From: Methylobacterium sp. | GTDB taxonomy: Bacteria; Pseudomonadota; Alphaproteobacteria; Rhizobiales; Beijerinckiaceae | NCBI GenBank assembly: GCA_013823325.1 | Contig: PNLY01000006.1 | Span: forward strand, 1-64,000 | Length of the DNA stretch: 64,000 nt | Reading direction: 5' to 3' | In this document: piece by piece, positions 1-64,000 of the stretch | How the letters are laid out: each line of letters opens with the position of its first letter | Numbering within the stretch: position 1 is the stretch's first letter | The notes under the pieces: generated by a model | Seen by the model: only the letters and a program-made list of their open reading frames with translations | What the model was told of the DNA's origin: nothing | Databases searched by the model: none | Program-made: the position numbers and the translations under genes

Positions 1-627
1 ATCCAGGGCGAGGCCAAGCTGACGCAGGCGCTGATCCGCGACAAACGGCTGGAGTCGCTCTATCTGCTGCCGGCCTCGCAGACGCGCGACAAGGACAACC
101 TCACCGCCGAGGGCGTCGAGAAGGTCGTCGGCGCGCTCAGGACCCATTTCGACTGGGTGATCTGCGACAGCCCGGCCGGCATAGAGCGCGGCGCCACCCT
201 CGCCATGCGCCATGCCGACGTCGCGATCGTGGTGACCAATCCGGAAGTCTCCTCGGTGCGCGATTCCGACCGGATCATCGGCCTGCTCGACTCGAAGACG
301 GCGAAGGCCGAAGCCGGCGAGCGCATCGAGAAGCATTTGCTCCTCACCCGCTACGACCCCGCCCGGGCCGAGCGCGGCGACATGCTGAAGGTCGACGACG
401 TCCTCGAGATCCTGTCGATCCCGCTGCTCGGCATCATCCCCGAGAGCATGGACGTGCTGCGCGCCTCCAATATCGGCTCGCCGGTCACTCTGGCGGATGA
501 GCGCAGCGCGCCGGCGATCGCCTATTTCGACGCGGTGCGGCGCCTGCGTGGCGAGAGCATCCCCGTCACCATCCCCGGCGAGAAGCGCGGCTTCTTCGGC
601 AAGTTCTTCGGAAGGAAAGCGGCATGA
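1..627 (+). CDS. minD: Septum site-determining protein MinD, C-terminal part (5-prime truncated by window)
   Basis: This is the last 208 codons of the MinD ATPase, which places the division septum by recruiting MinC and being released by MinE. The frame is open from base 1, so the P-loop half lies outside the window. Visible are the switch-II-like DSPAGIE segment near bases 166-186, the hydrophobic strand before it (FDWVIC), and a terminal basic amphipathic tail rich in Phe, Lys and Arg ([10 protein letters not shown]) typical of the MinD membrane-targeting helix. Its stop overlaps the minE start as ATGA at 624-627, so the genes are translationally coupled. minC is expected just upstream but cannot be seen. 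Confidence 0.93.
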
Positions 628-887
628 ACCTGCGTCGTCTCTTCTTCCGGCCGCAATCTGCCCCGGCCGCGCGCGAGCGCCTGCAGGTCCTGCTCGCCCA
701 TGAGCGCCTGTCCTCGGAGGGCTCCGACCTCGTCACCAAGCTGCGCGACGAGATCCTGCAGGTGATCGCCAGGCACGTTCAAGTCGACAACGAGAAGGTC
801 AACGTCCGCATGGAGCGCGGCGCCCAAGTCTCGACATTGGCCGTCGACATCGAGATCCCGTTCGACGCGGGCAAGAAGGCGGCCTGA
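624..887 (+). CDS. minE: Cell division topological specificity factor MinE
   Basis: This 87-residue protein matches MinE in length and layout. A short N-terminal amphipathic, MinD-contacting part (MNLRRLFF) is followed by the segment [11 protein letters not shown] and a C-terminal topological domain with [13 protein letters not shown] and VDIEIPF. MinE stimulates MinD ATPase at the membrane so that MinCD oscillates away from midcell. The start codon overlaps the minD stop, and a strong terminator overlaps its own stop codon, so minE ends the min operon. Confidence 0.95.
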
Positions 888-899
888 GGGCCGCCTTTT
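876..899 (+). terminator. Rho-independent terminator of the min operon
   Basis: A perfect 9-bp stem AAGGCGGCC/GGCCGCCTT with a 4-base loop is followed by T residues. It overlaps the minE stop codon. The next gene is convergent (cupin, minus strand), so this hairpin closes the min transcript. Confidence 0.85.
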
Positions 900-927
900 C
901 ATTTAATATTGCAGGCCTTTGCCGGCC

Positions 928-1341
928 TCACATCACCGCCGGCCCGCGGCCGTCATATTCGGCATCCGAGACCTTATCGAGCCAATCGACGACCTTGCCG
1001 TCCAGGGCCTCCTGCACGGCGATATGCGTCATCGCCGTCTCCGGCCCGGCGCCGTGCCAGTGCTTCTCGCCCGGCGGGAACCAGACGACGTCGCCCGGCC
1101 TGACCTCCTCGACCGGCCCGCCCCAGCGCTGCACCCGGCCGAAGCCGGCCGTGACGACCAGCGTCTGGCCAAGCGGATGGGTGTGCCAGGCCGTGCGTGC
1201 ACCGGGCTCGAAGGTGACGCTGGCTCCCTGCACGCGCTCGGGCGCATGCGGATTGAACAGCGGATCGATGCGGACGGTACCGCTGAACCAGTCGCCCGGC
1301 CCCTTCGCCGATGGCCGTGTTCCGGCGCGGATAATGTCCAT
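928..1341 (-). CDS. Cupin-domain protein (single-domain RmlC-like)
   Basis: A 137-residue protein with one cupin barrel. Metal-ligand motif 1 is visible as [15 protein letters not shown] and motif 2 as [12 protein letters not shown]. It resembles small (R)-mandelonitrile lyase or carboxymuconolactone-type cupins, but the substrate cannot be read from sequence. The ATG at 1341 is chosen because GGAGA stands a few bases upstream; the open frame continues 42 codons further without family-like sequence. It lies 88 bp downstream of dnaE2 on the same strand and may receive read-through from that operon. Confidence 0.85.
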
Positions 1342-1429
1342 AGGCTGTCTCCTTGGGCCTGCGGTCGCTATTGAAGGCGCGACCGACAATCTAATCACGC
1401 CCACGCCCGCATTGAATGGGCAGCCTGCT

Positions 1430-4400
1430 TCAATGGAAGTCACGCGATTTCGGCAGGATCCTGACATTGCGGGGGTGACGGGCCCGCGGAGCCTGCGGGT
1501 GCTTGAACTCGTCGGCGCGGGTCAGCACGATCTCGGCGCGGTGTGTCTCGGAGAGGCTGAGCAACTCGGCCGAGCGGTCGACGACGCGCTTGGCCATCAG
1601 ATGGACGACACCCTCCGGGCTCTTCTGCACCCTGCCCTCGACCAGCAACAGCCGCGCCGCCATGACCTCGCGGCGGAAACACTCGAAATCGCGAGCCCAG
1701 AGCACGACATTGGCGATGCCGGTCTCGTCCTCCAGCGTGATAAAGATGGCATTGCCCTTACCGGGGCGCTGGCGCACCAGCACGACGCCGGCGACGCTGG
1801 CCCAACTGCCGTCCCGCGTTGCCGAAATCTGCGCGCAGCTGGCGACCCGCTCGCGGGCGAAGCGGGCGCGCAGCAGGCCCATCGGATGGCCCTTCAGCGA
1901 GAGCCGCGCCGTCTGGTAATCGGCGACGACATGCTCGGCGAGCGGCATCGCAGGCAGGGCCATGGCCCGTTCCGTCCCGAGCTCACGCGCCTGCGCCGCC
2001 TCGAAGAGCGGCAGCGCCTCGTCATCCGGCAGCCGGCGCACCGCCCAGAGCGCCTCGCGCCGATCGAGCCCCAGCGAGCGGAAGGCATCGGCATCGGCGA
2101 GCAGGCGCATGGCGCGCGCCGGCAGGCGGGCACGGCGGGCGAGTTCCTCGACCTCGCGATAGGGCTCGATACGGGCTTCGACGAGACGCTCCGCCCAATC
2201 CTCCCTGAAACCGTCGAGCTGGCGCAGGCCGAGGCGCAGCGCCCAAGGGCTTCTCCAGCCGGGGCCCCCTGCCTCCAGCAGATTGTCCCAGGCGCTGAAA
2301 TTCACGTCGATCGGCCGCGGCTCGACGCCGCCATTCTCCTGCGCTTCCCGGACGATCTGGGCCGGGGCGTAGAAGCCCATGGGCTGCGAATTCAGCAGCG
2401 CTGCGGCGAAGATCGCCGGGTGATGGCATTTCAGCCAGGAGGAGACATAGACCAGCTTGGCGAAGGAGGCGGCATGGCTCTCGGGGAAACCATAGCTGCC
2501 GAAGCCCTTGATCTGCTCGAAGCAGCGCTGGGCGAAATCACGCTCATAGCCGCGCGCGACCATGCGCTCGACCATCATCGCCTCGTATTGGCCGATGGTG
2601 CCGACATTGCGGAAGGTCGCCATGGCACGGCGCAGGCCATTGGCCTCGATGTCGCTGAACTTCGCCGCGACCATGGCGAGGCGCATGGCCTGCTCCTGGA
2701 AGAGCGGCACGCCCTCCGTCTTGTTGAGGACCTCGTAGAGCTCGTCGTGCCGGCCGTGCTCGGGCGCCGGTGACGGATAGGTCACATCCTCGATCTTGGC
2801 GCGCCGCTTCAGATAGGGATGCACCATGTTGCCCTGGATCGGGCCGGGGCGGACGATCGCGACCTGGATGACGAGATCGTAGAGCTTTCGCGGCTTCAGG
2901 CGCGGCAGCATGTTGATCTGCGCCCGGCTCTCGACCTGGAAGACGCCGAGCGACTTGCCCTCGCAGAGCATGTCGTAGGTCTCGTCATCGTCCTGCGGAA
3001 CATCGGCCAACCCGAAATCCTCGCCTTCGTGCTGGCGCAGCAAGTCAAACGCCTTACGGATGCAGGTCAGCATGCCCAAGGCGAGCACATCGACCTTCAT
3101 GAGGCGCAGCGCGTCGATGTCGTCGCGGTCCCATTCGATGAAGGTGCGCTTCTCCATCGCGGCATTGCCGATCGGCACGGTCTCGTCGAGCCGGCCGCGC
3201 ATCAGTACGAAGCCGCCGACATGCTGCGAGAGATGACGCGGGAAGCCGAGCAGGCGCACGGCGAAGCGCACGGCCCGAGCGATCACCGGATTATCGGGAT
3301 CGAGCCCGGCCTGGCGGATCTGGTTGCGGGTGATGTCCGAGCCCCAGCTACCCCATTGCGTCGAGGCGAGGCGGGCGGTGACGTCCTCGGTCAGCCCCAG
3401 CGCCTTGCCAGCCTCGCGCATGGCGCTGCGCGGTCGATAATGGATCACGGTCGCAGCGATGCCGGCACGCTCGCGGCCATAGGTCTTGTAGATCCACTGG
3501 ATCACCTCCTCGCGCCGCTCATGTTCGAAATCGACATCGATATCGGGCGGCTCACGCCGCTCGGTCGAGATAAAACGCTCGAACAGCACGTCGCTCTCAG
3601 CCGGGTCGACCGCGGTGATGCCGAGTACGTAGCAGACAGCGGAATTCGCCGCTGAACCGCGCCCTTGGCAGAGAATGCCCCGACTTTCGGCGAATTCGAC
3701 GATCTGACGGATCGTGAGGAAGTAACGGGCGTAATCCAGCTTCGCGATCAGGACGAGTTCCTGCGCCAGGAGCTTCTGCACCTTCTCCGGCACACCCTTG
3801 GGATACCGAATTTCGCAGCAGCGACGGACGAGTTCCTCCAACCATCCCTGCGGTGTCCAGCCGGGCGGGATGGGTTCGTCCGGGTATTCGTATTCCAGCT
3901 CGCCAAGGTCGAAGTCGATGCGGCCGAAGAGATGCTGGATCTCCTCGATCGCCTCCGGCGCCTGCTTGAAAAGCCTCGCCATCTCCTGTGGCGGCTTGAG
4001 ATGACGCTCGGCATTGGCTTCGAGCAGGCGGCCGGCCTTGTCGATCGTCGTGCCCTCGCGAATGCAGGTCAGCAGATCCTGCAGGTCGCGCTGCTCAGGT
4101 GCGTCGTAGAGCACGTCGTTGGTGGCGATCAGCGGGGTGCGGGTCGACGCCGCGATGTTTTTGAGCCGGGCGAGGCGGCGGCGATCGTCGCCGCGACGCG
4201 ACATGGTCGCAGCGAGCCAGACCGCACCGGGCGCGGCGGTGTCGAGCCGGGTGAGAATATCGGGCAGGCCGTCGAGCCGGCGTTCCGGCATGACGATCAG
4301 CAGGAGGTCGCGGGCATCGTTCAGGAGGTCGTCGAGGCTGAGGATGCACTCGCCCTTGGCGCCGCGCAGATTGCCTGATGTCAGCAGGCGGCAGAGCCGG

Positions 4401-4792
4401 CCCCAGCCGGCGCGGTTGGCGGGGTAGGCGACGATGTCGGGCGTGCCGTCGGCAAAGACGAGGCGGCTGCCGGTGGCGAGCTTGAACGCCTTCGCCATCG
4501 CCTGGAGCTGGGGCAAGGTGAAGGGCAGATCGGCGAAGGCCGGGTTCTCCACCCAGATGTATTCGCCGGGGCTGCCGCCCTCGCGGATCTTTTCGGGAGC
4601 CAGCACGCCATCCTCGCGCAGGTCGCGCAGCGCGCTCCAGGCCCGCACCACACCTGCGACCGTGTTGCGGTCGGCGATGCCAAGGCCAGTCTGGCCGAGC
4701 AGCAGCGCGGTCATCACCAGGTTCGGCCCGGGCGAGGCGCCGCGCAGGAAGGAGAAATTGCTGGCGGCGACGGGTTCGGCGTAGCTGGTCAT
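1430..4792 (-). CDS. dnaE2: Error-prone DNA polymerase DnaE2 (ImuC)
   Basis: This 1120-residue C-family polymerase is the catalytic subunit of the ImuA-ImuB-DnaE2 mutasome that copies damaged DNA. The N-terminal PHP domain begins with the DnaE2-type sequence [10 protein letters not shown] and [12 protein letters not shown]. The catalytic aspartates are in [11 protein letters not shown] near residues 414-424, and an OB fold ([19 protein letters not shown]) lies near residue 1000. The protein ends in the characteristic SRDFH. Its ATG overlaps the imuB stop (ATGA), so it is the third gene of the SOS operon that starts at 7075. Confidence 0.97.
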
Positions 4793-6339
4793 GCGAACAG
4801 CCCGTGCAGATACCAGCGCGGCGCCGTCGTCTCGCGGCCGTAGAGGCCGGCGCGGAAGAGCCAGAAGCGGCGGCCCTGCGCATCCTCGACGCGGTAATAG
4901 TCGCGGGTGTGCTCGCCTGGCCCGTCACGCCACCAGTCCGGCGCGATCCGCTCCGGCCCCTCGGCGCGGGCGATCTCGTGCAGCACGCGCCGCCAGCGGA
5001 AGCGCAAGGGCGGACCGTCCGGCACCTCGGCCAGGGTCTCGACCGGCTGCGGCGGCTCGAAGAGCTGGAGCGGGCGAGCCGGCGGCTCCTCAGGCTGGGC
5101 GACGGGCCAAGGCAGTGCCTCGTCCGCCTTATGGGCCGCAGCCGGGATCAGCACCGCCTCGCGTTCGGGCTGATGGCTGTCCTGCGCGACAAAGCGCAGG
5201 ACGCGCTCGCGGCCGAAGCGGGCAACAAGACGATCGACCAGATCGGCCACCGCCTCCTCCTCGACGGCGCGCCCGTCGAGGCTCGCCTGCGGCGTGCCGA
5301 GCGGTTCGCAGACCGGCACGGCGAGCCTGATCGCGTCATAGCCGAAGCCGGGATCGAGCGGGTCGGCCAGACTGTCGATGCGCTCTCGGTAGAGCCGCAG
5401 GATCGCGGCAGCGTCCCGAGAGGGCCGGCCGGTCTCCAGCCGGAGCCTTCGCATCGCGCCGTCGCTGCGAAAGAAGCTAACCTCGAAGGCGCGTCCGCCC
5501 TCGCCGCGCGCTTCGAGCAGGCGCCCGGCCTCGCCGAGCAGGTGGGCGACGATCTCTTCCAGCCCAGCGGTATCCTGCAGCGGATCGGGGAAATGCCGCT
5601 CGATCACGCAATCGGGCGGCGGCCGCAAGGGCGTGATGCGGGCATCCTCGTGGCCGAGGATGCGGCGCAGCTTCGTGACCAGCGCCTCGCCGAAGCGGGC
5701 GGCGAGCGCATGCGAGGGGCGGCCGGCGAGATCGCCCAGCGTCTTCAGGCCGGCACGCGACAGGGCGATCACCGTCTCGGACGGAGCCTCCAGCGCCGAG
5801 ACCGGCAGCGGCAACGTCCTCTGCTCATCCTCACCGGGAAGCGAAATGGCGCAACGACCGAAACGGGAGAGGGCGCGGGCCGCCTGCGGCGTCCCTGCGA
5901 TGCTGGCGAAGACGGTGAGGCCGAGCCAGTCCATGCTACGGCCGACGCGCTGGCGCAGGGCCGCCTCGCCGCCGAAGAGATGGGCGCAGCCGGTGATGTC
6001 GAGCACGAGGCCATGCGGCGGATCGAGCGCGACGAGCGGGGTGAAGCGATCGCAGAGCGCGGCGAGCCATTCGACCAGGCGCCGGTCGGCAGCCGGATCG
6101 GCCTCGACCACCGTCAGCTCCGGGATGCGGGCGCGAGCATCGGCCAGGGTCAGGCCACGCGTCAGGCCGAGCGCGACGGCTTGGCTGTCGCAATCGGCGA
6201 GGCGCAGCGCGCCGTGATCCTTTTCGACCAGGACGAGCGGGCGCTCATCCGGCCCGGCGGAGCCCCGCCGGCGCAGGCGTTCGCTCGCCAGATAGGGAAA
6301 CCAGAGGGCGAGATAGCGGCGCTGCATATCCCGCTCCAT
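4789..6339 (-). CDS. imuB: ImuB, inactive Y-family polymerase homologue of the mutasome
   Basis: A 516-residue Y-family protein. The palm segment where active enzymes carry the Ser-Asp-Glu catalytic motif reads LDITGCAHLFGG here (near residue 112), so polymerase activity is not expected. ImuB is instead the adaptor that ties DnaE2 to the sliding clamp. A plausible clamp-binding peptide, PLQLFEPP, lies near residue 423, and the protein ends in the ImuB-type tail PRWYLHGLF. The ATG at 6339 is chosen because GGGAGG stands just upstream; ATG 6327 is an alternative. The start lies inside the imuA reading frame by about 95 bp. Confidence 0.93.
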   Translation of the reverse strand: MERDMQRRYLALWFPYLASERLRRRGSAGPDERPLVLVEKDHGALRLADCDSQAVALGLTRGLTLADARARIPELTVVEADPAADRRLVEWLAALCDRFTPLVALDPPHGLVLDITGCAHLFGGEAALRQRVGRSMDWLGLTVFASIAGTPQAARALSRFGRCAISLPGEDEQRTLPLPVSALEAPSETVIALSRAGLKTLGDLAGRPSHALAARFGEALVTKLRRILGHEDARITPLRPPPDCVIERHFPDPLQDTAGLEEIVAHLLGEAGRLLEARGEGGRAFEVSFFRSDGAMRRLRLETGRPSRDAAAILRLYRERIDSLADPLDPGFGYDAIRLAVPVCEPLGTPQASLDGRAVEEEAVADLVDRLVARFGRERVLRFVAQDSHQPEREAVLIPAAAHKADEALPWPVAQPEEPPARPLQLFEPPQPVETLAEVPDGPPLRFRWRRVLHEIARAEGPERIAPDWWRDGPGEHTRDYYRVEDAQGRRFWLFRAGLYGRETTAPRWYLHGLFA

Positions 6340-7075
6340 TTTTGCTGCCTCCCTCTCTCCCGATCCTGTCCCTGAAACATCGTTCGTCACGGTTCCACTC
6401 CACACGCCACTCACGCTCACCGAGGCCACCGCGATGGCGCAGCAGCCGTAACCCGAAGGCGGGATCGCCCGGCGCCTCCGCCTCCCGTGCCCGCGACGGC
6501 AAGGCACGTACCTGCCAGCGCGTGCTGGCGGCGCTAGGCTGTGGCTCGGCCGCCACCCGTAGCAGAAGGGTCAGGACCCCGGAGGTCTCCGCCGCCAAGG
6601 CGAGGCGGCGGCTGGCGGTCAGGTCGAACTGGCGCGGCGCGCCCCAGGGCTCGATCAAGGTCGCTCCGAGCGCGGCGCAGCGCGCCGCTTCCGCCCCGGC
6701 CCGCAGCGCCCCTTCGCCGTCCCGGACCCTGACCAGCAGGATCTGCGCGGGATCGAGCCCAAGCTCGGCCAGGCCCGGCGGATGCAGCCGTCCGGCCTCG
6801 GCGTCGAGAAAATCCTGCCGGACCCAGAGCACCGGCCGCGAGCCGGCAGCGCGCAGGGCCAGGGCCGCGGCAAAGCCCGTGGCAGCCGGGAGATCGGCCC
6901 CGGCCGCGGCGTAGACCTCATGCAAGGCGGCGCGCGCGATCCCTCCCCCCAGCGGCTCGTCCAGCGAGGGCGATCCGAAGGCGACCCGCTCCACCGGCGA
7001 AAGCTCGCGCGCCAGCCCCGCCAGAGCGAGGCTCTGCCGCAAGGCTGTCAGGGATCGGGTCGAGGCGTCTGCCAT
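6245..7075 (-). CDS. imuA: ImuA, RecA-like accessory protein of the mutasome
   Basis: This 276-residue protein is the first gene of the imuA-imuB-dnaE2 cassette. The core (VERVAFGSPSLDEPLGGG, then a short Walker-like region, RPVLWVRQDF, and ILLVRVRDGEGAL) follows ImuA/SulA-related RecA-like proteins. Its C-terminus, EREWRVEWNRDE, precedes an Arg/Gly-rich tail that overlaps the start of imuB. A LexA box lies 11 bp upstream of the ATG, so the operon is expected to be induced by DNA damage. ImuA is thought to link the mutasome to RecA. Confidence 0.92.
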   Translation of the reverse strand: MADASTRSLTALRQSLALAGLARELSPVERVAFGSPSLDEPLGGGIARAALHEVYAAAGADLPAATGFAAALALRAAGSRPVLWVRQDFLDAEAGRLHPPGLAELGLDPAQILLVRVRDGEGALRAGAEAARCAALGATLIEPWGAPRQFDLTASRRLALAAETSGVLTLLLRVAAEPQPSAASTRWQVRALPSRAREAEAPGDPAFGLRLLRHRGGLGEREWRVEWNRDERCFRDRIGREGGSKNGAGYAAPLSRPLVSLSGERTPAPAGLRRAG

Positions 7076-7085
7076 GAGAGCATAT

Positions 7086-7100
7086 GTTCACTTTTTGTTC
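7086..7100 (-). promoter_or_regulatory. LexA (SOS) box of the imuA operon
   Basis: On the plus strand this reads GTTC-ACTTTTT-GTTC, equal to GAAC-N7-GAAC on the imuA strand. That is an exact match to the direct-repeat LexA operator known from alphaproteobacteria. It ends 11 bp before the imuA ATG, where bound LexA would block the promoter. Confidence 0.85.
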
Positions 7101-7248
7101 TATGCATAAAGCGACTCCAAAACGTGCCGGAGTCAAGCCCGCATCCGCTCCCGCTTGCCTGCGGGCGGCCCGCTGCTGTCATATCAGGGCAAACCGGATC
7201 GCTTATCAGCCCCGCGCCGCAAGCCCGCGGCCTCGCCTGGAGACCGCC

Positions 7249-8250
7249 ATGAGTTCGGGACTGTTCGCCCTTCTCGACGACGTCGCAGCCCTGGCCAAGG
7301 TCGCGGCGGCCGCGCTCGACGATGCCGCGGCACAGGCGACCAAGGCCGGTGCCAAGGCGGCCGGCATCGTCATCGACGACGCCGCGGTGACGCCGCGCTA
7401 TGCCGTCGGCTTCGCAGCGGACCGCGAATTGCCGATCATCTGGAAGATCGCTCTCGGCTCGCTGAAGAACAAGCTCATCTTCCTGCTGCCGGCGGCGCTG
7501 GTGCTCAGCCTGGTCGCCCCCTGGGCGATCACGCCGCTGCTGATGGCGGGCGGCGCATATCTCTGCTTCGAGGGCTTCGAGAAGGTCTACGAGCTCGTGG
7601 TGCCGCATGCGCATCACGATGAAGCGACCGGCGAAGGCGGCACCGACATCCTCGACTCCAAGGAGCTCGAGGACCAGAAGATCGCCGGCGCGATCAAGAC
7701 CGACTTCATCCTCTCGGCCGAGATCATGGCGATCACACTCTCCGGCGTCACCACCTCCTCCTTCTGGATGCAGGCGCTGGTGCTGGCCGTGGTCGGCCTC
7801 GGCATGACCATCTTGGTCTACGGCGTCGTCGCCCTGATCGTGAAGGCGGACGATGCCGGCGTCGCGCTGGCGCGCAGCAGCATCCTGCCGGTCCGGCTCC
7901 TCGGCCGCGGCCTCGTCACCGGCATGCCGCCCTTCCTCAAGCTGCTGAGCGCGGTCGGCACGGCGGCGATGCTCTGGGTCGGTGGCGGCATCATCATCCA
8001 CGGCCTCGCCGGCTATGGGCTCGCCGGGATCGAGCACGCCATCCATGCCGTCGCCGCCATGGTCGGGAAGGCCTGGCCGGCGCTCGCAGGCCTGCTGGAA
8101 TGGCTGACCACCGCCGCCGCCTCCGCGGTGTTCGGGCTCGCGGTCGGCGGGCTCTGCCTCGTCGGCATGCATGTCATCGTCGAGCCGATGCTGAAAGCGA
8201 GACGCGGCAGCGGCACGAAGACCACCGCCGCGGAGGCTGACCGGCATTAG
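7249..8250 (+). CDS. DUF808 (YedI-like) inner-membrane protein
   Basis: A 333-residue membrane protein starting MSSGLFALLDDVAALAKVAA, which is diagnostic of the DUF808 family. Further conserved parts are AGIVIDDAAVTPRYAVGF, GSLKNKLIFLLPAAL and LDSKELEDQKIAGAIKTDFI. Several hydrophobic segments follow (for example LVLAVVGLGMTILVYGVVAL), and the C-terminal helix pair lies near residues 280-310. Function is unknown. The ATG at 7249 is chosen because family similarity begins there, though the frame is open back to 7084 across the imuA LexA box. Confidence 0.9.
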   Translation: MSSGLFALLDDVAALAKVAAAALDDAAAQATKAGAKAAGIVIDDAAVTPRYAVGFAADRELPIIWKIALGSLKNKLIFLLPAALVLSLVAPWAITPLLMAGGAYLCFEGFEKVYELVVPHAHHDEATGEGGTDILDSKELEDQKIAGAIKTDFILSAEIMAITLSGVTTSSFWMQALVLAVVGLGMTILVYGVVALIVKADDAGVALARSSILPVRLLGRGLVTGMPPFLKLLSAVGTAAMLWVGGGIIIHGLAGYGLAGIEHAIHAVAAMVGKAWPALAGLLEWLTTAAASAVFGLAVGGLCLVGMHVIVEPMLKARRGSGTKTTAAEADRH

Positions 8251-8354
8251 ACGCCGTCCAAGCGCAGGCCCCATGCGTCTGTGGCAGCCGCGCACATTGC
8301 TGAAATCTGCTAGCGCGACCGGACAGGCCCGTAGCGCGGGCGACCGGTCCGCCC

Positions 8355-9293
8355 ATGCTGCAATTCCTCGCCACCAGCACGCCCTTCTTCGCCGTGATCG
8401 GGCTCGGCGCCTTCACCGCCTGGCGCGGCCTGTTCACGGCCGATGCGGTCAGAGTGTTCAATACCTTCGCCTTCATGGTGGCGACCCCGGCGATGGTGCT
8501 GCGGGTGATGTCGCGCCAGCCGATCGCTGAACTCTGGAACGGCATCTTCTTCGCCGCGCTCGCGCTGATCGGGGTGGCGGTCCTCGCGCTCGCCATCCTG
8601 CTGCAGCGGCGCCTGCTCGGCCACCCCTTCACCAACGCCGTGTCGCGGGGCCAGGCGCTGGTCGGCGGCAATTTCGCCTTCCTCGGCATCCCGCTGATGC
8701 TCGCGTTTCTCGGCGACAGCGCCGCGGCGCCGATCGCGATCGGCCTGATCTGCGACACCGCCCTGATCGTGCCGCTCTCGATCGGGCTGATCGAGGCCGG
8801 GCGCGGCCAGGGCTCGCCGCTCGCTATCGCGCTCAGGCTCGTCCGCGGCACGTTTCTCAACCCGTTCATGCTCTCGATCATGGCCGGGATCGCACTGTCG
8901 CTGAGCGGGGTCGCGCTGCCTGAGCCGGTCGACCGTTTCCTGCTCTTCCTCGGCGCCTCGGCCGCGCCGGTCGGCGTCTTCGCGCTGGGGATCGCTGCCT
9001 TCCAGTGGAGCCGGCAGGGCAGGCTGCCCTTGCGCGGCGTGCTGCCGCTGGTCGCCGGCAAGCTCATCCTGCACCCCCTGCTGACCTGGGTCGTGCCGGC
9101 GCTGATCCTGAAGCTCGATCCGTTCTGGGTCCAGGCCGGCGTGCTCTATGCGGCGCTGCCGATCGCGGCCAATGTCTTCGTCATTTCCGAACGCTTCGAC
9201 ACCGGCAGCCGCCCGATCGCGGCTGCGATCGTGATCTCGACCGCCGCAGCCGCCCTCACCTTCCCGCTAGCGATCTGGCTGATCTCGCCCTGA
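8355..9293 (+). CDS. AEC-family (auxin efflux carrier-like) transporter
   Basis: This 312-residue protein is almost entirely hydrophobic, with about ten predicted membrane segments in two halves, as in AEC/MdcF permeases. Recognisable pieces are FNTFAFMVATPAMVLRVM in the first half and LPIAANVFVISERFDTG in the second, where AEC proteins carry the conserved PxAxNxF-type motif. Such carriers move small organic acids; the substrate cannot be assigned. The neighbouring oxidoreductase is 43 bp downstream on the same strand and could be co-transcribed. Confidence 0.87.
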   Translation: MLQFLATSTPFFAVIGLGAFTAWRGLFTADAVRVFNTFAFMVATPAMVLRVMSRQPIAELWNGIFFAALALIGVAVLALAILLQRRLLGHPFTNAVSRGQALVGGNFAFLGIPLMLAFLGDSAAAPIAIGLICDTALIVPLSIGLIEAGRGQGSPLAIALRLVRGTFLNPFMLSIMAGIALSLSGVALPEPVDRFLLFLGASAAPVGVFALGIAAFQWSRQGRLPLRGVLPLVAGKLILHPLLTWVVPALILKLDPFWVQAGVLYAALPIAANVFVISERFDTGSRPIAAAIVISTAAAALTFPLAIWLISP

Positions 9294-9336
9294 GCCGCCA
9301 TCATACGGGTCCAAAACCGCCCGTCCGGAGACGCCC

Positions 9337-10434
9337 ATGCCAAGCCAGCTCTTCCAGCCTTTCGACCTCGGGGGCCTGCACCTGTCGAACCGCATCGTGA
9401 TCGCGCCGATGTGCCAGTATTCGGCCGAGGAGGGCTCCGCGACCGACTGGCACCTGATCCATCTCGGGAACCTTGCTTTGTCGGGCGCCGGGCTGCTGAT
9501 CATCGAGGCGACGGCGGTCGAGGCGGAAGGGCGGATCAGTCCGGACGATCTCGGCCTGTGGAGCGATGCCAACGAAGCGGCACTGGCGCGCGTGCTGGAA
9601 GCGGTCCGACGCCATTCCGACATGCCTGTCGGCATCCAGCTCAGCCATGCCGGCCGCAAGGCCTCGGTCTATTCGCCCTGGACCGGCGGCGGCCAGCGCC
9701 CGCTCGATGATCACGGCTGGCAGACGCTTGCCCCCTCCGCATTGCCGATGCAGGCCAAGGACCGGCCGCCGCTGCCCCTCGATTCAGCCGGGCTGAAGCG
9801 GATCCGCGAGGCCTTCGTCGCAACGGCGCGCCGGGCGGTGCGGCTCGGCCTGCAGGCGATCGAGCTGCATTGCGCCCATGGCTATCTGCTGCACCAGTTC
9901 CTGTCGCCGCTGGCGAACCAGCGTGACGATGCCTATGGCGGCTCGCTGGAGAACCGCATGCGTTTCCCGCTCGAGGTCTTCGATGCGGTGCGCGAGGCGG
10001 TGCCGGCTGCGATCCCGGTCGGCGTGCGCGTCTCCGGGACCGACTGGGTCGAGGGTGGCTGGGACATTGCGCAGACCGTCACCTTCTCGGAGGCGCTGAA
10101 GGCGCGCGGCGTCAGCTTCATCCACGTCTCCAGCGGCGGTGTCTCGGCAGCGCAGAAGATCGCGCTATCCCCTGGCTACCAGGTGCCGCTGGCCCGGGCA
10201 GTAAAGGCAGCGACGGGCGTGTCGACCATCGCCGTCGGCCTGATCACCGATTACGAGCATGCCGAGGCTGTCGTCGCCGGCGGCGATGCCGATCTGGTCG
10301 CGCTCGCCCGCGGCATCCTCTACGAGCCGCGCTGGCCGTGGCATGCCGCCGCCCATCTCGGCGCCAGCGTCAAGGCGCCGAAGCAGTATCTGCGCTCGCA
10401 GCCGAACCGCTTCCGGACGCTGTTCGAGAGCTGA
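9337..10434 (+). CDS. NADH:flavin oxidoreductase, old yellow enzyme family (YqjM/NamA type)
   Basis: A 365-residue FMN-dependent ene-reductase that reduces activated C=C bonds with NAD(P)H. The redox-tuning cysteine of the YqjM subgroup is present as Cys26 in APMCQYSAEEG. The substrate-binding histidines are at about 178 and 181 in HCAHGYLLHQFLSP, followed by DAYGGSLENRMRFPLEV. The TIM-barrel end carries VGLITDYEHAEAVVAGG and DLVALARGILYEPRWPWHAA. GGAG stands upstream of the ATG. A palindromic repeat follows the stop codon. Confidence 0.94.
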   Translation: MPSQLFQPFDLGGLHLSNRIVIAPMCQYSAEEGSATDWHLIHLGNLALSGAGLLIIEATAVEAEGRISPDDLGLWSDANEAALARVLEAVRRHSDMPVGIQLSHAGRKASVYSPWTGGGQRPLDDHGWQTLAPSALPMQAKDRPPLPLDSAGLKRIREAFVATARRAVRLGLQAIELHCAHGYLLHQFLSPLANQRDDAYGGSLENRMRFPLEVFDAVREAVPAAIPVGVRVSGTDWVEGGWDIAQTVTFSEALKARGVSFIHVSSGGVSAAQKIALSPGYQVPLARAVKAATGVSTIAVGLITDYEHAEAVVAGGDADLVALARGILYEPRWPWHAAAHLGASVKAPKQYLRSQPNRFRTLFES

Positions 10435-10447
10435 GCTGGGTTCGCGC

Positions 10448-10605
10448 CGTCATTCCGGGGGCTCCGCGCAGCGAAGCGCCCGGAACCCATGACCACGGCG
10501 TTATTCCAGTTCGTCATGCTCACCCTTGTGGCGAGCATCCATGTCTTGAACACCACATTCGACAAACGAAGACGTGGATGGTCGGGACAAGCCCGACCAT
10601 GACGG
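10448..10605. repeat. Composite palindromic intergenic repeat (type B then type A) between convergent genes
   Basis: Two adjoining palindromes fill the gap between the convergent oxidoreductase and DUF1330 genes. Type B (10448-10498) starts CGTCATTCCGGG and closes with CCCGGAACCCATGA. Type A (10512-10605) starts CGTCATGCTCACCC, has GGCGAGCATCCATGTCTTGA, and ends GTGGATGGTCGGGAC-AAGCCCGACCATGACGG. The same type A unit recurs at 16260, 18082 and 31858. It is a REP/BIME-like repeat able to form stable hairpins in both transcripts. Confidence 0.85.
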
Positions 10606-10633
10606 GAAAGACGGTGTGTTTCCGTGCAGCCGC

Positions 10634-10942
10634 TCAATCGCCAGGCTGCGCGCCCTCATAGCCCTCGATGATGACGAGATCGGTCGGGCCGACCTTGGCG
10701 AGATGCTGCACGGCCGCCTGGTATTCCGGCGAGTCGTAGCAGGCCCGCGCCGTCTCGATGTCCTTGAACTCGATGACGACGTTGTGCTTGCGGCCTTCGC
10801 CGCGGGCGAGTTTGTACTCGCCGCCGCGGACGATGAATTTGGCGCCATATTTGGCGAAGGCGATAGCGTTGAGCGAGCGGTAGGTGGCGTATTCCGACTC
10901 GTTCTGCACGTCGACGCGGGCGATCCAGTAGCCTTTCGCCAT
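10634..10942 (-). CDS. DUF1330 domain protein (copy 2 of a tandem pair)
   Basis: A 102-residue protein with one ferredoxin-like alpha+beta DUF1330 domain. Typical pieces are KGYWIARVDV at the start, KYGAKFIVRGGEYKL in the middle and HNVVIEFKDIETARACYDSP, then TDLVIIEGY. Function is unknown; relatives are small dimeric cytoplasmic proteins. The start at 10942 is chosen because the homology begins there and the neighbour ends two bases upstream. It is a clear paralogue of the gene at 10945-11232. Confidence 0.9.
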   Translation of the reverse strand: MAKGYWIARVDVQNESEYATYRSLNAIAFAKYGAKFIVRGGEYKLARGEGRKHNVVIEFKDIETARACYDSPEYQAAVQHLAKVGPTDLVIIEGYEGAQPGD

Positions 10943-10944
10943 GC

Positions 10945-11232
10945 TCAGGCCCCCTCGACCGCGATCAGGTCGATCTCGCCGGCGCCCTCGCGCAGCTTGC
11001 GCGCCTCGGCATATTCGGTCGAGAACAGATAGGCCTTGGCTGCCGCGTAATCGGGGAATTCGAGGACGACGTTGCGAGCCCGGCCCTCGCCCTCGCCGAC
11101 CGACATCTGGCCGCCGCGCACCAGAGGCGTGCCGCCATATTGCCTGATCACCTCGGAGGCCTTGGCAGCATAGACCGCCCATTGCGTCGCATTGGTCACC
11201 TTGGCGCGACCGATCACATATCCCTTGGGCAT
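10945..11232 (-). CDS. DUF1330 domain protein (copy 1 of a tandem pair)
   Basis: A 95-residue DUF1330 protein: PKGYVIGRAKVTNATQWAVY, then QYGGTPLVRGGQ, RNVVLEFPDYAAAKAYL and EIDLIAVEGA. It shares the whole domain plan with the next gene downstream and is separated from it by two bases, so the pair arose by duplication and is transcribed together. It lies 35 bp downstream of pyrF. No enzymatic role can be deduced. Confidence 0.9.
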   Translation of the reverse strand: MPKGYVIGRAKVTNATQWAVYAAKASEVIRQYGGTPLVRGGQMSVGEGEGRARNVVLEFPDYAAAKAYLFSTEYAEARKLREGAGEIDLIAVEGA

Positions 11233-11267
11233 TGCCGTGTCCGTATCCGATGGAAAGGAGCGGCAGA

Positions 11268-11975
11268 CTAAGCGGCGCCCGCGATCTCGTCCATGACCGC
11301 GGCCGCCGCTGCACGCGGGTCAGCCGCGCGGATGATGGGACGCCCGACGACGAGATGGTCGGCGCCGGCGCGGATCGCCTCGGCCGGGGTGAGCGTGCGT
11401 TTCTGGTCGCCGACGGCGCTGCCGGCCGGGCGGATGCCGGGGGTGACGATCACCATGTCCGGCCCGATCACGTCGCGCACCAACTCGGTCTCGGCAGCGG
11501 AGCAGACGATACCGTCGACGCCGGCGCTGCGGGCTTGCTGGGCGCGCAGGCGCACGAGATCGCGCACCGCGAGGCGGTAGCCGGCATCCTTGAGGTCGCC
11601 ATCGTCATAGGAGGTCAAAGCGGTGACGGCGAGCAGCTTCAGCGCCGCCTCGCCGCGGCCCTCGACAGCGCCGCGCATGGTCTGCGGATAGGCGTGCACG
11701 GTGAGGAAGGTGACGCCGAGCTTGGTCAGCGAGTCCACGCCCTCGGTGACGGTGTTGCCGATGTCGTGCAGCTTGAGATCGAGGAAAACCTTCTTGCCTT
11801 CGGTCACCAGCTGGCGGGCGAGATCGAGCCCGCCGGCGAAGGCGAGCCGATAGCCGATCTTGTAGAAGCTCGCGCCGTCACCCAGCGTCGAGACGATGCG
11901 ATAGGCGTCCCAGACCGTCGGCACGTCGAGCGCGACGATCATGCGGTCCCGGAGATCGTTGATCTTCTGCGTCAT
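11268..11975 (-). CDS. pyrF: Orotidine 5-phosphate decarboxylase
   Basis: This 235-residue TIM-barrel enzyme converts OMP to UMP in the last step of pyrimidine synthesis. The catalytic DxKxxD tetrad motif is seen as [13 protein letters not shown] (Asp66, Lys68, Asp71), and the phosphate-binding end as VTPGIRP and [10 protein letters not shown]. The ATG at 11975 is preceded by GGAGG. The open frame extends 12 codons further, but that extension has no family similarity. Confidence 0.96.
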
Positions 11976-12095
11976 CGCCCTGCCCTCCACCTGCTCTGCG
12001 GTGAAAGGCACGATTCGAGCGGCAGCGCAAGGATTATCTCATTTTTGAGACAGATCCTTTTTTTCGATCCCGCAGCGAATGCACTGCGGAACGCC

Positions 12096-12770
12096 TCACT
12101 CATCCTCGTCATGCGGCTTCGCCGCCAGCACCTGCGCGAAGACCTGCGTCCAGACCTCCGGCGGCTGCGCGCCCGACACTGCGAGCTTGCCGTCGACGAT
12201 GAAGAAGGGCACGCCGGTGACGCCGACCTTCTGGGCATGCGCCTCGAGCCCGATGATGGTTTCGCGCAATTCGTCATTGGCGAGCTCGTCGCGGGCCGCC
12301 TGTTCGTCGAAGCCCTGCTCGACGGCGATCGCGACCAGCGTTTCGAGGTCGCCGATGTCGCGCCCGTCCTGCCAATAGGCCTTGAACAGCGCCGCGGTCA
12401 TCTCGCCGCCGCGCTGCACGGTCGCGGCAGCGGCGACCAGCATATGCGCCATGCGGGTGTTGACGCTCTTCGTGACCTTCGCCCAGTTGAAGGTGACGCC
12501 GCTCTCCAGCGCCGCCTCGGACAGGCGCAGCTCGATCTCGCGACGCTTGCCGGGGCCGAACTTGCCGTCGAGATAGGCGGTGCGGTCCATGCCCTCGGAC
12601 GGCATGTCCGGATTGAGCTCATAGGGCAGCCAGGTAATGGCGACGCGCCCGGTGAGATTATGGTTGGCCAGCGCCGTCTCGAGCCGGGTCTTGCCGATGA
12701 AGCACCAGGGGCAGGCGATGTCGGAGACGATCGCGAGCGGCAGCTTGTCGGGCGCGGAGGGGGTCAGCAT
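12096..12770 (-). CDS. DsbA-family thioredoxin-fold oxidoreductase (FrnE-like)
   Basis: A 224-residue cytoplasmic DsbA-like protein with no signal peptide. The redox motif is Cys20-Pro-Trp-Cys23 in SDIACPWCFIGKTRLE, and the cis-proline loop is GVTGVPFFIVDGKLAVSGAQ. This layout fits the FrnE/2-hydroxychromene-2-carboxylate isomerase group of thiol oxidoreductases. It is followed on the same strand by pyrF, 120 bp away. Confidence 0.9.
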   Translation of the reverse strand: MLTPSAPDKLPLAIVSDIACPWCFIGKTRLETALANHNLTGRVAITWLPYELNPDMPSEGMDRTAYLDGKFGPGKRREIELRLSEAALESGVTFNWAKVTKSVNTRMAHMLVAAAATVQRGGEMTAALFKAYWQDGRDIGDLETLVAIAVEQGFDEQAARDELANDELRETIIGLEAHAQKVGVTGVPFFIVDGKLAVSGAQPPEVWTQVFAQVLAAKPHDEDE

Positions 12771-12809
12771 GGCCTTCGATCCTTCGCGGAGCGCCGCGGC
12801 GGGGTTGCG

Positions 12810-13874
12810 TCAGGCCGGCGGATAGGCGTGGAGCTCGCCATGGCGATCCTCAGCAAAGCCTTGCGCGCCGGGCGTCTCGCAACCCGAAAGGAAGGCGGGC
12901 CCGACCGGGATCTTGCCGGCCCCGCCAGGGATATCGAGGATATAGGTCGGCTGGCACAGGCCGGAAAGGTTGCCACGCAGGCTTTTGACAAGAGCCTGCC
13001 CTTCGGCCAGCGAGAGCCGGAACTGCGAGGTCCCCGGCGCGAGGTCGGGATGGTGCAGATAGTACGGCTTGACCCGGTTCTCGACGAAGGCGCGCATCAG
13101 CGCCGAGAGCGTCGCGACATCGGCGTTGACGCCCTTGAGCAGCACGCTCTGGCTGACGAGGACGTGGCCGGCATCGGCGAGGCGCGCCAGCGCAGCCTGC
13201 GAGTCCACCGTGAACTCGCGCGGATGGTTGGCGTGCACGGCGATATAGCTCGCCTTGCCAGGGATGCGCAGCGCGCGGGCATAGTCCTCGGTGATGCGCT
13301 CGGGCTGGACCATCGGCACACGTGTATGCCAGCGCGCCACCTTGATATGCGCGATCGCGGCGAGGCGCTTCGCCACCTCGCGCACCCGCCTTGCGGAGAG
13401 GATCAGCGGATCGCCGCCGGTCATGATCACCTCCCAGATCTCCGGGCGGGAGGTGAGATAGGCGAGCGCGGCATCGAGCTTGTCGCCGGTCAGAGCATCG
13501 CCGCCGGGGCCGACCATCTCGCGCCGGAAGCAGAAGCGGCAATAGACCGGGCAGGCATGAACCAGCTTGAGCAAAGCCCGGTCGGGATAGCGATGGACGA
13601 CACCCTCGACCGGCGAATGCGCCTCGTCGCCGATCGGATCGGCGAGCTCTTCCGGCAAGGTCGTCAGCTCGGCCGCGGCGGGAATGAACTGGCGGGCGAT
13701 CGGATCGGCGTCATCGGCGGGATCGATCAGTGCCGCGATCGCCGGCGTCACCGAGACGGCGTAGCGCTTCGCCACCTCGGCCAGCGCCTGCCGCCGTTCA
13801 GGCGCGACGAGGCCACGCTCGACGAGGGCGTCGAGCGTCCTGAGCGGCTGGCCGGGGGGCTGGTGGATCGTCAT
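12810..13874 (-). CDS. epmB: EF-P (R)-beta-lysine-forming lysine 2,3-aminomutase EpmB
   Basis: This 354-residue radical-SAM/PLP enzyme converts L-lysine to (R)-beta-lysine, which EpmA attaches to EF-P. The radical-SAM cluster is Cys108-Pro-Val-Tyr-Cys112-Arg-Phe-Cys115, followed by GGDPLILS. The protein is much shorter than catabolic KamA enzymes and starts inside the epmA stop (ATGA, 13871-13874). Together with EpmA and the divergent efp gene 1.2 kb upstream this makes the EF-P reading unambiguous. Confidence 0.93.
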   Translation of the reverse strand: MTIHQPPGQPLRTLDALVERGLVAPERRQALAEVAKRYAVSVTPAIAALIDPADDADPIARQFIPAAAELTTLPEELADPIGDEAHSPVEGVVHRYPDRALLKLVHACPVYCRFCFRREMVGPGGDALTGDKLDAALAYLTSRPEIWEVIMTGGDPLILSARRVREVAKRLAAIAHIKVARWHTRVPMVQPERITEDYARALRIPGKASYIAVHANHPREFTVDSQAALARLADAGHVLVSQSVLLKGVNADVATLSALMRAFVENRVKPYYLHHPDLAPGTSQFRLSLAEGQALVKSLRGNLSGLCQPTYILDIPGGAGKIPVGPAFLSGCETPGAQGFAEDRHGELHAYPPA

Positions 13875-14935
13875 CGCCCTCCCCTGCCCGGTTCCGCGAC
13901 CGGCGTCCAGAGCACATCCTCGATCCGGCGCGCGCCGGTGGCGAGCATGACGAGGCGGTCGAAGCCGAGCGCGATGCCGGATGCCTGCGGCATCACGCCG
14001 AGTGCCGCGAGGAAATCCTCGTCGATCGGATAGCGCTCGCCATAGATGCGCTGCTTCTCGTCCATGTCGGCCTCGAAGCGCCGGCGCTGCTCGGCCGGGT
14101 CGGTCAGTTCGCCGAAGGCATTGGCGAGTTCGACGCCGCAGGCATAGAGCTCGAAGCGCTCGGCGACGCGTGGATCGCCGGGCTTGGGCCGGGCGAGCGC
14201 CGCCTCACAGATCGGGTATTCGCACAGGATGGTGGCGCGGCCGCGGCCGAGCTCAGGCTCGACCTTCTCGGAGAGGATGCGGCTGAAGATGTCCGACCAG
14301 CTGTCGTCCTCGGCAACCCGGATGCCAGCTTCAGCGGCATCGGCCGCGAGCGCCGGGCGGTCGAGATAGAGGTCGGCCGCGATCGTGCGCTTGAGATCGA
14401 TGCCGGCATGACGATGGAAGGCCTCCTGCACGGTCAGCCGCTCCGGCGCCGCGAACGGATCGGCCTCAGCGCCGCGCCAGCGCAGCACGCTCGCCCCAGC
14501 CGCGCGTGCCGCCTCGGCCAGCAGGGCCGCGCAATCATCCATCAACGCCTCATAGTCCTCGCCAGCGCGATACCATTCCAGCATGGTGAATTCGGGGTGG
14601 TGCAGCGCCGTGCGCTCGCGATTGCGGAAGACGCGGGCGAAATCGAACAGGCGCGGCTCGCCGGCCGCCAGCAGCTTCTTGGCGGCGAATTCGGGCGAGG
14701 TGTGCAGATAATAGGGATGGTGGGCGCCGGCATCGTCGATCAGGGTCGTCGAAAAGCCGTGCAGATGCGTCTCGTTGCCGGGCGAGAGCTGCAGGATCGC
14801 GGCCTCGACCTCGACGAAGTCGCGCGCCTCGAACCAGCGCCGCAGCGCCGCCTTGATCCGGTTACGGGCAAGAAGCATGGGGCGCCGGTCGGCATGGATG
14901 TCCGGCCGCCAGAAGGGCGGGAGCGTCTCGCTCAT
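13871..14935 (-). CDS. epmA: EF-P lysine ligase EpmA (PoxA/GenX, lysyl-tRNA synthetase-like)
   Basis: A 354-residue class II lysyl-tRNA synthetase catalytic core without the anticodon-binding OB domain, the hallmark of EpmA. Class II motifs are HTSPEF near residue 77, motif 2 RVFRNRERTALHHPEFTMLE near residue 105, and motif 3 GIALGFDRLVML near the C-terminus. It activates (R)-beta-lysine and ligates it to Lys34 of EF-P. It is translationally coupled to epmB and divergent from efp. Confidence 0.94.
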   Translation of the reverse strand: MSETLPPFWRPDIHADRRPMLLARNRIKAALRRWFEARDFVEVEAAILQLSPGNETHLHGFSTTLIDDAGAHHPYYLHTSPEFAAKKLLAAGEPRLFDFARVFRNRERTALHHPEFTMLEWYRAGEDYEALMDDCAALLAEAARAAGASVLRWRGAEADPFAAPERLTVQEAFHRHAGIDLKRTIAADLYLDRPALAADAAEAGIRVAEDDSWSDIFSRILSEKVEPELGRGRATILCEYPICEAALARPKPGDPRVAERFELYACGVELANAFGELTDPAEQRRRFEADMDEKQRIYGERYPIDEDFLAALGVMPQASGIALGFDRLVMLATGARRIEDVLWTPVAEPGRGGR

Positions 14936-15069
14936 TCAACCTCGCTGCGCTGAAAGCCTTTCAAAAGCGGCCTGCGCGCTTCCGTTTGCGCCCCGAATGC
15001 GGTAGTGGCGCGGCACAGGATTTTGCATAGCGCGCGGACAGCGCCCGCGCCAGCCAAGGAAATAGTCAC

Positions 15070-15639
15070 GTGGTCAAGGTCATCGCCTCTTCCGTCCGCA
15101 AGGGCAACGTCCTCGAAGTCGACGGGCATCTCTGCTCCGTCCTGTCGGCCGAGAGCTTCTTCCCGGGCAAGGGCACGCCGACGACGCAGATCGACATGCG
15201 CCGCATCGCCGACGGGGTGAAGGTCACGCAGCGCTACAAGACGACCGAGCAGGTCGAGCGCGCCTATGTCGAGGATCGCGACTTCACCTATCTCTACCAG
15301 GACGGCGAGCAATACGTCTTCATGAACCCCGAGACCTACGACCAGCTCCCGGTCGATGGCGACGTCGTCGGCGACATGGCGCCCTATCTCCAGGAAGGCA
15401 TGAAGGTCACCCTCTCGGTGTTCGACGACCGCGCCGTCGCGATCGAGCTGCCGCAGCGCGTCACCCTCGAAGTCGCCGAGACCGAGCCGGTGACCAAGGG
15501 CCAGACGGCCTCCTCCTCCTACAAGCCGGCGATCCTTTCCAACGGCGTGCGCAGCGCCGTTCCCCCCCATATCGGCGTCGGCACCCGCATCGTGGTGATG
15601 ACCGCCGACGGTTCCTATGTCGAGCGCGCCAAGGACTAA
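15070..15639 (+). CDS. efp: Translation elongation factor P
   Basis: This 189-residue EF-P relieves ribosome stalling at polyproline stretches. The KOW-like N-terminal domain carries the modification loop [11 protein letters not shown] with Lys34 at the tip, as expected for an EpmA/EpmB substrate. Domain III ends with [20 protein letters not shown]. The start is GTG at 15070, preceded by AAGGA. Two hairpins follow the stop. The genes for its modification enzymes are divergent, 134 bp away. Confidence 0.96.
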
Positions 15640-15712
15640 AGGCTTCTGCCGCTGACAGCGGCGGCGAAGCCTTATATCGATGATGACAGCGGGCCCTTTC
15701 CGGGCCCGTTTT
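15639..15712 (+). terminator. Double hairpin terminator after efp
   Basis: The first hairpin (15639-15673) has an outer stem AAGGCTT/AAGCCTT and an inner stem GCCGCTG/AGCGGC. The second (15690-15708) has a 7-bp stem CGGGCCC/GGGCCCG followed by TTTTC, a standard intrinsic terminator. DUF1993 starts 19 bp after it. Confidence 0.85.
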
Positions 15713-15730
15713 CATTGGTGAGGACTTCCG

Positions 15731-16249
15731 ATGCCGCTTTCCGCCTATGACGCCGTCTTCCCCGGTTTCATCCAGACCCTGAAGGCGCTCGACGCCATCC
15801 TCGACAAGGCGGTGGCGGAGGCGTCCGAGCGCAAGATCCAGGCGGAAGTGCTGCTCGCGAGCCGGCTCGCGCCGGACATGCTGTCCTTCACCCGGCAGGT
15901 CCAGCTGATGTCGGATTTCGCCAAGAACGCCGCGGCGCGGGTGAGCGGGGCGGAGAATCCGCGCTTCCCCGACGAGGAGAAGAGCTTCGAGGAGCTGAAG
16001 GCGCGGATCGCCAGGACACTCGACTTCATCGCCTCGATCGACAAAGGCGCGCTGGATGCCGGGCTCGACAAGGACGTGACCTTCCCGCGCGGCCCCTCGG
16101 CGACCGTGACGATGAAGGGCGCCGACTACCTCACCCGCTTCGCCCTGCCGAACTTCTATTTCCACGCCACGACGGCCTACGACATCCTGCGCGAGAACGG
16201 CTTCCAGATCGGCAAGCAGGACTTCCTGAAGGGCGTGTTCGACGCCTGA
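15731..16249 (+). CDS. DUF1993 family protein
   Basis: A 172-residue helical protein of the DinB/DUF1993-like four-helix-bundle type. Conserved segments are YDAVFPGFIQTLKALDAILDKA, ASRLAPDMLSFTRQVQLMSD and LPNFYFHATTAYDILRENG, ending GKQDFLKG. No metal-binding triad is obvious. Function is unknown. It follows the efp terminator, so it may rely on read-through or its own promoter. Confidence 0.88.
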   Translation: MPLSAYDAVFPGFIQTLKALDAILDKAVAEASERKIQAEVLLASRLAPDMLSFTRQVQLMSDFAKNAAARVSGAENPRFPDEEKSFEELKARIARTLDFIASIDKGALDAGLDKDVTFPRGPSATVTMKGADYLTRFALPNFYFHATTAYDILRENGFQIGKQDFLKGVFDA

Positions 16250-16259
16250 GATGTTACGC

Positions 16260-16352
16260 CGTCATGCTCGCCCTTGTGGCGAGCATCCATGTCTTGAACA
16301 CCGCTCTTTCCAAAGGAAGACGTGGATGGTCGGGACAAGCCCGACCATAACG
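16260..16352. repeat. Type A palindromic repeat between convergent genes
   Basis: A 93-bp copy of the repeat also present at 10512, 18082 and 31858. The left arm reads CGTCATGCTCGCCCTTGTGG and contains the palindrome GCTCGCC-CTTGT-GGCGAGC. The right arm contains GGTCGGG-ACAA-GCCCGACC. It separates DUF1993 from the convergent cardiolipin synthase gene. Confidence 0.85.
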
Positions 16353-16371
16353 GTAATGGGCGACCCCGACC

Positions 16372-17853
16372 TCACAGATAAGGCGAGCAGAGCCAGAGCA
16401 TCCGGTCGAGCAGGCGCAAGGGGAAGGGCCGTGCGCGCAACTCCTTCAGCGTAACCGGGCGCGACCTTGCGATCGCGGCGTCGATGCGCTGCTCGATGCC
16501 GCGGGCGAAGCTTTCGTCGAGCACTTCGAGATCGATCTCGAAATTCAGCCTGAGCGAGCGCGCATCGAGGTTGGACGAGCCGACATAGGCCCAGGTGCCG
16601 TCGATCGCGAGCAGCTTGGAATGGTCGAAGGAGCCGGTGGCGCGCCAGATCCTGCAGCCATCCTTCAGCACCTGGTCGAACTGCGCCCGCATGGCGCGAT
16701 CGACCAGGACGAGATTGTTGACGTCCGGCACGACGATGTCGATGGCGACGCCACGCCGCGCCGCGGTGACCAGCGCGCTGATCAGCTCGCGGTCCGGCAG
16801 GAAGTAGGGCGACATGATCCGGATCGACTCGCGCGCCACCGAGAAGGCGCCGATCAGCAGCTTGTGGTTGGTCTCCAGGCTCGCATCCGGTCCCGAGGCG
16901 ACGGCGCGCATCAGGACGGTCGGACCTTGCGTCGCGGTCTGCGGCGTGATCGCCCAGACATCACCGGCCAGCTCCTCGTCCGAGGCGAAGCGCCAATCCT
17001 CGGCCGCGACGCCGAACAGGTCCTCGACGACCGGCCCCTCGACTCGGAAATGCGTGTCGTGCGCTGCGGCTTCGCCGGCGAACTCGGTGGTGAAGCCCTG
17101 GCGGATGTTCATGCCGCCGGCGAAGGCGATCCGACCGTCGACGATCAGCAGCTTGCGGTGGGTGCGCAGGTTCGCATAGGGCAATCTGAGCCCGATGATG
17201 ATGTTGCCGTTGAAGACGTCGACCGGCACACCGCCCTTCTGCAGGTAGCCGACGATGCTCGGCACCGAATAGCGCGCGCCGACGGCATCGATCAGCACGC
17301 GCACCGCGACGCCGCGCTCATGGGCCGCGATCAGCGCGTCGGCGACGCGCAGGCCGAGCGGATCGCGGTCGAAGATGTAGGTTTCGAGAATAACCGAGCG
17401 CTCAGCCGCCGCGATCGCCGCGATCATCGCAGCATAGGCCTCGTCGCCGGTCCTGAGCACCGTGATGGCATTGCCGGTCTTGAGGTGACGACGGGTCGCC
17501 TTGTCGCCGAGCGTCTTCAGTGCGGCGAAGCGGCGTCCGACATCGCCGGCGACCTCGGCGTTCGATACCTCGAAGTTCTGCGCGAGCGAACCGACGCCGA
17601 AGCTGTGCCGGCGCTGCGAGACGATCGAGGCGCGGCGGATGCGGTTGATGCCGCCGACCGCATAGACCAGCGGCCCGATGATCGGCGAGAGCACGATGAC
17701 GCCGACCCAGCCGATGGCGGCGCGGACCTCGTCCTTGGTCATCGCGGCATGGCTGGCGGCGACCACGGTCAGCGCCAGCGAAACGAAACCGAGGATATGC
17801 GGCCAATAGGCGGAGAGAATCTCCCACATGGCGCCGACTATCGCATGGGACAC
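16372..17853 (-). CDS. cls: Cardiolipin synthase (phospholipase D superfamily)
   Basis: This 493-residue membrane enzyme has two N-terminal hydrophobic segments (ILGFVSLALTVVAAS and VGVIVLSPIIGPLVYAVGG) followed by two PLD domains. The HKD motifs are HRKLLIVDGRIAFAGG near residue 230 and HSKLLAIDGTWAYVGSSNLD near residue 410. Such enzymes join phosphatidylglycerol molecules into cardiolipin. ATG 17829 (MWEILSAYW) is an alternative start. Confidence 0.93.
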   Translation of the reverse strand: MSHAIVGAMWEILSAYWPHILGFVSLALTVVAASHAAMTKDEVRAAIGWVGVIVLSPIIGPLVYAVGGINRIRRASIVSQRRHSFGVGSLAQNFEVSNAEVAGDVGRRFAALKTLGDKATRRHLKTGNAITVLRTGDEAYAAMIAAIAAAERSVILETYIFDRDPLGLRVADALIAAHERGVAVRVLIDAVGARYSVPSIVGYLQKGGVPVDVFNGNIIIGLRLPYANLRTHRKLLIVDGRIAFAGGMNIRQGFTTEFAGEAAAHDTHFRVEGPVVEDLFGVAAEDWRFASDEELAGDVWAITPQTATQGPTVLMRAVASGPDASLETNHKLLIGAFSVARESIRIMSPYFLPDRELISALVTAARRGVAIDIVVPDVNNLVLVDRAMRAQFDQVLKDGCRIWRATGSFDHSKLLAIDGTWAYVGSSNLDARSLRLNFEIDLEVLDESFARGIEQRIDAAIARSRPVTLKELRARPFPLRLLDRMLWLCSPYL

Positions 17854-18186
17854 GAAACCGGCAATGCGATCAGCCGCTTATCGAGGCGCGCCGAGTTTCA
17901 TGGCGCCGCCCCCCTTGCAAGGGCAGGATCATAATCCCATATCTCGGTCACGGTGGTGTCGAGGGCGTTCCACAGCCCTCCGTCCCGTTGAAGACGGCCA
18001 TGAGCCCGAAGGTAGCGACGCCGGATGTACGCGCGCCCTTCCGGACATGGCCGTTAGCGTTTCTGGGTCATCACCTCTCTCGTCATGGTTGGGCTTGTCC
18101 CGACCATCCACGTTTTCGCATCAATAATCGCGCGCAGTGTTCAAGACGTGGATGCTCGCCACAAGGGCGAGCATGACGGCGGTGGC
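17854..18186. other. 333-bp intergenic region with stem-loops and one repeat
   Basis: No convincing gene lies between cls and the MBL hydrolase. From left to right the region holds a short stem GAGGGC/GCCCTC (17961-17980), a 61-bp inverted-repeat unit with arms ACGGCCATG (17994-18002) and CATGGCCGT (18046-18054), and the type A repeat at 18082-18180. Short open frames here have no ribosome-binding site and include the repeat. Confidence 0.6.
18082..18180. repeat. Type A palindromic repeat, inverted copy
   Basis: This is the reverse-orientation copy of the type A repeat. It starts CGTCATGGTTGGGCTTGTCC and ends GTGGATGCTCGCCACAAGGG-CGAGCATGACGG. It differs from the others by a spacer (TTTTCGCATCAATAATCGCG) between the two hairpins. 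It lies downstream of the MBL hydrolase gene. Confidence 0.85.
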
Positions 18187-18852
18187 CTACTGCGAATTCC
18201 CCTGCAGGAACGGATTGGTCCGGCGCTCCTCGCCGAGCGTGCTCGCGGGCCCATGGCCGGGCAGGAACTGGACGTCGTCGCCGAGCGGCAGCAGCTTGCC
18301 CTTGATCCCGCCGATCAGGTCCTTGTGGTTGCCATAGGGGAAATCGGTGCGGCCGACCGAACCGGCGAAAACGGTGTCGCCGGCGAGCAGGAAGCGCAGA
18401 TCCTTCTGGAACAGCGTGACATGGCCGGGCGTGTGGCCGGGCACATGCAGGACGGAGAATGTGATATCGCCGACCGAGACGGTGTCGCCTTCGGCGAGCC
18501 AGCGCGTCGGCGTCACCGCCTGCACGCCGCGCATCTCGAACATCAGCCCCTGCTGCGGCAGGGCGTCGAGCAGGAACTTGTCGGCTTCGTGCGGGCCGAT
18601 GATCGGCAGATTGAGGACGCCGGCAAGCTCGGTCGCGCCGCCGGCATGGTCGATATGGCCATGGGTCAGCCAGATCGCGACCGGCGTGACGCCGAGCTCA
18701 TTCAGCGCGCTGCGGATGCGCTCGACATCGCCGCCGGGATCGACGATCGCCGCCTCCTTGGTGCGCGTGCACCAGACGATCGAGCAGTTCTGCTGGAAAG
18801 CCGTCACCGGCACGACGGCGATGCCGAGCGGGGAGGTCATGTCGTCGGTCAT
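18187..18852 (-). CDS. MBL-fold metallo-hydrolase (glyoxalase II-like, YcbL type)
   Basis: A 221-residue metallo-beta-lactamase-fold enzyme. The zinc ligands are His64-X-His66-X-Asp68-His69 in WLTHGHIDHAGG, then HVPGHTPGHVTLF, LLAGDTVFAGSVGRTDFPYG and FLPGHGPAST. The compact size without a separate C-terminal helical domain matches YcbL-like type II glyoxalases that hydrolyse S-lactoylglutathione-like thioesters. The substrate is inferred from family only. Confidence 0.9.
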   Translation of the reverse strand: MTDDMTSPLGIAVVPVTAFQQNCSIVWCTRTKEAAIVDPGGDVERIRSALNELGVTPVAIWLTHGHIDHAGGATELAGVLNLPIIGPHEADKFLLDALPQQGLMFEMRGVQAVTPTRWLAEGDTVSVGDITFSVLHVPGHTPGHVTLFQKDLRFLLAGDTVFAGSVGRTDFPYGNHKDLIGGIKGKLLPLGDDVQFLPGHGPASTLGEERRTNPFLQGNSQ

Positions 18853-19081
18853 TCCATCATCCCGTCATCGGTCCAGTCAAAACCCCGCAGTGCATGCGCG
18901 GCGCCTCTGCGCAACTGCCATACTCCAAACAACGCCTTGGCCAAACCCGCTCGCCCGGCCGTGTTTCGAAGCCAAGGGGCAATGGCAGTCATACCCGCGA
19001 AGCGATTCAGGACACAGGATGCAGCAACCGACCGATCCGCATCCAGGCACTTTAGCAAAAGCAGCTAAGTTTCCGGCGCAG

Positions 19082-19099
19082 CGATAGGGCAAGCTATCG
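19082..19099 (+). other. Short inverted repeat next to the AraC-type regulator start
   Basis: CGATAG-GGCAAG-CTATCG forms a 6-bp stem immediately before the ATG at 19103. It covers the position where a ribosome-binding site would lie, so it could be an operator or an RNA hairpin limiting translation. One occurrence only. Confidence 0.35.
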
Positions 19100-19102
19100 G
19101 CC

Positions 19103-19963
19103 ATGACCAACGATCGAACGGAACGGGATTATCGCATCCGCGTGGCTCGCGCGGTCGCCGCCATCGTCGCCGACCCGATGGCCAATTCCCGTCTCGATGA
19201 TCTCGCGCGCCTCGCCAATTTCTCACCCTTTCATTTTCACCGCGTCTATGCCGGCGTTGTCGGCGAGACGGTAGCGGCCACCGTCCGCCGCGTTCGGCTG
19301 GCCCTCGCGACCCGTCTCCTGACCAGCTCGAACGAGAGCATCACGCAAGTGGCGCTGGCGGTCGGCTATGACAGCCCGCAAGCCTTCGCGCGCGCCTTTC
19401 ACGAATTCACCGGGCAATCGCCACGCGCATTCCGGCAACAGATGACGCAAGCGTTCGTTGCTGCCGAAATGGCACCCCTGCTCCCCGACGACGCATCCCT
19501 GCCTGCTGTCACGATCGTCGAGCGGCCGGCACGGCAACTGCGTGCGCTGCGGCATGTCGGATCGTTCGCGACCATCCCCCATACGCATCGGCAGCTGCGC
19601 CAGCGCGCCGGTCCCCGCACCGTCGCGGAGAAATGGGGCGCCTCATTCGGCAACCCCGAACATACCGGCCGCTTCCGATATTACGCCGCCATCGCCTCAC
19701 CCGATCCCTGGCCAGAGAACTCGGAGGTCGAGACGCTGGAGATCCCCGGCGGCCGCTATGCCGTGCACCGGCTGGTCGGCCCATACACCCGGATCAATGC
19801 CACTGCACAGGCCATCTATACCAGATGGATGCCGGCCAGCGGCTATGAGCCGGACGACCGGCCGACGCTGGAGCACTATCTCGATACGTCGTCGCGCGGG
19901 ATCGCGCCCGCCGCCTTGCGCACAGACCTGTTCATCCCCATTCGCAGAGCGAGCCCACCATGA
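19103..19963 (+). CDS. AraC-family transcriptional regulator with GyrI-like C-terminal domain
   Basis: This 286-residue regulator has its two AraC helix-turn-helix motifs at the N-terminus: LDDLARLANFSPFHFHRVY and ITQVALAVGYDSPQAFARAF, followed by TGQSPRAFR. The C-terminal half (VTIVERPARQLRALRHVG, GRYAVHRLVGPYTRI) is a GyrI/SOUL-like ligand-binding domain, as in Rob or SbmC-type multidrug sensors. Its stop overlaps the start of the secreted hydrolase gene (ATGA at 19960), so that gene is a likely co-expressed target. Confidence 0.9.
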   Translation: MTNDRTERDYRIRVARAVAAIVADPMANSRLDDLARLANFSPFHFHRVYAGVVGETVAATVRRVRLALATRLLTSSNESITQVALAVGYDSPQAFARAFHEFTGQSPRAFRQQMTQAFVAAEMAPLLPDDASLPAVTIVERPARQLRALRHVGSFATIPHTHRQLRQRAGPRTVAEKWGASFGNPEHTGRFRYYAAIASPDPWPENSEVETLEIPGGRYAVHRLVGPYTRINATAQAIYTRWMPASGYEPDDRPTLEHYLDTSSRGIAPAALRTDLFIPIRRASPP

Positions 19964-20934
19964 CTTTCCGTCGCCTTGTCTCCTGCATCGCGTTTTGCCT
20001 TGCGACCTCGCTGACGCAGGCTGCCGGGCTCAAGCGCCTTGACATTCCCGCCGAAGGGGCACTCCAGCCGCTCAAGGGCGCGGTCTGGTATCCGTGCAGT
20101 CAGCTGCCGAGCGAGACGCGAATCGGCCCCTTCGTCCTATCCGTCAGCATGAATTGCCCGCTCGCTGGCGAGAAACGCCCGCTGATCGTGGTGTCGCATG
20201 GCAGGACCGGCAGCTTCCTCGGACATCGCGACACGGCGGAGATTCTAGCCAATGCCGGCTTCATCGTCGTCGCGATCAATCACCCCGGCGACACCAGCCT
20301 GGACCAGAGCCGTACGCGCGAGTTCCCAATCTTCGTCGAGCGGCCGGCCGACATCAAGCGCACGATCGACTATATGCTCGCCTCATGGCCGGACACAGCC
20401 AGGGTCGATGCCGGGCGCGTCGGCTTCTTCGGCTTCTCCCGCGGCGGCTATACCGGGCTCGTCGCCATCGGCGCCAATCCGTTCTTCGGCAAGCGCCTGC
20501 GACTCTGCGAAGGCAAGAGCGACCCGCTCTGCGGGCAGGTCCGCATGGGCGCGCTTCCGGAGCTCAGCCATGACCCACGTATCAAGGCTGCGGTGATCGT
20601 CGACCCGCTCAGCGTCTTCTTCACGCAGGACAGCTTCAGGACAGTACGGGTGCCGGTTCAGCTCTGGGGCTCCGAGCGCGGGGGCGACGGCGTGACGCCG
20701 GCCGAGGTCGCGGCGATAGCCGACCGGCTGCCGACGAAACCCGACTTCCACATCGTGCCTGGCTCCCAGCATTTCTCCTTCCTGCCACCCTGCCCGGCCG
20801 AGCTGGCCCAATCGACTGCCGAGCTCTGTAGCGACCAGCCCGGTTTCGACCGGGCCGCCTTCCACGCCGATTTCAACGCGCGCGTGCTCGCCTTCTTCAA
20901 GGCGCAGCTCGGCCAGCCGCCGGAGATCAGATAG
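19960..20934 (+). CDS. Secreted alpha/beta hydrolase (dienelactone hydrolase/PAF-acetylhydrolase-like)
   Basis: A 324-residue exported hydrolase. The signal peptide is MTFRRLVSCIAFCLATSLTQ ending at a cleavable AA. The fold shows PLIVVSHGRTGSFLGHRDTA (oxyanion region), the nucleophile elbow GFFGFSRGGYTG and the acid/His region near VPGSQHFSFLPPC. Six or more cysteines in the mature protein suggest disulfides in the periplasm. It resembles secreted hydrolases annotated as predicted dienelactone hydrolases. It is coupled to the AraC-type gene upstream and abuts the convergent gene. Confidence 0.88.
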   Translation: MTFRRLVSCIAFCLATSLTQAAGLKRLDIPAEGALQPLKGAVWYPCSQLPSETRIGPFVLSVSMNCPLAGEKRPLIVVSHGRTGSFLGHRDTAEILANAGFIVVAINHPGDTSLDQSRTREFPIFVERPADIKRTIDYMLASWPDTARVDAGRVGFFGFSRGGYTGLVAIGANPFFGKRLRLCEGKSDPLCGQVRMGALPELSHDPRIKAAVIVDPLSVFFTQDSFRTVRVPVQLWGSERGGDGVTPAEVAAIADRLPTKPDFHIVPGSQHFSFLPPCPAELAQSTAELCSDQPGFDRAAFHADFNARVLAFFKAQLGQPPEIR

Positions 20935-21263
20935 TCAGCGGCGCCCGCAGCGATTGGCGAGCAGCACGCGATAATCGGCGAGCGACTGGTCCATCTGAGC
21001 GACGTTCTCCTCACGCTGCCGGCCGGTCTGGCAAGTCGCGAAGACCGAGCGCGCCTTCTGCATGAAGGTCACGTGATCGCGCCAGGCGGCACATTGCGTC
21101 GCCTGGTCGGCCGTGGCGACCTGCTGCATCTTGTACTGGCGCTGGCGCATCGCCGCCTCGTTCTGGAACAGGTCCCGCGTGCACGTCGCCGGAACGGGAC
21201 GCGGCTGTGCCACAGCGAGAGCAGGAGCCAGGGTCAGCAGGACGGCGACGGCAGCGCGAGCGA

Positions 21264-21267
<4 letters not shown>
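20935..21267 (-). CDS. Small secreted helical protein (unknown)
   Basis: A 110-residue protein with a clean signal peptide ([21 protein letters not shown]). The mature part has four cysteines ([25 protein letters not shown] and ANRCGRR) in a helical, Gln- and Arg-rich context, a pattern of a small disulfide-bonded periplasmic protein. I do not recognise a named family. Its start overlaps the fumarase stop (ATGA), so it is the second gene of the fumarase transcript. Confidence 0.78.
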
Positions 21268-22880
<1,613 letters not shown>

Positions 22881-23015
22881 CGGCGGCACTCCGCGGTTCG
22901 ATGGCGCCGCGCACGGCGCCTCACAGCTTCGGCCGCGTCATAGCCGCTCGGGGCAAGGCCTCCAAGCCTAGACTGTCATCATTCAAAGGAAGAAGCCGCC
23001 TGGTGCGGCCCGCCT

Positions 23016-23477
23016 TCAGGCCGCCTTGGCGGCGGTCTCCGCCAGGATGGCGTAAATGGCGGCCGGGTCATGCGCATGGCGTACCTGCTCGAGCACCGCC
23101 TGGTTGCGCAGCACGCGGGCGACGCGAGCCAGTGCCTTGAGATGGTCGGCTCCCGCGCCTTCCGGCGCGATCAGCACGAAGATGATGTCGACCGGCTGGC
23201 CGTCCAGCGCCTCGAAATCGATCGCCTTCTCGGCACGGGCGAACAGGCCGACGAGACGGTCGATGCCGGCCATGCGGCCATGCGGGATCGCGATTCCGTC
23301 GCCGATGCCGGTCGAGCCCAGGCGCTCACGCTGGAGCAAGGCTTCGAACAGCTCGCGCTCGGGCAGGCCGGTGAGCAGGGCAGCGTGCTGCGCCAGCTCC
23401 TGCAGGGCCTGCTTCTTGCTGTTGGCGCGCAGCGGCGAGATCACCGCATCGGGCCGGAGAAGATCGGTCAGCGTCAT
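23016..23477 (-). CDS. ptsN: PTS IIA-like nitrogen-regulatory protein PtsN (EIIANtr)
   Basis: A 153-residue EIIA domain. The phosphorylatable histidine is His66 in GIGDGIAIPHGRM; other conserved parts are NSKKQALQELA and VDIIFVLIAPEGAGADHLKAL. It is the output protein of the nitrogen phosphotransferase system, which regulates potassium transport and other processes. It is the last gene after rpoN and hpf, the usual gamma/alphaproteobacterial order. ATG 23477 fits the family start; 23489 is an alternative. Confidence 0.94.
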   Translation of the reverse strand: MTLTDLLRPDAVISPLRANSKKQALQELAQHAALLTGLPERELFEALLQRERLGSTGIGDGIAIPHGRMAGIDRLVGLFARAEKAIDFEALDGQPVDIIFVLIAPEGAGADHLKALARVARVLRNQAVLEQVRHAHDPAAIYAILAETAAKAA

Positions 23478-23561
23478 AGGCCAATCCATGCATGTCCCGT
23501 GCCGAAACACGGGCGCCACCGGCGTCCCGGCCGGCGCCCGAACTCCATCAGCGGCGGGACT

Positions 23562-24149
23562 TCAAGAAAGAGAAGCCGGCGGATCGATCCAGCCGATATT
23601 GCCGTCGCGGCGGCGGTATACGACGTTCATGCGGCCATTGCCAGCATGGCGGAAGATAACCACAGGCGCGCCGGTCAGATCGAGCTCGGCGACCGCGTCG
23701 CCAACCGTCATCTGGTGCAGGGATTTGGTCGATTCCGCCACGATCACCGGGTTCTCACCAGCGTGGTCGGCCTCATGCTCCTCGATATCCTCATCGGGGG
23801 CGGCGATCACATAGCTGGGGATTTCCAGGGCGGGCTCGCGCCCATTGGCGGCAGCGGCGCGATCCTTCAGCCGTCGCTTGTAGCGCCGCAGCCGCTTCTC
23901 GATGCGCTCGGCCATCTTGTCGAGGCTGGCATAGGGATCATGCGCAGTGGCAGAGGCTTCGAGGGTGATGCCGGAAGACAGATGCAGGACGCCGTCGGTC
24001 TTGAAGGCGGTGCCATCCTTGCCGACGGTGACGTGGCCCTGATAGCCGCCCTCATAGTACTTGCCCAACGCTGCGGCGACCCTGGCCTCGGCCTGGCCGC
24101 GGAGGGCCTCGCCGACATCGAGATTCTTGCCGGAGATTCGCAAGCTCAT
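23562..24149 (-). CDS. hpf: Ribosome hibernation promoting factor, long form
   Basis: This 195-residue long-form HPF has the N-terminal RaiA-like ribosome-binding domain (MSLRISGKNLDVGEALRGQA, then HDPYASLDKMAERIEKRLRR), an acidic linker and the C-terminal dimerisation domain (KSLHQMTVGDAVAELDLTGA, PVVIFRHAGNGRMNVVYRRR). Long HPF pairs ribosomes into inactive 100S dimers in stationary phase. It sits between rpoN and ptsN. Confidence 0.95.
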   Translation of the reverse strand: MSLRISGKNLDVGEALRGQAEARVAAALGKYYEGGYQGHVTVGKDGTAFKTDGVLHLSSGITLEASATAHDPYASLDKMAERIEKRLRRYKRRLKDRAAAANGREPALEIPSYVIAAPDEDIEEHEADHAGENPVIVAESTKSLHQMTVGDAVAELDLTGAPVVIFRHAGNGRMNVVYRRRDGNIGWIDPPASLS

Positions 24150-24199
24150 GGAGTGCTTCCCCTTCTTGTCGCCATGGTCAGTAGCCGACCATCCTGAGG

Positions 24200-24228
24200 A
24201 GGTAAGAACGCCCTCATGGGGTTGTCAA
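24200..24228 (-). promoter_or_regulatory. Candidate sigma-70 promoter for hpf
   Basis: On the minus strand a perfect -35 TTGACA (24228-24223) is followed after 17 bases by TTACCT, a weak -10. It lies 50-80 bp upstream of the hpf ATG, in the 188-bp gap after rpoN. The -10 match is poor. Confidence 0.35.
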
Positions 24229-24337
24229 TGCGCGGAGCCGCGCAGTTGCGCGGGCAACAGGGCGAAGCTGCGAACGGCTCATGAGGTGACGTGCACTTTG
24301 TGCTGCACCGCAAACTCGCCCTGACGAAGCGCGCGCG

Positions 24338-25870
24338 TCAGCGTCCGGCGTGCGCCATTGTCGCTTTCTCGCGGCGGCGTTCCATCGAAGAGGGAATGCG
24401 CAGCGATTCCCGATATTTCGCCACGGTACGGCGGGCGATGTCGATACCGCTTTCCTTCAGCCTGGTGACGATGGCGTCGTCCGAGAGCACGTCCTTCGGC
24501 AGCTCGTCTTCGATCATCTGCTTGATGCGGTGACGCACCGCCTCGGCCGAATGCGCCTCGCCATAACCGGTCGCGGCGATCGCGGCGGAAAAGAAGTATT
24601 TCATCTCGAAGACCCCACGCGAGCAGGCGAGGTACTTGTTCGAGGTGACGCGCGAGACCGTCGATTCGTGCATGCCGATCGCATCGGCGACGGTCTTCAG
24701 ATTGAGCGGTCGTAAGTGCTCGACGCCATGGGCGAAGAAGCCGTCCTGCTGGCGCACGATCTCGCTGGCGACCTTGAGGATGGTGCGGGCGCGCTGCTCG
24801 AGCGAGCGGGTCAGCCAGTTCGCCGTCTGCAGGCATTCGGCGATGAAGGCCTTCTCGGTATCGCTGCGGGCCGCCTTCGAGACGCGGGCATGATAGGTCT
24901 GGTTGACCAGCACGCGCGGCAAGGTGTCGGGATTGAGGTCGACCAGCCAGGAGCCGTCCGGCGCGGCGCGGATGAAGACGTCCGGCACCACCGTTTCCGC
25001 CGCCGAGCCGCCGAAGGCGCGCCCGGGCTTGGGGTCGAGCCGCCGGATCTCGGCAACCATGTCGGCGATGTCCTCGTCGTCGACGCCGCAGATGCGCCGA
25101 AGGGCGGCATAGTCGCGCTTGGCGAGCAGCGGCAGGTTGGCAATGAGCGCCTGCATGGCGGGATCATAGCGGTCGCGGTCGCGCAGCTGGATCGCCAGGC
25201 ACTCGCCGACATCGCGCGCGGCAATGCCGCTGGGGTCGAATGCCTGGATGATGGCGAGGACCTGCTCGACGCGCGCGAGGTCGACGCCGAGGCGCTCGGC
25301 GATATCGGCCAACGGCTCGGTCAGGTAGCCGGAGTCGTCGACGCCATCGATGATGTGGCGACCGATCAACCGGTCGCCCGGCGCGGTGACGGCGAGGTCG
25401 AGCTGGGCGCTGAGATGCTCATGCAGCGAGAGCTCGCTGGTCAGCCCGTTCTCGAAGCTGTCGGGGCCCTCCTCGAAGGAGCCGCCGGAACCGCCATAGG
25501 CGCCACCGATGATCGGCAGGCTGTCGGTGCCCTGCGCCTCCAGCCGCGCCGCCTTGGGTTGCTCGTTCTGGAAGACGTTGTCGAGCCCGGTGCCGAGCCT
25601 GCCCTCGATACCCTCCTGAGTGTTGAGGCTCTCGGCGCGGGCATAGGTCTCGGCATCGGCGGCATGCAAGCTCTCGCCGGCACCGTTGGCCATGGCCGGC
25701 TCCGGAGCGTCGTCGCCGCGCTCGAGCAGCGGATTGCGCTCCAGCTCGCCCTCGACGAAGCTCTGCAATTCGAGATGGGAGAGCTGGAGCAGCTTGATCG
25801 CCTGCAGCAATTGCGGCGTCATCACCAGGGACTGGCCCTGGCGCAGCTCCATGCGTGGCATCATCGCCAT
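24338..25870 (-). CDS. rpoN: RNA polymerase sigma-54 factor RpoN
   Basis: This 510-residue sigma-54 directs transcription of nitrogen and other activator-dependent genes. The Gln/Leu-rich activator-contact region I is at the N-terminus (RQGQSLVMTPQLLQAIKLLQ). The HTH region carries IGMHESTVSRVTSNKYL. The RpoN box is ARRTVAKYRE near residue 477. The C-terminus is a short basic tail. GGAG lies 14 bases upstream of the first ATG. Confidence 0.97.
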   Translation of the reverse strand: MAMMPRMELRQGQSLVMTPQLLQAIKLLQLSHLELQSFVEGELERNPLLERGDDAPEPAMANGAGESLHAADAETYARAESLNTQEGIEGRLGTGLDNVFQNEQPKAARLEAQGTDSLPIIGGAYGGSGGSFEEGPDSFENGLTSELSLHEHLSAQLDLAVTAPGDRLIGRHIIDGVDDSGYLTEPLADIAERLGVDLARVEQVLAIIQAFDPSGIAARDVGECLAIQLRDRDRYDPAMQALIANLPLLAKRDYAALRRICGVDDEDIADMVAEIRRLDPKPGRAFGGSAAETVVPDVFIRAAPDGSWLVDLNPDTLPRVLVNQTYHARVSKAARSDTEKAFIAECLQTANWLTRSLEQRARTILKVASEIVRQQDGFFAHGVEHLRPLNLKTVADAIGMHESTVSRVTSNKYLACSRGVFEMKYFFSAAIAATGYGEAHSAEAVRHRIKQMIEDELPKDVLSDDAIVTRLKESGIDIARRTVAKYRESLRIPSSMERRREKATMAHAGR

Positions 25871-26019
25871 CGCGATCCCGTCTCCTTAAGCCCGCGACAA
25901 TTCGGCACGGTTCTTGCCTGTGGAACAGACTAGCCGCCGGCCGCTGCCGCGTCAAAGCCTCGCATGGGCTTTTGCGCCGGGAAGTTAATGCACTGCAACA
26001 CCCTAGGAGGATGCTTGCC

Positions 26020-26040
26020 TTTCCGCCTCAGAGGCGGAAA
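26020..26040 (-). other. Hairpin over the lptB stop codon
   Basis: TTTCCGCCT-CTG-AGGCGGAAA forms a perfect 9-bp stem that includes the last codons and stop of lptB. There is no clear T tract after it on the minus strand, so it is either a weak terminator or an mRNA-stabilising hairpin between lptB and rpoN. Confidence 0.5.
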
Positions 26041-26942
26041 TCCTCGCCGAGATAGACCCGACGGACATCGGCATTGGCGATAATCTCGGCCGGCGAGCCT
26101 TCGGTCAGCACGCGGCCGGAATGGATGATGTAGGCGCGATCGACCAGGCCGAGCGTCTCGCGGACATTGTGGTCGGTGATCAGCACGCCGATGCCGCGAT
26201 CGGTCAACTGCCGGACCAGCTCCTGGATGTCGCCGACGGCGATCGGATCGATGCCGGCGAAGGGCTCGTCGAGCAGGATGAAGGAGGGCCGCCCGGCGAG
26301 CGCGCGAGCGATCTCGCAGCGGCGGCGCTCGCCGCCCGACAGCGCGATCGAGGGCGCCTTGCGCAGGCGGCTGATGTTGAATTCGTCGAGCAGTTTGTCG
26401 AGCTCGCGCTCGCGCTTCTTGCGGTTCGGCTCGACCACTTCGAGCACCGCGCGGATATTATCCTCGACCGAGAGGCCGCGGAAGATCGAGGCTTCCTGCG
26501 GCAGGTAGCCGATGCCGAGCCGGGCGCGCTGGTACATCGGCAGATTGGTGATGTCGTTGCCTTCGAGCGAGATCACGCCCATATCGGCGCTGACCAGGCC
26601 GGTGATCATGTAGAAGATCGTGGTCTTGCCGGCGCCGTTCGGTCCGAGCAGGCCGACAGCCTCGCCATTGCGGACGTAGAGCGAGGCCTCGCTCACGACA
26701 TTGCGGGCACCATAGGTCTTGCGCAGCCCGCTGACGGCGAGGATGCCGGTGCCGCCGACGGCGCTCGCGACGCGGCCCGATTGGACCTCCTCCTCAGCCG
26801 CCGGCCCGCCCTTGCCCCGGGCGAAAAGCCCGCCTAGCCGGCCGAACAGCCCGGTACGCGCCGCCGGCGCCTTGGCCGGCCGCGTCTGGCTGGGCTGCGC
26901 CTGCTGGGCAGCCTCGGGGGGCGGGGACATGGATATCGTCAC
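26028..26942 (-). CDS. lptB: LPS export ABC transporter ATP-binding protein LptB
   Basis: A 304-residue ABC ATPase powering LPS extraction from the inner membrane. Walker A is LLGPNGAGKTTIFYM, the signature is IALSGGERRRCEIARAL, Walker B is FILLDEPFAGIDP and the H-loop lies in VLITDHNVRETL. About 65 residues rich in Ala, Pro, Gln and Gly precede the ATPase domain, an extension E. coli LptB lacks. The frame starts with GTG at 26942; ATG 26930 is a reasonable alternative. It follows lptC and lptA, as usual. Confidence 0.94.
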   Translation of the reverse strand: MTISMSPPPEAAQQAQPSQTRPAKAPAARTGLFGRLGGLFARGKGGPAAEEEVQSGRVASAVGGTGILAVSGLRKTYGARNVVSEASLYVRNGEAVGLLGPNGAGKTTIFYMITGLVSADMGVISLEGNDITNLPMYQRARLGIGYLPQEASIFRGLSVEDNIRAVLEVVEPNRKKRERELDKLLDEFNISRLRKAPSIALSGGERRRCEIARALAGRPSFILLDEPFAGIDPIAVGDIQELVRQLTDRGIGVLITDHNVRETLGLVDRAYIIHSGRVLTEGSPAEIIANADVRRVYLGEDFRL

Positions 26943-27047
26943 AGGAAGAGATACAATCCGCTGGCGTGCGACATGGGTCCGCTCTGGTATGCGAGGCGCG
27001 CCAAACTGGCAACGCCTTCCTGCAGCTGCCCCTGCCGTAAGGGAAGA

Positions 27048-27761
27048 TCAGTTGGTCGGCGTGGCGGCCGGCTTGGCGCCTGCCTTGGTGTCCTTCTTGT
27101 CTTTGCCCTCCTCGCCCGAATTCGGCACGAAGAAGCCTTGGACGCGCCCGCTCGACGTCACGTTGGCGATGCCGGTCTGCGTGTTGTAGACAAGCTTGTC
27201 GCCGCGGGTGATGTTCGGGCCGTCGTTCAGCGCGACATTGCCGGTCATGATCACCTGATTGTTGGCGCGGTCGAAGACGGCGTTGTCCGAGGTCGCGGCC
27301 TGCGTCTTCGAGACCACCGTGACCGGGCCCGTGCATTCGATTCGCTTGATCGCGCCGTCATTGGCTCCCTGGCCCTGCGCCGCGGGCTGCGCCGGCTTCG
27401 GCGCGGCGCCCTGCCCGCCCTGGCCGCGGCCCTCATAGAACACCGTCATCACCGAGCAACGCACGGTCGTCTCGCCCTGCACTGCGACGACGTTGCCCGA
27501 GAAGATCGCCTTGTTGTCCTTGTCGAGCACGTCGAGCTTGTTCGCGTCGATCTTGATCGGCTCCTTGCTGTCGCTGCCCATGCCGCCGAAGGGCGAACCA
27601 GGGGCACCGCCGCGCGGCTTGGCCGGCTTGGCCGGCGTCGCGCTCGCAGCGGCCGGTGCGGCCGCGGGGGCGGAGCCGGACCGCGCAGGCTGCTGGGCCA
27701 GCGCCGTGACGGACAGCGCCGGCGCGATCAAGGCCGCGAGGGCAAAAACGAGAGGTTTCAT
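27048..27761 (-). CDS. lptA: LPS transport periplasmic protein LptA
   Basis: A 237-residue OstA-domain protein that forms the periplasmic bridge for LPS. The signal peptide is MKPLVFALAALIAPALSVTA-LAQ, followed by an Ala/Pro-rich linker. The beta-jellyroll segments are IKIDANKLDVLDKDNKAIFS, GNVVAVQGETTVRCSVMTVF, NNQVIMTGNVALNDGPN and GDKLVYNTQTGIANV. A Gly/Gln/Ala-rich insertion near residues 120-140 interrupts the repeat. ATG 27761 is chosen because the signal peptide begins there. Confidence 0.92.
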   Translation of the reverse strand: MKPLVFALAALIAPALSVTALAQQPARSGSAPAAAPAAASATPAKPAKPRGGAPGSPFGGMGSDSKEPIKIDANKLDVLDKDNKAIFSGNVVAVQGETTVRCSVMTVFYEGRGQGGQGAAPKPAQPAAQGQGANDGAIKRIECTGPVTVVSKTQAATSDNAVFDRANNQVIMTGNVALNDGPNITRGDKLVYNTQTGIANVTSSGRVQGFFVPNSGEEGKDKKDTKAGAKPAATPTN

Positions 27762-27802
27762 CGGCGTTCCGTCATTGCTCCACATGGCTCGATGCAACGG
27801 CC

Positions 27803-28540
27803 TCACGGCTTGGCAGCCGGACGAAGGGCTTCGAGATTGGGCGTGCTGCCCTCGCGCTCCGGCCCGGCCAAGCTGCGCGCCGGCGCATTCTCGATCAAGA
27901 CGTGCACACGCCCCTCGAAGGTGATGAGCGCGCCATTGTCCTTCACGTCGAGCGTGTCCGCGTCAATCGTGGTCGTGCCGAGATTGACCTTCACCGGCTC
28001 GCGCGAATTGACGGTTCCAGCCTTGAAGTCGACATCGGCGGTGCGCATGCGGACATCATAGCCCGACTCGGTCCGGATCTTCACGTCGTCGACCAGCTTG
28101 AGCTTTTCCTTCTGCTGATCGAAGAGGCCGCTCTTGGCGTTGATGTTGATCCAGCCTTCGGACTTCATCAGCACCCGCGCCACCATCTGCACGAGCTCGA
28201 TCTGCGTGGGATTGCGCACGTCCTGCAGCGCCGAATCCGCCGTGACTTCGTAAGGGCTGTTGTCCTTGCGATAGCCGGCGAGCTTCGGGGTCTCCATGAC
28301 CACCTTGCCACCGGACAGGCTGATTCCGCCCAGCGAGAAATTGCCGGCATGACGCAGCGGATTGAGGAAGGGGACGACGATCAGCCCGACCACCGCTCCG
28401 ATCGCCCCGATCGGGATCAGGCGCCGCAGCAGGCGCACGAGCACGGAATGGCGGCGCGCCGCCTGAAAGGCGCTCTGCCGCATCTGCGCCCGAATCGCCG
28501 CCGGACTGCGCGTCTCAGGGGTTGTGATCGCCAAGCTCAT
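27803..28540 (-). CDS. lptC: LPS export protein LptC
   Basis: A 245-residue bitopic membrane protein. An N-terminal cytoplasmic part with many arginines precedes one membrane helix (LIPIGAIGAVVGLIVVPFLN). The periplasmic OstA-like domain has ISLSGGKVVMETPKLAGYRK and SALQDVRNPTQIELVQM. It connects the LptBFG transporter to LptA. lptA starts 41 bp downstream. Confidence 0.92.
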   Translation of the reverse strand: MSLAITTPETRSPAAIRAQMRQSAFQAARRHSVLVRLLRRLIPIGAIGAVVGLIVVPFLNPLRHAGNFSLGGISLSGGKVVMETPKLAGYRKDNSPYEVTADSALQDVRNPTQIELVQMVARVLMKSEGWININAKSGLFDQQKEKLKLVDDVKIRTESGYDVRMRTADVDFKAGTVNSREPVKVNLGTTTIDADTLDVKDNGALITFEGRVHVLIENAPARSLAGPEREGSTPNLEALRPAAKP

Positions 28541-28660
28541 GCCCGCCCATTGCCAGCCGCCGACGGCTTTTTGATGTCGAACCGAGGCGCATGCCAGCAG
28601 GCAACAGCGACCGGTCCGGCAACCGCCAGACGAATGACCTTAGCCTCAAATACCTCAAAT

Positions 28661-29275
28661 TTACGTATGCGCGAAGATGTCGACTTCCGGCCAGCCGGCC
28701 AGATCGAGCTCGGCGCGCGTCGGCAGGAAGTCGAAGCAGGCCTTGGCGAGGTGCATACGCCCCTCGCGCTCCAGCAGAACGTCGAGCTTCGCCTTCAGGG
28801 CGTGCAGGTGCAAAACGTCGGAGGCGGCATAGCCGAGCTGCGCTTCGGTCAGCGTATCGGCGCCCCAATCCGAGGATTGCTGCTGCTTCGACAATTCGAC
28901 GCCAAGGAGCTCGCGGACGAGGTCCTTGAGCCCGTGCCGATCGGTATAGGTGCGCACCAGCTTCGAAGCGATCTTGGTGCAGTAAACCGGCGCGGTGACG
29001 ACGCCGAACGCATTTTCCAGCGCGGCGATGTCGAAGCGGGCGAAGTGGAAGAGCTTCAGCACGCTGGTGTCCGCGAGGATGCGGCAGAGGTTGGCCGGCG
29101 CCGCGGCGCCCTTCGGAATCTGCACGACGTCGGCAGTGCCATCACCGCGCGAGAGCTGCACCACGCAGAGCCGGTCACGCTGCGGGTTGAGACCTAGCGT
29201 CTCGGTGTCGATCGCCAGGACCGGTCCCGGCTCGAACCCATCGGGAAGATCGCCGCGATGCAGACGAATGGTCAT
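28661..29275 (-). CDS. rnd: Ribonuclease D, short exonuclease-only form
   Basis: This 204-residue DEDD 3-5 exonuclease lacks the HRDC domains of E. coli RNase D (375 residues), as is usual in alphaproteobacteria. The ExoI motif is AIDTETLGLNPQRDRLCVVQ, ExoII is LFHFARFDIAAL and ExoIII is YAASDVLHLHALKAKL. It trims tRNA and other RNA 3-prime ends. ATG 29275 (MTIRLHRGDLPD) is the family start; the open frame runs 19 codons further. Confidence 0.94.
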   Translation of the reverse strand: MTIRLHRGDLPDGFEPGPVLAIDTETLGLNPQRDRLCVVQLSRGDGTADVVQIPKGAAAPANLCRILADTSVLKLFHFARFDIAALENAFGVVTAPVYCTKIASKLVRTYTDRHGLKDLVRELLGVELSKQQQSSDWGADTLTEAQLGYAASDVLHLHALKAKLDVLLEREGRMHLAKACFDFLPTRAELDLAGWPEVDIFAHT

Positions 29276-29509
29276 GCCCAGAACCTCGCTCGGCAGCGCG
29301 ACGCGCCGCTCACTCAACCTGCCATCCGCCAATCACGCCGAATGGCCCCCTTCAAAATCCGGAGAACCTCTCGCAGCTAGCGGCGCGTCCCGTCGGGTTC
29401 AAGCATTTTCTCTGCCAGAACAACCGGTTCGGGCGGATTAACCATTTATTCACCATAAGCTTCATTCCGGCCCATCTGCGTGCGAGAATGCAGGATCGGA
29501 GCCCGATTC

Positions 29510-29938
29510 ATGTCCGCAATCCGCTTGTTCACCGATCTTGATGGCCGAATCGGCCTGCGCCAGTTCTGGCTTGGCAGCATCGCCCTCGCCCTCTGCCTGC
29601 TGGCGGTCCAGTGGGGCGCGCCCCACGTGATGGACTGGCATTCTGCGAAAATGGCCGTCGCCTTCGCCAACGCCTTCGCCCTGTTCCCCTGGGCTGCGCT
29701 GGCGGCCAAGCGCGCCACCGACCGGGGCGGCTCCTCGATGTTCGGCATCCTGCTGGTCTGCGCCATCGTCCTGCCGCGGGAAGTGCAACCGATGCTCGAC
29801 TACGCTTGGGCGCCGTCGCTGATCGCGATCTCGACGATGGCCTGGCTGGTCGCGCTGGTCGATCTCGGTTTGATGCCAGGCGTCGACCGCGATGCGCCGC
29901 TTGCGGAGCAAGGCAGGGCTGCTAAACCGGCTCGATGA
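29510..29938 (+). CDS. DUF805 family membrane protein
   Basis: A 142-residue membrane protein with the DUF805 signature start ([17 protein letters not shown]) and four hydrophobic segments. The family Arg-Ala-x-D motif appears as [12 protein letters not shown]. Function is unknown; relatives are small inner-membrane proteins. GGAG stands upstream of ATG 29510. Its stop overlaps the dapE start (ATGA, 29935-29938), so it is translated with dapE. Confidence 0.88.
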
Positions 29939-31137
29939 GCCCAAGCACGCCCGCCCCCCTCGCCTTCGACCCCACCGATCCGGTCGCCCTCACCCAAGCT
30001 CTGGTCCGTTGCGCCTCGGTGACACCCACCGAAGGCGGCGCGCTTGCACTGCTCGCTGCCGTGCTGAGCGCCGAAGGCTTCAGCGTCGAGCGGCCGGTGT
30101 TCTCAGAGCCCGGCATGCCCGATGTCGAGAACCTCTATGCCCGCATCGGCAGCGAGGGGCCGGTCTTCGTCATTGCCGGCCATACCGACGTCGTCCCGCC
30201 CGGCGACCTCGCCGCCTGGACGCATGATCCGTTCGCGGCCGAGATTGAAGGCGGCACGCTGTACGGGCGCGGCGCCTGCGACATGAAGGGCGGGCTCGCC
30301 GCCATGACCTCGGCCGCGATCCGCTATCGCCGCGAGAACCCGGATGCCCCGGGCTCGATCGCCTTCCTCATCACCGGCGACGAGGAAGGCCCGGCCGTCA
30401 ACGGCACGGTCAAATTGCTGGCCTGGGCCGACGCCCGCGGCGAGCGCTTCGACCATTGCCTGCTCGGCGAGCCGACCAATCCGGCGGCGATGAGCGACAT
30501 GATCAAGATCGGCCGGCGCGGCTCGCTGACCGGCAAGCTCACGGTGCAGGGCGTGCAGGGGCATGTCGGCTATCCGCACCTCGCCCAGAACCCGATCCGC
30601 GGCATGGTCCGGTTGCTGGCGGCGCTGGACGCAACACCGCTCGATGCCGGCACCGAGCATTTCGACCCGAGCAATCTCGAGGTGACGACGCTCGATGTCG
30701 GCAACCCCGCGACGAACGTGATCCCGGCGCAGGCCAAGGCCGTCTTCAACATCCGCTTCAACGACCTCTGGACACCGCAGACGTTGTCCGCCGAGATCGA
30801 GCGCCGCTTATGCGATGCGGCCGGCAATGCGGTGCGCTACGAAATCGTCTTCGAGCCGACCAATGCCGTCGCCTTCCTGACCCAGCCCGGGCCGTTCGTC
30901 ACCATGGTCGCCGAGGCAGTTTCAGCCGAGACCGGCAAGCGCCCGGCCCTATCGACAACCGGGGGTACCTCCGACGCCCGCTTCATCAAGAACTACTGCC
31001 CTGTCGTCGAATACGGCGTCGTCGGCCAGACCATGCACCAGATCGACGAGCGGGTCGCCACCGCCGACCTCGTCACGTTGGAACGGATCACGCATCGTTT
31101 ACTGGCGACGTATTTCGCTGCAGCGCAGCAGGCTTGA
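29935..31137 (+). CDS. dapE: Succinyl-diaminopimelate desuccinylase
   Basis: This 400-residue dizinc M20 deacylase releases LL-diaminopimelate for lysine and peptidoglycan synthesis. Ligands are visible as His83 and Asp85 in [11 protein letters not shown], Asp116 in [10 protein letters not shown] and Glu150-Glu151 in [11 protein letters not shown]. The dimerisation region has [20 protein letters not shown]. It is about 20 residues longer than the usual 377-385. The start overlaps the DUF805 stop. Confidence 0.95.
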
Positions 31138-31162
31138 CGGAACCGACCCCGAAGCTCACAGT

Positions 31163-31178
31163 TTAGACGAAAGTCTAA
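31163..31178 (+). other. Small GNRA-loop hairpin after dapE
   Basis: TTAGAC-GAAA-GTCTAA is a 6-bp stem closed by a GNRA-type tetraloop, 25 bp after the dapE stop. There is no T run after it, so it is a weak terminator at best. It precedes the ribosome-binding site GGAGG of the next gene. Confidence 0.4.
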
Positions 31179-31204
31179 TATGGTGACGTCCGGAGGGTTG
31201 GGCC

Positions 31205-31792
31205 ATGAGGCTTGCTGCCGACGATGTGACGCGATCGCTCGCCGCCTCCTGGCGCCTGCTGCGGGCCGATGCGAAAGCCCTCCCCGATCTCGACCTCAGC
31301 CGCGACGGCTTCTGGCGCTCCTATCTCGCGCTGGTGCTGGTCGTACCCTCGATGATCCCGGCGCTGGCGGCGGAGCGCACCCTCGCCGGCCTGTCGAACA
31401 GCGACGGCATGTTCGACGCGCCCGGCCTGATCGCCGCGATCGTCACCGCCGAGATCCTGGCGATCCTCGCCGTGCCGGCGCTGCTGGTCGGGCTCGCGCC
31501 CGGCCTCACCCGCAATCCGCGCTTCACCAGCTTCGTCATCGCCTGGAACTGGGCCGGCATCCTCTCGGCGGCATTGATGGCGGTGCCGGCGACAGTGTTC
31601 GCGCTGGGCTGGTCGAACCCGGGCATCGCCGGCTTCCAGAGCCTCGCCTTCGCGGCGATCGTGCTCAGGCTGCGCTATTGCGTCGCCAGGGCCACCTTCG
31701 GGGCCGACAACGGCGTCGCGGGCGCGATCGCCTGCGCCAGCGTGCTCGCCGACTACACGGTGCTGAAGATTTTTGGGCTCGCAGGGTTCTGA
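31205..31792 (+). CDS. Conserved membrane protein of unknown function
   Basis: A 195-residue protein with about four to five hydrophobic helices (SYLALVLVVPSMIPALAA, IVTAEILAILAVPALLVGL, FVIAWNWAGILSAALMAVPA, FQSLAFAAIVLRLRYCV). The N-terminus (ADDVTRSLAASWRLLRAD) is amphipathic and cytoplasmic. It resembles membrane proteins found between dapE and truA in related genomes, a recollection I cannot verify here. GGAGG precedes the ATG. Its gene is followed by a composite palindromic repeat. Confidence 0.75.
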   Translation: MRLAADDVTRSLAASWRLLRADAKALPDLDLSRDGFWRSYLALVLVVPSMIPALAAERTLAGLSNSDGMFDAPGLIAAIVTAEILAILAVPALLVGLAPGLTRNPRFTSFVIAWNWAGILSAALMAVPATVFALGWSNPGIAGFQSLAFAAIVLRLRYCVARATFGADNGVAGAIACASVLADYTVLKIFGLAGF

Positions 31793-31800
31793 TCGCTTGC

Positions 31801-32012
31801 CGTCATTCCGGGGCATGGCGAAGCCATGAGCCTGGAACCCATGAACACCGCCCTTTCCGTCATGGTCGGGCTCGTCCCGACCATCCACGTCTTTGCTGGT
31901 CGAAGGCCGTGCTCAAGACGTGGATGCTCGCCACAAGGGCGAGCATGACGGGCTGGAACAATGTCGTGGTCATGGGTTCCAGGCTCGCCGCTGCGCGGCG
32001 CCCCGGAAAGAC
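31801..32012. repeat. Composite palindromic repeat B-A-B-prime between convergent genes
   Basis: A type B unit (31801-31846, CGTCATTCCGGGGC to GGAACCCATGA), a type A unit in inverted orientation (31858-31951), and an inverted type B unit (31966-32012, TCATGGGTTCCAGG to CCCCGGAAAG) together make a roughly symmetric block of about 212 bp. It separates the membrane-protein gene from the convergent truA and could fold into a large cruciform. Confidence 0.85.
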
Positions 32013-32022
32013 GACGTGCTTC

Positions 32023-32760
32023 TCAGTAATCGACGCCCGCCAGGTAGAGCCCGCAGGGCGGCGCCAGCGCGGCGCATTGCGAGCGGTCGCGCGCCGCCAG
32101 CACCTTGCCGACCTTGTTCTCCGGCCAGCGCCCCATGCCGACCATCTTCAGGCAGCCGACCATGGAGCGGACCTGATGATGCAGGAAGGAACGGGCATGG
32201 ACATAGGCGACGATCTCGGCTCCCTCGCGCCGGCAGTCGAAGCGGTCAAGCGTGCGCAAGGGGCTGTTGGCCTGGCATTCGGCGGCGCGGAAGGTGGTGA
32301 AGTCGTGATGGCCGATCAGCGCCTTGGCGGCGCGGTCCATCGCCTCATGGTCGAGCCTGACCGGGACATGCCAGACCCGGTTCGCATCGAGCGCTGGCTG
32401 CGCCCGCCGGTCAAGGATGCGGTAGATGTAGTAACGACGCGTCGCCGAAATGCGGGCATCGAAGGTATCCGGCACCGCCTCAGCACTCAGCACCGCCACC
32501 GGCAGGCGCTTCAGCCTCGCATTGCTGGCATCGCGCACGACATCGGTGCGCCACTCCTTATCGAGATCGACATGGGCGACCTGATGGGTGGCGTGGACGC
32601 CGGCATCGGTCCGTCCGGCGCAATGCAGGCGCACGGCATGGCCGCAGAAGGCTTCGATCGCCTCCTCGACGCTCTGCTGCACCGAGGGGCCATTGAGCTG
32701 GCGCTGCCAACCTGAGAAGGGCGTGCCGTCATATTCGATGACGAGCTTGTAACGCGGCAT
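32023..32760 (-). CDS. truA: tRNA pseudouridine(38-40) synthase TruA
   Basis: This 245-residue pseudouridine synthase modifies the anticodon stem-loop. The catalytic Asp52 lies in CAGRTDAGVHATHQ, the N-terminus is the TruA-type YKLVIEYDGTPFSGWQRQ, and the C-terminal half has SFLHHQVRSMVGCLKMVG. It starts two bases after the fmt stop and completes the def-fmt-truA operon. Confidence 0.96.
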   Translation of the reverse strand: MPRYKLVIEYDGTPFSGWQRQLNGPSVQQSVEEAIEAFCGHAVRLHCAGRTDAGVHATHQVAHVDLDKEWRTDVVRDASNARLKRLPVAVLSAEAVPDTFDARISATRRYYIYRILDRRAQPALDANRVWHVPVRLDHEAMDRAAKALIGHHDFTTFRAAECQANSPLRTLDRFDCRREGAEIVAYVHARSFLHHQVRSMVGCLKMVGMGRWPENKVGKVLAARDRSQCAALAPPCGLYLAGVDY

Positions 32761-32762
32761 CG

Positions 32763-33692
32763 CTACAGCTTCGATCCGGCCGAGAGCCGCGCACCGCGCA
32801 GGAACTCCTGGGCGCTCATCGGCCCCTTCCCGGCGCGCTGGACCTGAACCAGCTTCACCGCCCCGACCGCGCAGGCGATGGTGCCCTCGTCGTCGAGCAG
32901 CGTTCCCGGCTCGGCTGCGCCGCCGGCACGGGCGGTGCGCAGCAACTTCAGCCGCTCCGGGCCCTTGCCGAGATCGACCTCGACGAAGGCGCCCGGGAAA
33001 GGCGAGAGACCACGGACGACGTTATGGACCTGCTGCGCCGGCCGGTTCCAGCTCAGCTTCGCCTCGTCATTGCCGATCTTGCTGGCATAGGTGACGCCCT
33101 CTTCCGCCTGCGGCGTGAAGCGCAGGCCGCCGCGGCTGAGCGCGGCGAGCGCCCGGACCATCAGGTCGGCGCCGAGGCCGGCGAGCCGGTCGTGCATGTC
33201 GCCGGCCGTGGCGTTGCCGTCGATCGCAAGCCTCTCGACCATGGCGACGGGGCCGGTGTCGAGCCCCTCCTCCATCTTCATCACGCAGACGCCGGTCTCG
33301 GCATCGCCCGCCATGATGGCGCGCTGGATCGGTGCAGCACCGCGCCAGCGCGGCAGGAGCGATGCGTGCAGGTTGAGGCAGCCGAGCTCCGGCACCTTGA
33401 GGATCGCCTTGGGCAGGATCAGGCCATAGGCGACGACGACGGCGACATCGGCCTCGTGCGAGGCCATGATCTCGGCCGCCTCGGCGGTCCTCAGCGTCTT
33501 CGGCGAGAACACCGGGATGCCGAAACGCTCGGCCGTGACCTGGACCGGCGAGGGCCGCAGCTCCATGCCGCGCCCGGCCGGCGCCGGCGCGCGCGTATAA
33601 ACGGAGACGACCTCGTGGCCCTGGCCGATGATCTCGGTCAAGGTCGGCACGGCGAAATCCGGCGTGCCCATGAAGATGATGCGCAAGCTCAT
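32763..33692 (-). CDS. fmt: Methionyl-tRNA formyltransferase
   Basis: This 309-residue enzyme formylates initiator Met-tRNA. The N-terminal domain opens [18 protein letters not shown], the catalytic Asn-His region is [18 protein letters not shown], and [11 protein letters not shown] follows. The C-terminal tRNA-binding OB fold carries [12 protein letters not shown]. It lies 19 bp downstream of def on the same strand. Confidence 0.96.
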
Positions 33693-33711
33693 GCTCTCAA
33701 GCCCCGGCCGG

Positions 33712-34245
33712 TCAGGCCGCGCTCTCCCGTTTCGCCGCCTTGGCGAAGCGCTTGTTGACGCGGTCGCGCTTCAGCCGTGACAGGTAGTCGATGAAGAGCA
33801 CACCGTTGAGATGGTCGATCTCGTGCTGCAGGCAGGTCGCGAGCAGGCCGTCGGCCTCGATCTCATGCGCCTTGCCGTCGAGATCGCGATAGGCGACCTT
33901 GACCCGCGCCGGCCGCTCGACCTCCTCGTAATATTCGGGAATCGAGAGGCAACCCTCCTCGTAGGAGCTGAACTCCTCCGAGCGCCAGGTCACCTCGGGG
34001 TTGATGAGGACCATCGGCTCGCGCTTCTGTTCCTCGCCTTCCTCCGCCTTCTTTGAGACGTCGAGCGTGACGAGGCGGACCGGCTCGCCGATCTGGATCG
34101 CGGCGAGGCCGATGCCCGGCGCGTCGTACATCGTCTCCAGCATGTCGTCGGCGAGCTTGCGGATTTCCGGCGTGATCTCGCCGATCGGCGTGGAAACCTT
34201 GCGCAGCATTGAATCGGGCAGGATGACGAGGGGGCGGATGGCCAT
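33712..34245 (-). CDS. def: Peptide deformylase
   Basis: This 177-residue metalloenzyme removes the N-formyl group from new proteins. Motif 1 is GIGLAAIQ (residues 44-51), motif 2 EGCLS with Cys99 and motif 3 HEIDH (141-145). A charged Lys/Glu insertion ([12 protein letters not shown]) lies near residue 65. The ATG at 34245 fits the family start [11 protein letters not shown]; the upstream 30 codons look non-coding and overlap the rmuC control region. Confidence 0.95.
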
Positions 34246-34308
34246 AGGGCGCTCTGGACGTTTCAGGAGTTGCCGCGACATAAGCGCTTGTGACGAAACG
34301 GTCAAACT

Positions 34309-34323
34309 GTTCCGCTTATGTTC
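34309..34323 (+). promoter_or_regulatory. LexA (SOS) box upstream of rmuC
   Basis: GTTC-CGCTTAT-GTTC is an exact alphaproteobacterial direct-repeat LexA operator. It ends 34 bp before the rmuC ATG (34358) and 64 bp before the divergent def ATG, so rmuC is the likelier target. It matches the box at imuA in both half-sites and spacing. Confidence 0.72.
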
Positions 34324-34357
34324 TAGAAATGCCATTCAAATCGTGTAGGCTTGCGGC

Positions 34358-35542
34358 ATGAACCAGATCGCCTTCGTCCTGCTGGAACGCCCCGTGAGCT
34401 GGGCCGAGGCCGCCTTCGGCTTCGCGGGGCTGACGCTCCTCCTGCTGGTGCTGGCACTGCTCTCGTCCTGGCGCGCGGCGCGCCGGCGCGAAATCGAAGC
34501 AGCGATGGCAGCTGAGCGCGCCCGCGAGATGGACGACAAGGTCGCCGAGATGAACCGGCAGCAGGCCGAGCTCAGCGGCCGCATGCAGACCATGGCCGAA
34601 ATTCTCTCGACCCGGCAGGGCGACCTCGCCCGCATCATGGCCGAGCGGATGGACGGGCTGCGCCAGCAGGTCGGCGCCGGCCTCGAGCAGAATGTTCGCC
34701 AGACCAATGAGAGCCTCGGCAAGCTGCAGGAGCGCCTGGCGGTCATCGACAACGCGCAGAAGAACCTGACCGAGCTCACCGGCGAGGTGGTGACGCTGAA
34801 GGACGTGCTCGCCAACAAGCAGGCGCGCGGAGCCTATGGCCAGGGCCGGATGGAGGCGATCATCCGCGACGGTCTTCCAGCGGCATTCTTCTCGTTTCAA
34901 CCGACGCTCTCGACCGGCAAGCGGCCGGACTGCCTCGTCACCCTGCCTGGCGACGGGCGCGGCCTCGTCATCGACGCAAAATTCCCGCTGGAGAGCTTCA
35001 CCCTGCTACGCGAGGCACGAGGCGAGGAGGCGAAGAAGCACGCGTCGGCACGGGTGCGCGCCGATGTCGGCCAGCACGTCAAGGATATCGCCGAGCGCTA
35101 TTTCCTGCCGGGCGAAACGCAGGACATGGCGTTGCTCTTCGTGCCGTCGGAGGCGATCTACGCCGATCTGCACGAGCATTTCGACGATATCATCCAGAAG
35201 GCGCACCGGGCGCGGGTGATGATCGTCTCACCCTCGCTGCTGGCACTGGCGATCCAATTGATGCAGTCGCTGGTGCGTGACGCGCGCATGCGCGAGGAAG
35301 CGCAGGTGATCCAGGCCGAGGTCGGCAAGCTGCTCGACGATGTCCGCCGCCTCGGCGACCGGGTCGACAAGCTCGACAGCCATTTCCGCCAGGCGCAGGA
35401 CGACGTCGCCCAGATCAGGACATCAGCAGGCAAGGTCACCGGCCGGGCCGAGCGGATCGGCGCGCTCGAGTTCGACGATGTCAGGCCGAACGAACCGCAA
35501 CTTCCGTTCGCAAAAGCCACGAATCTGAAGGCGGCGGAGTGA
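34358..35542 (+). CDS. rmuC: DNA recombination protein RmuC
   Basis: A 394-residue RmuC-family protein. An N-terminal membrane anchor (GFAGLTLLLLVLALLSSW) is followed by a long coiled coil rich in Glu, Arg and Gln (residues 45-150), then the nuclease-like core with ARGAYGQGRMEAIIRDGLP, RPDCLVTLPGDGRGLVIDAK and LFVPSEAIYADLHEHFDDI. RmuC limits rearrangements at inverted repeats. The LexA box just upstream suggests damage induction. Confidence 0.94.
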   Translation: MNQIAFVLLERPVSWAEAAFGFAGLTLLLLVLALLSSWRAARRREIEAAMAAERAREMDDKVAEMNRQQAELSGRMQTMAEILSTRQGDLARIMAERMDGLRQQVGAGLEQNVRQTNESLGKLQERLAVIDNAQKNLTELTGEVVTLKDVLANKQARGAYGQGRMEAIIRDGLPAAFFSFQPTLSTGKRPDCLVTLPGDGRGLVIDAKFPLESFTLLREARGEEAKKHASARVRADVGQHVKDIAERYFLPGETQDMALLFVPSEAIYADLHEHFDDIIQKAHRARVMIVSPSLLALAIQLMQSLVRDARMREEAQVIQAEVGKLLDDVRRLGDRVDKLDSHFRQAQDDVAQIRTSAGKVTGRAERIGALEFDDVRPNEPQLPFAKATNLKAAE

Positions 35543-35637
35543 CGCGGCGCGACGCCATTCGTCCCGGTCGCCATGGCGAGAGCACATTCCGGCGTTGAGG
35601 TAGAGGCCTTCCCAGACCGCGCCGGAGGCCGCAAACC

Positions 35638-36879
35638 TTGCTCGTCCAGATCGGAACGCTCATCGCCGCGACGAGCTTCGTGCAACTCGCCAACGGCTTC
35701 TTCAACACGTTCCTATCGCTGCGGCTGACCAGCGAAGGCTTCGGCCCGACGCTGACCGGCATCGTGCTGAGCGCCTATTTCATCGGCTTCACCATCGGCG
35801 CCGTCGGCTGCGGGCCCGTGATCCAACGCATCGGCCATATCCGCGCCTATGCAGCCTTCGCCGGCATGGTGGTGGTCGGGACGGCGGCGATGCCGCTCTT
35901 CATCTCGCCGCTCGGCTGGATGGCATGCCGGGCGGCGATCGGGATCGGCTGTGTCGGCCTGTTCATCACCACCGAGAGCTGGCTCAACGCCAAGGCCCCG
36001 GCCGACCAGCGCGGCCGCATCTTTTCGATCTACATGGTCGGCACCTTCCTGGCGCTGGCGGCCGGGCAATTGCTGATCGGCAAGCTCCCGGTCGAGACCG
36101 CCACCCCGTTCAACATCATCGTCGCGCTGTTCGCGCTGGCGCTGGTGATGGTCAGCACGACACGCGCGGAGGCGCCGACGCTGCCGGCGGAGGCCTCGCT
36201 GCCCTATGGCGACCTGACCCGGCAGGCGCCGATCTCGGTGATCGGCTGCGTCATCGCCGGCATGATCAGCAGCGCCTTCTACGCGCTGTTCCCGGCCTGG
36301 ATGGCGCGCAACGCCATCCCCCAGGAGACGATCGCGCTGTTCATGCTGGTCGCCGTGCTCGGCGGCTTCGCCTTCCAGGTCCCCGTCGGCCGCCTCTCCG
36401 ATCGTGGCGACCGCCGGATCGTGCTGGCGGGGCTGGCGCTCGGCTTCTCGGTCGCTGCCGTCGCGCTCGATCTCGTGCCGCGCCATCTCGGCGCGGTGCT
36501 GCCCGTCGCCGCCCTGCTCGGGGGCTTCATGTCGACGCTCTATCCGGTCTGCGTCGCCCATGCGCTCGACCGCATGCCGCAGGACCGCGTCGTCGCCGTC
36601 AGCGGCCGGCTGATCCTGGTCAGCGGCATCGGCTCGGCGCTCGGCCCGCTGCTCGGCGCGCAGGTGATGGCGCGGCTCGACATCAACGGGCTGCTCTATT
36701 TCATGGCGGCGATCAGCGCACTGCTCGCAGCCCTCGCGGCGCTGCGCATCCGCCAGCGCGCCGCGCCCGAACAGATGTCCGAACGCCCCTTCGCGGTTCT
36801 CGACCCGATGACAGCGCCGATCTCGCAGGAGCCGGAAGCGACGGAGGCGGACGGATCGCCACGCCCGCTGCCGGCCTGA
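35638..36879 (+). CDS. MFS transporter (YcaD-like)
   Basis: This 413-residue protein has twelve predicted membrane helices in two halves. MFS signatures include AYFIGFTIGAVGCGPVIQRI in the first half and GRLSDRGDRRIVLAGLALGF (motif A repeat) in the second. The N-terminal QLANGFFNTFLSLRLTSEGF and ESWLNAKAPADQRGRIFS resemble YcaD-type carriers, whose substrate is unknown. The start is TTG at 35638, supported by GGAGG upstream. The stop abuts the convergent OsmC gene. Confidence 0.88.
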   Translation: MLVQIGTLIAATSFVQLANGFFNTFLSLRLTSEGFGPTLTGIVLSAYFIGFTIGAVGCGPVIQRIGHIRAYAAFAGMVVVGTAAMPLFISPLGWMACRAAIGIGCVGLFITTESWLNAKAPADQRGRIFSIYMVGTFLALAAGQLLIGKLPVETATPFNIIVALFALALVMVSTTRAEAPTLPAEASLPYGDLTRQAPISVIGCVIAGMISSAFYALFPAWMARNAIPQETIALFMLVAVLGGFAFQVPVGRLSDRGDRRIVLAGLALGFSVAAVALDLVPRHLGAVLPVAALLGGFMSTLYPVCVAHALDRMPQDRVVAVSGRLILVSGIGSALGPLLGAQVMARLDINGLLYFMAAISALLAALAALRIRQRAAPEQMSERPFAVLDPMTAPISQEPEATEADGSPRPLPA

Positions 36880-37389
36880 TCAGGCCCGCGCGAGATTGGC
36901 CGAGAGTTCCGGCTTCACGTTCAGCGTCTGGAAGACGACGCAATAGCGCTCAGTCAGCTTGAGCAACGTGTCGAGCTTCTCCTGCGGCGCGTCGGTCTCG
37001 ACGTCGAAGGAAAGGCGGATCGCCTTGAAGCCGACGGCAGCGTCTTTGGCGACGCCGAGCGTGCCGCGGAAATCGAGATCGCCCTCGGCCCGGACGGTGC
37101 CCTTCTTAAGCTCGATCTCGAGCGCGGTCGCGACCGCCTTCAGTGTGACGCCGGCGCAGGCGACCAGCGCCTCGAGCAGCATGTCGCCGGAGCAGAGCTC
37201 GGCGCCGGAGCCGCCGGTCGCCGGGTGCAGGCCGGCGAGCGCGATCGCCCGGCCGGTCTCGACCTTGCAGGCGATGTGCTGGTCGTCGAGCTCGCCCTTG
37301 GCCTTCAGCGTGATCACCGCCGCATCGGGCGCCTCACGATACTTGTCCTTGAGCGGGGCCTGCAAAGCGCGCAGCGCGGTGACGTCCAT
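36880..37389 (-). CDS. OsmC-family protein
   Basis: A 169-residue OsmC/Ohr-fold protein. The two typical redox cysteines are in ALVACAGVTLKAVA and in ERYCVVFQTLN, so peroxidase activity is plausible. It carries an extra cysteine in ELCSGDMLLEA. It is the last gene of the transcription unit led by the upstream SAM-II riboswitch and the degenerate ABC ATPase (45-bp gap), which links it to sulfur metabolism by context only. Confidence 0.9.
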   Translation of the reverse strand: MDVTALRALQAPLKDKYREAPDAAVITLKAKGELDDQHIACKVETGRAIALAGLHPATGGSGAELCSGDMLLEALVACAGVTLKAVATALEIELKKGTVRAEGDLDFRGTLGVAKDAAVGFKAIRLSFDVETDAPQEKLDTLLKLTERYCVVFQTLNVKPELSANLARA

Positions 37390-37434
37390 GATCGTGATCC
37401 CTGGCAGAAACGGTTCGCGGCCTGTCTAGCCGGT

Positions 37435-38145
37435 TCAGGCCGCCGCCTCCACCTCCGGCGCGACATGCCGGCTTTCCTTGTCGAGCGCCCGGCGCAATTC
37501 GCGGCGCAGCGCGACGAAGCCGACCGAGCCCTCCTCGCGCGGACGGGCGAGCAGATTGTCGAGGCTGAAGGCGACCGGGCCCGGCTGCTGTGGCACGACG
37601 AGGATGCGGTCGGCGAGTCGCACGGCGTCCTCGACCGAACCGGTGGACATGACCACGGCCGGGCGTCCCTGCGTACAGAGTTCCGGCAGGAAGGCGGCGA
37701 GCCGCTGGCGCGCCTGCGCATCCAGCGCGGCGAAGGGTTCGTCGATCAGCAGCAGGCGCGGCCTGACCAGCAGCAGGCGGGCGATGGCAAGTCGCAGCAG
37801 CTCTTCCGGCAAGAGCGTCCCGGGCCGCTGCGTCGCCTGCGCGGCAAGGCCGACGCGGACCAGCACATTGGTGATCAGACCCTCGCGCTCGAAGGGTGTG
37901 GCTTTGGGCAAGGCAAAGGCGAGGTTCTCGGTGAGATCGAGCCAGGGGAAGAAGCGCGGCCGGGCACAGAGCAGGCCGATCCCGGCAGTCGGCACCGTTC
38001 CTTCGCCAGCCCTCAGGCCGGCGAACCCACGCAGTGCCACCGCGCGCACCTCGGGAGTGCCGAGTACCGCGACGACCTCGCCCGCAGCGGGACGTGACAG
38101 GGCGTGATCGTGAGAACGGGGAAGATCGTGAAGATCGGCCGACAT
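37435..38145 (-). CDS. Degenerate ABC transporter ATPase (non-canonical NBD, nitrate/sulfonate/taurine type)
   Basis: A 236-residue ABC ATPase homologue that aligns along its length with the intact ATPase at 38889-39671 but has lost the nucleotide-binding motifs. In place of Walker A GGSGCGKTT it has GTPEVRAVA; the Q-loop VIFQEPRLLPWL became LLCARPRFFPWL; the signature LSGGQ became LLPEE; the switch His region VTHDVEEA became MSTGSVEDA. Walker B (LLLIDEPFAALDA) remains. About 15 residues of the antiparallel sheet after Walker A are missing. ATG 38145 has GGAG seven bases upstream. A SAM-II riboswitch and promoter lie directly upstream. The intact frame and conserved Walker B argue for a selected, non-hydrolysing partner. 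Confidence 0.85.
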   Translation of the reverse strand: MSADLHDLPRSHDHALSRPAAGEVVAVLGTPEVRAVALRGFAGLRAGEGTVPTAGIGLLCARPRFFPWLDLTENLAFALPKATPFEREGLITNVLVRVGLAAQATQRPGTLLPEELLRLAIARLLLVRPRLLLIDEPFAALDAQARQRLAAFLPELCTQGRPAVVMSTGSVEDAVRLADRILVVPQQPGPVAFSLDNLLARPREEGSVGFVALRRELRRALDKESRHVAPEVEAAA

Positions 38146-38210
38146 AACTGGCTCCATCCATAGACAAGGCGGAAGGAGCGCCAACGGCCTTGAGGCCATC
38201 CCGTCGTCCC

Positions 38211-38267
38211 GCGCTTTAGCTGCATTTGTTTCGCGCCCGCAAGCTGAGGCTCAAATCGGCGCGTGTC
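38211..38267 (-). promoter_or_regulatory. SAM-II riboswitch (copy A), leader of the degenerate ABC ATPase gene
   Basis: Read on the minus strand the RNA goes ACGCGCCGATTTGAGCC, then AGCTTGCGGGCGCG, then AAACAAATGCAGCTAAAGCG. This reproduces the SAM-II (SAM-alpha, metA motif) plan: stem CGCGCC pairing with GGGCGCG, the GATTTGA loop strand, and the AATGCAGCTAAA pseudoknot strand. It is nearly identical to copy B at 41566. It binds S-adenosylmethionine and should repress when SAM is plentiful. A small GGCC-CAA-GGCC-type hairpin and a GCTCC/GGAGC pairing around the Shine-Dalgarno follow it. Confidence 0.88.
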
Positions 38268-38270
38268 CTT

Positions 38271-38299
38271 TCATAAGGTCTGAGCGTCCGTTTTGTCAA
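38271..38299 (-). promoter_or_regulatory. Sigma-70-type promoter of the riboswitch A unit
   Basis: On the minus strand: -35 TTGACA (38299-38294), 17-bp spacer, -10 TTATGA (38276-38271). Transcription would start at about 38264, so the aptamer begins at the very 5-prime end of the RNA. The promoter overlaps the last codons of the GNAT gene, whose TGA stop is part of the -10. Confidence 0.75.
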
Positions 38300-38858
38300 A
38301 CGGTCGATCAAGCTCGGCGAAGTCGTTCTGGGCGAGCCGGTACCGGCATTGCAGGATCGTCTCGCCGCGTGAGCGCGACGGACGCTCGACCTGGTCGAGC
38401 AAGCGGAAACCCAGTCTCTGCAGCACCCGGCCCGAAGCCACATTGTCCGCGGCATGGCCGGAACGGAGGGACTGGAGCCCGGCCTCGGCGAACGCGAACC
38501 GCACCACGGCCGTCGCGGCCTCAGCGGCGAAGCCTTGCCCCCAAGCCGCCTGCTCGAACCAATAGCCGATCTCCCCCTCGCCATCGGCGATCTCATCGAG
38601 ATCGGCGAGCCCGATCATCCGGCCGTCCCAAAAAGCTGCAAAGCGGTAGGCCTCCCCGGTCGCCCATTCGCGCGGATGATCGGCGAACCAGGCTTCGATC
38701 TCGGTGCGATCAGGCGGGAAGGAGGCCATCCGCAGCATCCGCGTGACGGCCCAGTCGGACTGGATCTCGAAGGCGCGCTGCGCATCCGCTGCAGACGAGG
38801 GCCGCAAGACGAGCCTCATCGTCGAAATCGGAGCGCGGGGGATGGTAGAAATTGTCAT
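38271..38858 (-). CDS. GNAT-family N-acetyltransferase (RimJ/RimL-like)
   Basis: A 195-residue GNAT protein of the RimJ/RimL type: RLVLRPSSAADAQRAFEIQ at the start, GEIGYWFEQAAWGQGFAAEA (acetyl-CoA pyrophosphate-binding region) and ADNVASGRVLQRLGF near residue 135. The substrate is unknown. It lies 30 bp after the ATPase gene and is probably the last gene of the riboswitch B transcript. Its C-terminal codons double as the promoter of the next unit. ATG 38819 is a possible shorter start. Confidence 0.88.
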   Translation of the reverse strand: MTISTIPRAPISTMRLVLRPSSAADAQRAFEIQSDWAVTRMLRMASFPPDRTEIEAWFADHPREWATGEAYRFAAFWDGRMIGLADLDEIADGEGEIGYWFEQAAWGQGFAAEAATAVVRFAFAEAGLQSLRSGHAADNVASGRVLQRLGFRLLDQVERPSRSRGETILQCRYRLAQNDFAELDRPFDKTDAQTL

Positions 38859-38888
38859 TGCCGCGAGATTGGCACTGCAAAATGACGA

Positions 38889-39671
38889 CTACCACCACAT
38901 CCCGGCGCTCTCGGCCGCCTTGTGCTGGCGCGGCTCGCTGTCGGTGAGCGAGCGATCCAGCGTGCGCAGCGCCTCGCGCTTGGTCGCCTCGAAGGCGGGC
39001 GAGAGCCGGTCGCGCGGGCGGGTCAGCGGATTGTCGAGCTCGTCAAAGATGCGGCCGGGCCTGGGCTGCATCACGACGATGCGGTCGGCCAGCTTCACCG
39101 CTTCCTCGACATCGTGGGTGACCATTACCACGGTCGGCCGGCTCTCCTCCCAGAGCGCGAGGAGATGGCCGTGCAGGCTGGCGCGCGTCGTCGCGTCGAG
39201 GGCCGAGAAAGGCTCGTCCATCAAGAGGAGTTTTGGCCGGGTCACGAGCGCGCGGGCGATGGCGACACGCTGCTGCTGGCCGCCGGAGAGCTCGCGCGGC
39301 CAGCGCGCCTCGTAGCCGGCGAGACCGACGCGGGCGAGCGCGCCAGTGACGAGACGGGAGCGCTCCGCTGCCGGCAGATGACTGAGGCCGAAGCCGGCAT
39401 TGTCGGCGACGGAGAGCCAGGGCAGCAAACGCGGCTCCTGGAAGATCACGCCGACATCGGCGCGCGGCTCGGTGATCGCGGCCTCGTCGAGCAGGATGCG
39501 CCCCTCGCTCGGCCGGTCGAGCCCCGCGACGAGGCGCAATAGCGTGGTCTTGCCGCAGCCGGAGCCGCCGACCAGCGCCAGGATCTCGCCGGCGGCGACG
39601 GAGATGTCGATGCCTGACAGGGCACGGGTGCCGTCGGCATAGGTCTTGGAGAGCTGGTCGAAGGTCAGCAT
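38889..39671 (-). CDS. ABC transporter ATP-binding protein, nitrate/sulfonate/taurine type (intact)
   Basis: A 260-residue importer ATPase with all motifs: Walker A GGSGCGKT (residues 35-42), Q-loop Gln78 in VIFQEPRLLPWL, signature LSGGQ (128-132), Walker B LLLMDEP and switch His186 in VTHDVEEA. It belongs to the SsuB/TauB/NrtD group. It is seven bases after the permease gene and is the paralogue from which the degenerate ATPase at 37435-38145 probably arose. Confidence 0.92.
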   Translation of the reverse strand: MLTFDQLSKTYADGTRALSGIDISVAAGEILALVGGSGCGKTTLLRLVAGLDRPSEGRILLDEAAITEPRADVGVIFQEPRLLPWLSVADNAGFGLSHLPAAERSRLVTGALARVGLAGYEARWPRELSGGQQQRVAIARALVTRPKLLLMDEPFSALDATTRASLHGHLLALWEESRPTVVMVTHDVEEAVKLADRIVVMQPRPGRIFDELDNPLTRPRDRLSPAFEATKREALRTLDRSLTDSEPRQHKAAESAGMWW

Positions 39672-39678
39672 CGCGCCC

Positions 39679-40512
39679 TCAGAGCCTGTCCCTGGCGGTG
39701 TCCTGCCAGGCGAGGAAGGGGCGGGTCAGCGCGAGCAGGAGGCCATCGGCGAACTTGCCGAGCACGGCGAAGGCGATGATCGCGGCAATGATGGTGTCGG
39801 GTCGGCCGAGCTGCTGGCCATCGACCAGGAGATAGCCGAGGCCCTCGCTCGCGCCCATGATCTCGGCAGCGACGACGAACATGAAGCCGAGCCCGAGCCC
39901 ACCACGCAATGCCGTGAACCAGTCGGGCAGGATCGCCGGCAAGAGCACGCGCCGGACCATGGCGAGTTTGCCGAGGCGGAAGACGCGGCCGACCTCGACG
40001 ATCTTGCGGTCGATCGAGAGGATCGCGGCGGCGACGCCGAGATAGACCGGGAAGAAGACGCCGACCGCGATAAGCGCCACTTTCGAGGCCTCGAAGATGC
40101 CGAACCAGAGGATGAAGAGCGGCACCCAGGCGATCGAGGGGATGGCGCGCAATGCCTGCAAAGTCGGGTCGAGCAGGCCGCGCGCCAACGGCAGCGCACC
40201 GGTCAGGGCCCCGAGCGCGGTACCGACGGCGGCGCCGATGCCGAAGCCGGCAGCGACGCGCCAAAGCGTCGCCGCGGCATGGGTCCAAAGCTCGCCGCTG
40301 ACCGCGAGCTGCCAGAGCGTCTTGCCGACCACGCTGGGCGGCGGCATCAGCCGGCCATTGGCGAGGCCGGCCCGAACGAGGATTTCCCAGAGAACCGCGA
40401 GGATAACGGGGAGCAGGAAGCCGGCTAGGCGCAGGCCTGCGCGCGAAGCCGGTCGCGCTTGCGGTGCGACCGGCTTCTCGTCAACGGCTTCTGCGATCTC
40501 GATCGTGCTCAT
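39679..40512 (-). CDS. ABC transporter permease, nitrate/sulfonate/taurine type
   Basis: A 277-residue BPD-type permease with about six membrane helices. The ATPase-contacting EAA loop is in FRLGKLAMVRRVLLPAILPD, and IPSIAWVPLFILWFGIFEAS is a signature of the SsuC/TauC/NrtB group. An N-terminal cytoplasmic stretch of about 25 residues precedes the first helix. It lies between the binding-protein and ATPase genes with gaps of 20 and 7 bp. Confidence 0.92.
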   Translation of the reverse strand: MSTIEIAEAVDEKPVAPQARPASRAGLRLAGFLLPVILAVLWEILVRAGLANGRLMPPPSVVGKTLWQLAVSGELWTHAAATLWRVAAGFGIGAAVGTALGALTGALPLARGLLDPTLQALRAIPSIAWVPLFILWFGIFEASKVALIAVGVFFPVYLGVAAAILSIDRKIVEVGRVFRLGKLAMVRRVLLPAILPDWFTALRGGLGLGFMFVVAAEIMGASEGLGYLLVDGQQLGRPDTIIAAIIAFAVLGKFADGLLLALTRPFLAWQDTARDRL

Positions 40513-40532
40513 CTGCCCGCGATCATGACCGC

Positions 40533-41507
40533 TCAGTTGGTCGCGGCAAAGCGCTTGTCGATCAGCGCGTCGACTGAGGCCCTGACGTCGGCATTGGCGG
40601 GCAGGACGCCTGCCTGCTGCAAGGCGAGGCCCGCGGCCAGGATCGTCTCGGCCTGGGCCGGGCCGATCGTGCTGTGGGTCAGCTCGGTACGGGTGAGCTG
40701 GCGCTCGATCACCGCGTCGGAGAGCTTGGTCGCCTCGACCAGCGCCTTCCTGACCTCGGCCGGGTTGGCGAGCGCGATGGCACGCGCTTCCTCATAGGCC
40801 TTGAGCACCTTGCGGACGAGATCCGGGTTCTTCTCGGCGAACTCCTCGCGGACATTGAGGACGCCCCAGGTGTTGTCGGCGGCTTTGCGGTGGAAGAGCT
40901 TGGCCCCGGCCTCGACCTCGGCGGCGGCCATCATCGGATCGAGGCCGGCCCAGGCCTCGACATCGCCGCGCTCCAAGGCAAGACGGCCGTCGGCATGCTG
41001 CAGCAGCACGAGCTTGACATCCTTCTCGGTCAGGCCGGCCTCGGCGAGCGAGCGGACCAGGAAGATGTGCGGATCGGTGCCACGGGTCACCGCGACGCGC
41101 TTGCCCTTGAGGTCGGCGACCTTGGTCACCTCGCTCTTGCCGCCGGTGACCAGCGCCGTCCATTCCGGCCGCGAATAGACATAGATCGACTTGATCGGGT
41201 TGCCGTTGATCCTGGCGATCAGCGCGGCGGCACCGGCGGTCGAGCCGAAATCGAGCGAGCCGGCATTGAGGAATTCGAGCGCCTTGTTCGAGCCGGCCGA
41301 GAACACCCACCGCACTTTGATGCCGTCGGCCGCGAGCGCCTTCTCGAGGATGCCGCGGTCCTTCAGGACAAGGCTGACAGGGTTGTAGGTGGCGTAGTCG
41401 ACGCGGATCTCCTTCGGCGCCTGCGCCTGGGCGCTGCCAAAGACTAACGAGGCCGCAGCGAAGCCGGCGAGCACGGCGCGGCGGGTCGGAAATGAGATGA
41501 TCGGCAT
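40533..41507 (-). CDS. ABC transporter substrate-binding protein, aliphatic sulfonate-like
   Basis: A 324-residue periplasmic binding protein with a twin-arginine-type signal peptide (FPTRRAVLAGFAAASLVFG). The SsuA/TauA-like core shows GIKVRWVFSAGSNKALEFLN, GSLDFGSTAGAAALIARING, LKGKRVAVTRGTDPHIFLVR and LERGDVEAWAGLDPMMAAAE. It is the first gene after SAM-II riboswitch B, so the ligand is probably a sulfur compound or methionine precursor. That assignment rests on regulation plus family, not on binding-site residues. Confidence 0.9.
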   Translation of the reverse strand: MPIISFPTRRAVLAGFAAASLVFGSAQAQAPKEIRVDYATYNPVSLVLKDRGILEKALAADGIKVRWVFSAGSNKALEFLNAGSLDFGSTAGAAALIARINGNPIKSIYVYSRPEWTALVTGGKSEVTKVADLKGKRVAVTRGTDPHIFLVRSLAEAGLTEKDVKLVLLQHADGRLALERGDVEAWAGLDPMMAAAEVEAGAKLFHRKAADNTWGVLNVREEFAEKNPDLVRKVLKAYEEARAIALANPAEVRKALVEATKLSDAVIERQLTRTELTHSTIGPAQAETILAAGLALQQAGVLPANADVRASVDALIDKRFAATN

Positions 41508-41514
41508 GGCGTTC

Positions 41515-41540
41515 CCCTTCGGTCCATCTTGCGCGAAGGG
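41515..41540 (-). promoter_or_regulatory. Hairpin masking the Shine-Dalgarno of the riboswitch B binding-protein gene
   Basis: On the minus strand CCCTTCG pairs with CGAAGGG across a 12-base loop. The 3-prime arm contains the AAGGGG ribosome-binding sequence six bases before the ATG at 41507. A second hairpin GGAGGC/GCCTCC (41543-41559) lies between it and the aptamer. Together they look like a translational expression platform. Confidence 0.55.
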
Positions 41541-41565
41541 ATGGAGGCTGTTCGCCTCCGGCGCC

Positions 41566-41625
41566 CCCGCTTTAGCTGCACTTGTTTCGCGCCCGCAAGC
41601 TGCTGGCTCAAATCGGCGCGTGTCC
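41566..41625 (-). promoter_or_regulatory. SAM-II riboswitch (copy B), leader of the sulfonate-type ABC importer operon
   Basis: The minus-strand RNA has GGACACGCGCCGATTTGAGC, then AGCTTGCGGGCGCGAAACAA, then GTGCAGCTAAAGCGGG. It contains the SAM-II stem CGCGCC/GGGCGCG and the TGCAGCTAAA pseudoknot strand. Copy A differs only at the linker before AGCTTGC and at one base before TGCAGC within the core. It sits 58 bp upstream of the binding-protein ATG. Confidence 0.9.
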
Positions 41626-41627
41626 GA

Positions 41628-41656
41628 TTGTTAGGTTCGATCGTTCTCTTTGTCAA
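41628..41656 (-). promoter_or_regulatory. Sigma-70-type promoter of the riboswitch B operon
   Basis: On the minus strand: -35 TTGACA (41656-41651), 17-bp spacer, -10 TAACAA (41633-41628). The geometry matches that upstream of riboswitch A, and the aptamer starts about six bases after the -10. glnD is divergent from it. Confidence 0.7.
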
Positions 41657-41701
41657 ACAAGACGTAGGATTGCGTGATATCCATAATTTCACATAGCTAT
41701 T

Positions 41702-44602
41702 GTGTTGAATTATGTTTCCGCGCCTGGCCTCGTTCGTGCTAGGAATCGGACTGCCGCCGCGTCTGCCGAAAGTCTCGAAGAGCCTCGTTCAGTGCCGCCC
41801 TCCCCCGACAAGCCAGCCCCCCGCCTCGCCGAATTCATCGACAATCCCACCGCCGCGGTCGGCAAGCTGGCGCGGCACTGTCACGAGGGCGATCGCGAGG
41901 CCTTACGCGGCGCGCTCGTCAATGCCCTGCGCGACAATCTCGAAGAGGGTCGCCAGTCGGCGCGCGAGATTCTGGCCAAGTCCCGCAACGGCCTCTCCTG
42001 CGCCAAGCGGCTTTCCGGCGTGATGGACAGCATCGTCGCCAGCCTGCATGTCGCGGCAACCCGGCACTTCTACCCGGTCGAGAACCCGTCCGCCGGCGAG
42101 CGCATCGCCGTCGTCGCGGTCGGCGGCTATGGCCGCGGCACGCTGGCGCCGGGCTCCGATGTCGACCTGCTCTTCCTGTTCCCTGACAAGCAGACCGCCT
42201 GGGGCGAGAGCGTGGTCGAGGCCATGCTCTACCCGCTCTGGGACCTGAAGCTGAAGGTCGGCCATTCCGTGCGTTCGGTCGACGACTGCATCCGCGAGGG
42301 ACGGGCGGACATGACGATCCGCACCGCGCTGCTGGAAGCGCGGTTGATCTGCGGCGATGCGGCCCTGTTCGCCGATCTGCAGCGACGCTACGGCGCCGAG
42401 ATCGCGGAAGGCACCGCCGCAATCTTCACCGAGGCCAAGCTCGCCGAGCGCGAGGCCCGCGTCGCCCGCGCCGGCTCGTCGCGCTACTTGGTCGAGCCCA
42501 ACGTCAAGGACGGCAAGGGCGGCCTGCGCGATCTCAACACGCTGTTCTGGATCGCCAAATACTCCTACCGCGTCGACGATCCGGCCGAGCTGGTCGAGGC
42601 CGGGCTGTTCGATGCGCGCGAATTCGCGATGTTCCAGCGCTCGGAGGAATTCCTCTGGCGGGTGCGCTGCTGGATGCATTTCATCACCGGCCGGGCCGAG
42701 GAGCGGCTCTCCTTTGACCTGCAGCGCCAGGTCGCGGCAGCGATCGGCTATGCCGGCCGCAGCGGCCAGGCGCCGGTCGAGCGCTTCATGAAGGCCTACT
42801 TCCTGATCGCCAAGGATGTCGGCGATCTCACCGCGATCGTCTGCGCCGCTCTGGAGGCGCGCCAGCAGAAGCCGCGCGCCAGCCTGACCAGCCTGATCGG
42901 CTCCTTCACCAAGCGCCGACGCGTGCGCGCGCTCGGCCATCCCGATTTCACCCTGCAGGGCCAGCGCCTCGCCGTCATCGACGACGACGCCTTCAAGCGC
43001 GATCCGGTCAATCTGCTGCGGCTCTACGAGATCGCCAGCCGCGACGACCTCGCCATCCATCCCGATACCAGCCGGCTGGTGACGCAGTCGCTGCGGCTCG
43101 TCACCCCTCAGCTGCGTCAGGACCGCGAGGCCAACCGCATCTTCCTGGAGATCCTGACGGCACGACGCTCGCCGGAAGCCGTGCTGCGGCGGATGAACGA
43201 ATCCGGCCTGCTCGGGCGCTTCATCCCGGATTTCGGCCGCGTCGTGGCGATGATGCAATTCAACATGTATCATCACTATACGGTCGACGAGCATCTGATC
43301 CGCTCGATCGGCATCCTGGCCGAGATCGACGCCGGCAAGCTCGAAGCCGAGCACCCCCTGGCGAACTCGATCTTCGCGACGATCACCAACCGCCGGGCGC
43401 TCTATGTCGCGCTGTTCCTGCACGACATCGCCAAAGGCCGGCCGGAGGATCATTCGGTGGCCGGCGCGCGCATCGCCCGCAAGCTCTGCCCGCGGCTCGG
43501 CCTGACCGATGCCCAGACCGAGACGGTGGTCTGGCTGATCGAGAACCATCTGGTGATGTCGACCGTCGCACAGAGCCGCGATCTCGGCGATCCCAAGACG
43601 ATCGAGAGCTTCGCGGGAATCGTGCAGACACTGGAGCGCCTGAAGCTTCTGCTGGTGCTGACCGTCGCCGACATCAAGGCGGTCGGCCCCGGCGTCTGGA
43701 ACGGCTGGAAGGGCCAGCTGCTGCGCACGCTCTACTACGAGACCGAGGTCGTGCTCGCCGGCGGCCATTCCGGCATCGAGCGCAAGGCCAGGGTCGAGCG
43801 CAAGCAGCAGGCGCTCGAAGCGCGCCTCACCGATTGGACCGAAGACGAGCGCGCCGCCTATCTCGCCCGGCACTATCCGGCCTACTGGCTCAAGGTCGAG
43901 CCCGAGCGGCAGGAGCAGCATGCCCGCTTCCTGCGCGAAGCCGAGATCGCCGGCCGCACCACCGCGACGCGGGTCGAGACCGACCAGTTCCGCGGCGTGA
44001 CCGAGCTCACCGTGCTGGCGCCCGACCATCCGCGGCTGCTCGCCATCGTCACCGGCGCCTGCGCAGCAGCCGGCGGCAACATCGTCGACGCGCAGATCTT
44101 CACCACCACCGACGGGCTGGTGCTCGATACCATCTTCGTCTCGCGCGCCTTCGAGCGCGACGACGACGAGTTGCGCCGGGCCGAGCGGATCGCGGCGGCG
44201 ATCGAGCGCGCACTCAAGGGCGAGATCAAGATCGCCGATCTCGTCGCCCAGCGCCGCGCCCCGCCGCCGCGCGGCGGAACGTTCCAGGTCGCGCCTGAGG
44301 TGATCATCGACAACGTCCTGTCGTCGCGGCACACCGTGCTGGAGGTCTCGGGCCTCGACCGGCCCGGCCTGCTCTACGATCTCACTACTGCGATCGGGAA
44401 GCTCAACCTCAACATCGCCTCGGCCCATATTGCGACCTTCGGAGAGAAGGCGGTCGACGTCTTCTATGTCACCGATCTCACCGGGGCGAAGATCACCTCG
44501 ACCGGCCGCCAGCTGGTGATCCGCCAGGCGCTGCTGGCGGTGTTCGCCCTGGAGCTCGACAAGCATGCCTCCGGCAAGGCCAAGGCCGTGGCCCGTGCTT
44601 GA
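41702..44602 (+). CDS. glnD: Bifunctional uridylyltransferase/uridylyl-removing enzyme GlnD (PII)
   Basis: This 966-residue nitrogen sensor adds or removes UMP on PII proteins. The nucleotidyltransferase motif is GGYGRGTLAPGSDVDLLFL near residues 140-158, the HD hydrolase motif is FLHDIAKGRPEDHSVAGA near 572, and two ACT domains follow (ELTVLAPDHPRLLAIVTGAC near 770 and VLEVSGLDRPGLLYDLTTAI near 880). The frame opens with GTG at 41702; GTG 41792 is a possible shorter start, as the first 30 residues are not conserved in character. It fits functionally with rpoN and ptsN elsewhere in the window. Confidence 0.95.
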   Translation: MLNYVSAPGLVRARNRTAAASAESLEEPRSVPPSPDKPAPRLAEFIDNPTAAVGKLARHCHEGDREALRGALVNALRDNLEEGRQSAREILAKSRNGLSCAKRLSGVMDSIVASLHVAATRHFYPVENPSAGERIAVVAVGGYGRGTLAPGSDVDLLFLFPDKQTAWGESVVEAMLYPLWDLKLKVGHSVRSVDDCIREGRADMTIRTALLEARLICGDAALFADLQRRYGAEIAEGTAAIFTEAKLAEREARVARAGSSRYLVEPNVKDGKGGLRDLNTLFWIAKYSYRVDDPAELVEAGLFDAREFAMFQRSEEFLWRVRCWMHFITGRAEERLSFDLQRQVAAAIGYAGRSGQAPVERFMKAYFLIAKDVGDLTAIVCAALEARQQKPRASLTSLIGSFTKRRRVRALGHPDFTLQGQRLAVIDDDAFKRDPVNLLRLYEIASRDDLAIHPDTSRLVTQSLRLVTPQLRQDREANRIFLEILTARRSPEAVLRRMNESGLLGRFIPDFGRVVAMMQFNMYHHYTVDEHLIRSIGILAEIDAGKLEAEHPLANSIFATITNRRALYVALFLHDIAKGRPEDHSVAGARIARKLCPRLGLTDAQTETVVWLIENHLVMSTVAQSRDLGDPKTIESFAGIVQTLERLKLLLVLTVADIKAVGPGVWNGWKGQLLRTLYYETEVVLAGGHSGIERKARVERKQQALEARLTDWTEDERAAYLARHYPAYWLKVEPERQEQHARFLREAEIAGRTTATRVETDQFRGVTELTVLAPDHPRLLAIVTGACAAAGGNIVDAQIFTTTDGLVLDTIFVSRAFERDDDELRRAERIAAAIERALKGEIKIADLVAQRRAPPPRGGTFQVAPEVIIDNVLSSRHTVLEVSGLDRPGLLYDLTTAIGKLNLNIASAHIATFGEKAVDVFYVTDLTGAKITSTGRQLVIRQALLAVFALELDKHASGKAKAVARA

Positions 44603-44697
44603 TTTCGCCTGGCCGAGCCCGATATCGGCAGCGAAGCCGGTGCGCCGATAGGCAGCGCCGCAATGATGCATGACGATCAAACGATTGGGATGATGGA

Positions 44698-45321
44698 ATG
44701 ACGCAGAACCCTGCGAAGGACGATCCGAAGCCGGAAACCGAAAACCAGGACGCGGCGGAGACGCAGGCGAACGAGACGCAGGCGCCCACCCCGCTCGCCC
44801 TTCTCGAAGCCGAGCGCGACGACCTCAAGGACAAGCTGCTGCGCACCCTGGCCGAAATGGAGAACCTGCGCCGGCGCACCGAGCGCGAGATCTCCGACGC
44901 CAAGGCCTATGCGGTGACGAGCTTCGCCCGCGACCTGCTCGGCTCGGCCGACAATCTGCGCCGCGCGCTGGAAAGCGTGCCCGAGGCGGCCCGTGCTGCG
45001 GCCGACAACGCCCTGAAGGCAGTGGTCGAGGGCGTCGAATTGACCGAGCGCGAGCTGCTCAAGACGCTGGAACGCCACGGCGTGCGCAAGATCGACCCGC
45101 AGGGCGAGAAGTTCGACCCGAACCTGCACCAGGCGATGTTCGAGGCGCCCGATGCCGGCATCGCCAAGGGCCTCGTCTCCAAGGTGGTGCAGACCGGCTA
45201 CAAGATCGGCGAGCGCGTGCTGCGCCCGGCGCTGGTCGGCGTCTCGGCCGGCGCGCCCAAGCCTGCCGCCAACGGCTCGGAGAACCCGGCCGCCGATGCC
45301 GGCGACAAGCCGGCACACTGA
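44698..45321 (+). CDS. grpE: Nucleotide exchange factor GrpE
   Basis: A 207-residue cochaperone of DnaK. An acidic, Gln/Glu/Thr-rich N-terminus is followed by the coiled-coil dimer region ([32 protein letters not shown]) and the beta-domain with [14 protein letters not shown] and [20 protein letters not shown]. It exchanges ADP for ATP on DnaK. It starts 95 bp after glnD. Confidence 0.96.
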
Positions 45322-45355
45322 TGGGTGTTGAAGGCTGGCGGTGGACCTGACCGGT

Positions 45356-45985
45356 TCATCCGCCGGCTGACGGCTTCGTCACCCGCCGCAAGGTCAGGTT
45401 GATCCGCCCGGCCTGCGGCAACAGGCTCGACGAGCCCGCGAGGATGCGGTCGATGCCGTGATAGGCCAGCCGCGCCTCGCCGCCGAAGGCGAGCGCATCG
45501 CCTGAAGCCAGCTTCAGGGAGAGCGTCTTGCCGCCGCGGCTGGTGCCGCCGATACGGAAGATTGCTGTATCCCCGAGCGAGAGCGAGAGCACCGGCGCGT
45601 CGAAATCCTGCTCGTCGCGATCCTGATGCAGGCCCATCTTCGCTGATGGCTCGTAGAAATTGACCAGGCAGGCCTCGGGCGGGTGCGGATAGCCCGCGAG
45701 CTCATCCCAGGCGCGCAGCAATCGGGCCGGAATCGGCGGCCATGGCGCCCCGGTCTCAGGATGCAGCGGCTGGTAGCGGTAGCCGCGTTCGTCCGAGACC
45801 CAGCCGAGCGAGCCGCAGTTGGTCATCTTGACCGAGAATGGTTTTCCGGTCTTCGGCATGCGCGGCACATAGAACGGCCCCTGCCGCGCCGCCTCGCGCA
45901 ACTCAGCGACCAGAGCCGCCTGCTCGGCCGGATCGAGATAGCCCGGCCAGTGCGTCACGCCGGGCGCGACGGCAAGCGCGGTCAT
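45356..45985 (-). CDS. alkB: AlkB-type alpha-ketoglutarate-dependent DNA repair dioxygenase
   Basis: A 209-residue Fe(II)/2-oxoglutarate dioxygenase. Iron ligands are His120 and Asp122 in NFYEPSAKMGLHQDRDE and His176 in ARLAYHGIDR; the 2-oxoglutarate-binding arginines are Arg194 and Arg200 in GRINLTLRR. It oxidatively removes alkyl groups from 1-methyladenine and 3-methylcytosine. It starts eight bases after the dapB stop, so it is likely expressed with dapB. No LexA box is visible nearby. Confidence 0.93.
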   Translation of the reverse strand: MTALAVAPGVTHWPGYLDPAEQAALVAELREAARQGPFYVPRMPKTGKPFSVKMTNCGSLGWVSDERGYRYQPLHPETGAPWPPIPARLLRAWDELAGYPHPPEACLVNFYEPSAKMGLHQDRDEQDFDAPVLSLSLGDTAIFRIGGTSRGGKTLSLKLASGDALAFGGEARLAYHGIDRILAGSSSLLPQAGRINLTLRRVTKPSAGG

Positions 45986-45993
45986 GACGGCCC

Positions 45994-46809
45994 TCAGAAC
46001 TTGTCTAGGCCGAGCACGTCGGCCATCGAGTACAGGCCGGGCTTGCGGCCACGGCCCCAGAGCGCCGCCTTGACCGCGCCCTGCGCGAACAGGCTGCGAT
46101 CCTCCGCGACATGGGCGAGCTCGAGCCGCTCGCCGGCGCCGGCGAAGATCACCTTGTGGTCGCCGATGACAGTGCCGCCGCGCAGCGCGGCGAAACCGAT
46201 CGTGCCGGGCTGGCGGGCGCCGACCTGGCCGTCGCGCACCGCAACGCGGGCCTCGGCAAGCTCGACCGCGCGTCCCTGCGCCGCCGCCTCGCCGAGCAGG
46301 ACGGCGGTTCCGGAGGGGGCGTCGACCTTCTGGCGATGATGCATCTCGACGATCTCGATGTCCCAGTCGGTGCCGAGCGTCGCCGCGACCTTGCGCACCA
46401 TGGCCGCCAGCAGGTTGACGCCGAGACTCATATTGCCGGAGCGGATGATCGCGGCATGGCGCGAGGCGGCCTCGAGCTTGGCGAGATGCTGCGGCTCCAT
46501 CCCCGTCGTGCCGGCGACATGGACGATGCGGGCCTGGGCGGCGAGGCCGGCGAAAGCGACGGTCGCTTCCGGCGTGGTGAAGTCGAGCACGCCTTCGGCC
46601 TCGACGAAGGCGGCGAGCGCATCGTCGCTGACGAGAATGCCGCTGGCGGGAAGGCCGGCGAGCACCGCTGCATCCTGGCCGAGCGCAGGCGAACCCGGGC
46701 GCTCGATCGCGGCGGAGAGCACACAGCCGGGCGTATCATGGATCGCTCTGACCAGCGTGCGGCCCATTCGGCCGGCGGCGCCGACGACGACGAGACGCAT
46801 GTCGCTCAT
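45994..46809 (-). CDS. dapB: 4-hydroxy-tetrahydrodipicolinate reductase
   Basis: This 271-residue enzyme works two steps from dapE in the diaminopimelate/lysine pathway. The Rossmann loop is [13 protein letters not shown] at the N-terminus, [20 protein letters not shown] and HVAGTTGM follow, and the DapB signature is [15 protein letters not shown] near residue 155. It heads the dapB-alkB pair. Confidence 0.96.
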
Positions 46810-46863
46810 GGTGAAACGCTCCAGATAGCCAAGGCACGCGCCAGACGCTGACGCTAGCTTTTT

Positions 46864-46915
46864 CTTATCGCATTTTCTTCACGCGAACCGGTGGCCACTT
46901 CGCTCGAAAATGCTT
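46864..46915. repeat. Type E palindromic repeat, copy 1
   Basis: A 52-bp unit that as reverse complement reads AAGCATTTTCGAGCGAAGTG through ACCGGTTCGCGTGAAGAAAA to TGCGATAAG. It matches the copy at 59873-59924 at 50 of 52 positions. The arms GCATTTTC and GAAAATGC are inverted. It lies upstream of dapB, next to the terminator of the Tim44-domain gene. Confidence 0.85.
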
Positions 46916-46953
46916 CGCACATGCCTATAGGGCGCTTCTCCGGTCGCCGAAAC

Positions 46954-46980
46954 GAAAAACGGCCGGGCAGAGCCCGGCCG
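46954..46980 (-). terminator. Rho-independent terminator of the Tim44-domain gene
   Basis: On the minus strand CGGCCGGGC-TCT-GCCCGGCCG is a perfect 9-bp stem followed by five T residues. It lies 27 bp after the stop of the gene at 47007-47978. Confidence 0.92.
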
Positions 46981-47006
46981 TCCAGATTTCGGGTGTCGTC
47001 GCCGGC

Positions 47007-47978
47007 TTACTCGGCCGGCTGAATCCCCGTGACCTTCCACTCGCCGCCGCGGGAGCGGACGAAAGTCCAGTGCTCGGTGACCTCGCGCGGGATCGTTGCG
47101 TGGCCCTCGACGACCTTGCCGCCATTGCGCTCGACCATGGCCGTGAGCAGGCTGAAGCGCATCGCGACCGTGGCGTATTCGTAACCGTCCTCGCGCCAGG
47201 ATTCGGCGAGGTCGCCCTGCAGCAGCTTGACGTCGGCCGCCTTCTCGATGAGGCCCTTGCGGACGTTATCGGCGAACTCCTCCTCGAGAGCGCCGGAGAT
47301 CTCCGGCGTCGTGATCTGGCGCAGTCGCGCGATGTTCTCGTCGGAGATCGCGGACTGCACCTCGGAGAGCAGGCGCTCGAAGGTGCCGTAGTCGGCGCCC
47401 TGCAGCTCGAACTCGACCGGCTTGGCGGCAGAAGCCGCTGCAGCGCCGCCGCCGAGACCACCCATAGCCGGCGCGGCCGGCTGCGGCTGGTAGGCCTCGC
47501 GCCCGAGCGGCCCACCGGCGCTGGCGAGCTGCGGCTCGCTGCGACGGCGGAACAGGCGCAGCGCCAGCCAGATCAGGCCGCCGATCAGCGCGACCTGGAA
47601 GAGCAGGCCGAGGAAGCCGGCGATGCCGCCGAAACCGGCGCCCGAGAGCAGGCCGAACAGGCCGGCGCCGAGCAGACCACCGGCGACGCCCATCATCAGG
47701 CTACGCGCCATGGACGGACGAGCCGCCTGGGCGGCGGCACCGGCCGCAGCGCCAGCGGCCGGGGCCGCGGCCGATGGGCCGGGCGCCTGCGTCGGGCTGC
47801 GCTGGAACGACGAGCCGGGCGCAGTCGGCGTCGGCGCGACCTGCGACTGGCTGCGCGAGCCGCGGCTGCCGAAGCTGCGGCCGCCCGGAGCGGCCTCGGC
47901 GATGATCGGCACCAGCAGAAGGGCGCCAGCAATGAGGGCGATTGCACGTCCACGACGGGCGAGCGAAATCAGTGACAT
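47007..47978 (-). CDS. Tim44-like domain membrane protein
   Basis: A 323-residue protein with an N-terminal signal/anchor (ALIAGALLLVPIIAEAA), a low-complexity Ser/Pro/Gln/Ala/Gly linker, a Gly-rich double hydrophobic segment (MMGVAGGLLGAGLFGLLSGA; LLFQVALIGGLIWLALRLF) and a C-terminal Tim44-like domain (ADYGTFERLLSEVQSAISDE, VMRF-type strand YEYATVAMRFSLLTAMVER). Bacterial Tim44-like proteins relate to the mitochondrial import adaptor; their role here is unknown. ATG 47978 is chosen because GGAGG lies upstream. Confidence 0.87.
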   Translation of the reverse strand: MSLISLARRGRAIALIAGALLLVPIIAEAAPGGRSFGSRGSRSQSQVAPTPTAPGSSFQRSPTQAPGPSAAAPAAGAAAGAAAQAARPSMARSLMMGVAGGLLGAGLFGLLSGAGFGGIAGFLGLLFQVALIGGLIWLALRLFRRRSEPQLASAGGPLGREAYQPQPAAPAMGGLGGGAAAASAAKPVEFELQGADYGTFERLLSEVQSAISDENIARLRQITTPEISGALEEEFADNVRKGLIEKAADVKLLQGDLAESWREDGYEYATVAMRFSLLTAMVERNGGKVVEGHATIPREVTEHWTFVRSRGGEWKVTGIQPAE

Positions 47979-48161
47979 GGTTCCTCCCGGAGCCGGGATC
48001 GGCTCACTGGACCCGAAATATGGTCGGGTCGTACGACTTTCGCAAGGTGGGGACGGCCTGAACCTTCGGTGAATGAGCCGTGACAATGTTGGGTTGCCGG
48101 CTTCATTATGCTATCGTTTCCGTCTCGTTACGCTTCCCGAGGCGAACGACAGGAGCGAGCC

Positions 48162-48470
48162 ATGGTCCGATCCCCTCGGAGGCTACCGCGCTCTCACGCC
48201 GCAACGCTGCTTTTGTCGGCTCTTTCTGCGACGATTCTGCTACTGTCTCCGCCTCCTGCCGTGGCGCAGGAGAAAGCCGCCGCCCTCGATCGGCCGCGTC
48301 TCGCGCAGGCGCCCGAGCCCTATTGCTACTGCTGGAGCGACGGCAAGAAAATCGCGGAGGGCAGCATGGCCTGCATCCGCACCACCATGGGCCGGCGCCT
48401 GGCCACCTGCGGCCGCGTCACCAACCTGATGTCCTGGGAAGTGACCGAGAACCCCTGCCCGGAGAGCTGA
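48162..48470 (+). CDS. Small secreted cysteine-containing protein (unknown)
   Basis: A 102-residue protein. The signal peptide is Arg-rich, then hydrophobic (ATLLLSALSATILLLSPPPA-VAQ). The mature part has five cysteines (PYCYCWSDG, SMACIRTT, LATCGRV, ENPCPES), likely disulfide-bonded in the periplasm. AGGAG stands seven bases before ATG 48162. I do not recognise a family. Confidence 0.75.
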   Translation: MVRSPRRLPRSHAATLLLSALSATILLLSPPPAVAQEKAAALDRPRLAQAPEPYCYCWSDGKKIAEGSMACIRTTMGRRLATCGRVTNLMSWEVTENPCPES

Positions 48471-48515
48471 GCGACTCCGCTAGGCTGCTGCCATCTGAAC
48501 AGGCACCAAACAGAA

Positions 48516-48548
48516 AAGCGCCGCGGGGCCTCTCCCGCGACGCTTTCC
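48516..48548. terminator. Bidirectional terminator hairpin
   Basis: AAGCGCCGCGGG-GCCTCT-CCCGCGACGCTT forms a 12-bp stem with one wobble pair. It lies between the convergent secreted-protein gene (+) and the 27-codon gene (-). T residues flank both sides (TTCC on plus; TTCTGTTT on minus). Confidence 0.8.
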
Positions 48549-48590
48549 AATTGGCTTTATGGTCTTTTCGACTCGAGACTGACTTCCCCG

Positions 48591-48674
48591 TCAGAACGCT
48601 CCGATCACGATCGCCATGACCAGCACGAACGCCGCACCCATGGCCAACCGGTCGAGACTTAGCGCGAGGTTCAT
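48591..48674 (-). CDS. 27-residue predicted membrane microprotein
   Basis: A very short gene: ATG at 48674, TGA at 48591-48593. The protein is MNLALSLDRLAMGAAFVLVM followed by AIVIGAF, a polar N-terminus and one hydrophobic helix of about 16 residues. A strong GGAGG lies eight bases before the ATG, and a terminator follows 43 bp after the stop. These three features together are unlikely by chance. Function unknown; it may be a small regulator of a membrane protein. Confidence 0.65.
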   Translation of the reverse strand: MNLALSLDRLAMGAAFVLVMAIVIGAF

Positions 48675-48956
48675 GTGAACCCTCCTGTGTCATTGACCTG
48701 ACATGGAAGCTAGCAGAAACGGCGGCCGCCGCAAGTGGCTGCGTCGCCGCAGCGGCCACCGCACCAGAGAAGCGTTCTTAATCAGTGGTTAAATCATTGA
48801 ACTGCTTTGTGGATAGTCCCGGACAGGACTTTCTCGAGGCAAGCTTTTAGTATTTCCAAGTGCAGCATAAATCCTTGGCGCCACAATCAAGCCGAAGTTG
48901 TTGCAGCGCAATATTGTCCCACGCGGGACGAGCACCCAGATCTCGCCGAGATATCG

Positions 48957-50201
48957 TCATGCCGGCATCAGGATCAGGCGCTCGAGCGCGCGCGCCACGG
49001 CGATGACGCGGGCGTCGCCGCCGAAGCGTCCGACGAGCTGGAAGGAGACCGGCAGACCGCGCGGACCGCGCATCAAAGGCACGGTCAGGCAGGGAGTTCC
49101 GAGCAGCGTCCAGAGCCGGTTGAACTTGGAATCGCCGGTCGAGGCGAGCGTCTCCGGCGCCTCGCCCGGCGCGGCATAGGTCAGGACGAGATCGACCTCA
49201 CCGAGCCAGCGCTCAGCCACATGACGTCCGCGCCGGGCGGTGCCGCGGGCGGCGTCATAATTGTCGGGCGTAGTGGCGCGGGCATCGTCGAGATAAGCGC
49301 GCAGCTTCGGCGGCAGGTCTTCGCGGCGATTGGCGTATTCCCAGGCCAGTGCCTGCGTCGCCTCCCAGTTCTGCAGCGGACCATGGGCATGGAAGGTCGC
49401 TGCGAGCTCTGCCGGTGTCGCAATGTCGAGGACGGTCGCGCCGCCCTTGCGGGCGAAATCGGCGATGCGCTGCAGCGCGCCCTCGCAGGAGGGCTCTGGC
49501 TTGTCGGCGAACTCCTGCCGGCACAGGCCGAGCCGGAGTCCGTCCAGCGCCAGTTCGGGCGCGTCGAGATCGGGCCGGCCGGTCAGCGCCGCCAGGGCGA
49601 AGCCGAGATCGTCGGCGCTGGCAGCCATCAGGCCGAGCGTGTCGAGCGACCAGGAAAAGGGCTTCACCCCGACGGTCGGCAGCAGGCCGTAGGACGGCTT
49701 GATCGCGGCGACGCCGCAATAAGCAGCAGGACGGATCACCGAGCCGCCGGTCTGGGTGCCGATGGCGAGCGGGACGAGGCTGGCCGCCACCGCTGCGGCC
49801 GAACCGGCCGAGGAACCGCCGGGACTGGCCGAAGGGTCATGCGGGTTGCGGGTCGGAGCAGGATCGAGGAAGGCGAAGGCCGTGGTCTGGGTCTTGCCGG
49901 CGACGGTCGCGCCGGCTGCCTTCAAGGCCATCACGATCGGCGCGTCGGCCCTCGGCTGGTAGCCGTCATAGATCGGCGAGCCCATCCCGGTCGGAAGGTC
50001 AGCGGTGTCGATGATGTCCTTGACCCCGACGGCGATGCCGGAGAGCGGCCCTTCTCCCGCCGTCAGGCTCTCGGGACGCGCGGCAAAGGCACGCAGGTCG
50101 CCGTCGCGCTCGTCGATTCGCCGCTCGCTGTCGGCAAGGGCAGCCTGAGCGGAAACTTCGCCATTGGCGACGCGGCGAGCGATATCGCGAACCGAAAGCA
50201 T
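48957..50201 (-). CDS. Amidase (amidase-signature family)
   Basis: A 414-residue amidase-signature hydrolase. The Ser-cisSer-Lys triad is visible as Lys61 in AVGVKDIID, the serine pair in SPGGSSAGSAAAVAASLVP near residue 130 and the nucleophile near Ser154 in GTQTGGSVIRPA. Family members release ammonia from carboxamides; the substrate is not evident. ATG 50201 (MLSVRDIARRV) is chosen because family similarity starts there. It is the third gene of the divergent catabolic cluster, 120 bp after the SDR gene. Confidence 0.92.
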   Translation of the reverse strand: MLSVRDIARRVANGEVSAQAALADSERRIDERDGDLRAFAARPESLTAGEGPLSGIAVGVKDIIDTADLPTGMGSPIYDGYQPRADAPIVMALKAAGATVAGKTQTTAFAFLDPAPTRNPHDPSASPGGSSAGSAAAVAASLVPLAIGTQTGGSVIRPAAYCGVAAIKPSYGLLPTVGVKPFSWSLDTLGLMAASADDLGFALAALTGRPDLDAPELALDGLRLGLCRQEFADKPEPSCEGALQRIADFARKGGATVLDIATPAELAATFHAHGPLQNWEATQALAWEYANRREDLPPKLRAYLDDARATTPDNYDAARGTARRGRHVAERWLGEVDLVLTYAAPGEAPETLASTGDSKFNRLWTLLGTPCLTVPLMRGPRGLPVSFQLVGRFGGDARVIAVARALERLILMPA

Positions 50202-50321
50202 GGACCTGTCCCTGGAATTCCGCGGCCGGGCCGCCGATGTGGCCATGCTGGCATGAGGTCGGCGCCGGAAGAAAGCCGGGAACGGGCTCTTGCAGACAGG
50301 GTATGCAACCGGCGCGCTGGT

Positions 50322-51101
50322 TCAGTAGGTCGCGCGACCGCCCGAAAGATCGAAGATGCCGCCGGTCGAGAACGAGCAATCGTCGCTGGAGAGCCAGAGC
50401 ACGAGGCGCGCCACCTCCGCCACCTCGACGAAACGCCCCATCGGGATGCGCGACAGGATGTCGGCGCGCCGCTCGGCCGAGATTTCCTGCGCCATCGCAG
50501 TCTCGGCAGCGGCGGGCGTCACCGCCGTGACGATGATGCCTTCCTTCGCCGTCTCTTTGGCGACGCTCTTGGTCAACGCGATCAACCCTGCCTTCGAGGC
50601 GGAATAGGCGGCGGCCATCGCCATGCCCTCCTTGCCCTGGATCGAGGCGATGTTGACGACATGGCCGCGCAAGAGATGGCCGTCCGGCGAGCGCCGCGGC
50701 TCCTGGCGCAGCATCCGGCCGACCGCGGCGCGCGTCACCAGATAGGTGCCGAACAGGTTGACCTGCAGCACGCGCTGGAAATTCTCCGGCGTCGTCTCCC
50801 AGATCGGCCTGACTTCGCCGAGCACGCCGGCATTGTTGACCAGGATGTCGATGCGGCCATGGTCAGAGATCGCGGCATCGGCCGCCGCCTCGACCGCGTT
50901 GACGTCGCGGATGTCGAGCTGACGCTGGCTCGCCCGGCGCCCCAGCTCGGCGACGGCCTGTGCCAGGCTGTTCGCATTCTGGTCCCAGAGGGAGACACTC
51001 GCGCCGGCCTCGATCAGCGCGCGGGCGATGCCGCGACCGAGGCCGCCAGCACCGCCGGTGACGACCGCATGCCGGCCGGAGAGATCATAGCGCGTGCTCA
51101 T
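50322..51101 (-). CDS. Short-chain dehydrogenase/reductase
   Basis: A 259-residue classical SDR. The cofactor loop is TGGAGGLG (15-22), NNAG begins near residue 89, and the catalytic residues are Ser153, Tyr166 and Lys170 in YSASK. The Asp39 region (SLWDQN) after the second strand favours NAD(H). The ATG overlaps the stop of the DUF4286-like gene by one base. The substrate is unknown. Confidence 0.92.
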   Translation of the reverse strand: MSTRYDLSGRHAVVTGGAGGLGRGIARALIEAGASVSLWDQNANSLAQAVAELGRRASQRQLDIRDVNAVEAAADAAISDHGRIDILVNNAGVLGEVRPIWETTPENFQRVLQVNLFGTYLVTRAAVGRMLRQEPRRSPDGHLLRGHVVNIASIQGKEGMAMAAAYSASKAGLIALTKSVAKETAKEGIIVTAVTPAAAETAMAQEISAERRADILSRIPMGRFVEVAEVARLVLWLSSDDCSFSTGGIFDLSGGRATY

Positions 51102-51799
51102 CAGCCAGCACTCCAGGCGGTCTTGGTGCGGGTGATCTGATGGCGATAGAGGCCGAGCGAGAACGGCCCTTCGCCGCCGAGCGCCTGCAACGCCTCGGCC
51201 GCGAGCTGATCACGCGCCAGCGCGACGAACTCGGCCTCATCGCCCCAGCCCTCGACCAGCAGCACCCAGCGGGGCACGGCATTGTCGACACCGCGCGCCT
51301 TCTGCTCGGCGGTGGCGATACCGCTCGCCTGCGCATCTGCGGTCAGCAGATGGACGCCGGCGACGCCGCGCGTGGCGAGGAGATCCGGCACCAGCCCGCG
51401 CAGCAACGCTGCCTTGTGGGCCGATGCGATATTGTCGGGCACGTCGTAGCGCAAGGTCGCAATCAGCCCGCCCTGGGCCGGACCGCTGGTATGGGACACG
51501 CGGCAGATCGCGCGCGCTACCGAGCGGAAATGCTTCACGGCCGAGAAGGTCCAGGGCGTCGGCGCATTCACCCTGGCGGCATAGTCCTGCCCCTTCAGCA
51601 CCTCGACGCTCTGCGCCTCGTACAGATTGAAGAATTCGAGATCGGCGTCGATGGCGACATAGCGGCGCCCGCGCAGGAAGCCGGGAATGCCGACCCGCTC
51701 CGGCATGTGCTCCTCGCCATGCCAGGCATAGAATTCCGCCCTGCCCTCCGGCGCGATGTCGTGCCAGATCGCGACCGCTCCCTCACCCGCCAGGCTCAT
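51101..51799 (-). CDS. DUF4286-like protein (duplicated ferredoxin-like fold)
   Basis: A 232-residue protein whose first half has the features WHDIAPEGRAEFYAWHGEEH and MPERVGIPGFLRGRRYVAI, seen in DUF4286/EthD-like stress-response barrel proteins. The second half (LIATLRYDVPDN, VAGVHLLTADAQ, RWVLLVEGWGDEAEF) looks like another copy of the fold. Such proteins often accompany catabolic enzymes. ATG 51799 has GGAGGGG upstream. It is the first gene of the minus-strand operon facing iclR. Confidence 0.72.
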   Translation of the reverse strand: MSLAGEGAVAIWHDIAPEGRAEFYAWHGEEHMPERVGIPGFLRGRRYVAIDADLEFFNLYEAQSVEVLKGQDYAARVNAPTPWTFSAVKHFRSVARAICRVSHTSGPAQGGLIATLRYDVPDNIASAHKAALLRGLVPDLLATRGVAGVHLLTADAQASGIATAEQKARGVDNAVPRWVLLVEGWGDEAEFVALARDQLAAEALQALGGEGPFSLGLYRHQITRTKTAWSAG

Positions 51800-51873
51800 C
51801 GTCCCCTCCACCGCTTACGCTGCGAGGCGCGTTGACTTGGCCTCGCCTCCTCTCTATACGAAAATGAAATCCA

Positions 51874-51894
51874 AATTGGAAACAATTTCCAATT
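51874..51894. promoter_or_regulatory. IclR-type operator between the divergent operons
   Basis: AATTGGAAA-CAA-TTTCCAATT is a perfect 9+3+9 inverted repeat. Its centre TGGAAA-N3-TTTCCA matches the known operator form of IclR-family regulators. It lies 24 bp upstream of the preferred iclR start (GTG 51918) and 75 bp upstream of the divergent operon, where TTTCCA-N18-TATAGA could be that operon's promoter. Confidence 0.8.
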
Positions 51895-51917
51895 CTAATC
51901 GAGATGGGCGGGAACGG

Positions 51918-52766
51918 GTGACGATCGCGGCGGTCGAGCGTGCATTCAAGCTGCTGGAGGCGCTGGCAGGAGAGGCTGACGGCGCCGACCTGACCGTGCT
52001 CGCCGAGCGGCTCGAGCTGCCGGTCAGCGCGACCCATCGTTTGCTTGCAAGCCTGGCCGAGCGCGGCTTCGTCACGCAGGACCCGCAATCGGGCGCCTAT
52101 GGGCTGACGCTGAAGCTGTCGCAGCTCGCCTTCCGTAATCTCGACCTGCGCGGCCTGCCCGATGCCGGCCAGATCGTGCTCGACGCCCTCGCCCGCGCCA
52201 CCCGCGAATATTGCCGCCTCGCCGTGGTCGAGGGCGAAAGCCTGACCTGGATCGCCCGTGCCCAGGGTGCGACCGCCGGCCTGCGTTACGAGCCACCGAT
52301 GGGGATGGGGCCCGTCCTGCACGCCACCGCCACCGGCAAGGCCTGGCTCGCCTCCTTGCCGGAGCAGGAGGCGCTCCGCATCGTCTGCGCGCGCGGCTTC
52401 GACGGCGAGGGACGCACCGGCCCCAACGCGCTCGGCGATGTCGATGCCCTGCGCCAACATTTGGGCGAGACCCGCAGCCGTGGCTATGCGCTGGCGGTCG
52501 AAGAGGGCGAGATCGGCACCGTCGCCATGGCGACGACCTTCCGGGCCGGCCCTGATGCGGGCGCGCCGGTCGCCGGCACGCTCAGCGTCGCCGGGCCACT
52601 GCCGCGCATGAACGAAGCGCGTCGCGGCGAGATCGCGGCGGCACTCACCACCGCCGCCCGGGACATGGCGGCGATCTGGCCGCTCAGGCGACGACAGATC
52701 GGCGCCCTCCCCACCGTTTCGAGCGAGGCGGCTCTAAGCCGGCTGCCGATAGAGACATCGACATGA
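51918..52766 (+). CDS. IclR-family transcriptional regulator
   Basis: A 282-residue IclR protein. The N-terminal winged helix-turn-helix is AAVERAFKLLEALAGEADGA, LTVLAERLELPVSATHRLLA, SLAERGFVTQDPQSGAYGL. The effector domain shows GPVLHATATGKAWLASLPEQ and SRGYALAVEEGEIGTVAMAT. I prefer GTG 51918 because the operator then lies upstream; ATG 51864 would place the operator inside the coding sequence. Its stop overlaps the permease start (ATGA), so it heads the importer operon and probably controls itself and the divergent amidase operon. Confidence 0.9.
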   Translation: MTIAAVERAFKLLEALAGEADGADLTVLAERLELPVSATHRLLASLAERGFVTQDPQSGAYGLTLKLSQLAFRNLDLRGLPDAGQIVLDALARATREYCRLAVVEGESLTWIARAQGATAGLRYEPPMGMGPVLHATATGKAWLASLPEQEALRIVCARGFDGEGRTGPNALGDVDALRQHLGETRSRGYALAVEEGEIGTVAMATTFRAGPDAGAPVAGTLSVAGPLPRMNEARRGEIAAALTTAARDMAAIWPLRRRQIGALPTVSSEAALSRLPIETST

Positions 52767-53569
52767 GCAGCGACACCGCCACCACCGCGACCACGCCACA
52801 GGCTCCGGGCAAGGCCGCCGCCTGGGCCTCGGCGATCGCCTGGCCGCTGGCGAGCTTCGCCGTGCTGCTGGTCGCCTGGCAGCTGCTGGTGCCGATGGCA
52901 GGCATCCCCGAATACATCCTGCCGGTGCCGAGCGCCTTCTTCGAGCGGCTCTGGATCGATCGCGTCGACATCTTCAAGCACACGCTGGTGACGGCCAACG
53001 AGATCGTGCTCGGCTTCCTGATGGCAGCGGTGATCTCGATCCCGCTCGGCTACGTCATCGTCTCGGTGAAGCTCTTGGAGAAGGCAGTCTATCCGGTGAT
53101 CGTCTTCTTCCAGCTCGTACCGAAGATCGCGATCGCGCCGCTCTTCGTGGTCTGGTTCGGCTTCGGGCTGTTCCCGAAGGTGCTGCTGACCTTCCTGCTC
53201 TGCTTCTTCCCGACGCTGGTCGCGAGCATGACGGGTTTTCGGGCGCTGGACGAGCGCGTGCTCTATCTGACCCGTTCTATGGGCGCGTCCGCCTGGCAGA
53301 CCTTCCGCTATGTCCGGGTGCCGGCGGCGCTGACCTATATCTTCGCCGGGCTTAAGGTCTCGGCCGTGTTCGCGGCGACGGGCGCGATCGTTGGTGAATT
53401 CGTCGGCGCCAATGCCGGCCTCGGCTATCTCCTGCTGCGTGGCACGAGCTTCCTCGACATGCCGCTGATCTTCGCCTGCCTGGTGGCGCTGTCGGCCGTC
53501 GGCATCCTGTTCAGCTATCTCGTCGACTGGCTCGAAGTGCTGCTGATGCCCTGGCAACGCAAGGGCTGA
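52763..53569 (+). CDS. ABC transporter permease (NMT1/SsuC-like importer)
   Basis: A 268-residue BPD permease with about six helices. The ATPase-contact loop is SMGASAWQTFRYVRVPAALT, and the signature VIVFFQLVPKIAIAPLFVVW is typical of the SsuC/ThiX-like group. The start overlaps the iclR stop. It is the membrane channel of the iclR-controlled importer. Confidence 0.91.
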   Translation: MSSDTATTATTPQAPGKAAAWASAIAWPLASFAVLLVAWQLLVPMAGIPEYILPVPSAFFERLWIDRVDIFKHTLVTANEIVLGFLMAAVISIPLGYVIVSVKLLEKAVYPVIVFFQLVPKIAIAPLFVVWFGFGLFPKVLLTFLLCFFPTLVASMTGFRALDERVLYLTRSMGASAWQTFRYVRVPAALTYIFAGLKVSAVFAATGAIVGEFVGANAGLGYLLLRGTSFLDMPLIFACLVALSAVGILFSYLVDWLEVLLMPWQRKG

Positions 53570-53623
53570 TCCGACGACATCGACCATCAATCCGGGCCAA
53601 CCGGAACCACAGGGAGAACGACC

Positions 53624-54616
53624 ATGCTGAGACGGACATTGCTCACTGCCGCCGCCATGCTGGCGCTCGGCACCAGCGGCGCGCTCGCCCAGGCCGGCGG
53701 CAAGCCGATGAAGATCACGCTGAACTTCCTCGCCGCGGCGCCCAATGCCGGCTTCATGATGGCCAAGCAGATGGGCCTCTACGAGAAGGCCGGCATCAAC
53801 CTGACGATCGAGGAGGGCAAGGGCTCGGGCACGACCGCGCAGATGGTTGCGACCGGCCAGACCGATGTCGGCTTCGCCGATGCGCCAGCGGCGATGCAAT
53901 TGCGGACCAAGGGCGCGCCGGTGAAGATCGTCGCCCCCGTGCTGCAGACCAACGGCTTTGCCATCATCTCGCTCGAAGACAGCGCCATCGCCTCGCCGAA
54001 GGACCTCGTCGGCAAGAAGCTCGCGGTCCAGCCCGGCACCGCCCAGACGACACTGCTCGACGCCATCCTCGCCAGCAACGGCATCGACAAGGGCAAGGTC
54101 GACGTCATCAACATCGACCCCGGTGCCTTCGTCGGCGCGCTGCTGGAGAAGAAGGTCGACGCCATCCTCGGCGGCGCAGACTTCCACTCGGTGCAGATTC
54201 GCGAGCGCGGCTTCAAGGTCCGCGACATCTTCTACCGCGATGTCGGCGTGCCGACCGTGGGCTTGTCGATCATCGCCCGCGACGACAAGATCAAGGCCGA
54301 TGCCGAGCTCTACAAGAAGTTCATCGAGGCGAGCCTGCAGGGCTGGGACGCCGCGCGGAAAAATCCTGATGCTGCCGCCGACGCGGTCGTCGCGCAGTTC
54401 CCCTCGGTGAAGAAGGCGCAGGTGCTGGCGCAGTTCGACGTCGTCAACAAGCTGCTCTGCGCCCCCGGCGCGACCTCGCTCGGCAAGGTGCCGGAGAAGA
54501 ACTGGAGCGTGAGCTTCGACCTGCTGACGCAGTATCTCGGCCTGCCCAAGGAGAAGCCGATCAGCGACTACTACACGACCGAGCTGCTGCCGGCCTCGGC
54601 GCCGGCCTGCTCGTGA
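53624..54616 (+). CDS. ABC transporter substrate-binding protein, NMT1/THI5-like
   Basis: A 330-residue periplasmic binding protein. The signal peptide ends at GALAQA after RRTLLTAAAMLALGTSG. NMT1-type features are KITLNFLAAAPNAGFMMAKQ, GLYEKAGINLTIEEGKGSGT and QTDVGFADAPAAM. The family binds small heterocycles or amide/amine compounds; the ligand is unknown. AGGGAG precedes the ATG. Confidence 0.9.
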   Translation: MLRRTLLTAAAMLALGTSGALAQAGGKPMKITLNFLAAAPNAGFMMAKQMGLYEKAGINLTIEEGKGSGTTAQMVATGQTDVGFADAPAAMQLRTKGAPVKIVAPVLQTNGFAIISLEDSAIASPKDLVGKKLAVQPGTAQTTLLDAILASNGIDKGKVDVINIDPGAFVGALLEKKVDAILGGADFHSVQIRERGFKVRDIFYRDVGVPTVGLSIIARDDKIKADAELYKKFIEASLQGWDAARKNPDAAADAVVAQFPSVKKAQVLAQFDVVNKLLCAPGATSLGKVPEKNWSVSFDLLTQYLGLPKEKPISDYYTTELLPASAPACS

Positions 54617-55395
54617 GCGCCACGGCCGCCGGCGCCGCCGCCTCGATCGAGGGGCGCGGCATCGTCAAGACCTTCGGCGGCTTCACGGCCGTCGACGGGT
54701 TGACGCTCGACATCAGGAGCGGCGAGTTCGTCAGCCTGATCGGCCCCTCCGGCTGCGGCAAGAGCACCTTCATGCTGATGGCGGCCGGGTTGATCCCGAC
54801 CAGCGGCGGCGAGCTCCTGGTCAACGGCAAGCTGCTCACCGAGCCGCTCACCGATATCGGCATCGTCTTCCAGGACCATCTGCTGCTGGAGTTCCGGACG
54901 GCGCTCGAAAACGTCATGCTGCAGGCGGAAATCCGCGGCCTGCCGCTGGTGCCGGCCAAGGAGCGGGCGCTCGAGCTCTTCGCCAAGCTCGGCATCAGCC
55001 ATGCTGCCGACCGCTATCCCAAGCAGCTCTCCGGCGGCATGCGCCAGCGCGTCTCGATCGCCCGCGCGCTGATCCACAATCCGTCTGTGCTGATGATGGA
55101 CGAGCCCTTCGGGGCGCTCGATGCGATCACGCGCACACAGATCCGGCACGATCTCGAAATGCTCTGGCTGGAGACGGCCAAGACCGTCGTCTTCATCACT
55201 CATTCGATCGAGGAGGCGATCGGCCTCTCCGACCGGGTGCTGGTGATGTCGCCGACTCCCGGCCGGGTCGTCGACGAGATCAGGATCGAACTGCCCCGGC
55301 CGCGCCCGGCCCATCTCGGCGACTATCCGAGCTTCAACGCCTATGCCGACCGCATCCATGATGCGTTCCGGCGGTTCGGGGTGATCAAGTATTGA
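54613..55395 (+). CDS. ABC transporter ATP-binding protein
   Basis: A 260-residue importer ATPase with intact motifs: Walker A IGPSGCGKSTFMLM, Q-loop GIVFQDHLLLEFRT, signature QLSGGMRQRVSIARAL, Walker B LMMDEPFGALDAITR and H-loop VFITHSIEEA. The start is GTG, overlapping the binding-protein stop (GTGA). It completes the importer and is followed by a palindromic repeat. Confidence 0.93.
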   Translation: MSATAAGAAASIEGRGIVKTFGGFTAVDGLTLDIRSGEFVSLIGPSGCGKSTFMLMAAGLIPTSGGELLVNGKLLTEPLTDIGIVFQDHLLLEFRTALENVMLQAEIRGLPLVPAKERALELFAKLGISHAADRYPKQLSGGMRQRVSIARALIHNPSVLMMDEPFGALDAITRTQIRHDLEMLWLETAKTVVFITHSIEEAIGLSDRVLVMSPTPGRVVDEIRIELPRPRPAHLGDYPSFNAYADRIHDAFRRFGVIKY

Positions 55396-55406
55396 GGGCG
55401 CCCAAC

Positions 55407-55496
55407 CGTCATTGCGAGCGAAGCGAAGCAATCCGGGGGGCGGCAGAGCTCGGCGTCCTCCTGGATTGCTTCGTCGCTACGCTCCTCGCAATGACG
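55407..55496. repeat. Type C palindromic repeat between convergent genes
   Basis: A 90-bp palindrome with arms CGTCATTGCGAGCGAAGCGA-AGCAATCC and GGATTGCTTCGTCGCTACGC-TCCTCGCAATGACG. It separates the ABC ATPase from the convergent glutathione transferase. This arm sequence is a common intergenic repeat in many proteobacteria. Confidence 0.85.
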
Positions 55497-55508
55497 AGGT
55501 AGCGCTCC

Positions 55509-56216
55509 TCAGCCCGGCCGCTTCGGGATCTCCAGCCCGCGCTGCACGGCCGGACGCCCCAGGCCGCGCTCCAGCCATTTCGGGACGAGCTTGAGCCTGT
55601 CGTACTCGACTAGTTCGCCAGCGCCGTAGAAGCCGACGAGGTTGCGGACCCAGCCGAGCGTCGCAATGTCGGCGATGGTGTACTCGTCGCCCATCAGCCA
55701 GTCGCGGCCGGCGAGCCGGGTTTCCAACACGCCGAGCAGGCGCTTGCTCTCATTGGCGTAGCGGTCGCGCGGGCGCTTGTCCTCGTATTCACGGCCGGCG
55801 AACTTGTGGAAGAAGCCGAGCTGGCCGAACATCGGGCCGATCGCCGCCATCTGGAAGAAGACCCATTGCAGGGTCTCGTAGCGGCGGGCCGGGTCGGTGG
55901 GCAGGAACTTGCCGGCCTTGTCGGCGAGGTAGACCAGAATCGCGCCGGATTCGAACAGGGCGAACGGCTTGCCGCCGGGACCGTTTGGATCGAGGATCGA
56001 CGGGATCTTGCCGTTCGGGTTGAGCGAGAGGAATTCCGGGGTCCAGGTCTCGTTCTTGCCGATGTCGATGGCGTGCGGCTCGTAGGGTATGCCGGTCTCC
56101 TCCAGCATGATCGAGACCTTCACGCCATTGGGCGTCGGCAGCGAGTAAAGTTGCAAGCGGTCGGGGTGCTGGGCCGGCCAGCGCTGCGTGATCGCGAAAG
56201 CGGAAAGATCGGACAT
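55509..56216 (-). CDS. Glutathione S-transferase-like protein (YfcG/Ure2 type)
   Basis: A 235-residue GST fold protein. The thioredoxin-like N-terminal domain has LYSLPTPNGVKVSIMLEETG, NPNGKIPSILDPNGPGGKP and the glutathione-binding FESGAILVYLADK. The C-terminal helical domain has LMGDEYTIADIATLGWVRNL. The layout matches YfcG-type glutathione-dependent disulfide oxidoreductases. ATG 56216 has GAGGAAA upstream. Confidence 0.91.
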   Translation of the reverse strand: MSDLSAFAITQRWPAQHPDRLQLYSLPTPNGVKVSIMLEETGIPYEPHAIDIGKNETWTPEFLSLNPNGKIPSILDPNGPGGKPFALFESGAILVYLADKAGKFLPTDPARRYETLQWVFFQMAAIGPMFGQLGFFHKFAGREYEDKRPRDRYANESKRLLGVLETRLAGRDWLMGDEYTIADIATLGWVRNLVGFYGAGELVEYDRLKLVPKWLERGLGRPAVQRGLEIPKRPG

Positions 56217-56526
56217 CGAGAGATTTCCTCGGATGGCGGGCGTGGCGCCGGCCTTGCCTGCGCGCCCTGTCGGCGGGACGCCAGTGGCGCAAGCCCTGAC
56301 GTTGGGGGGTAACTTGGAGCGGCTCTCCGGGCTGCGCAACCGCTCGGGCCTTGCAGGGCCGCCGAACCATCCAGGCAAATCTGAAATGTGAAGGTTAAGA
56401 CCAGAGCCGACCCGCGGAGCCGCATTAACCGCCGCTTAACGCCGTCGGCAAAGTTAATCCGCCCGTGGCTTCCAGGACGCAGCCGGTCAACAAACCGTTC
56501 ACCCAACGCCTCGCATTTGATCGGTC
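56217..56526. other. 310-bp divergent intergenic region
   Basis: This gap separates the divergent glutathione transferase and extensin-like genes and should hold both promoters. I see no gene. AT-richer patches (AATCTGAAATGTGAAGGTTA near 56380 and GCATTAACCGCCGCTTAAC near 56422) are candidate promoter segments, and GGGCC-TTGCA-GGGCC is a weak hairpin near 56345. No confident -35/-10 pair. Confidence 0.45.
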
Positions 56527-57669
56527 ATGCGTCGCGTTCATCTCACTCTGCTCGCGCTCGGCGTCATCGGCGCCGGCCTTGCCGGCTGCGGCAAGTTCCA
56601 GAAGCCGCAGCGCGCGCCCTGGCGCGACCAGGCCGAGGCCCAGTGCCTGGCCTCGGGCCAGGTGCAGCTCTCGGCCTATGTCAGCCTGCGCGGCAAGGCG
56701 ATCGACGGGCCCGGAACCTGCGGCATGGAAAAGCCGCTCAAGGTCGCGGCCTTCGCCAATGGCAGCGTCGCGCTGACCAGTAATGCGACCCTGGCCTGCC
56801 CGGTGGTCGCGACCACCGACAAATGGTTCGCCGAGGTGGTGCAGCCGGCGGCGATGAACGTGCTCGGCGCGCAGGTGATCGAGATCCGCGCCGGCTCCTA
56901 TTCCTGCCGAGCCATGAACAACGGCACCGGCACGAGCCGCACCTCCGAGCACGCTTTCGGCAATGCGGTCGACGTGTTCTCCTTCAGGCTGAGCGACAAC
57001 CGCGTCGTCACCGTCAAGGATGGCTGGCGCGGCGCACCCGAGGAGCAGGCCTTCCTGCGCGAGATCTTCGTCGGCGCCTGCGAGCACTTCTCGACCGTGC
57101 TCGGCCCCGGCGCCGACGCCTTCCACTATGACCATTTCCACATTGACCTGGCGCGCCATGCCAAGGGCCGGCACATCTGCAAGCCGGTGATCAAATACGA
57201 GCCCAACTACAACCTGCCGCCACCGGACCCGGCGCGGCCGGACCGGATGGCGCTGCAACAGCAGCAGCCGGCGACGCGCCAGAGCCTGCCGCCGCCAATG
57301 GTGGCGAGCGGATCGGGCGGCCTGCTGCGCCAGCCGAGCGACGGCCTGCGTCCACCGGGCGCGGTCAACGGCGGCTACCCGGTCGCACATCAGCAGCATG
57401 GCGGGCTCGACGCGCAGCGGCGCTATATCGAGGAGGAGGCGCCGCAGATGAGCCAGCGCTACCAGCCGCAGCCGACGCCGAGCGAGATGCGCGGGCCGCT
57501 GCAGCTTCCGGGCTCGACGCCGCCGACCGAGGAGCTGATCGTCGGCGACGAGGAAGGCAACGGCATCGTCGACAGCGCCCAGCCGGGCGAGGAGCCGCCG
57601 ATCAACCCGCGCAACGACCCGTTCGCCTATCGGCCGCAGGGGCAGCAGACTGGATCGTTGCGGCGGTAG
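56527..57669 (+). CDS. Extensin-like family lipoprotein (M15-type peptidase fold)
   Basis: A 380-residue lipoprotein: a signal peptide ends at lipobox LAGC (Cys22). The extensin-like C-domain follows, with the M15-like zinc ligand motifs SEHAFGNAVDVFSF and FHYDHFHIDLARH, plus several cysteines. A long Pro/Gln/Arg-rich tail (residues 235-380) is probably disordered in the periplasm. The fold suggests a peptidoglycan peptidase, but activity is not proven for the family. The convergent neighbour is another murein endopeptidase. Confidence 0.87.
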   Translation: MRRVHLTLLALGVIGAGLAGCGKFQKPQRAPWRDQAEAQCLASGQVQLSAYVSLRGKAIDGPGTCGMEKPLKVAAFANGSVALTSNATLACPVVATTDKWFAEVVQPAAMNVLGAQVIEIRAGSYSCRAMNNGTGTSRTSEHAFGNAVDVFSFRLSDNRVVTVKDGWRGAPEEQAFLREIFVGACEHFSTVLGPGADAFHYDHFHIDLARHAKGRHICKPVIKYEPNYNLPPPDPARPDRMALQQQQPATRQSLPPPMVASGSGGLLRQPSDGLRPPGAVNGGYPVAHQQHGGLDAQRRYIEEEAPQMSQRYQPQPTPSEMRGPLQLPGSTPPTEELIVGDEEGNGIVDSAQPGEEPPINPRNDPFAYRPQGQQTGSLRR

Positions 57670-57673
57670 TCAG

Positions 57674-57780
57674 CGTCATTCTCGGGCGGAGCGTAGCGCA
57701 GACCCGAGAATCTCAGGACGGGATGGCGCTATCGAAGCCTCATCCGGCCTGAGATGCTCGGGCCAAGCCCGAGCATGACG
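57674..57780. repeat. Type D palindromic repeat between convergent genes
   Basis: A 107-bp unit with CGTCATTCTCGGGCGGAGC and GACCCGAGAATCTCAGGACG on the left and GGCCTGAGATGCTCGGG-CCAAG-CCCGAGCATGACG on the right. Two hairpins are CTCGGG/CCCGAG and GCTCGGG/CCCGAGC. It lies between the extensin-like gene and mepA. Confidence 0.8.
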
Positions 57781-57794
57781 GGTGAACGCCTCAC

Positions 57795-58736
57795 CTACCG
57801 CGCCACCAGCACCTGCCTGCACTCGGCCGGCAGCGCGTCGAGCGACATGGGCGGCTTGGGCTTCGGCTTCGGGCCCGGCTTCGGCTTGGGCGGGTTGAAG
57901 ATCGCCTGATACTGCTTCTCGATCCAGCCATCGAGCTCCGCGCCGCAGCCATCGCCGAAATTGGGCGGCTCCTGGCCCTGGCAGCCCTCCATGCCGGCCG
58001 GGCAGCTGAGACGAATGTGGAAATGGTAATTGTGGCCCCAGATCGGCCGGACCTTGTTCAGCCAGGCCTTGTCCGAGCCGGCCTCGCGGCAGAGCGCCAC
58101 CTTCAGCGCCGGATTGACAAAGATGCGCTCGACCTTGGGCTCGCTCGCCGCCGCCTTGATCAGGCGGGTATGGGCCGGCGTCCAGTTCTTCGGGTTGACG
58201 TCGCGCCAGTCGGGACGCGCCATGTTGACCGCGGACATGTTCTCGCGATCGTCGCTGTCGAGCCGCTTCCTCGGCATCGGCGTCAGCCAGATATCGGCAT
58301 CGAGCCCGATCTGGTGCGAGGCGTGGCCGGTGAGCATCGGCCCACCGCGCGGCTGCGAGATGTCGCCGACCAGGAGGCCCGGCCAGCCGGTGATCTTCGG
58401 CACCTCGCGAGCGAACTGCTCGAGGAAGGAGATCAGCTCGGGGTGGCCCCAGTTGCGGTTGCGAGCGAGGCGCATGACCTGCCAGTTCTCGCCATCGACC
58501 GGCAGCGCCGCCGCGCCGGCCAGGCAGCCGCGGGCATAGGAGCCGATGGCGCGCGCTCTCAGGGCGGCCGGAGTGGTCTTCTGGCCGAACAGAGCGCGCG
58601 CCGCATCGGGATAGGCCGCGATATTGGCGGCGCGGGTCTTCGCTTCCGCCTCGCCGGTGGACTGCGCGTGGGCAGCCCCGGCTGTGACGAGCATCGGCAA
58701 GAGAATCAGGCGGACGAAACGGCGAAGCGGCTGCAT
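57795..58736 (-). CDS. mepA: Penicillin-insensitive murein endopeptidase MepA
   Basis: A 313-residue secreted M74 metalloendopeptidase that cuts DD-crosslinks in peptidoglycan. The signal peptide is PLRRFVRLILLPMLVTAGAA-HAQ. Zinc-ligand motifs are GHASHQIGLDADIWLTP near residue 138 and HNYHFHIRLSCP near residue 233. A Lys/Pro-rich stretch (PPKPKPGPKPKPKPP) near the C-terminus links the catalytic domain to a short tail. Confidence 0.93.
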   Translation of the reverse strand: MQPLRRFVRLILLPMLVTAGAAHAQSTGEAEAKTRAANIAAYPDAARALFGQKTTPAALRARAIGSYARGCLAGAAALPVDGENWQVMRLARNRNWGHPELISFLEQFAREVPKITGWPGLLVGDISQPRGGPMLTGHASHQIGLDADIWLTPMPRKRLDSDDRENMSAVNMARPDWRDVNPKNWTPAHTRLIKAAASEPKVERIFVNPALKVALCREAGSDKAWLNKVRPIWGHNYHFHIRLSCPAGMEGCQGQEPPNFGDGCGAELDGWIEKQYQAIFNPPKPKPGPKPKPKPPMSLDALPAECRQVLVAR

Positions 58737-58884
58737 GGCCGCAGAATCGCAGGCGGTTCACCGGCAGGTCAAGCTCGCTGCGGCCCGTGGGCTGGACAAG
58801 CGCCGCACGAGCCGGCAGCGTCAGGGCAAGCCGAGCGAGCGGGCGCGACGTTCCGCAGGCGGCGGGACCGGAGGAGACGCCATC

Positions 58885-59868
58885 ATGACCAGCCCCCTGC
58901 TCGACCGCCGCACCGTGCTCGGCGGCCTCGGCGCCTCGCTCGCCTTGCCTGCGGCTGGCCGCGCACAGGGCGCCTGGCCGCAAGGGCGCACGCCGAAGCT
59001 GGTCGTGCCGTTCACGCCCGGCGGCGCCACCGATATCCTCGGACGGCTGATCGCCGACAAGGTCGGCCAGGCTCTCGGGGCGACCTTCGTGGTCGAGAAC
59101 CGGGCGGGTGCCGGCGGCAATATCGGGGTCGAGGCAGTGGCGCGCTCCGAGCCGAACGGCGACACATTCCTGATCGTCTCGGTCGGCCTCGTCGCCAATC
59201 CTGCACTCTACGCCAAGGTCAATTACGACCCGCTCACCGATTTCGCCCCGATCACCATGGTGGCGCTGGTGCCGAACCTCCTCGTCGTCGGCCCGACACT
59301 CAAGGTCAAGGACACGGCCGAGCTGATCGCCTATGGCAAGGCCAATCCGGGCAAGCTGACCTATGCCTCCTCCGGCGTCGGCACCTCGATCCATCTTGCC
59401 GGCGAGCTCTTCCAGAAGCTGACTGGCATCAAGATGGTGCATGTGCCCTATCGCGGCTCAGCCCAGGCGATGCAGGATCTGATCGGCGGGCGCGTCGACC
59501 TGATGTTCGACAACATCACCGCGGCGCTGCCGCAGGTCCGCGCCGGCACGGTGCGCGGCTTCGGCGTCACCACGGCGCAGCGTGCACCGACTGCCTCCGA
59601 ATTTCCGCCGATCAACGATCTCGTGCCGGGCTTCGACGTCTCCTCCTGGTTCGCCCTGTTCGCGCCGGCGAAGACGCCGCAGGCGATCGTCGACCGGCTG
59701 CAGGCCGAGACCAAGGCGGCGATCGCCGACCCCGTCGTGCGCGGCAAGATGGACCAGCTCGCCGCACAGCCGGTCGGCAACACGCCGGCCGAGCTCGCCG
59801 CCTTCGTCCGCGCCGAGCAGGGCAAATGGGTCGGCCTGATCCGCGAGGTCGGCATCAAGGCGGAGTGA
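58885..59868 (+). CDS. Tripartite tricarboxylate transporter-type substrate-binding protein (Bug/TctC)
   Basis: A 327-residue periplasmic binding protein with a Tat-like signal (DRRTVLGGLGASLALPAAGR). Family motifs are VVPFTPGGATDILGRLIADK, VVENRAGAGGNIG, GIKMVHVPYRGSAQAMQDLI and GGRVDLMFDN. No TctA or TctB partner gene is nearby, which is usual for orphan Bug proteins. GGAGGAG stands upstream of ATG 58885. Confidence 0.92.
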   Translation: MTSPLLDRRTVLGGLGASLALPAAGRAQGAWPQGRTPKLVVPFTPGGATDILGRLIADKVGQALGATFVVENRAGAGGNIGVEAVARSEPNGDTFLIVSVGLVANPALYAKVNYDPLTDFAPITMVALVPNLLVVGPTLKVKDTAELIAYGKANPGKLTYASSGVGTSIHLAGELFQKLTGIKMVHVPYRGSAQAMQDLIGGRVDLMFDNITAALPQVRAGTVRGFGVTTAQRAPTASEFPPINDLVPGFDVSSWFALFAPAKTPQAIVDRLQAETKAAIADPVVRGKMDQLAAQPVGNTPAELAAFVRAEQGKWVGLIREVGIKAE

Positions 59869-59872
59869 CCGC

Positions 59873-59924
59873 AAGCATTTTCGAGCGAATTGGGCACCGG
59901 TTCGCGTGAAGAAAATGCGATAAG
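59873..59924. repeat. Type E palindromic repeat, copy 2
   Basis: A 52-bp unit beginning AAGCATTTTCGAGCGAATTG and ending GAAGAAAATGCGATAAG, 50 of 52 identical to the inverted copy at 46864. It starts 5 bp after the Bug gene stop. A further inverted repeat AGCATTCC/GGAATGCT (59936-59969) follows and may belong to a longer element. Confidence 0.85.
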
Positions 59925-60060
59925 ACGAGAGTTGGAGCATTCCACGGTTCGGAGAGGCGCGGGAATGCTTCAGGGAACCTACGGTTCTCGCCCGACGTTC
60001 TTTCAGCGCTCGCTCGCCGACAACTGACGAGGCGGGCGGACGGAACAAGGGGCGCGAACC

Positions 60061-60234
60061 ATGTCCACACTCCTCATCATCATCCTGCTGATCATCCTGC
60101 TCGGCGGCGGCGGGTACTACGGCCATCGCAGCTATGGCGGCGCCGGCCTCGGCGGCGTGGTCGGACTGGTACTAACCATCGTGATCGTGCTCTGGCTGCT
60201 CGGGGCCCTGGGCGGCCCGGCCGTCAGGGTCTAG
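60061..60234 (+). CDS. DUF3309 family small membrane protein
   Basis: A 57-residue protein with two hydrophobic segments (LLIIILLIILLG and GVVGLVLTIVIVLWLLGAL) joined by a Gly/Tyr-rich turn (GGGGYYGHRSYGGAGLGG). Length and pattern match DUF3309 proteins, which are common in Rhizobiales and of unknown function. AAGGGG lies upstream of the ATG at 60061. Confidence 0.8.
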   Translation: MSTLLIIILLIILLGGGGYYGHRSYGGAGLGGVVGLVLTIVIVLWLLGALGGPAVRV

Positions 60235-60265
60235 TTCCAGCAGGCGCGGAACTGCTTGTCGCGCT

Positions 60266-61210
60266 TCAGTTCGCCAGCTTCCAGACCAGCATGGCGGCGG
60301 CGAGATCCTCGAGCGCGGTGCCGACCGACTTGAACAAGGTCACGTCATCGCGCTCGGCTGCGGCGTCATATTCGCCGCGGCAGAGGCCAGCCAGCGTTCC
60401 CGAAACCTGCTCAGCCTTATAGGCGCCCGCCTTGATCGCGACGGCGACGTCGCCGCCTTCGTGCAGCGCGGCCTGCGTATCGACGAAGACGTGGGCGCGC
60501 TGCAGCGCCTCGTCATCAGCCTCGCGCATCGACAGGTTGAAGGCGCCGACCAGATCGAGATGGGCGGTACGCTTCAGCCAGCGCCCCTGGATCAGCGGCT
60601 CGCGTGACAGCGTCGCACAGGAAATCAGGTCGGCCTGGCGCGCCTCGGCCTCCAGATTGTCAGCGACGCGCGCCTCGATCCCGTCGCGCGCCAGTTCCTC
60701 GACAATTTCGGCAGCAGCTTCCGGCCGCCGCGCCCAGATCGCGATGTCCTCGAAATGGCGGACGCTGCGATGCGCCTTGACCAGGAAGGTCGAGAGTGGG
60801 CCGGCCCCGACCATCAGCATTCGCTTGGTATCCGGACGCTCGAGCATGCGCGAGGCAAGCGCCGAGGCTGCTGCCGTGCGCCACAGCGTCAGGCGCGCGC
60901 CGTCGAACGCCGCGAGCGGCGCACCGGTCGCGCCGTCCATCAGCAGATAGCTGCCCATCACGCTCGGCAGGCTCACCGCAGCATTGCCCGGGAATACGGT
61001 GACGACCTTGGTGCCGAGGAAGGCAGGGCTCGCCTCCGGTGCCGTCCAGGCCGGCATCAGCAGGAGGGTCGCGGCCGCATCCGGCCGCTCGATCTCATGG
61101 TGATGGCGTACCGGCGTGACGATATCGCCGCGGAAGGCCTCGGCGAGCGCATCGACCAGAGCGGGGAAATTCAAGAGGCCGTCGATCTCGGCGGCGGAGA
61201 AGAAGCGCAT
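60266..61210 (-). CDS. Ornithine cyclodeaminase/mu-crystallin family protein
   Basis: A 314-residue NAD(P)-binding protein. The N-terminal substrate domain includes TPVRHHHEIE and LGTKVVTVFPGNA. The Rossmann part has RMLMVGAGPLSTFLVKAHRS and DIAIWARRPEAAAEIVEEL. The end of the barrel reads TLFKSVGTALEDLAAAMLV, the usual OCD-family closing motif. Possible activities are ornithine cyclodeaminase, alanine dehydrogenase or ketimine reductase; sequence alone does not decide. It starts 10 bp after lapA. Confidence 0.9.
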   Translation of the reverse strand: MRFFSAAEIDGLLNFPALVDALAEAFRGDIVTPVRHHHEIERPDAAATLLLMPAWTAPEASPAFLGTKVVTVFPGNAAVSLPSVMGSYLLMDGATGAPLAAFDGARLTLWRTAAASALASRMLERPDTKRMLMVGAGPLSTFLVKAHRSVRHFEDIAIWARRPEAAAEIVEELARDGIEARVADNLEAEARQADLISCATLSREPLIQGRWLKRTAHLDLVGAFNLSMREADDEALQRAHVFVDTQAALHEGGDVAVAIKAGAYKAEQVSGTLAGLCRGEYDAAAERDDVTLFKSVGTALEDLAAAMLVWKLAN

Positions 61211-61220
61211 GATGGCAGCT

Positions 61221-61556
61221 TCAGACGCGGCTGGTCAGCGCCGGGAGCGCCGAATCCGGCACCGCGGCACGCAGCGACTGCGCCTCGTTGCGCAGCTTGT
61301 CAGCCTCGCGGCGATTGACCCGCGCCGCCTTGCGATGCTTGCCCTGCGCGAGCCAGGAGGCGAAGCCGCCAATCAGGATGCCGACGGCGATCGCGGCGAG
61401 GATCACGGCAAAGAGCGGCAGGTCGAGCGCCAAGGCCGGTGCATCGCGGCTGATCGGGTCGAGCGATACCCGCACCGGGGCGCGGTTCGCCACCGAGAAC
61501 AGCACGACGATCAGCGCGACGGGAACGAGCACCAGCGCCTTGAAGAAAGCCTTCAT
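61221..61556 (-). CDS. lapA: LapA-domain (DUF1049) inner-membrane protein
   Basis: A 111-residue protein with two membrane helices (FKALVLVPVALIVVLFSVAN and FAVILAAIAVGILIGGFASW) and a basic coiled C-terminal tail, the LapA/YciS layout. In E. coli LapA works with LapB in LPS assembly; the role here is inferred. It follows ihfB after a 129-bp gap filled with palindromes. Confidence 0.88.
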   Translation of the reverse strand: MKAFFKALVLVPVALIVVLFSVANRAPVRVSLDPISRDAPALALDLPLFAVILAAIAVGILIGGFASWLAQGKHRKAARVNRREADKLRNEAQSLRAAVPDSALPALTSRV

Positions 61557-61570
61557 CTCGCTCTCCTAAA

Positions 61571-61611
61571 TCACATTGATCCGGGATCGCATCGATCCAG
61601 GATCAATGTGA
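61571..61611. repeat. Long palindrome downstream of ihfB
   Basis: TCACATTGATCC-G-GGATC, loop GCATC, GATCC-A-GGATCAATGTGA: an 18-position stem with one internal mismatch. It is one of two stacked palindromes in the ihfB-lapA gap. Only one copy in the window. Confidence 0.7.
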
Positions 61612-61629
61612 CCGCTTCCAAGAGTCCGG

Positions 61630-61673
61630 AGCGGGTTTCGTGCGAAAAACCGGTTTCCACTTTTCGCCCCGCT
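61630..61673. repeat. Nested palindrome downstream of ihfB (GCGAAAA type)
   Basis: Outer arms AGCGGG (61630-61635) and CCCGCT (61668-61673) enclose inner arms GCGAAAA (61642-61648) and TTTTCGC (61661-61667). The core AAACCGGTTTCCACTTTTCG resembles intergenic repeats common in Rhizobiales. It ends 12 bp after the ihfB stop on the minus strand and can act as its transcript end. Confidence 0.7.
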
Positions 61674-61685
61674 TCTCCAGCCCGT

Positions 61686-61970
61686 TCAGGCCTTGCCGTT
61701 CAGCCGCATGCGCAGCTCCTTGCCAGTCTTGAAGACCGGTACGAATTTCTGGTCGACCTTGACGGAATCGCCCGTGCGCGGGTTGCGGCCGACCCGCGCA
61801 GCGCGCTCCTTGGTCGAGAAGGCGCCGAAGCCGCGCAACTCGACCCGGTCGCCACGCGACAGAGCCTTGACGATCTCGTCAAGGATCGAGCCGACGATGT
61901 TCTCGATGTCGCGCTGATAGAGGTGGGTGTTGCGCTCGGCAATGCGCTGGACGAGTTCTGATTTTATCAT
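61686..61970 (-). CDS. ihfB: Integration host factor subunit beta
   Basis: A 94-residue HU/IHF-fold protein. IHF-beta features are [40 protein letters not shown] and the intercalating proline arm [10 protein letters not shown]. It bends DNA at specific sites together with IHF-alpha. ATG 61970 is the family start; the frame is open further upstream inside sppA. It starts 28 bp after the sppA stop. Confidence 0.95.
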
Positions 61971-61998
61971 GGGTCCAATATAACCGCTTGTAACATCG

Positions 61999-62967
61999 TC
62001 ACTTTTCGACGGCAGGCTGCCAGAGCGCCAAGGGCGCGTCAAGCCGTAGTCCAACCGGGGCATCGGCAGCACGCGCGAGCAGTGCCGCGAGCGCCTCCAG
62101 CCCGGCGGCGCGCGCCATTGCCTCGCTCGCGCTCCACAGTCCCAGGGACGAGGATTCGCTCCGGCGACGCCAGTCGCGCACCGGCAGATCCTTGCCGACG
62201 CCCTTCTCGCGCTCCAGCCAGGCAACCGCCTCCCGCTCGCTGCCGACCTCGTCGATGAGCTTGAGCTTGATCGCCTGGCGGCCGGAATGCACACGGCCGT
62301 CGGACACCGCGGCGATCTCGGGATCGGCGAGCTTGCGGCGCTCGCCGACCAGCCGCTTGAACCAGTCGTAATTGTCGGCGATCACGCGGGCGGTCTCGGC
62401 GGCCGCCTCCGGCGAGGTCGGCTCCAAACCGCTCGGCGCGGCCTTCAACGGGCTCGACCGGGTGATCTCGAACTTGACGCCGATCGTGTCGAGCAGCCTT
62501 GCGACATTGGGAATCTGGGCGATCACGCCGATCGAGCCGACCATCGAGGTCTGGCGCGCAACGATGCGCTCGCTGCCGAGCGCGACGATATAGCCGCCGG
62601 AGGCGGCCATGCCGTCCACGACCGCGACGACGGGTTTCTTGGCGGCGAGGCGGCGGACCGCATCATAGACCGCTTCCGAGCCCGTCACGGTGCCGCCGGG
62701 GCTGTCGATGCTGAGCAGCACGGCGCTGGCGCGGCTGTCCTCCAGCGACTTGATCAGGTCGAGCGTACGGCGGTCGCCGGAGATGAAGCCGGAAACGGTG
62801 ACGCGGGCGATATGCGCCTGCGAAGTGCTGCCCGGCAGGCGGCCGCTCCAGGCCAAGGCACCGGCGACGACCATGACGACGACGCCGGCGAGCGCGAGCA
62901 GCCGCCAGAGCGAGAGCTTACGCCGCAGGCTGCGGCGATCGGCGAGCAGATCGGCATCGGACGACAT
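61999..62967 (-). CDS. sppA: Signal peptide peptidase SppA, short form
   Basis: A 322-residue membrane-anchored serine peptidase. One N-terminal helix ([18 protein letters not shown]) is followed by the S49 domain. The nucleophile is Ser123 in [14 protein letters not shown] and the general base Lys175 in [11 protein letters not shown]. This Ser-Lys dyad in a single-domain protein marks the short type that assembles as an octamer. It degrades leftover signal peptides. The order sppA-ihfB-lapA is conserved in related bacteria. Confidence 0.94.
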
Positions 62968-63116
62968 GTCGGCGGCTCCGGCTCTCACTTTGCGACAGAG
63001 GCCACGCTCCGATCGCTTGCAGGGCAAGCAGGGCGGCGCGGGCTCCAGGGGCCCTGTGATGTAGCTCCCCGGTGCGGGACGGGCAAGGCAACAATCGATG
63101 CGACAGGATGCCCGGC

Positions 63117-64000
63117 TCAGGCCGCGGCGAGCGCCCGCTGCCGGTCGAGCGCGAGCAGGGCAAGGCCGCTCGCGACCGAGCGGAAGGCGTCGCCGATATG
63201 GATGCGCTGCGGGCTGAAGCGCCGGTCGAACAGAGCGCGCACCGCCGGCACGTAGGAGGTGCCGCCGGTCATGAACACCGCCTCGATCTTGTCGCCGGCG
63301 ACGCCGGCGGCCTCCAGCGCCTCGTCGAGCGCGCCCTCGATCGCCGCGACATCCTCGGCGATCCAGCTATCGAACAGGGCCCGCGTCACCGTGCGGTCGA
63401 TGCGCACGCCCATCTGATCGAAGCTGAGCTGTGCCTCCTCCTGCGAGGAGAGCGCGATCTTGGTGGCCGAGACGGCGCGGTAGAGCTCGTAGCCGAGATC
63501 ATATTCGATCACCGTCATCAGGTCTTCCAGCCGCCCGGGCTCGACCGCGTCGCGGATGAGCGCCTTGAGCTCGGTCATGGTCTCCCTGCTCTTCATCAGC
63601 GAGAGCCGGTGCCATTGCGCGAAGGCGGCATGGTAATGCGCCGGGATGGGCAGGCGCTTGCCGAAGGAGAGGTAGTCCGAGCCCTTGCCGAGCAAAGGCG
63701 AGACCGCATGCTCGATGATGCGGTAGTCGAAGGTGTCGCCGGCGACGCCGACGCCGGCATGCGAGAGCGGCACGGCCTGCAAGGTCCCGTTGCTGCCGGG
63801 CTCGAACCGCATCACCGAGAAGTCGCTGGTACCGCCGCCGAAATCCGCGACCAGCATGGTCTGCGGCGTCTTCAATTCGCGGGCATACCAATAGGCGGCG
63901 CCGAGCGGCTCATAGGCGAAGTCGACCTTGTTCATGCCGGCCTTGCCATAGGCGGCGGAGAGGCGCGTGAGGGCCAGCGCCTCGTCGGGACGATCACCAG
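63117..64000 (-). CDS. Hsp70-family protein (YegD-like), N-terminus cut by window edge
   Basis: The open frame continues to base 64000, so about 294 residues of the C-terminal part are visible. It is an actin-fold ATPase: FAYEPLGAAYWYARELK, phosphate-2 motif LVADFGGGTSDFSVMRFE, then GVGVAGDTFDYRIIEHAVSP and adenosine-site EAVFMTGGTSYVPAVRALFD. No separate substrate-binding domain follows, which fits the YegD type and not DnaK. Function is uncertain. Confidence 0.88.
   Translation of the reverse strand, partial: GDRPDEALALTRLSAAYGKAGMNKVDFAYEPLGAAYWYARELKTPQTMLVADFGGGTSDFSVMRFEPGSNGTLQAVPLSHAGVGVAGDTFDYRIIEHAVSPLLGKGSDYLSFGKRLPIPAHYHAAFAQWHRLSLMKSRETMTELKALIRDAVEPGRLEDLMTVIEYDLGYELYRAVSATKIALSSQEEAQLSFDQMGVRIDRTVTRALFDSWIAEDVAAIEGALDEALEAAGVAGDKIEAVFMTGGTSYVPAVRALFDRRFSPQRIHIGDAFRSVASGLALLALDRQRALAAA

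Follow-up and report, generated by a model that had tools for sequence, protein, structure and literature searches.

The locus examined here raises the question of why two closely similar RNA leaders stand ahead of two neighbouring transporter units on the minus strand of a 64,000-nucleotide stretch of Methylobacterium sp. DNA (the window), and whether both could act as SAM-II riboswitches. The initial annotation had described three sequence blocks common to both minus-strand leaders; all three were read from the window sequence in each leader, and the observation of twin SAM-II-type leaders is confirmed. Leader 1 precedes an importer unit and leader 2 a unit consisting of a catalytically dead ABC ATPase and an OsmC-like protein (Table 1). 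A tRNA scan of the 64-kb window returned none.

Table 1. Features of the two units and their leaders, in the order in which they are read on the minus strand.
Feature	Position	Strand	Evidence
Promoter of leader 1: TTGACA 41651-41656, 17-base spacer, TAACAA 41628-41633	41628..41656	minus	Sequence reading, sigma-70 scan, conserved position
SAM-II-like aptamer 1 (class B)	41558..41625	minus	RF00521 32.2 bits over 41551-41629; R2 70.7 bits
Predicted hairpin burying Shine-Dalgarno AAGGGG (41514-41519) of the substrate-binding protein gene	41514..41540	minus	Folding
SsuA-family substrate-binding protein	40533..41507	minus	TIGR01728 (SsuA_fam) 222.8 bits, cut-off 163.5
ABC permease, SsuC-like	39679..40512	minus	NF008470 183.4 bits, below cut-off 347; PF00528
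ABC ATPase, SsuB/TauB-like, motifs intact (GGSGCGKT, LSGGQ, MDEPF)	38889..39671	minus	
GNAT acetyltransferase, between the two units	38271..38858	minus	PF13302
Promoter of leader 2: TTGACA 38294-38299, 17-base spacer, TTATGA 38271-38276	38271..38299	minus	Sequence reading, conserved position
SAM-II-like aptamer 2 (class B)	38202..38268	minus	RF00521 29.2 bits over 38198-38272; R2 75.4 bits
Predicted hairpin burying Shine-Dalgarno GGAG (38152-38155) of the dead ATPase gene	38150..38182	minus	Folding
Catalytically dead ABC ATPase	37435..38145	minus	Start at conserved MSA; longest ORF starts 38199
OsmC-like protein, last gene of the unit	36880..37389	minus	PF02566 65.4 bits

The TTGACA box and 17-base spacer claimed ahead of each leader were likewise read in the sequence, with weak -10 boxes. 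A generic sigma-70 scan detected the leader-1 promoter, but read it with an 18-base spacer, and did not detect the leader-2 promoter, which overlaps the stop codon of the GNAT gene. TTGACA (at least 5 of 6 bases) began 37-39 bases upstream of GCGCCGATTTG in 63 of 64 distinct leaders of the host's Bosea-like genus (the genus meant in all counts below) and in 10 of the 11 importer leaders from other alphaproteobacteria, and 35-39 bases upstream of it in 36 of 49 leaders of pattern loci, the three sets overlapping in part. In a control stretch 300 bases farther upstream any such box occurred in 7/64 genus, 0/11 importer and 9/49 pattern leaders.

Both leaders matched RF00521 (SAM_alpha, SAM-II), the family described in PMC1273637, over its full length and at significant E-values, yet under Rfam's curated cut-off. 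The E-values were 6.4e-6 for leader 1 and 3.8e-5 for leader 2 with about 200 bases scanned for each, and 4.5e-5 and 3.0e-4 across the whole genome, where the leaders were two of just three matches at E < 1. Neither reached the gathering score of 36 bits and no match in the window passed this cut-off, which is a library threshold and not a biological feature; the leaders are therefore filed as SAM-II type and not as RF00521 hits. The core segments GAUUUG, CUUGC and GCUAAA of both leaders align to the Rfam consensus. SAM-V, SAM-SAH and SAH assignments were dropped because neither leader matched any of these family models with E-values of up to 10 allowed; the SAM-SAH and SAH models were also absent from the whole genome at E <= 1.

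The wider set of these RNAs (class B) was gathered with a search pattern in which parts of the core are prescribed. The scan yielded at least 117 stretches at at least 80 loci, so that the set is no measure of the conservation of those parts, and it does not measure the spread of class B. The P1 stem was paired in 93.8% of cells, and 48 cells had both sides changed compared to 13.3 after shuffling (0 of 500 shuffles as high). For pseudoknot P2, the second outer pair was standard in 80% of 79 aptamers compared to 46% when shuffled (0 of 2000), outer pairs beyond the second were unsupported in these 79, and the inner part was invariant, but this is imposed by the search pattern. A covariance model built from 79 relatives, both window leaders among them (R2), ranked the two leaders top in the window (scores in Table 1) with the next match at 8.4 bits, and it matched all four canonical SAM-II loci supplied (18.2-25.1 bits). 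Across 200 Pseudomonadota genomes R2 found 21 places, 15 of which were also matched by RF00521 at E <= 0.001 and 7 above its cut-off; among the pattern loci, 3 of the 18 scanned pass RF00521. Two betaproteobacterial metX leaders (L305 and L306) were weak R2 matches (24.5 and 21.7 bits) with no RF00521 match at E <= 0.05, so that SAM-II membership is assigned to them from their position and the core letters they have in common.

Relatives carry class-B RNA upstream of metZ, metX, metK, metH, homoserine dehydrogenase and SsuA genes, a context drawn from 10 hand-picked proteins (2 from a sister type) with the others judged by eye. The methionine, SAM or sulfur genes looked for downstream of a SAM-II RNA were found, as an SsuA-family gene here and as met genes in relatives, and the annotated placement of SAM-II usually before metA/metX is in accord with the available passages of PMC1273637 and PMC4239095. 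The sister aptamer type was located ahead of cysteine-rich short ORFs.

A derivation from SAM-II with a changed ligand or lost binding would fit the scores under the Rfam cut-off and the weak outer pseudoknot of the window's copies, which carry G-G and U-C mismatches where the wider set shows its only covarying pseudoknot pair. GATTTG, GCTTGC and GCTAAAG are, however, intact in both leaders and relatives lie upstream of methionine and SAM genes, and we consider this derivation very unlikely. The annotation of the leaders as SAM-II is backed by the Rfam match at significant E, covariation, core and gene context, with SAM binding putative.

Downstream of leader 1, the proposed sulfonate/taurine-type importer was borne out: the substrate-binding protein exceeded the SsuA_fam cut-off, and the permease and ATPase were nearest to SsuC and to taurine/sulfonate ATPases, respectively, both under cut-offs. 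Seven of the 18 two-unit loci, counting the window, have the intervening GNAT gene, which probably lies outside the system.

The Shine-Dalgarno sequence of each unit's first gene is predicted to lie in a hairpin. For leader 1 it was unpaired at 0.097 compared to 0.429 in shuffled sequence (9 of 200 shuffles as low), and for leader 2 at 0.006 compared to 0.377 (17 of 200), so taken alone the two predicted hairpins are only modestly unusual. Over 62 leaders the value was 0.096 compared to 0.363 with the upstream sequence shuffled, and 46 of the 62 ranked within the bottom 10% of values from their own shuffles, although the leaders are related and these counts are not independent. This set, and the set of 67 below, omit window leader 2, for which the script took another start codon and which was folded alone. 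Chance would put terminator-like sites in 1.2 of the 63 genus leaders, 0.5 of the 17 other importer-type leaders and 2.3 of the 69 other class-B leaders; the numbers seen were 1, 1 and 24, respectively. With no terminators and the Shine-Dalgarno sequence buried in a hairpin, translational OFF control of the window leaders is likely on these predictions. Transcriptional control, by termination that is perhaps Rho-dependent and with the hairpin secondary, is the mode predicted for many SAM-II RNAs in the accessible part of PMC2258182 and would suit the 24 class-B leaders with a terminator-like site; at the chance level seen in the genus leaders it is unlikely here.

Equilibrium folding of 67 leaders left the Shine-Dalgarno sequence paired whether the aptamer was constrained or not (median unpaired 0.10 and 0.08, respectively), and folding therefore demonstrated no switch. 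The 3' strand of P1, considered by eye as the partner of the anti-Shine-Dalgarno arm, was unsupported in this folding. An anti-anti-Shine-Dalgarno helix between GCGnGGG (after the core) and CCCnCGC, visible on inspection in many leaders, was no better than swapped or shuffled controls: matched pairs had a mean of -12.8 kcal/mol compared to -13.65 for swapped pairs (p 1.0 for matched stronger), and against dinucleotide shuffles the mean z was -0.13 with 2 of 66 leaders falling into the bottom 5%, window leader 2 being taken with the other start codon.

The second unit begins with an ATPase that had been called degenerate, rightly so: Walker A, LSGGQ and the H-loop histidine are all missing. Walker A and LSGGQ were missing in 22 of 22 orthologues, and 19 of the 22 have a Walker B of the DEPF type. 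An OsmC gene followed at 46 of the 47 genus loci; the remaining locus was only partly covered. The dead ATPase was monophyletic in the tree, with long branches for partly degenerate rows, and from its sequences the unit has a single origin in the genus. Median dN/dS was 0.29 compared to 0.19 for the intact ATPase (pairwise Nei-Gojobori on 20 dead rows plus 3 that are partly degenerate, with additional N-terminal codons in some rows), a sequence measure that places the gene under purifying selection. A decaying pseudogene whose leader persists by chance would account for the higher of these values and for the reading frame split in one genome (L244), but dN/dS is far below 1, the frame is intact in the other 21 of 22 (one, L245, partly covered) and leader, hairpin and OsmC are all retained, making decay rather improbable. 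The dead ATPase is, for such a protein, oddly well preserved.

The initial annotation also held that this unit serves sulfur or precursor uptake. This is unproven, since the ATPase lacks nucleotide-site motifs, is monophyletic and selected, and is kept at 4 of 47 loci without importer genes at the locus. An asymmetric importer in which the dead ATPase partners the intact one is possible but doubtful. The two units share a locus, with the same leader kind, in 18 of 47 loci, and the predicted model of the dead ATPase has the CmpBCD and NrtBCD ATPases as its nearest solved folds. CmpBCD and NrtBCD each contain two distinct ATPases, subunits C and D. Against such a partnership, the signature is gone as well as Walker A, and the same 4 loci hold the dead ATPase with no importer genes there. 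A non-catalytic role, with a nucleotide site that is no longer usable, appears most likely.

Very probably, then, the locus carries two SAM-II riboswitches with their own promoters through which high SAM lowers translation of the importer and of the dead ATPase with OsmC. Each riboswitch would be the first transcribed feature after its promoter. When SAM is plentiful, the aptamer would close via P1 and a pseudoknot of UUGC with GC-U-AA, and the Shine-Dalgarno sequence of the next gene would remain in the hairpin just 3', keeping translation low. A drop in SAM would open the hairpin, and the sulfonate-type importer (leader 1) or the dead ATPase and OsmC (leader 2) would be made. We infer the SAM binding, the OFF direction, the translational mode and this low-SAM opening; aptamer, promoter position, Shine-Dalgarno hairpin, absent terminators and gene content are established at the level of sequence.

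The sensors are ordinary in kind, yet largely missed by the public RNA library: the published SAM_alpha model overlooks, or scores too low, a SAM-II subtype that is widespread (3/18 pattern loci and 7/21 R2 places pass). A 2014 survey with the SAM_alpha profile gave, in the portion consulted, only Rhizobiales and Rhodobacterales, plus a separate novel betaproteobacterial element (PMC4239095). Merging class B, SAM_alpha and this element would extend SAM-II control to organosulfur import, and a dead ATPase with its own putative SAM sensor is a testable oddity. More speculatively, a single SAM-II lineage might serve an uptake regulon in three formats, namely an importer switch, a co-opted dead ATPase, and the sister aptamer with a cysteine-rich ORF. 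If so, the sulfonate importer would be under a translational switch, the dead ATPase, under the same kind of switch, would be a SAM-repressed regulator or assembly factor that outlives the importer in some species, and the sister aptamer with its short cysteine-rich ORF, upstream of metN/metQ-like genes, would make a single leader a serial sensor of SAM and charged cysteine tRNA.

Among known systems, the importer proteins belong to the same family as SsuABC and TauABC, whereas the dead ATPase differs from the SsuABC/TauABC, NrtBCD and CmpBCD ATPases in having no Walker A, LSGGQ or H-loop histidine. The leaders share with SAM-II (RF00521), as described in the available text of PMC1273637, P1, the core segments, the pseudoknot, a promoter a few bases upstream and, in relatives, the methionine context. 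They differ in scoring under the cut-off, in a short outer pseudoknot, in controlling importers and in a Shine-Dalgarno sequence that lies in a separate hairpin 30-50 bases past the aptamer and not in the pseudoknot strand. In the S. meliloti metA SAM-II, going by the passages of PMC9373788, translation also starts well downstream of the aptamer, but the Shine-Dalgarno sequence is in the pseudoknot, whereas in the window leaders it is beside the start codon in its own hairpin. The betaproteobacterial metXZ element (upstream of metX and metZ, with a pseudoknot of regions 1-4 and 2-6 and a terminator) is presented as novel and not as SAM-II in the sections of PMC4239095 consulted; class B lies ahead of metZ in Methylophilales and metX in Gallionella relatives, and, going by the paper's text, the published element is probably the same RNA. 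For Bp2_287 (RF02424), the excerpts of PMC3521395 note a position upstream of metZ/metX and propose a cis element, but the Rfam model is on the opposite strand and typed as an sRNA gene. In Burkholderia and Paraburkholderia, class-B aptamers fall within this model's matches, at 196.9 and 112 bits; the Burkholderia 'sRNA' is the opposite strand of a class-B riboswitch.

Long sequence blocks are common to the two window leaders on the minus strand, as the initial annotation had described, and its SAM-II assignment was supported, with matches under Rfam's curated cut-off. In short scans with a free threshold, SAM_alpha (RF00521, gathering score 36 bits) was the top match in both leaders and ran end to end through each, whereas a gathering-threshold Rfam scan of the window returned zero matches. 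RF00521 matched three places at E < 1 in the whole genome, the two window leaders and a copy on contig C108 (29.0 bits). PMC1273637 describes SAM-II as SAM-binding, found near promoters and ahead of methionine genes.

Locations of SAM-II-like aptamers, Rfam matches and associated features
Feature	Location	Strand	Score
Leader 1, RF00521 match	window 41551-41629	minus	32.2 bits, E 6.4e-6
Leader 2, RF00521 match	window 38198-38272	minus	29.2 bits, E 3.8e-5
GNAT acetyltransferase gene	window 38271-38858		
C108 copy and short ORF	L010 2603-2768		
RF02424 match, first locus	L146 6466-6639	opposite aptamer	
RF02424 match, second locus	L101 4186-4383	opposite aptamer	
R2 match pair, genome G595	C5:8562-8801	same strand	strong + weak
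R2 match pair, genome G595	C38:31656-31855	same strand	strong + weak

A pattern scan of named genomes found at least 117 stretches, and the 80 loci among the matches listed belong to alpha-, beta- and gammaproteobacteria, with a few in other groups. Downstream genes, assigned by eye and with NCBIfam for ten hand-picked proteins (eight from the pattern set, two from C108), include O-succinylhomoserine sulfhydrylase (metZ), metX, metK, metH and homoserine dehydrogenase, as well as an SsuA-family protein and a MetN-like ATPase (MetN below its cut-off). The model R2, built from 79 distinct aptamers of the window's type (class B), scored 75.4 and 70.7 bits on the window leaders, both of which are in its source set, 36.9 bits on the sister type at C108 and 18.2 to 25.1 bits on four canonical SAM-II loci. 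P1 showed covariation, with 93.8% of cells paired and 48 double changes against 13.3 in shuffled sets (0/500 shuffles as high). The second outer pseudoknot pair was standard in 80% versus 46% when shuffled (0/2000) and is mismatched in both window leaders; pseudoknot pairs beyond it had no support in the same aptamer set.

When 18 of the 80 listed loci were scanned at gathering thresholds, 3 passed RF00521, 2 passed RF02424 and 13 passed nothing. Across 200 Pseudomonadota genomes, R2 (E<=1e-6) matched 21 places in 17 genomes, at which RF00521 passed its cut-off in 7, gave a match below the cut-off in 8 and had no match at E<=0.001 in the other 6; RF00521 matches occurred in 36 of the 200 genomes (over cut-off in 31). 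This overlap indicates that canonical SAM-II and the present type grade into each other. Genome G595 has two places where a weak R2 match lies ~130-170 bases from a strong one, possibly as tandem aptamers.

All 67 genus genomes had an R2 match, with at least one strong class-B copy in 64 and two copies in 18. A survey of 47 genus loci (one per genome, window included) gave an importer with one riboswitch in 22, an importer plus a second riboswitch with a dead ATPase in 18, and a riboswitch without an importer at the locus in the others, followed by a dead (4) or partly degenerate (3) ATPase. OsmC lay downstream in 46, the remaining stretch ending before that position. By tblastn, ten loci from related alphaproteobacteria carried the SsuA-, SsuB-like order behind the riboswitch as in the genus, with a permease match in 9, OsmC in 7 and adjoining GlnD in 9. 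A GNAT acetyltransferase gene lies between the units in 7 of the 18 two-unit loci, including the window, where the -10 box of leader 2 shares bases with the gene's stop codon.

The ATPase behind leader 2 had been called degenerate, and this was supported by the loss of Walker A and LSGGQ in 22/22 orthologues; a DEPF-type Walker B was found in 19. Its structure model keeps the ABC ATPase fold (pLDDT 80.4, pTM 0.77), and among the first nine matches the nearest folds were CmpBCD and NrtBCD ATPases (query TM-score 0.74-0.78). Twenty rows formed one group in the tree (support 100/98). Median pairwise dN/dS was 0.29 (23 rows, three partly degenerate), or 0.25 for pairs with dS < 0.8, compared to 0.19 for the intact ATPase (40 rows); the frame was split in one genome (L244). 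Motif loss, retained fold, single grouping and a dN/dS of 0.29 therefore indicate a kept, non-catalytic protein, whose role would lie outside ATP hydrolysis. At three genus loci (L246-L248) one riboswitch precedes a partly degenerate ATPase gene and OsmC, and the locus lacks an importer; the L248 ATPase retains Walker A (GRDGSGKS). Such loci could represent an intermediate or a case that arose in parallel.

Terminator-like sites were no commoner than chance in genus leaders (1/63, expected 1.2), and numbered 1/17 (expected 0.5) in other importer-type leaders and 24/69 (expected 2.3) in the remaining class-B leaders. The Shine-Dalgarno of importer-type leaders was unpaired at a mean of 0.096 versus 0.363 with the upstream part shuffled, and 46/62 fell in the lowest tenth of shuffles; singly, the window leaders had 9/200 and 17/200 shuffles as low. 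Judged from sequence, this burial and the chance-level terminators point to translational control. Equilibrium folding kept the Shine-Dalgarno closed in both states with no switch visible, and a pairing proposed to open its hairpin was no stronger than in controls; the SAM-dependent switching step is for these reasons presumed from the SAM-II family. A study of the S. meliloti SAM-II RNA reports translation controlled at a distance (PMC9373788).

The C108 copy is a sister SAM-II-like aptamer (class C) followed by a short ORF, MNMTGSVLRPVEPLRRSMMCCCRR, ending MMCCCRR, with metN- and metQ-like genes ~500 bases past it. Class-C pattern matches occurred in 25/397 genomes of the order. A short ORF was scored where an ATG lay 28-61 bases past the aptamer, had a Shine-Dalgarno-like motif and opened a frame of at most 45 codons; 29 of 41 distinct leaders had one. 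All 29 ORFs contained Cys, 23 of them at least two. Cys made up 69/568 residues in frame and 39/597 and 11/597 in the other frames. This control is imperfect: twelve leaders have no ORF fitting the rule, and Cys is frequent in the +1 frame as well. Literature searches on SAM-II or riboswitches with leader peptides, uORFs or cysteine codons, and on alphaproteobacterial leader peptides with cysteine, gave no recognisable description of this pairing.

Judged by titles and the starts of abstracts, literature searches on SAM-II with sulfonate or SsuA gave no description of SAM-II on a sulfonate importer; both terms occur in a Pelagibacter paper (PMC5069961). PMC4239095 reports SAM_alpha in Rhizobiales and Rhodobacterales only, and a betaproteobacterial metXZ element as novel. 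Going by its description, we think this element is probably a class-B RNA. In L305 (Pandoraea terrigena) and L306 (Paraburkholderia kururiensis), metX is preceded by a SAM-II-like core that carries a long insert; this is probably the metXZ element already described. RF02424 (Bp2_287, typed as an sRNA) is placed upstream of metZ/metX in PMC3521395, where its discoverers suggested a cis element. In both loci where it passed, RF02424 matched the strand opposite the class-B aptamer, which suggests that this Rfam family represents the antisense strand of a riboswitch.
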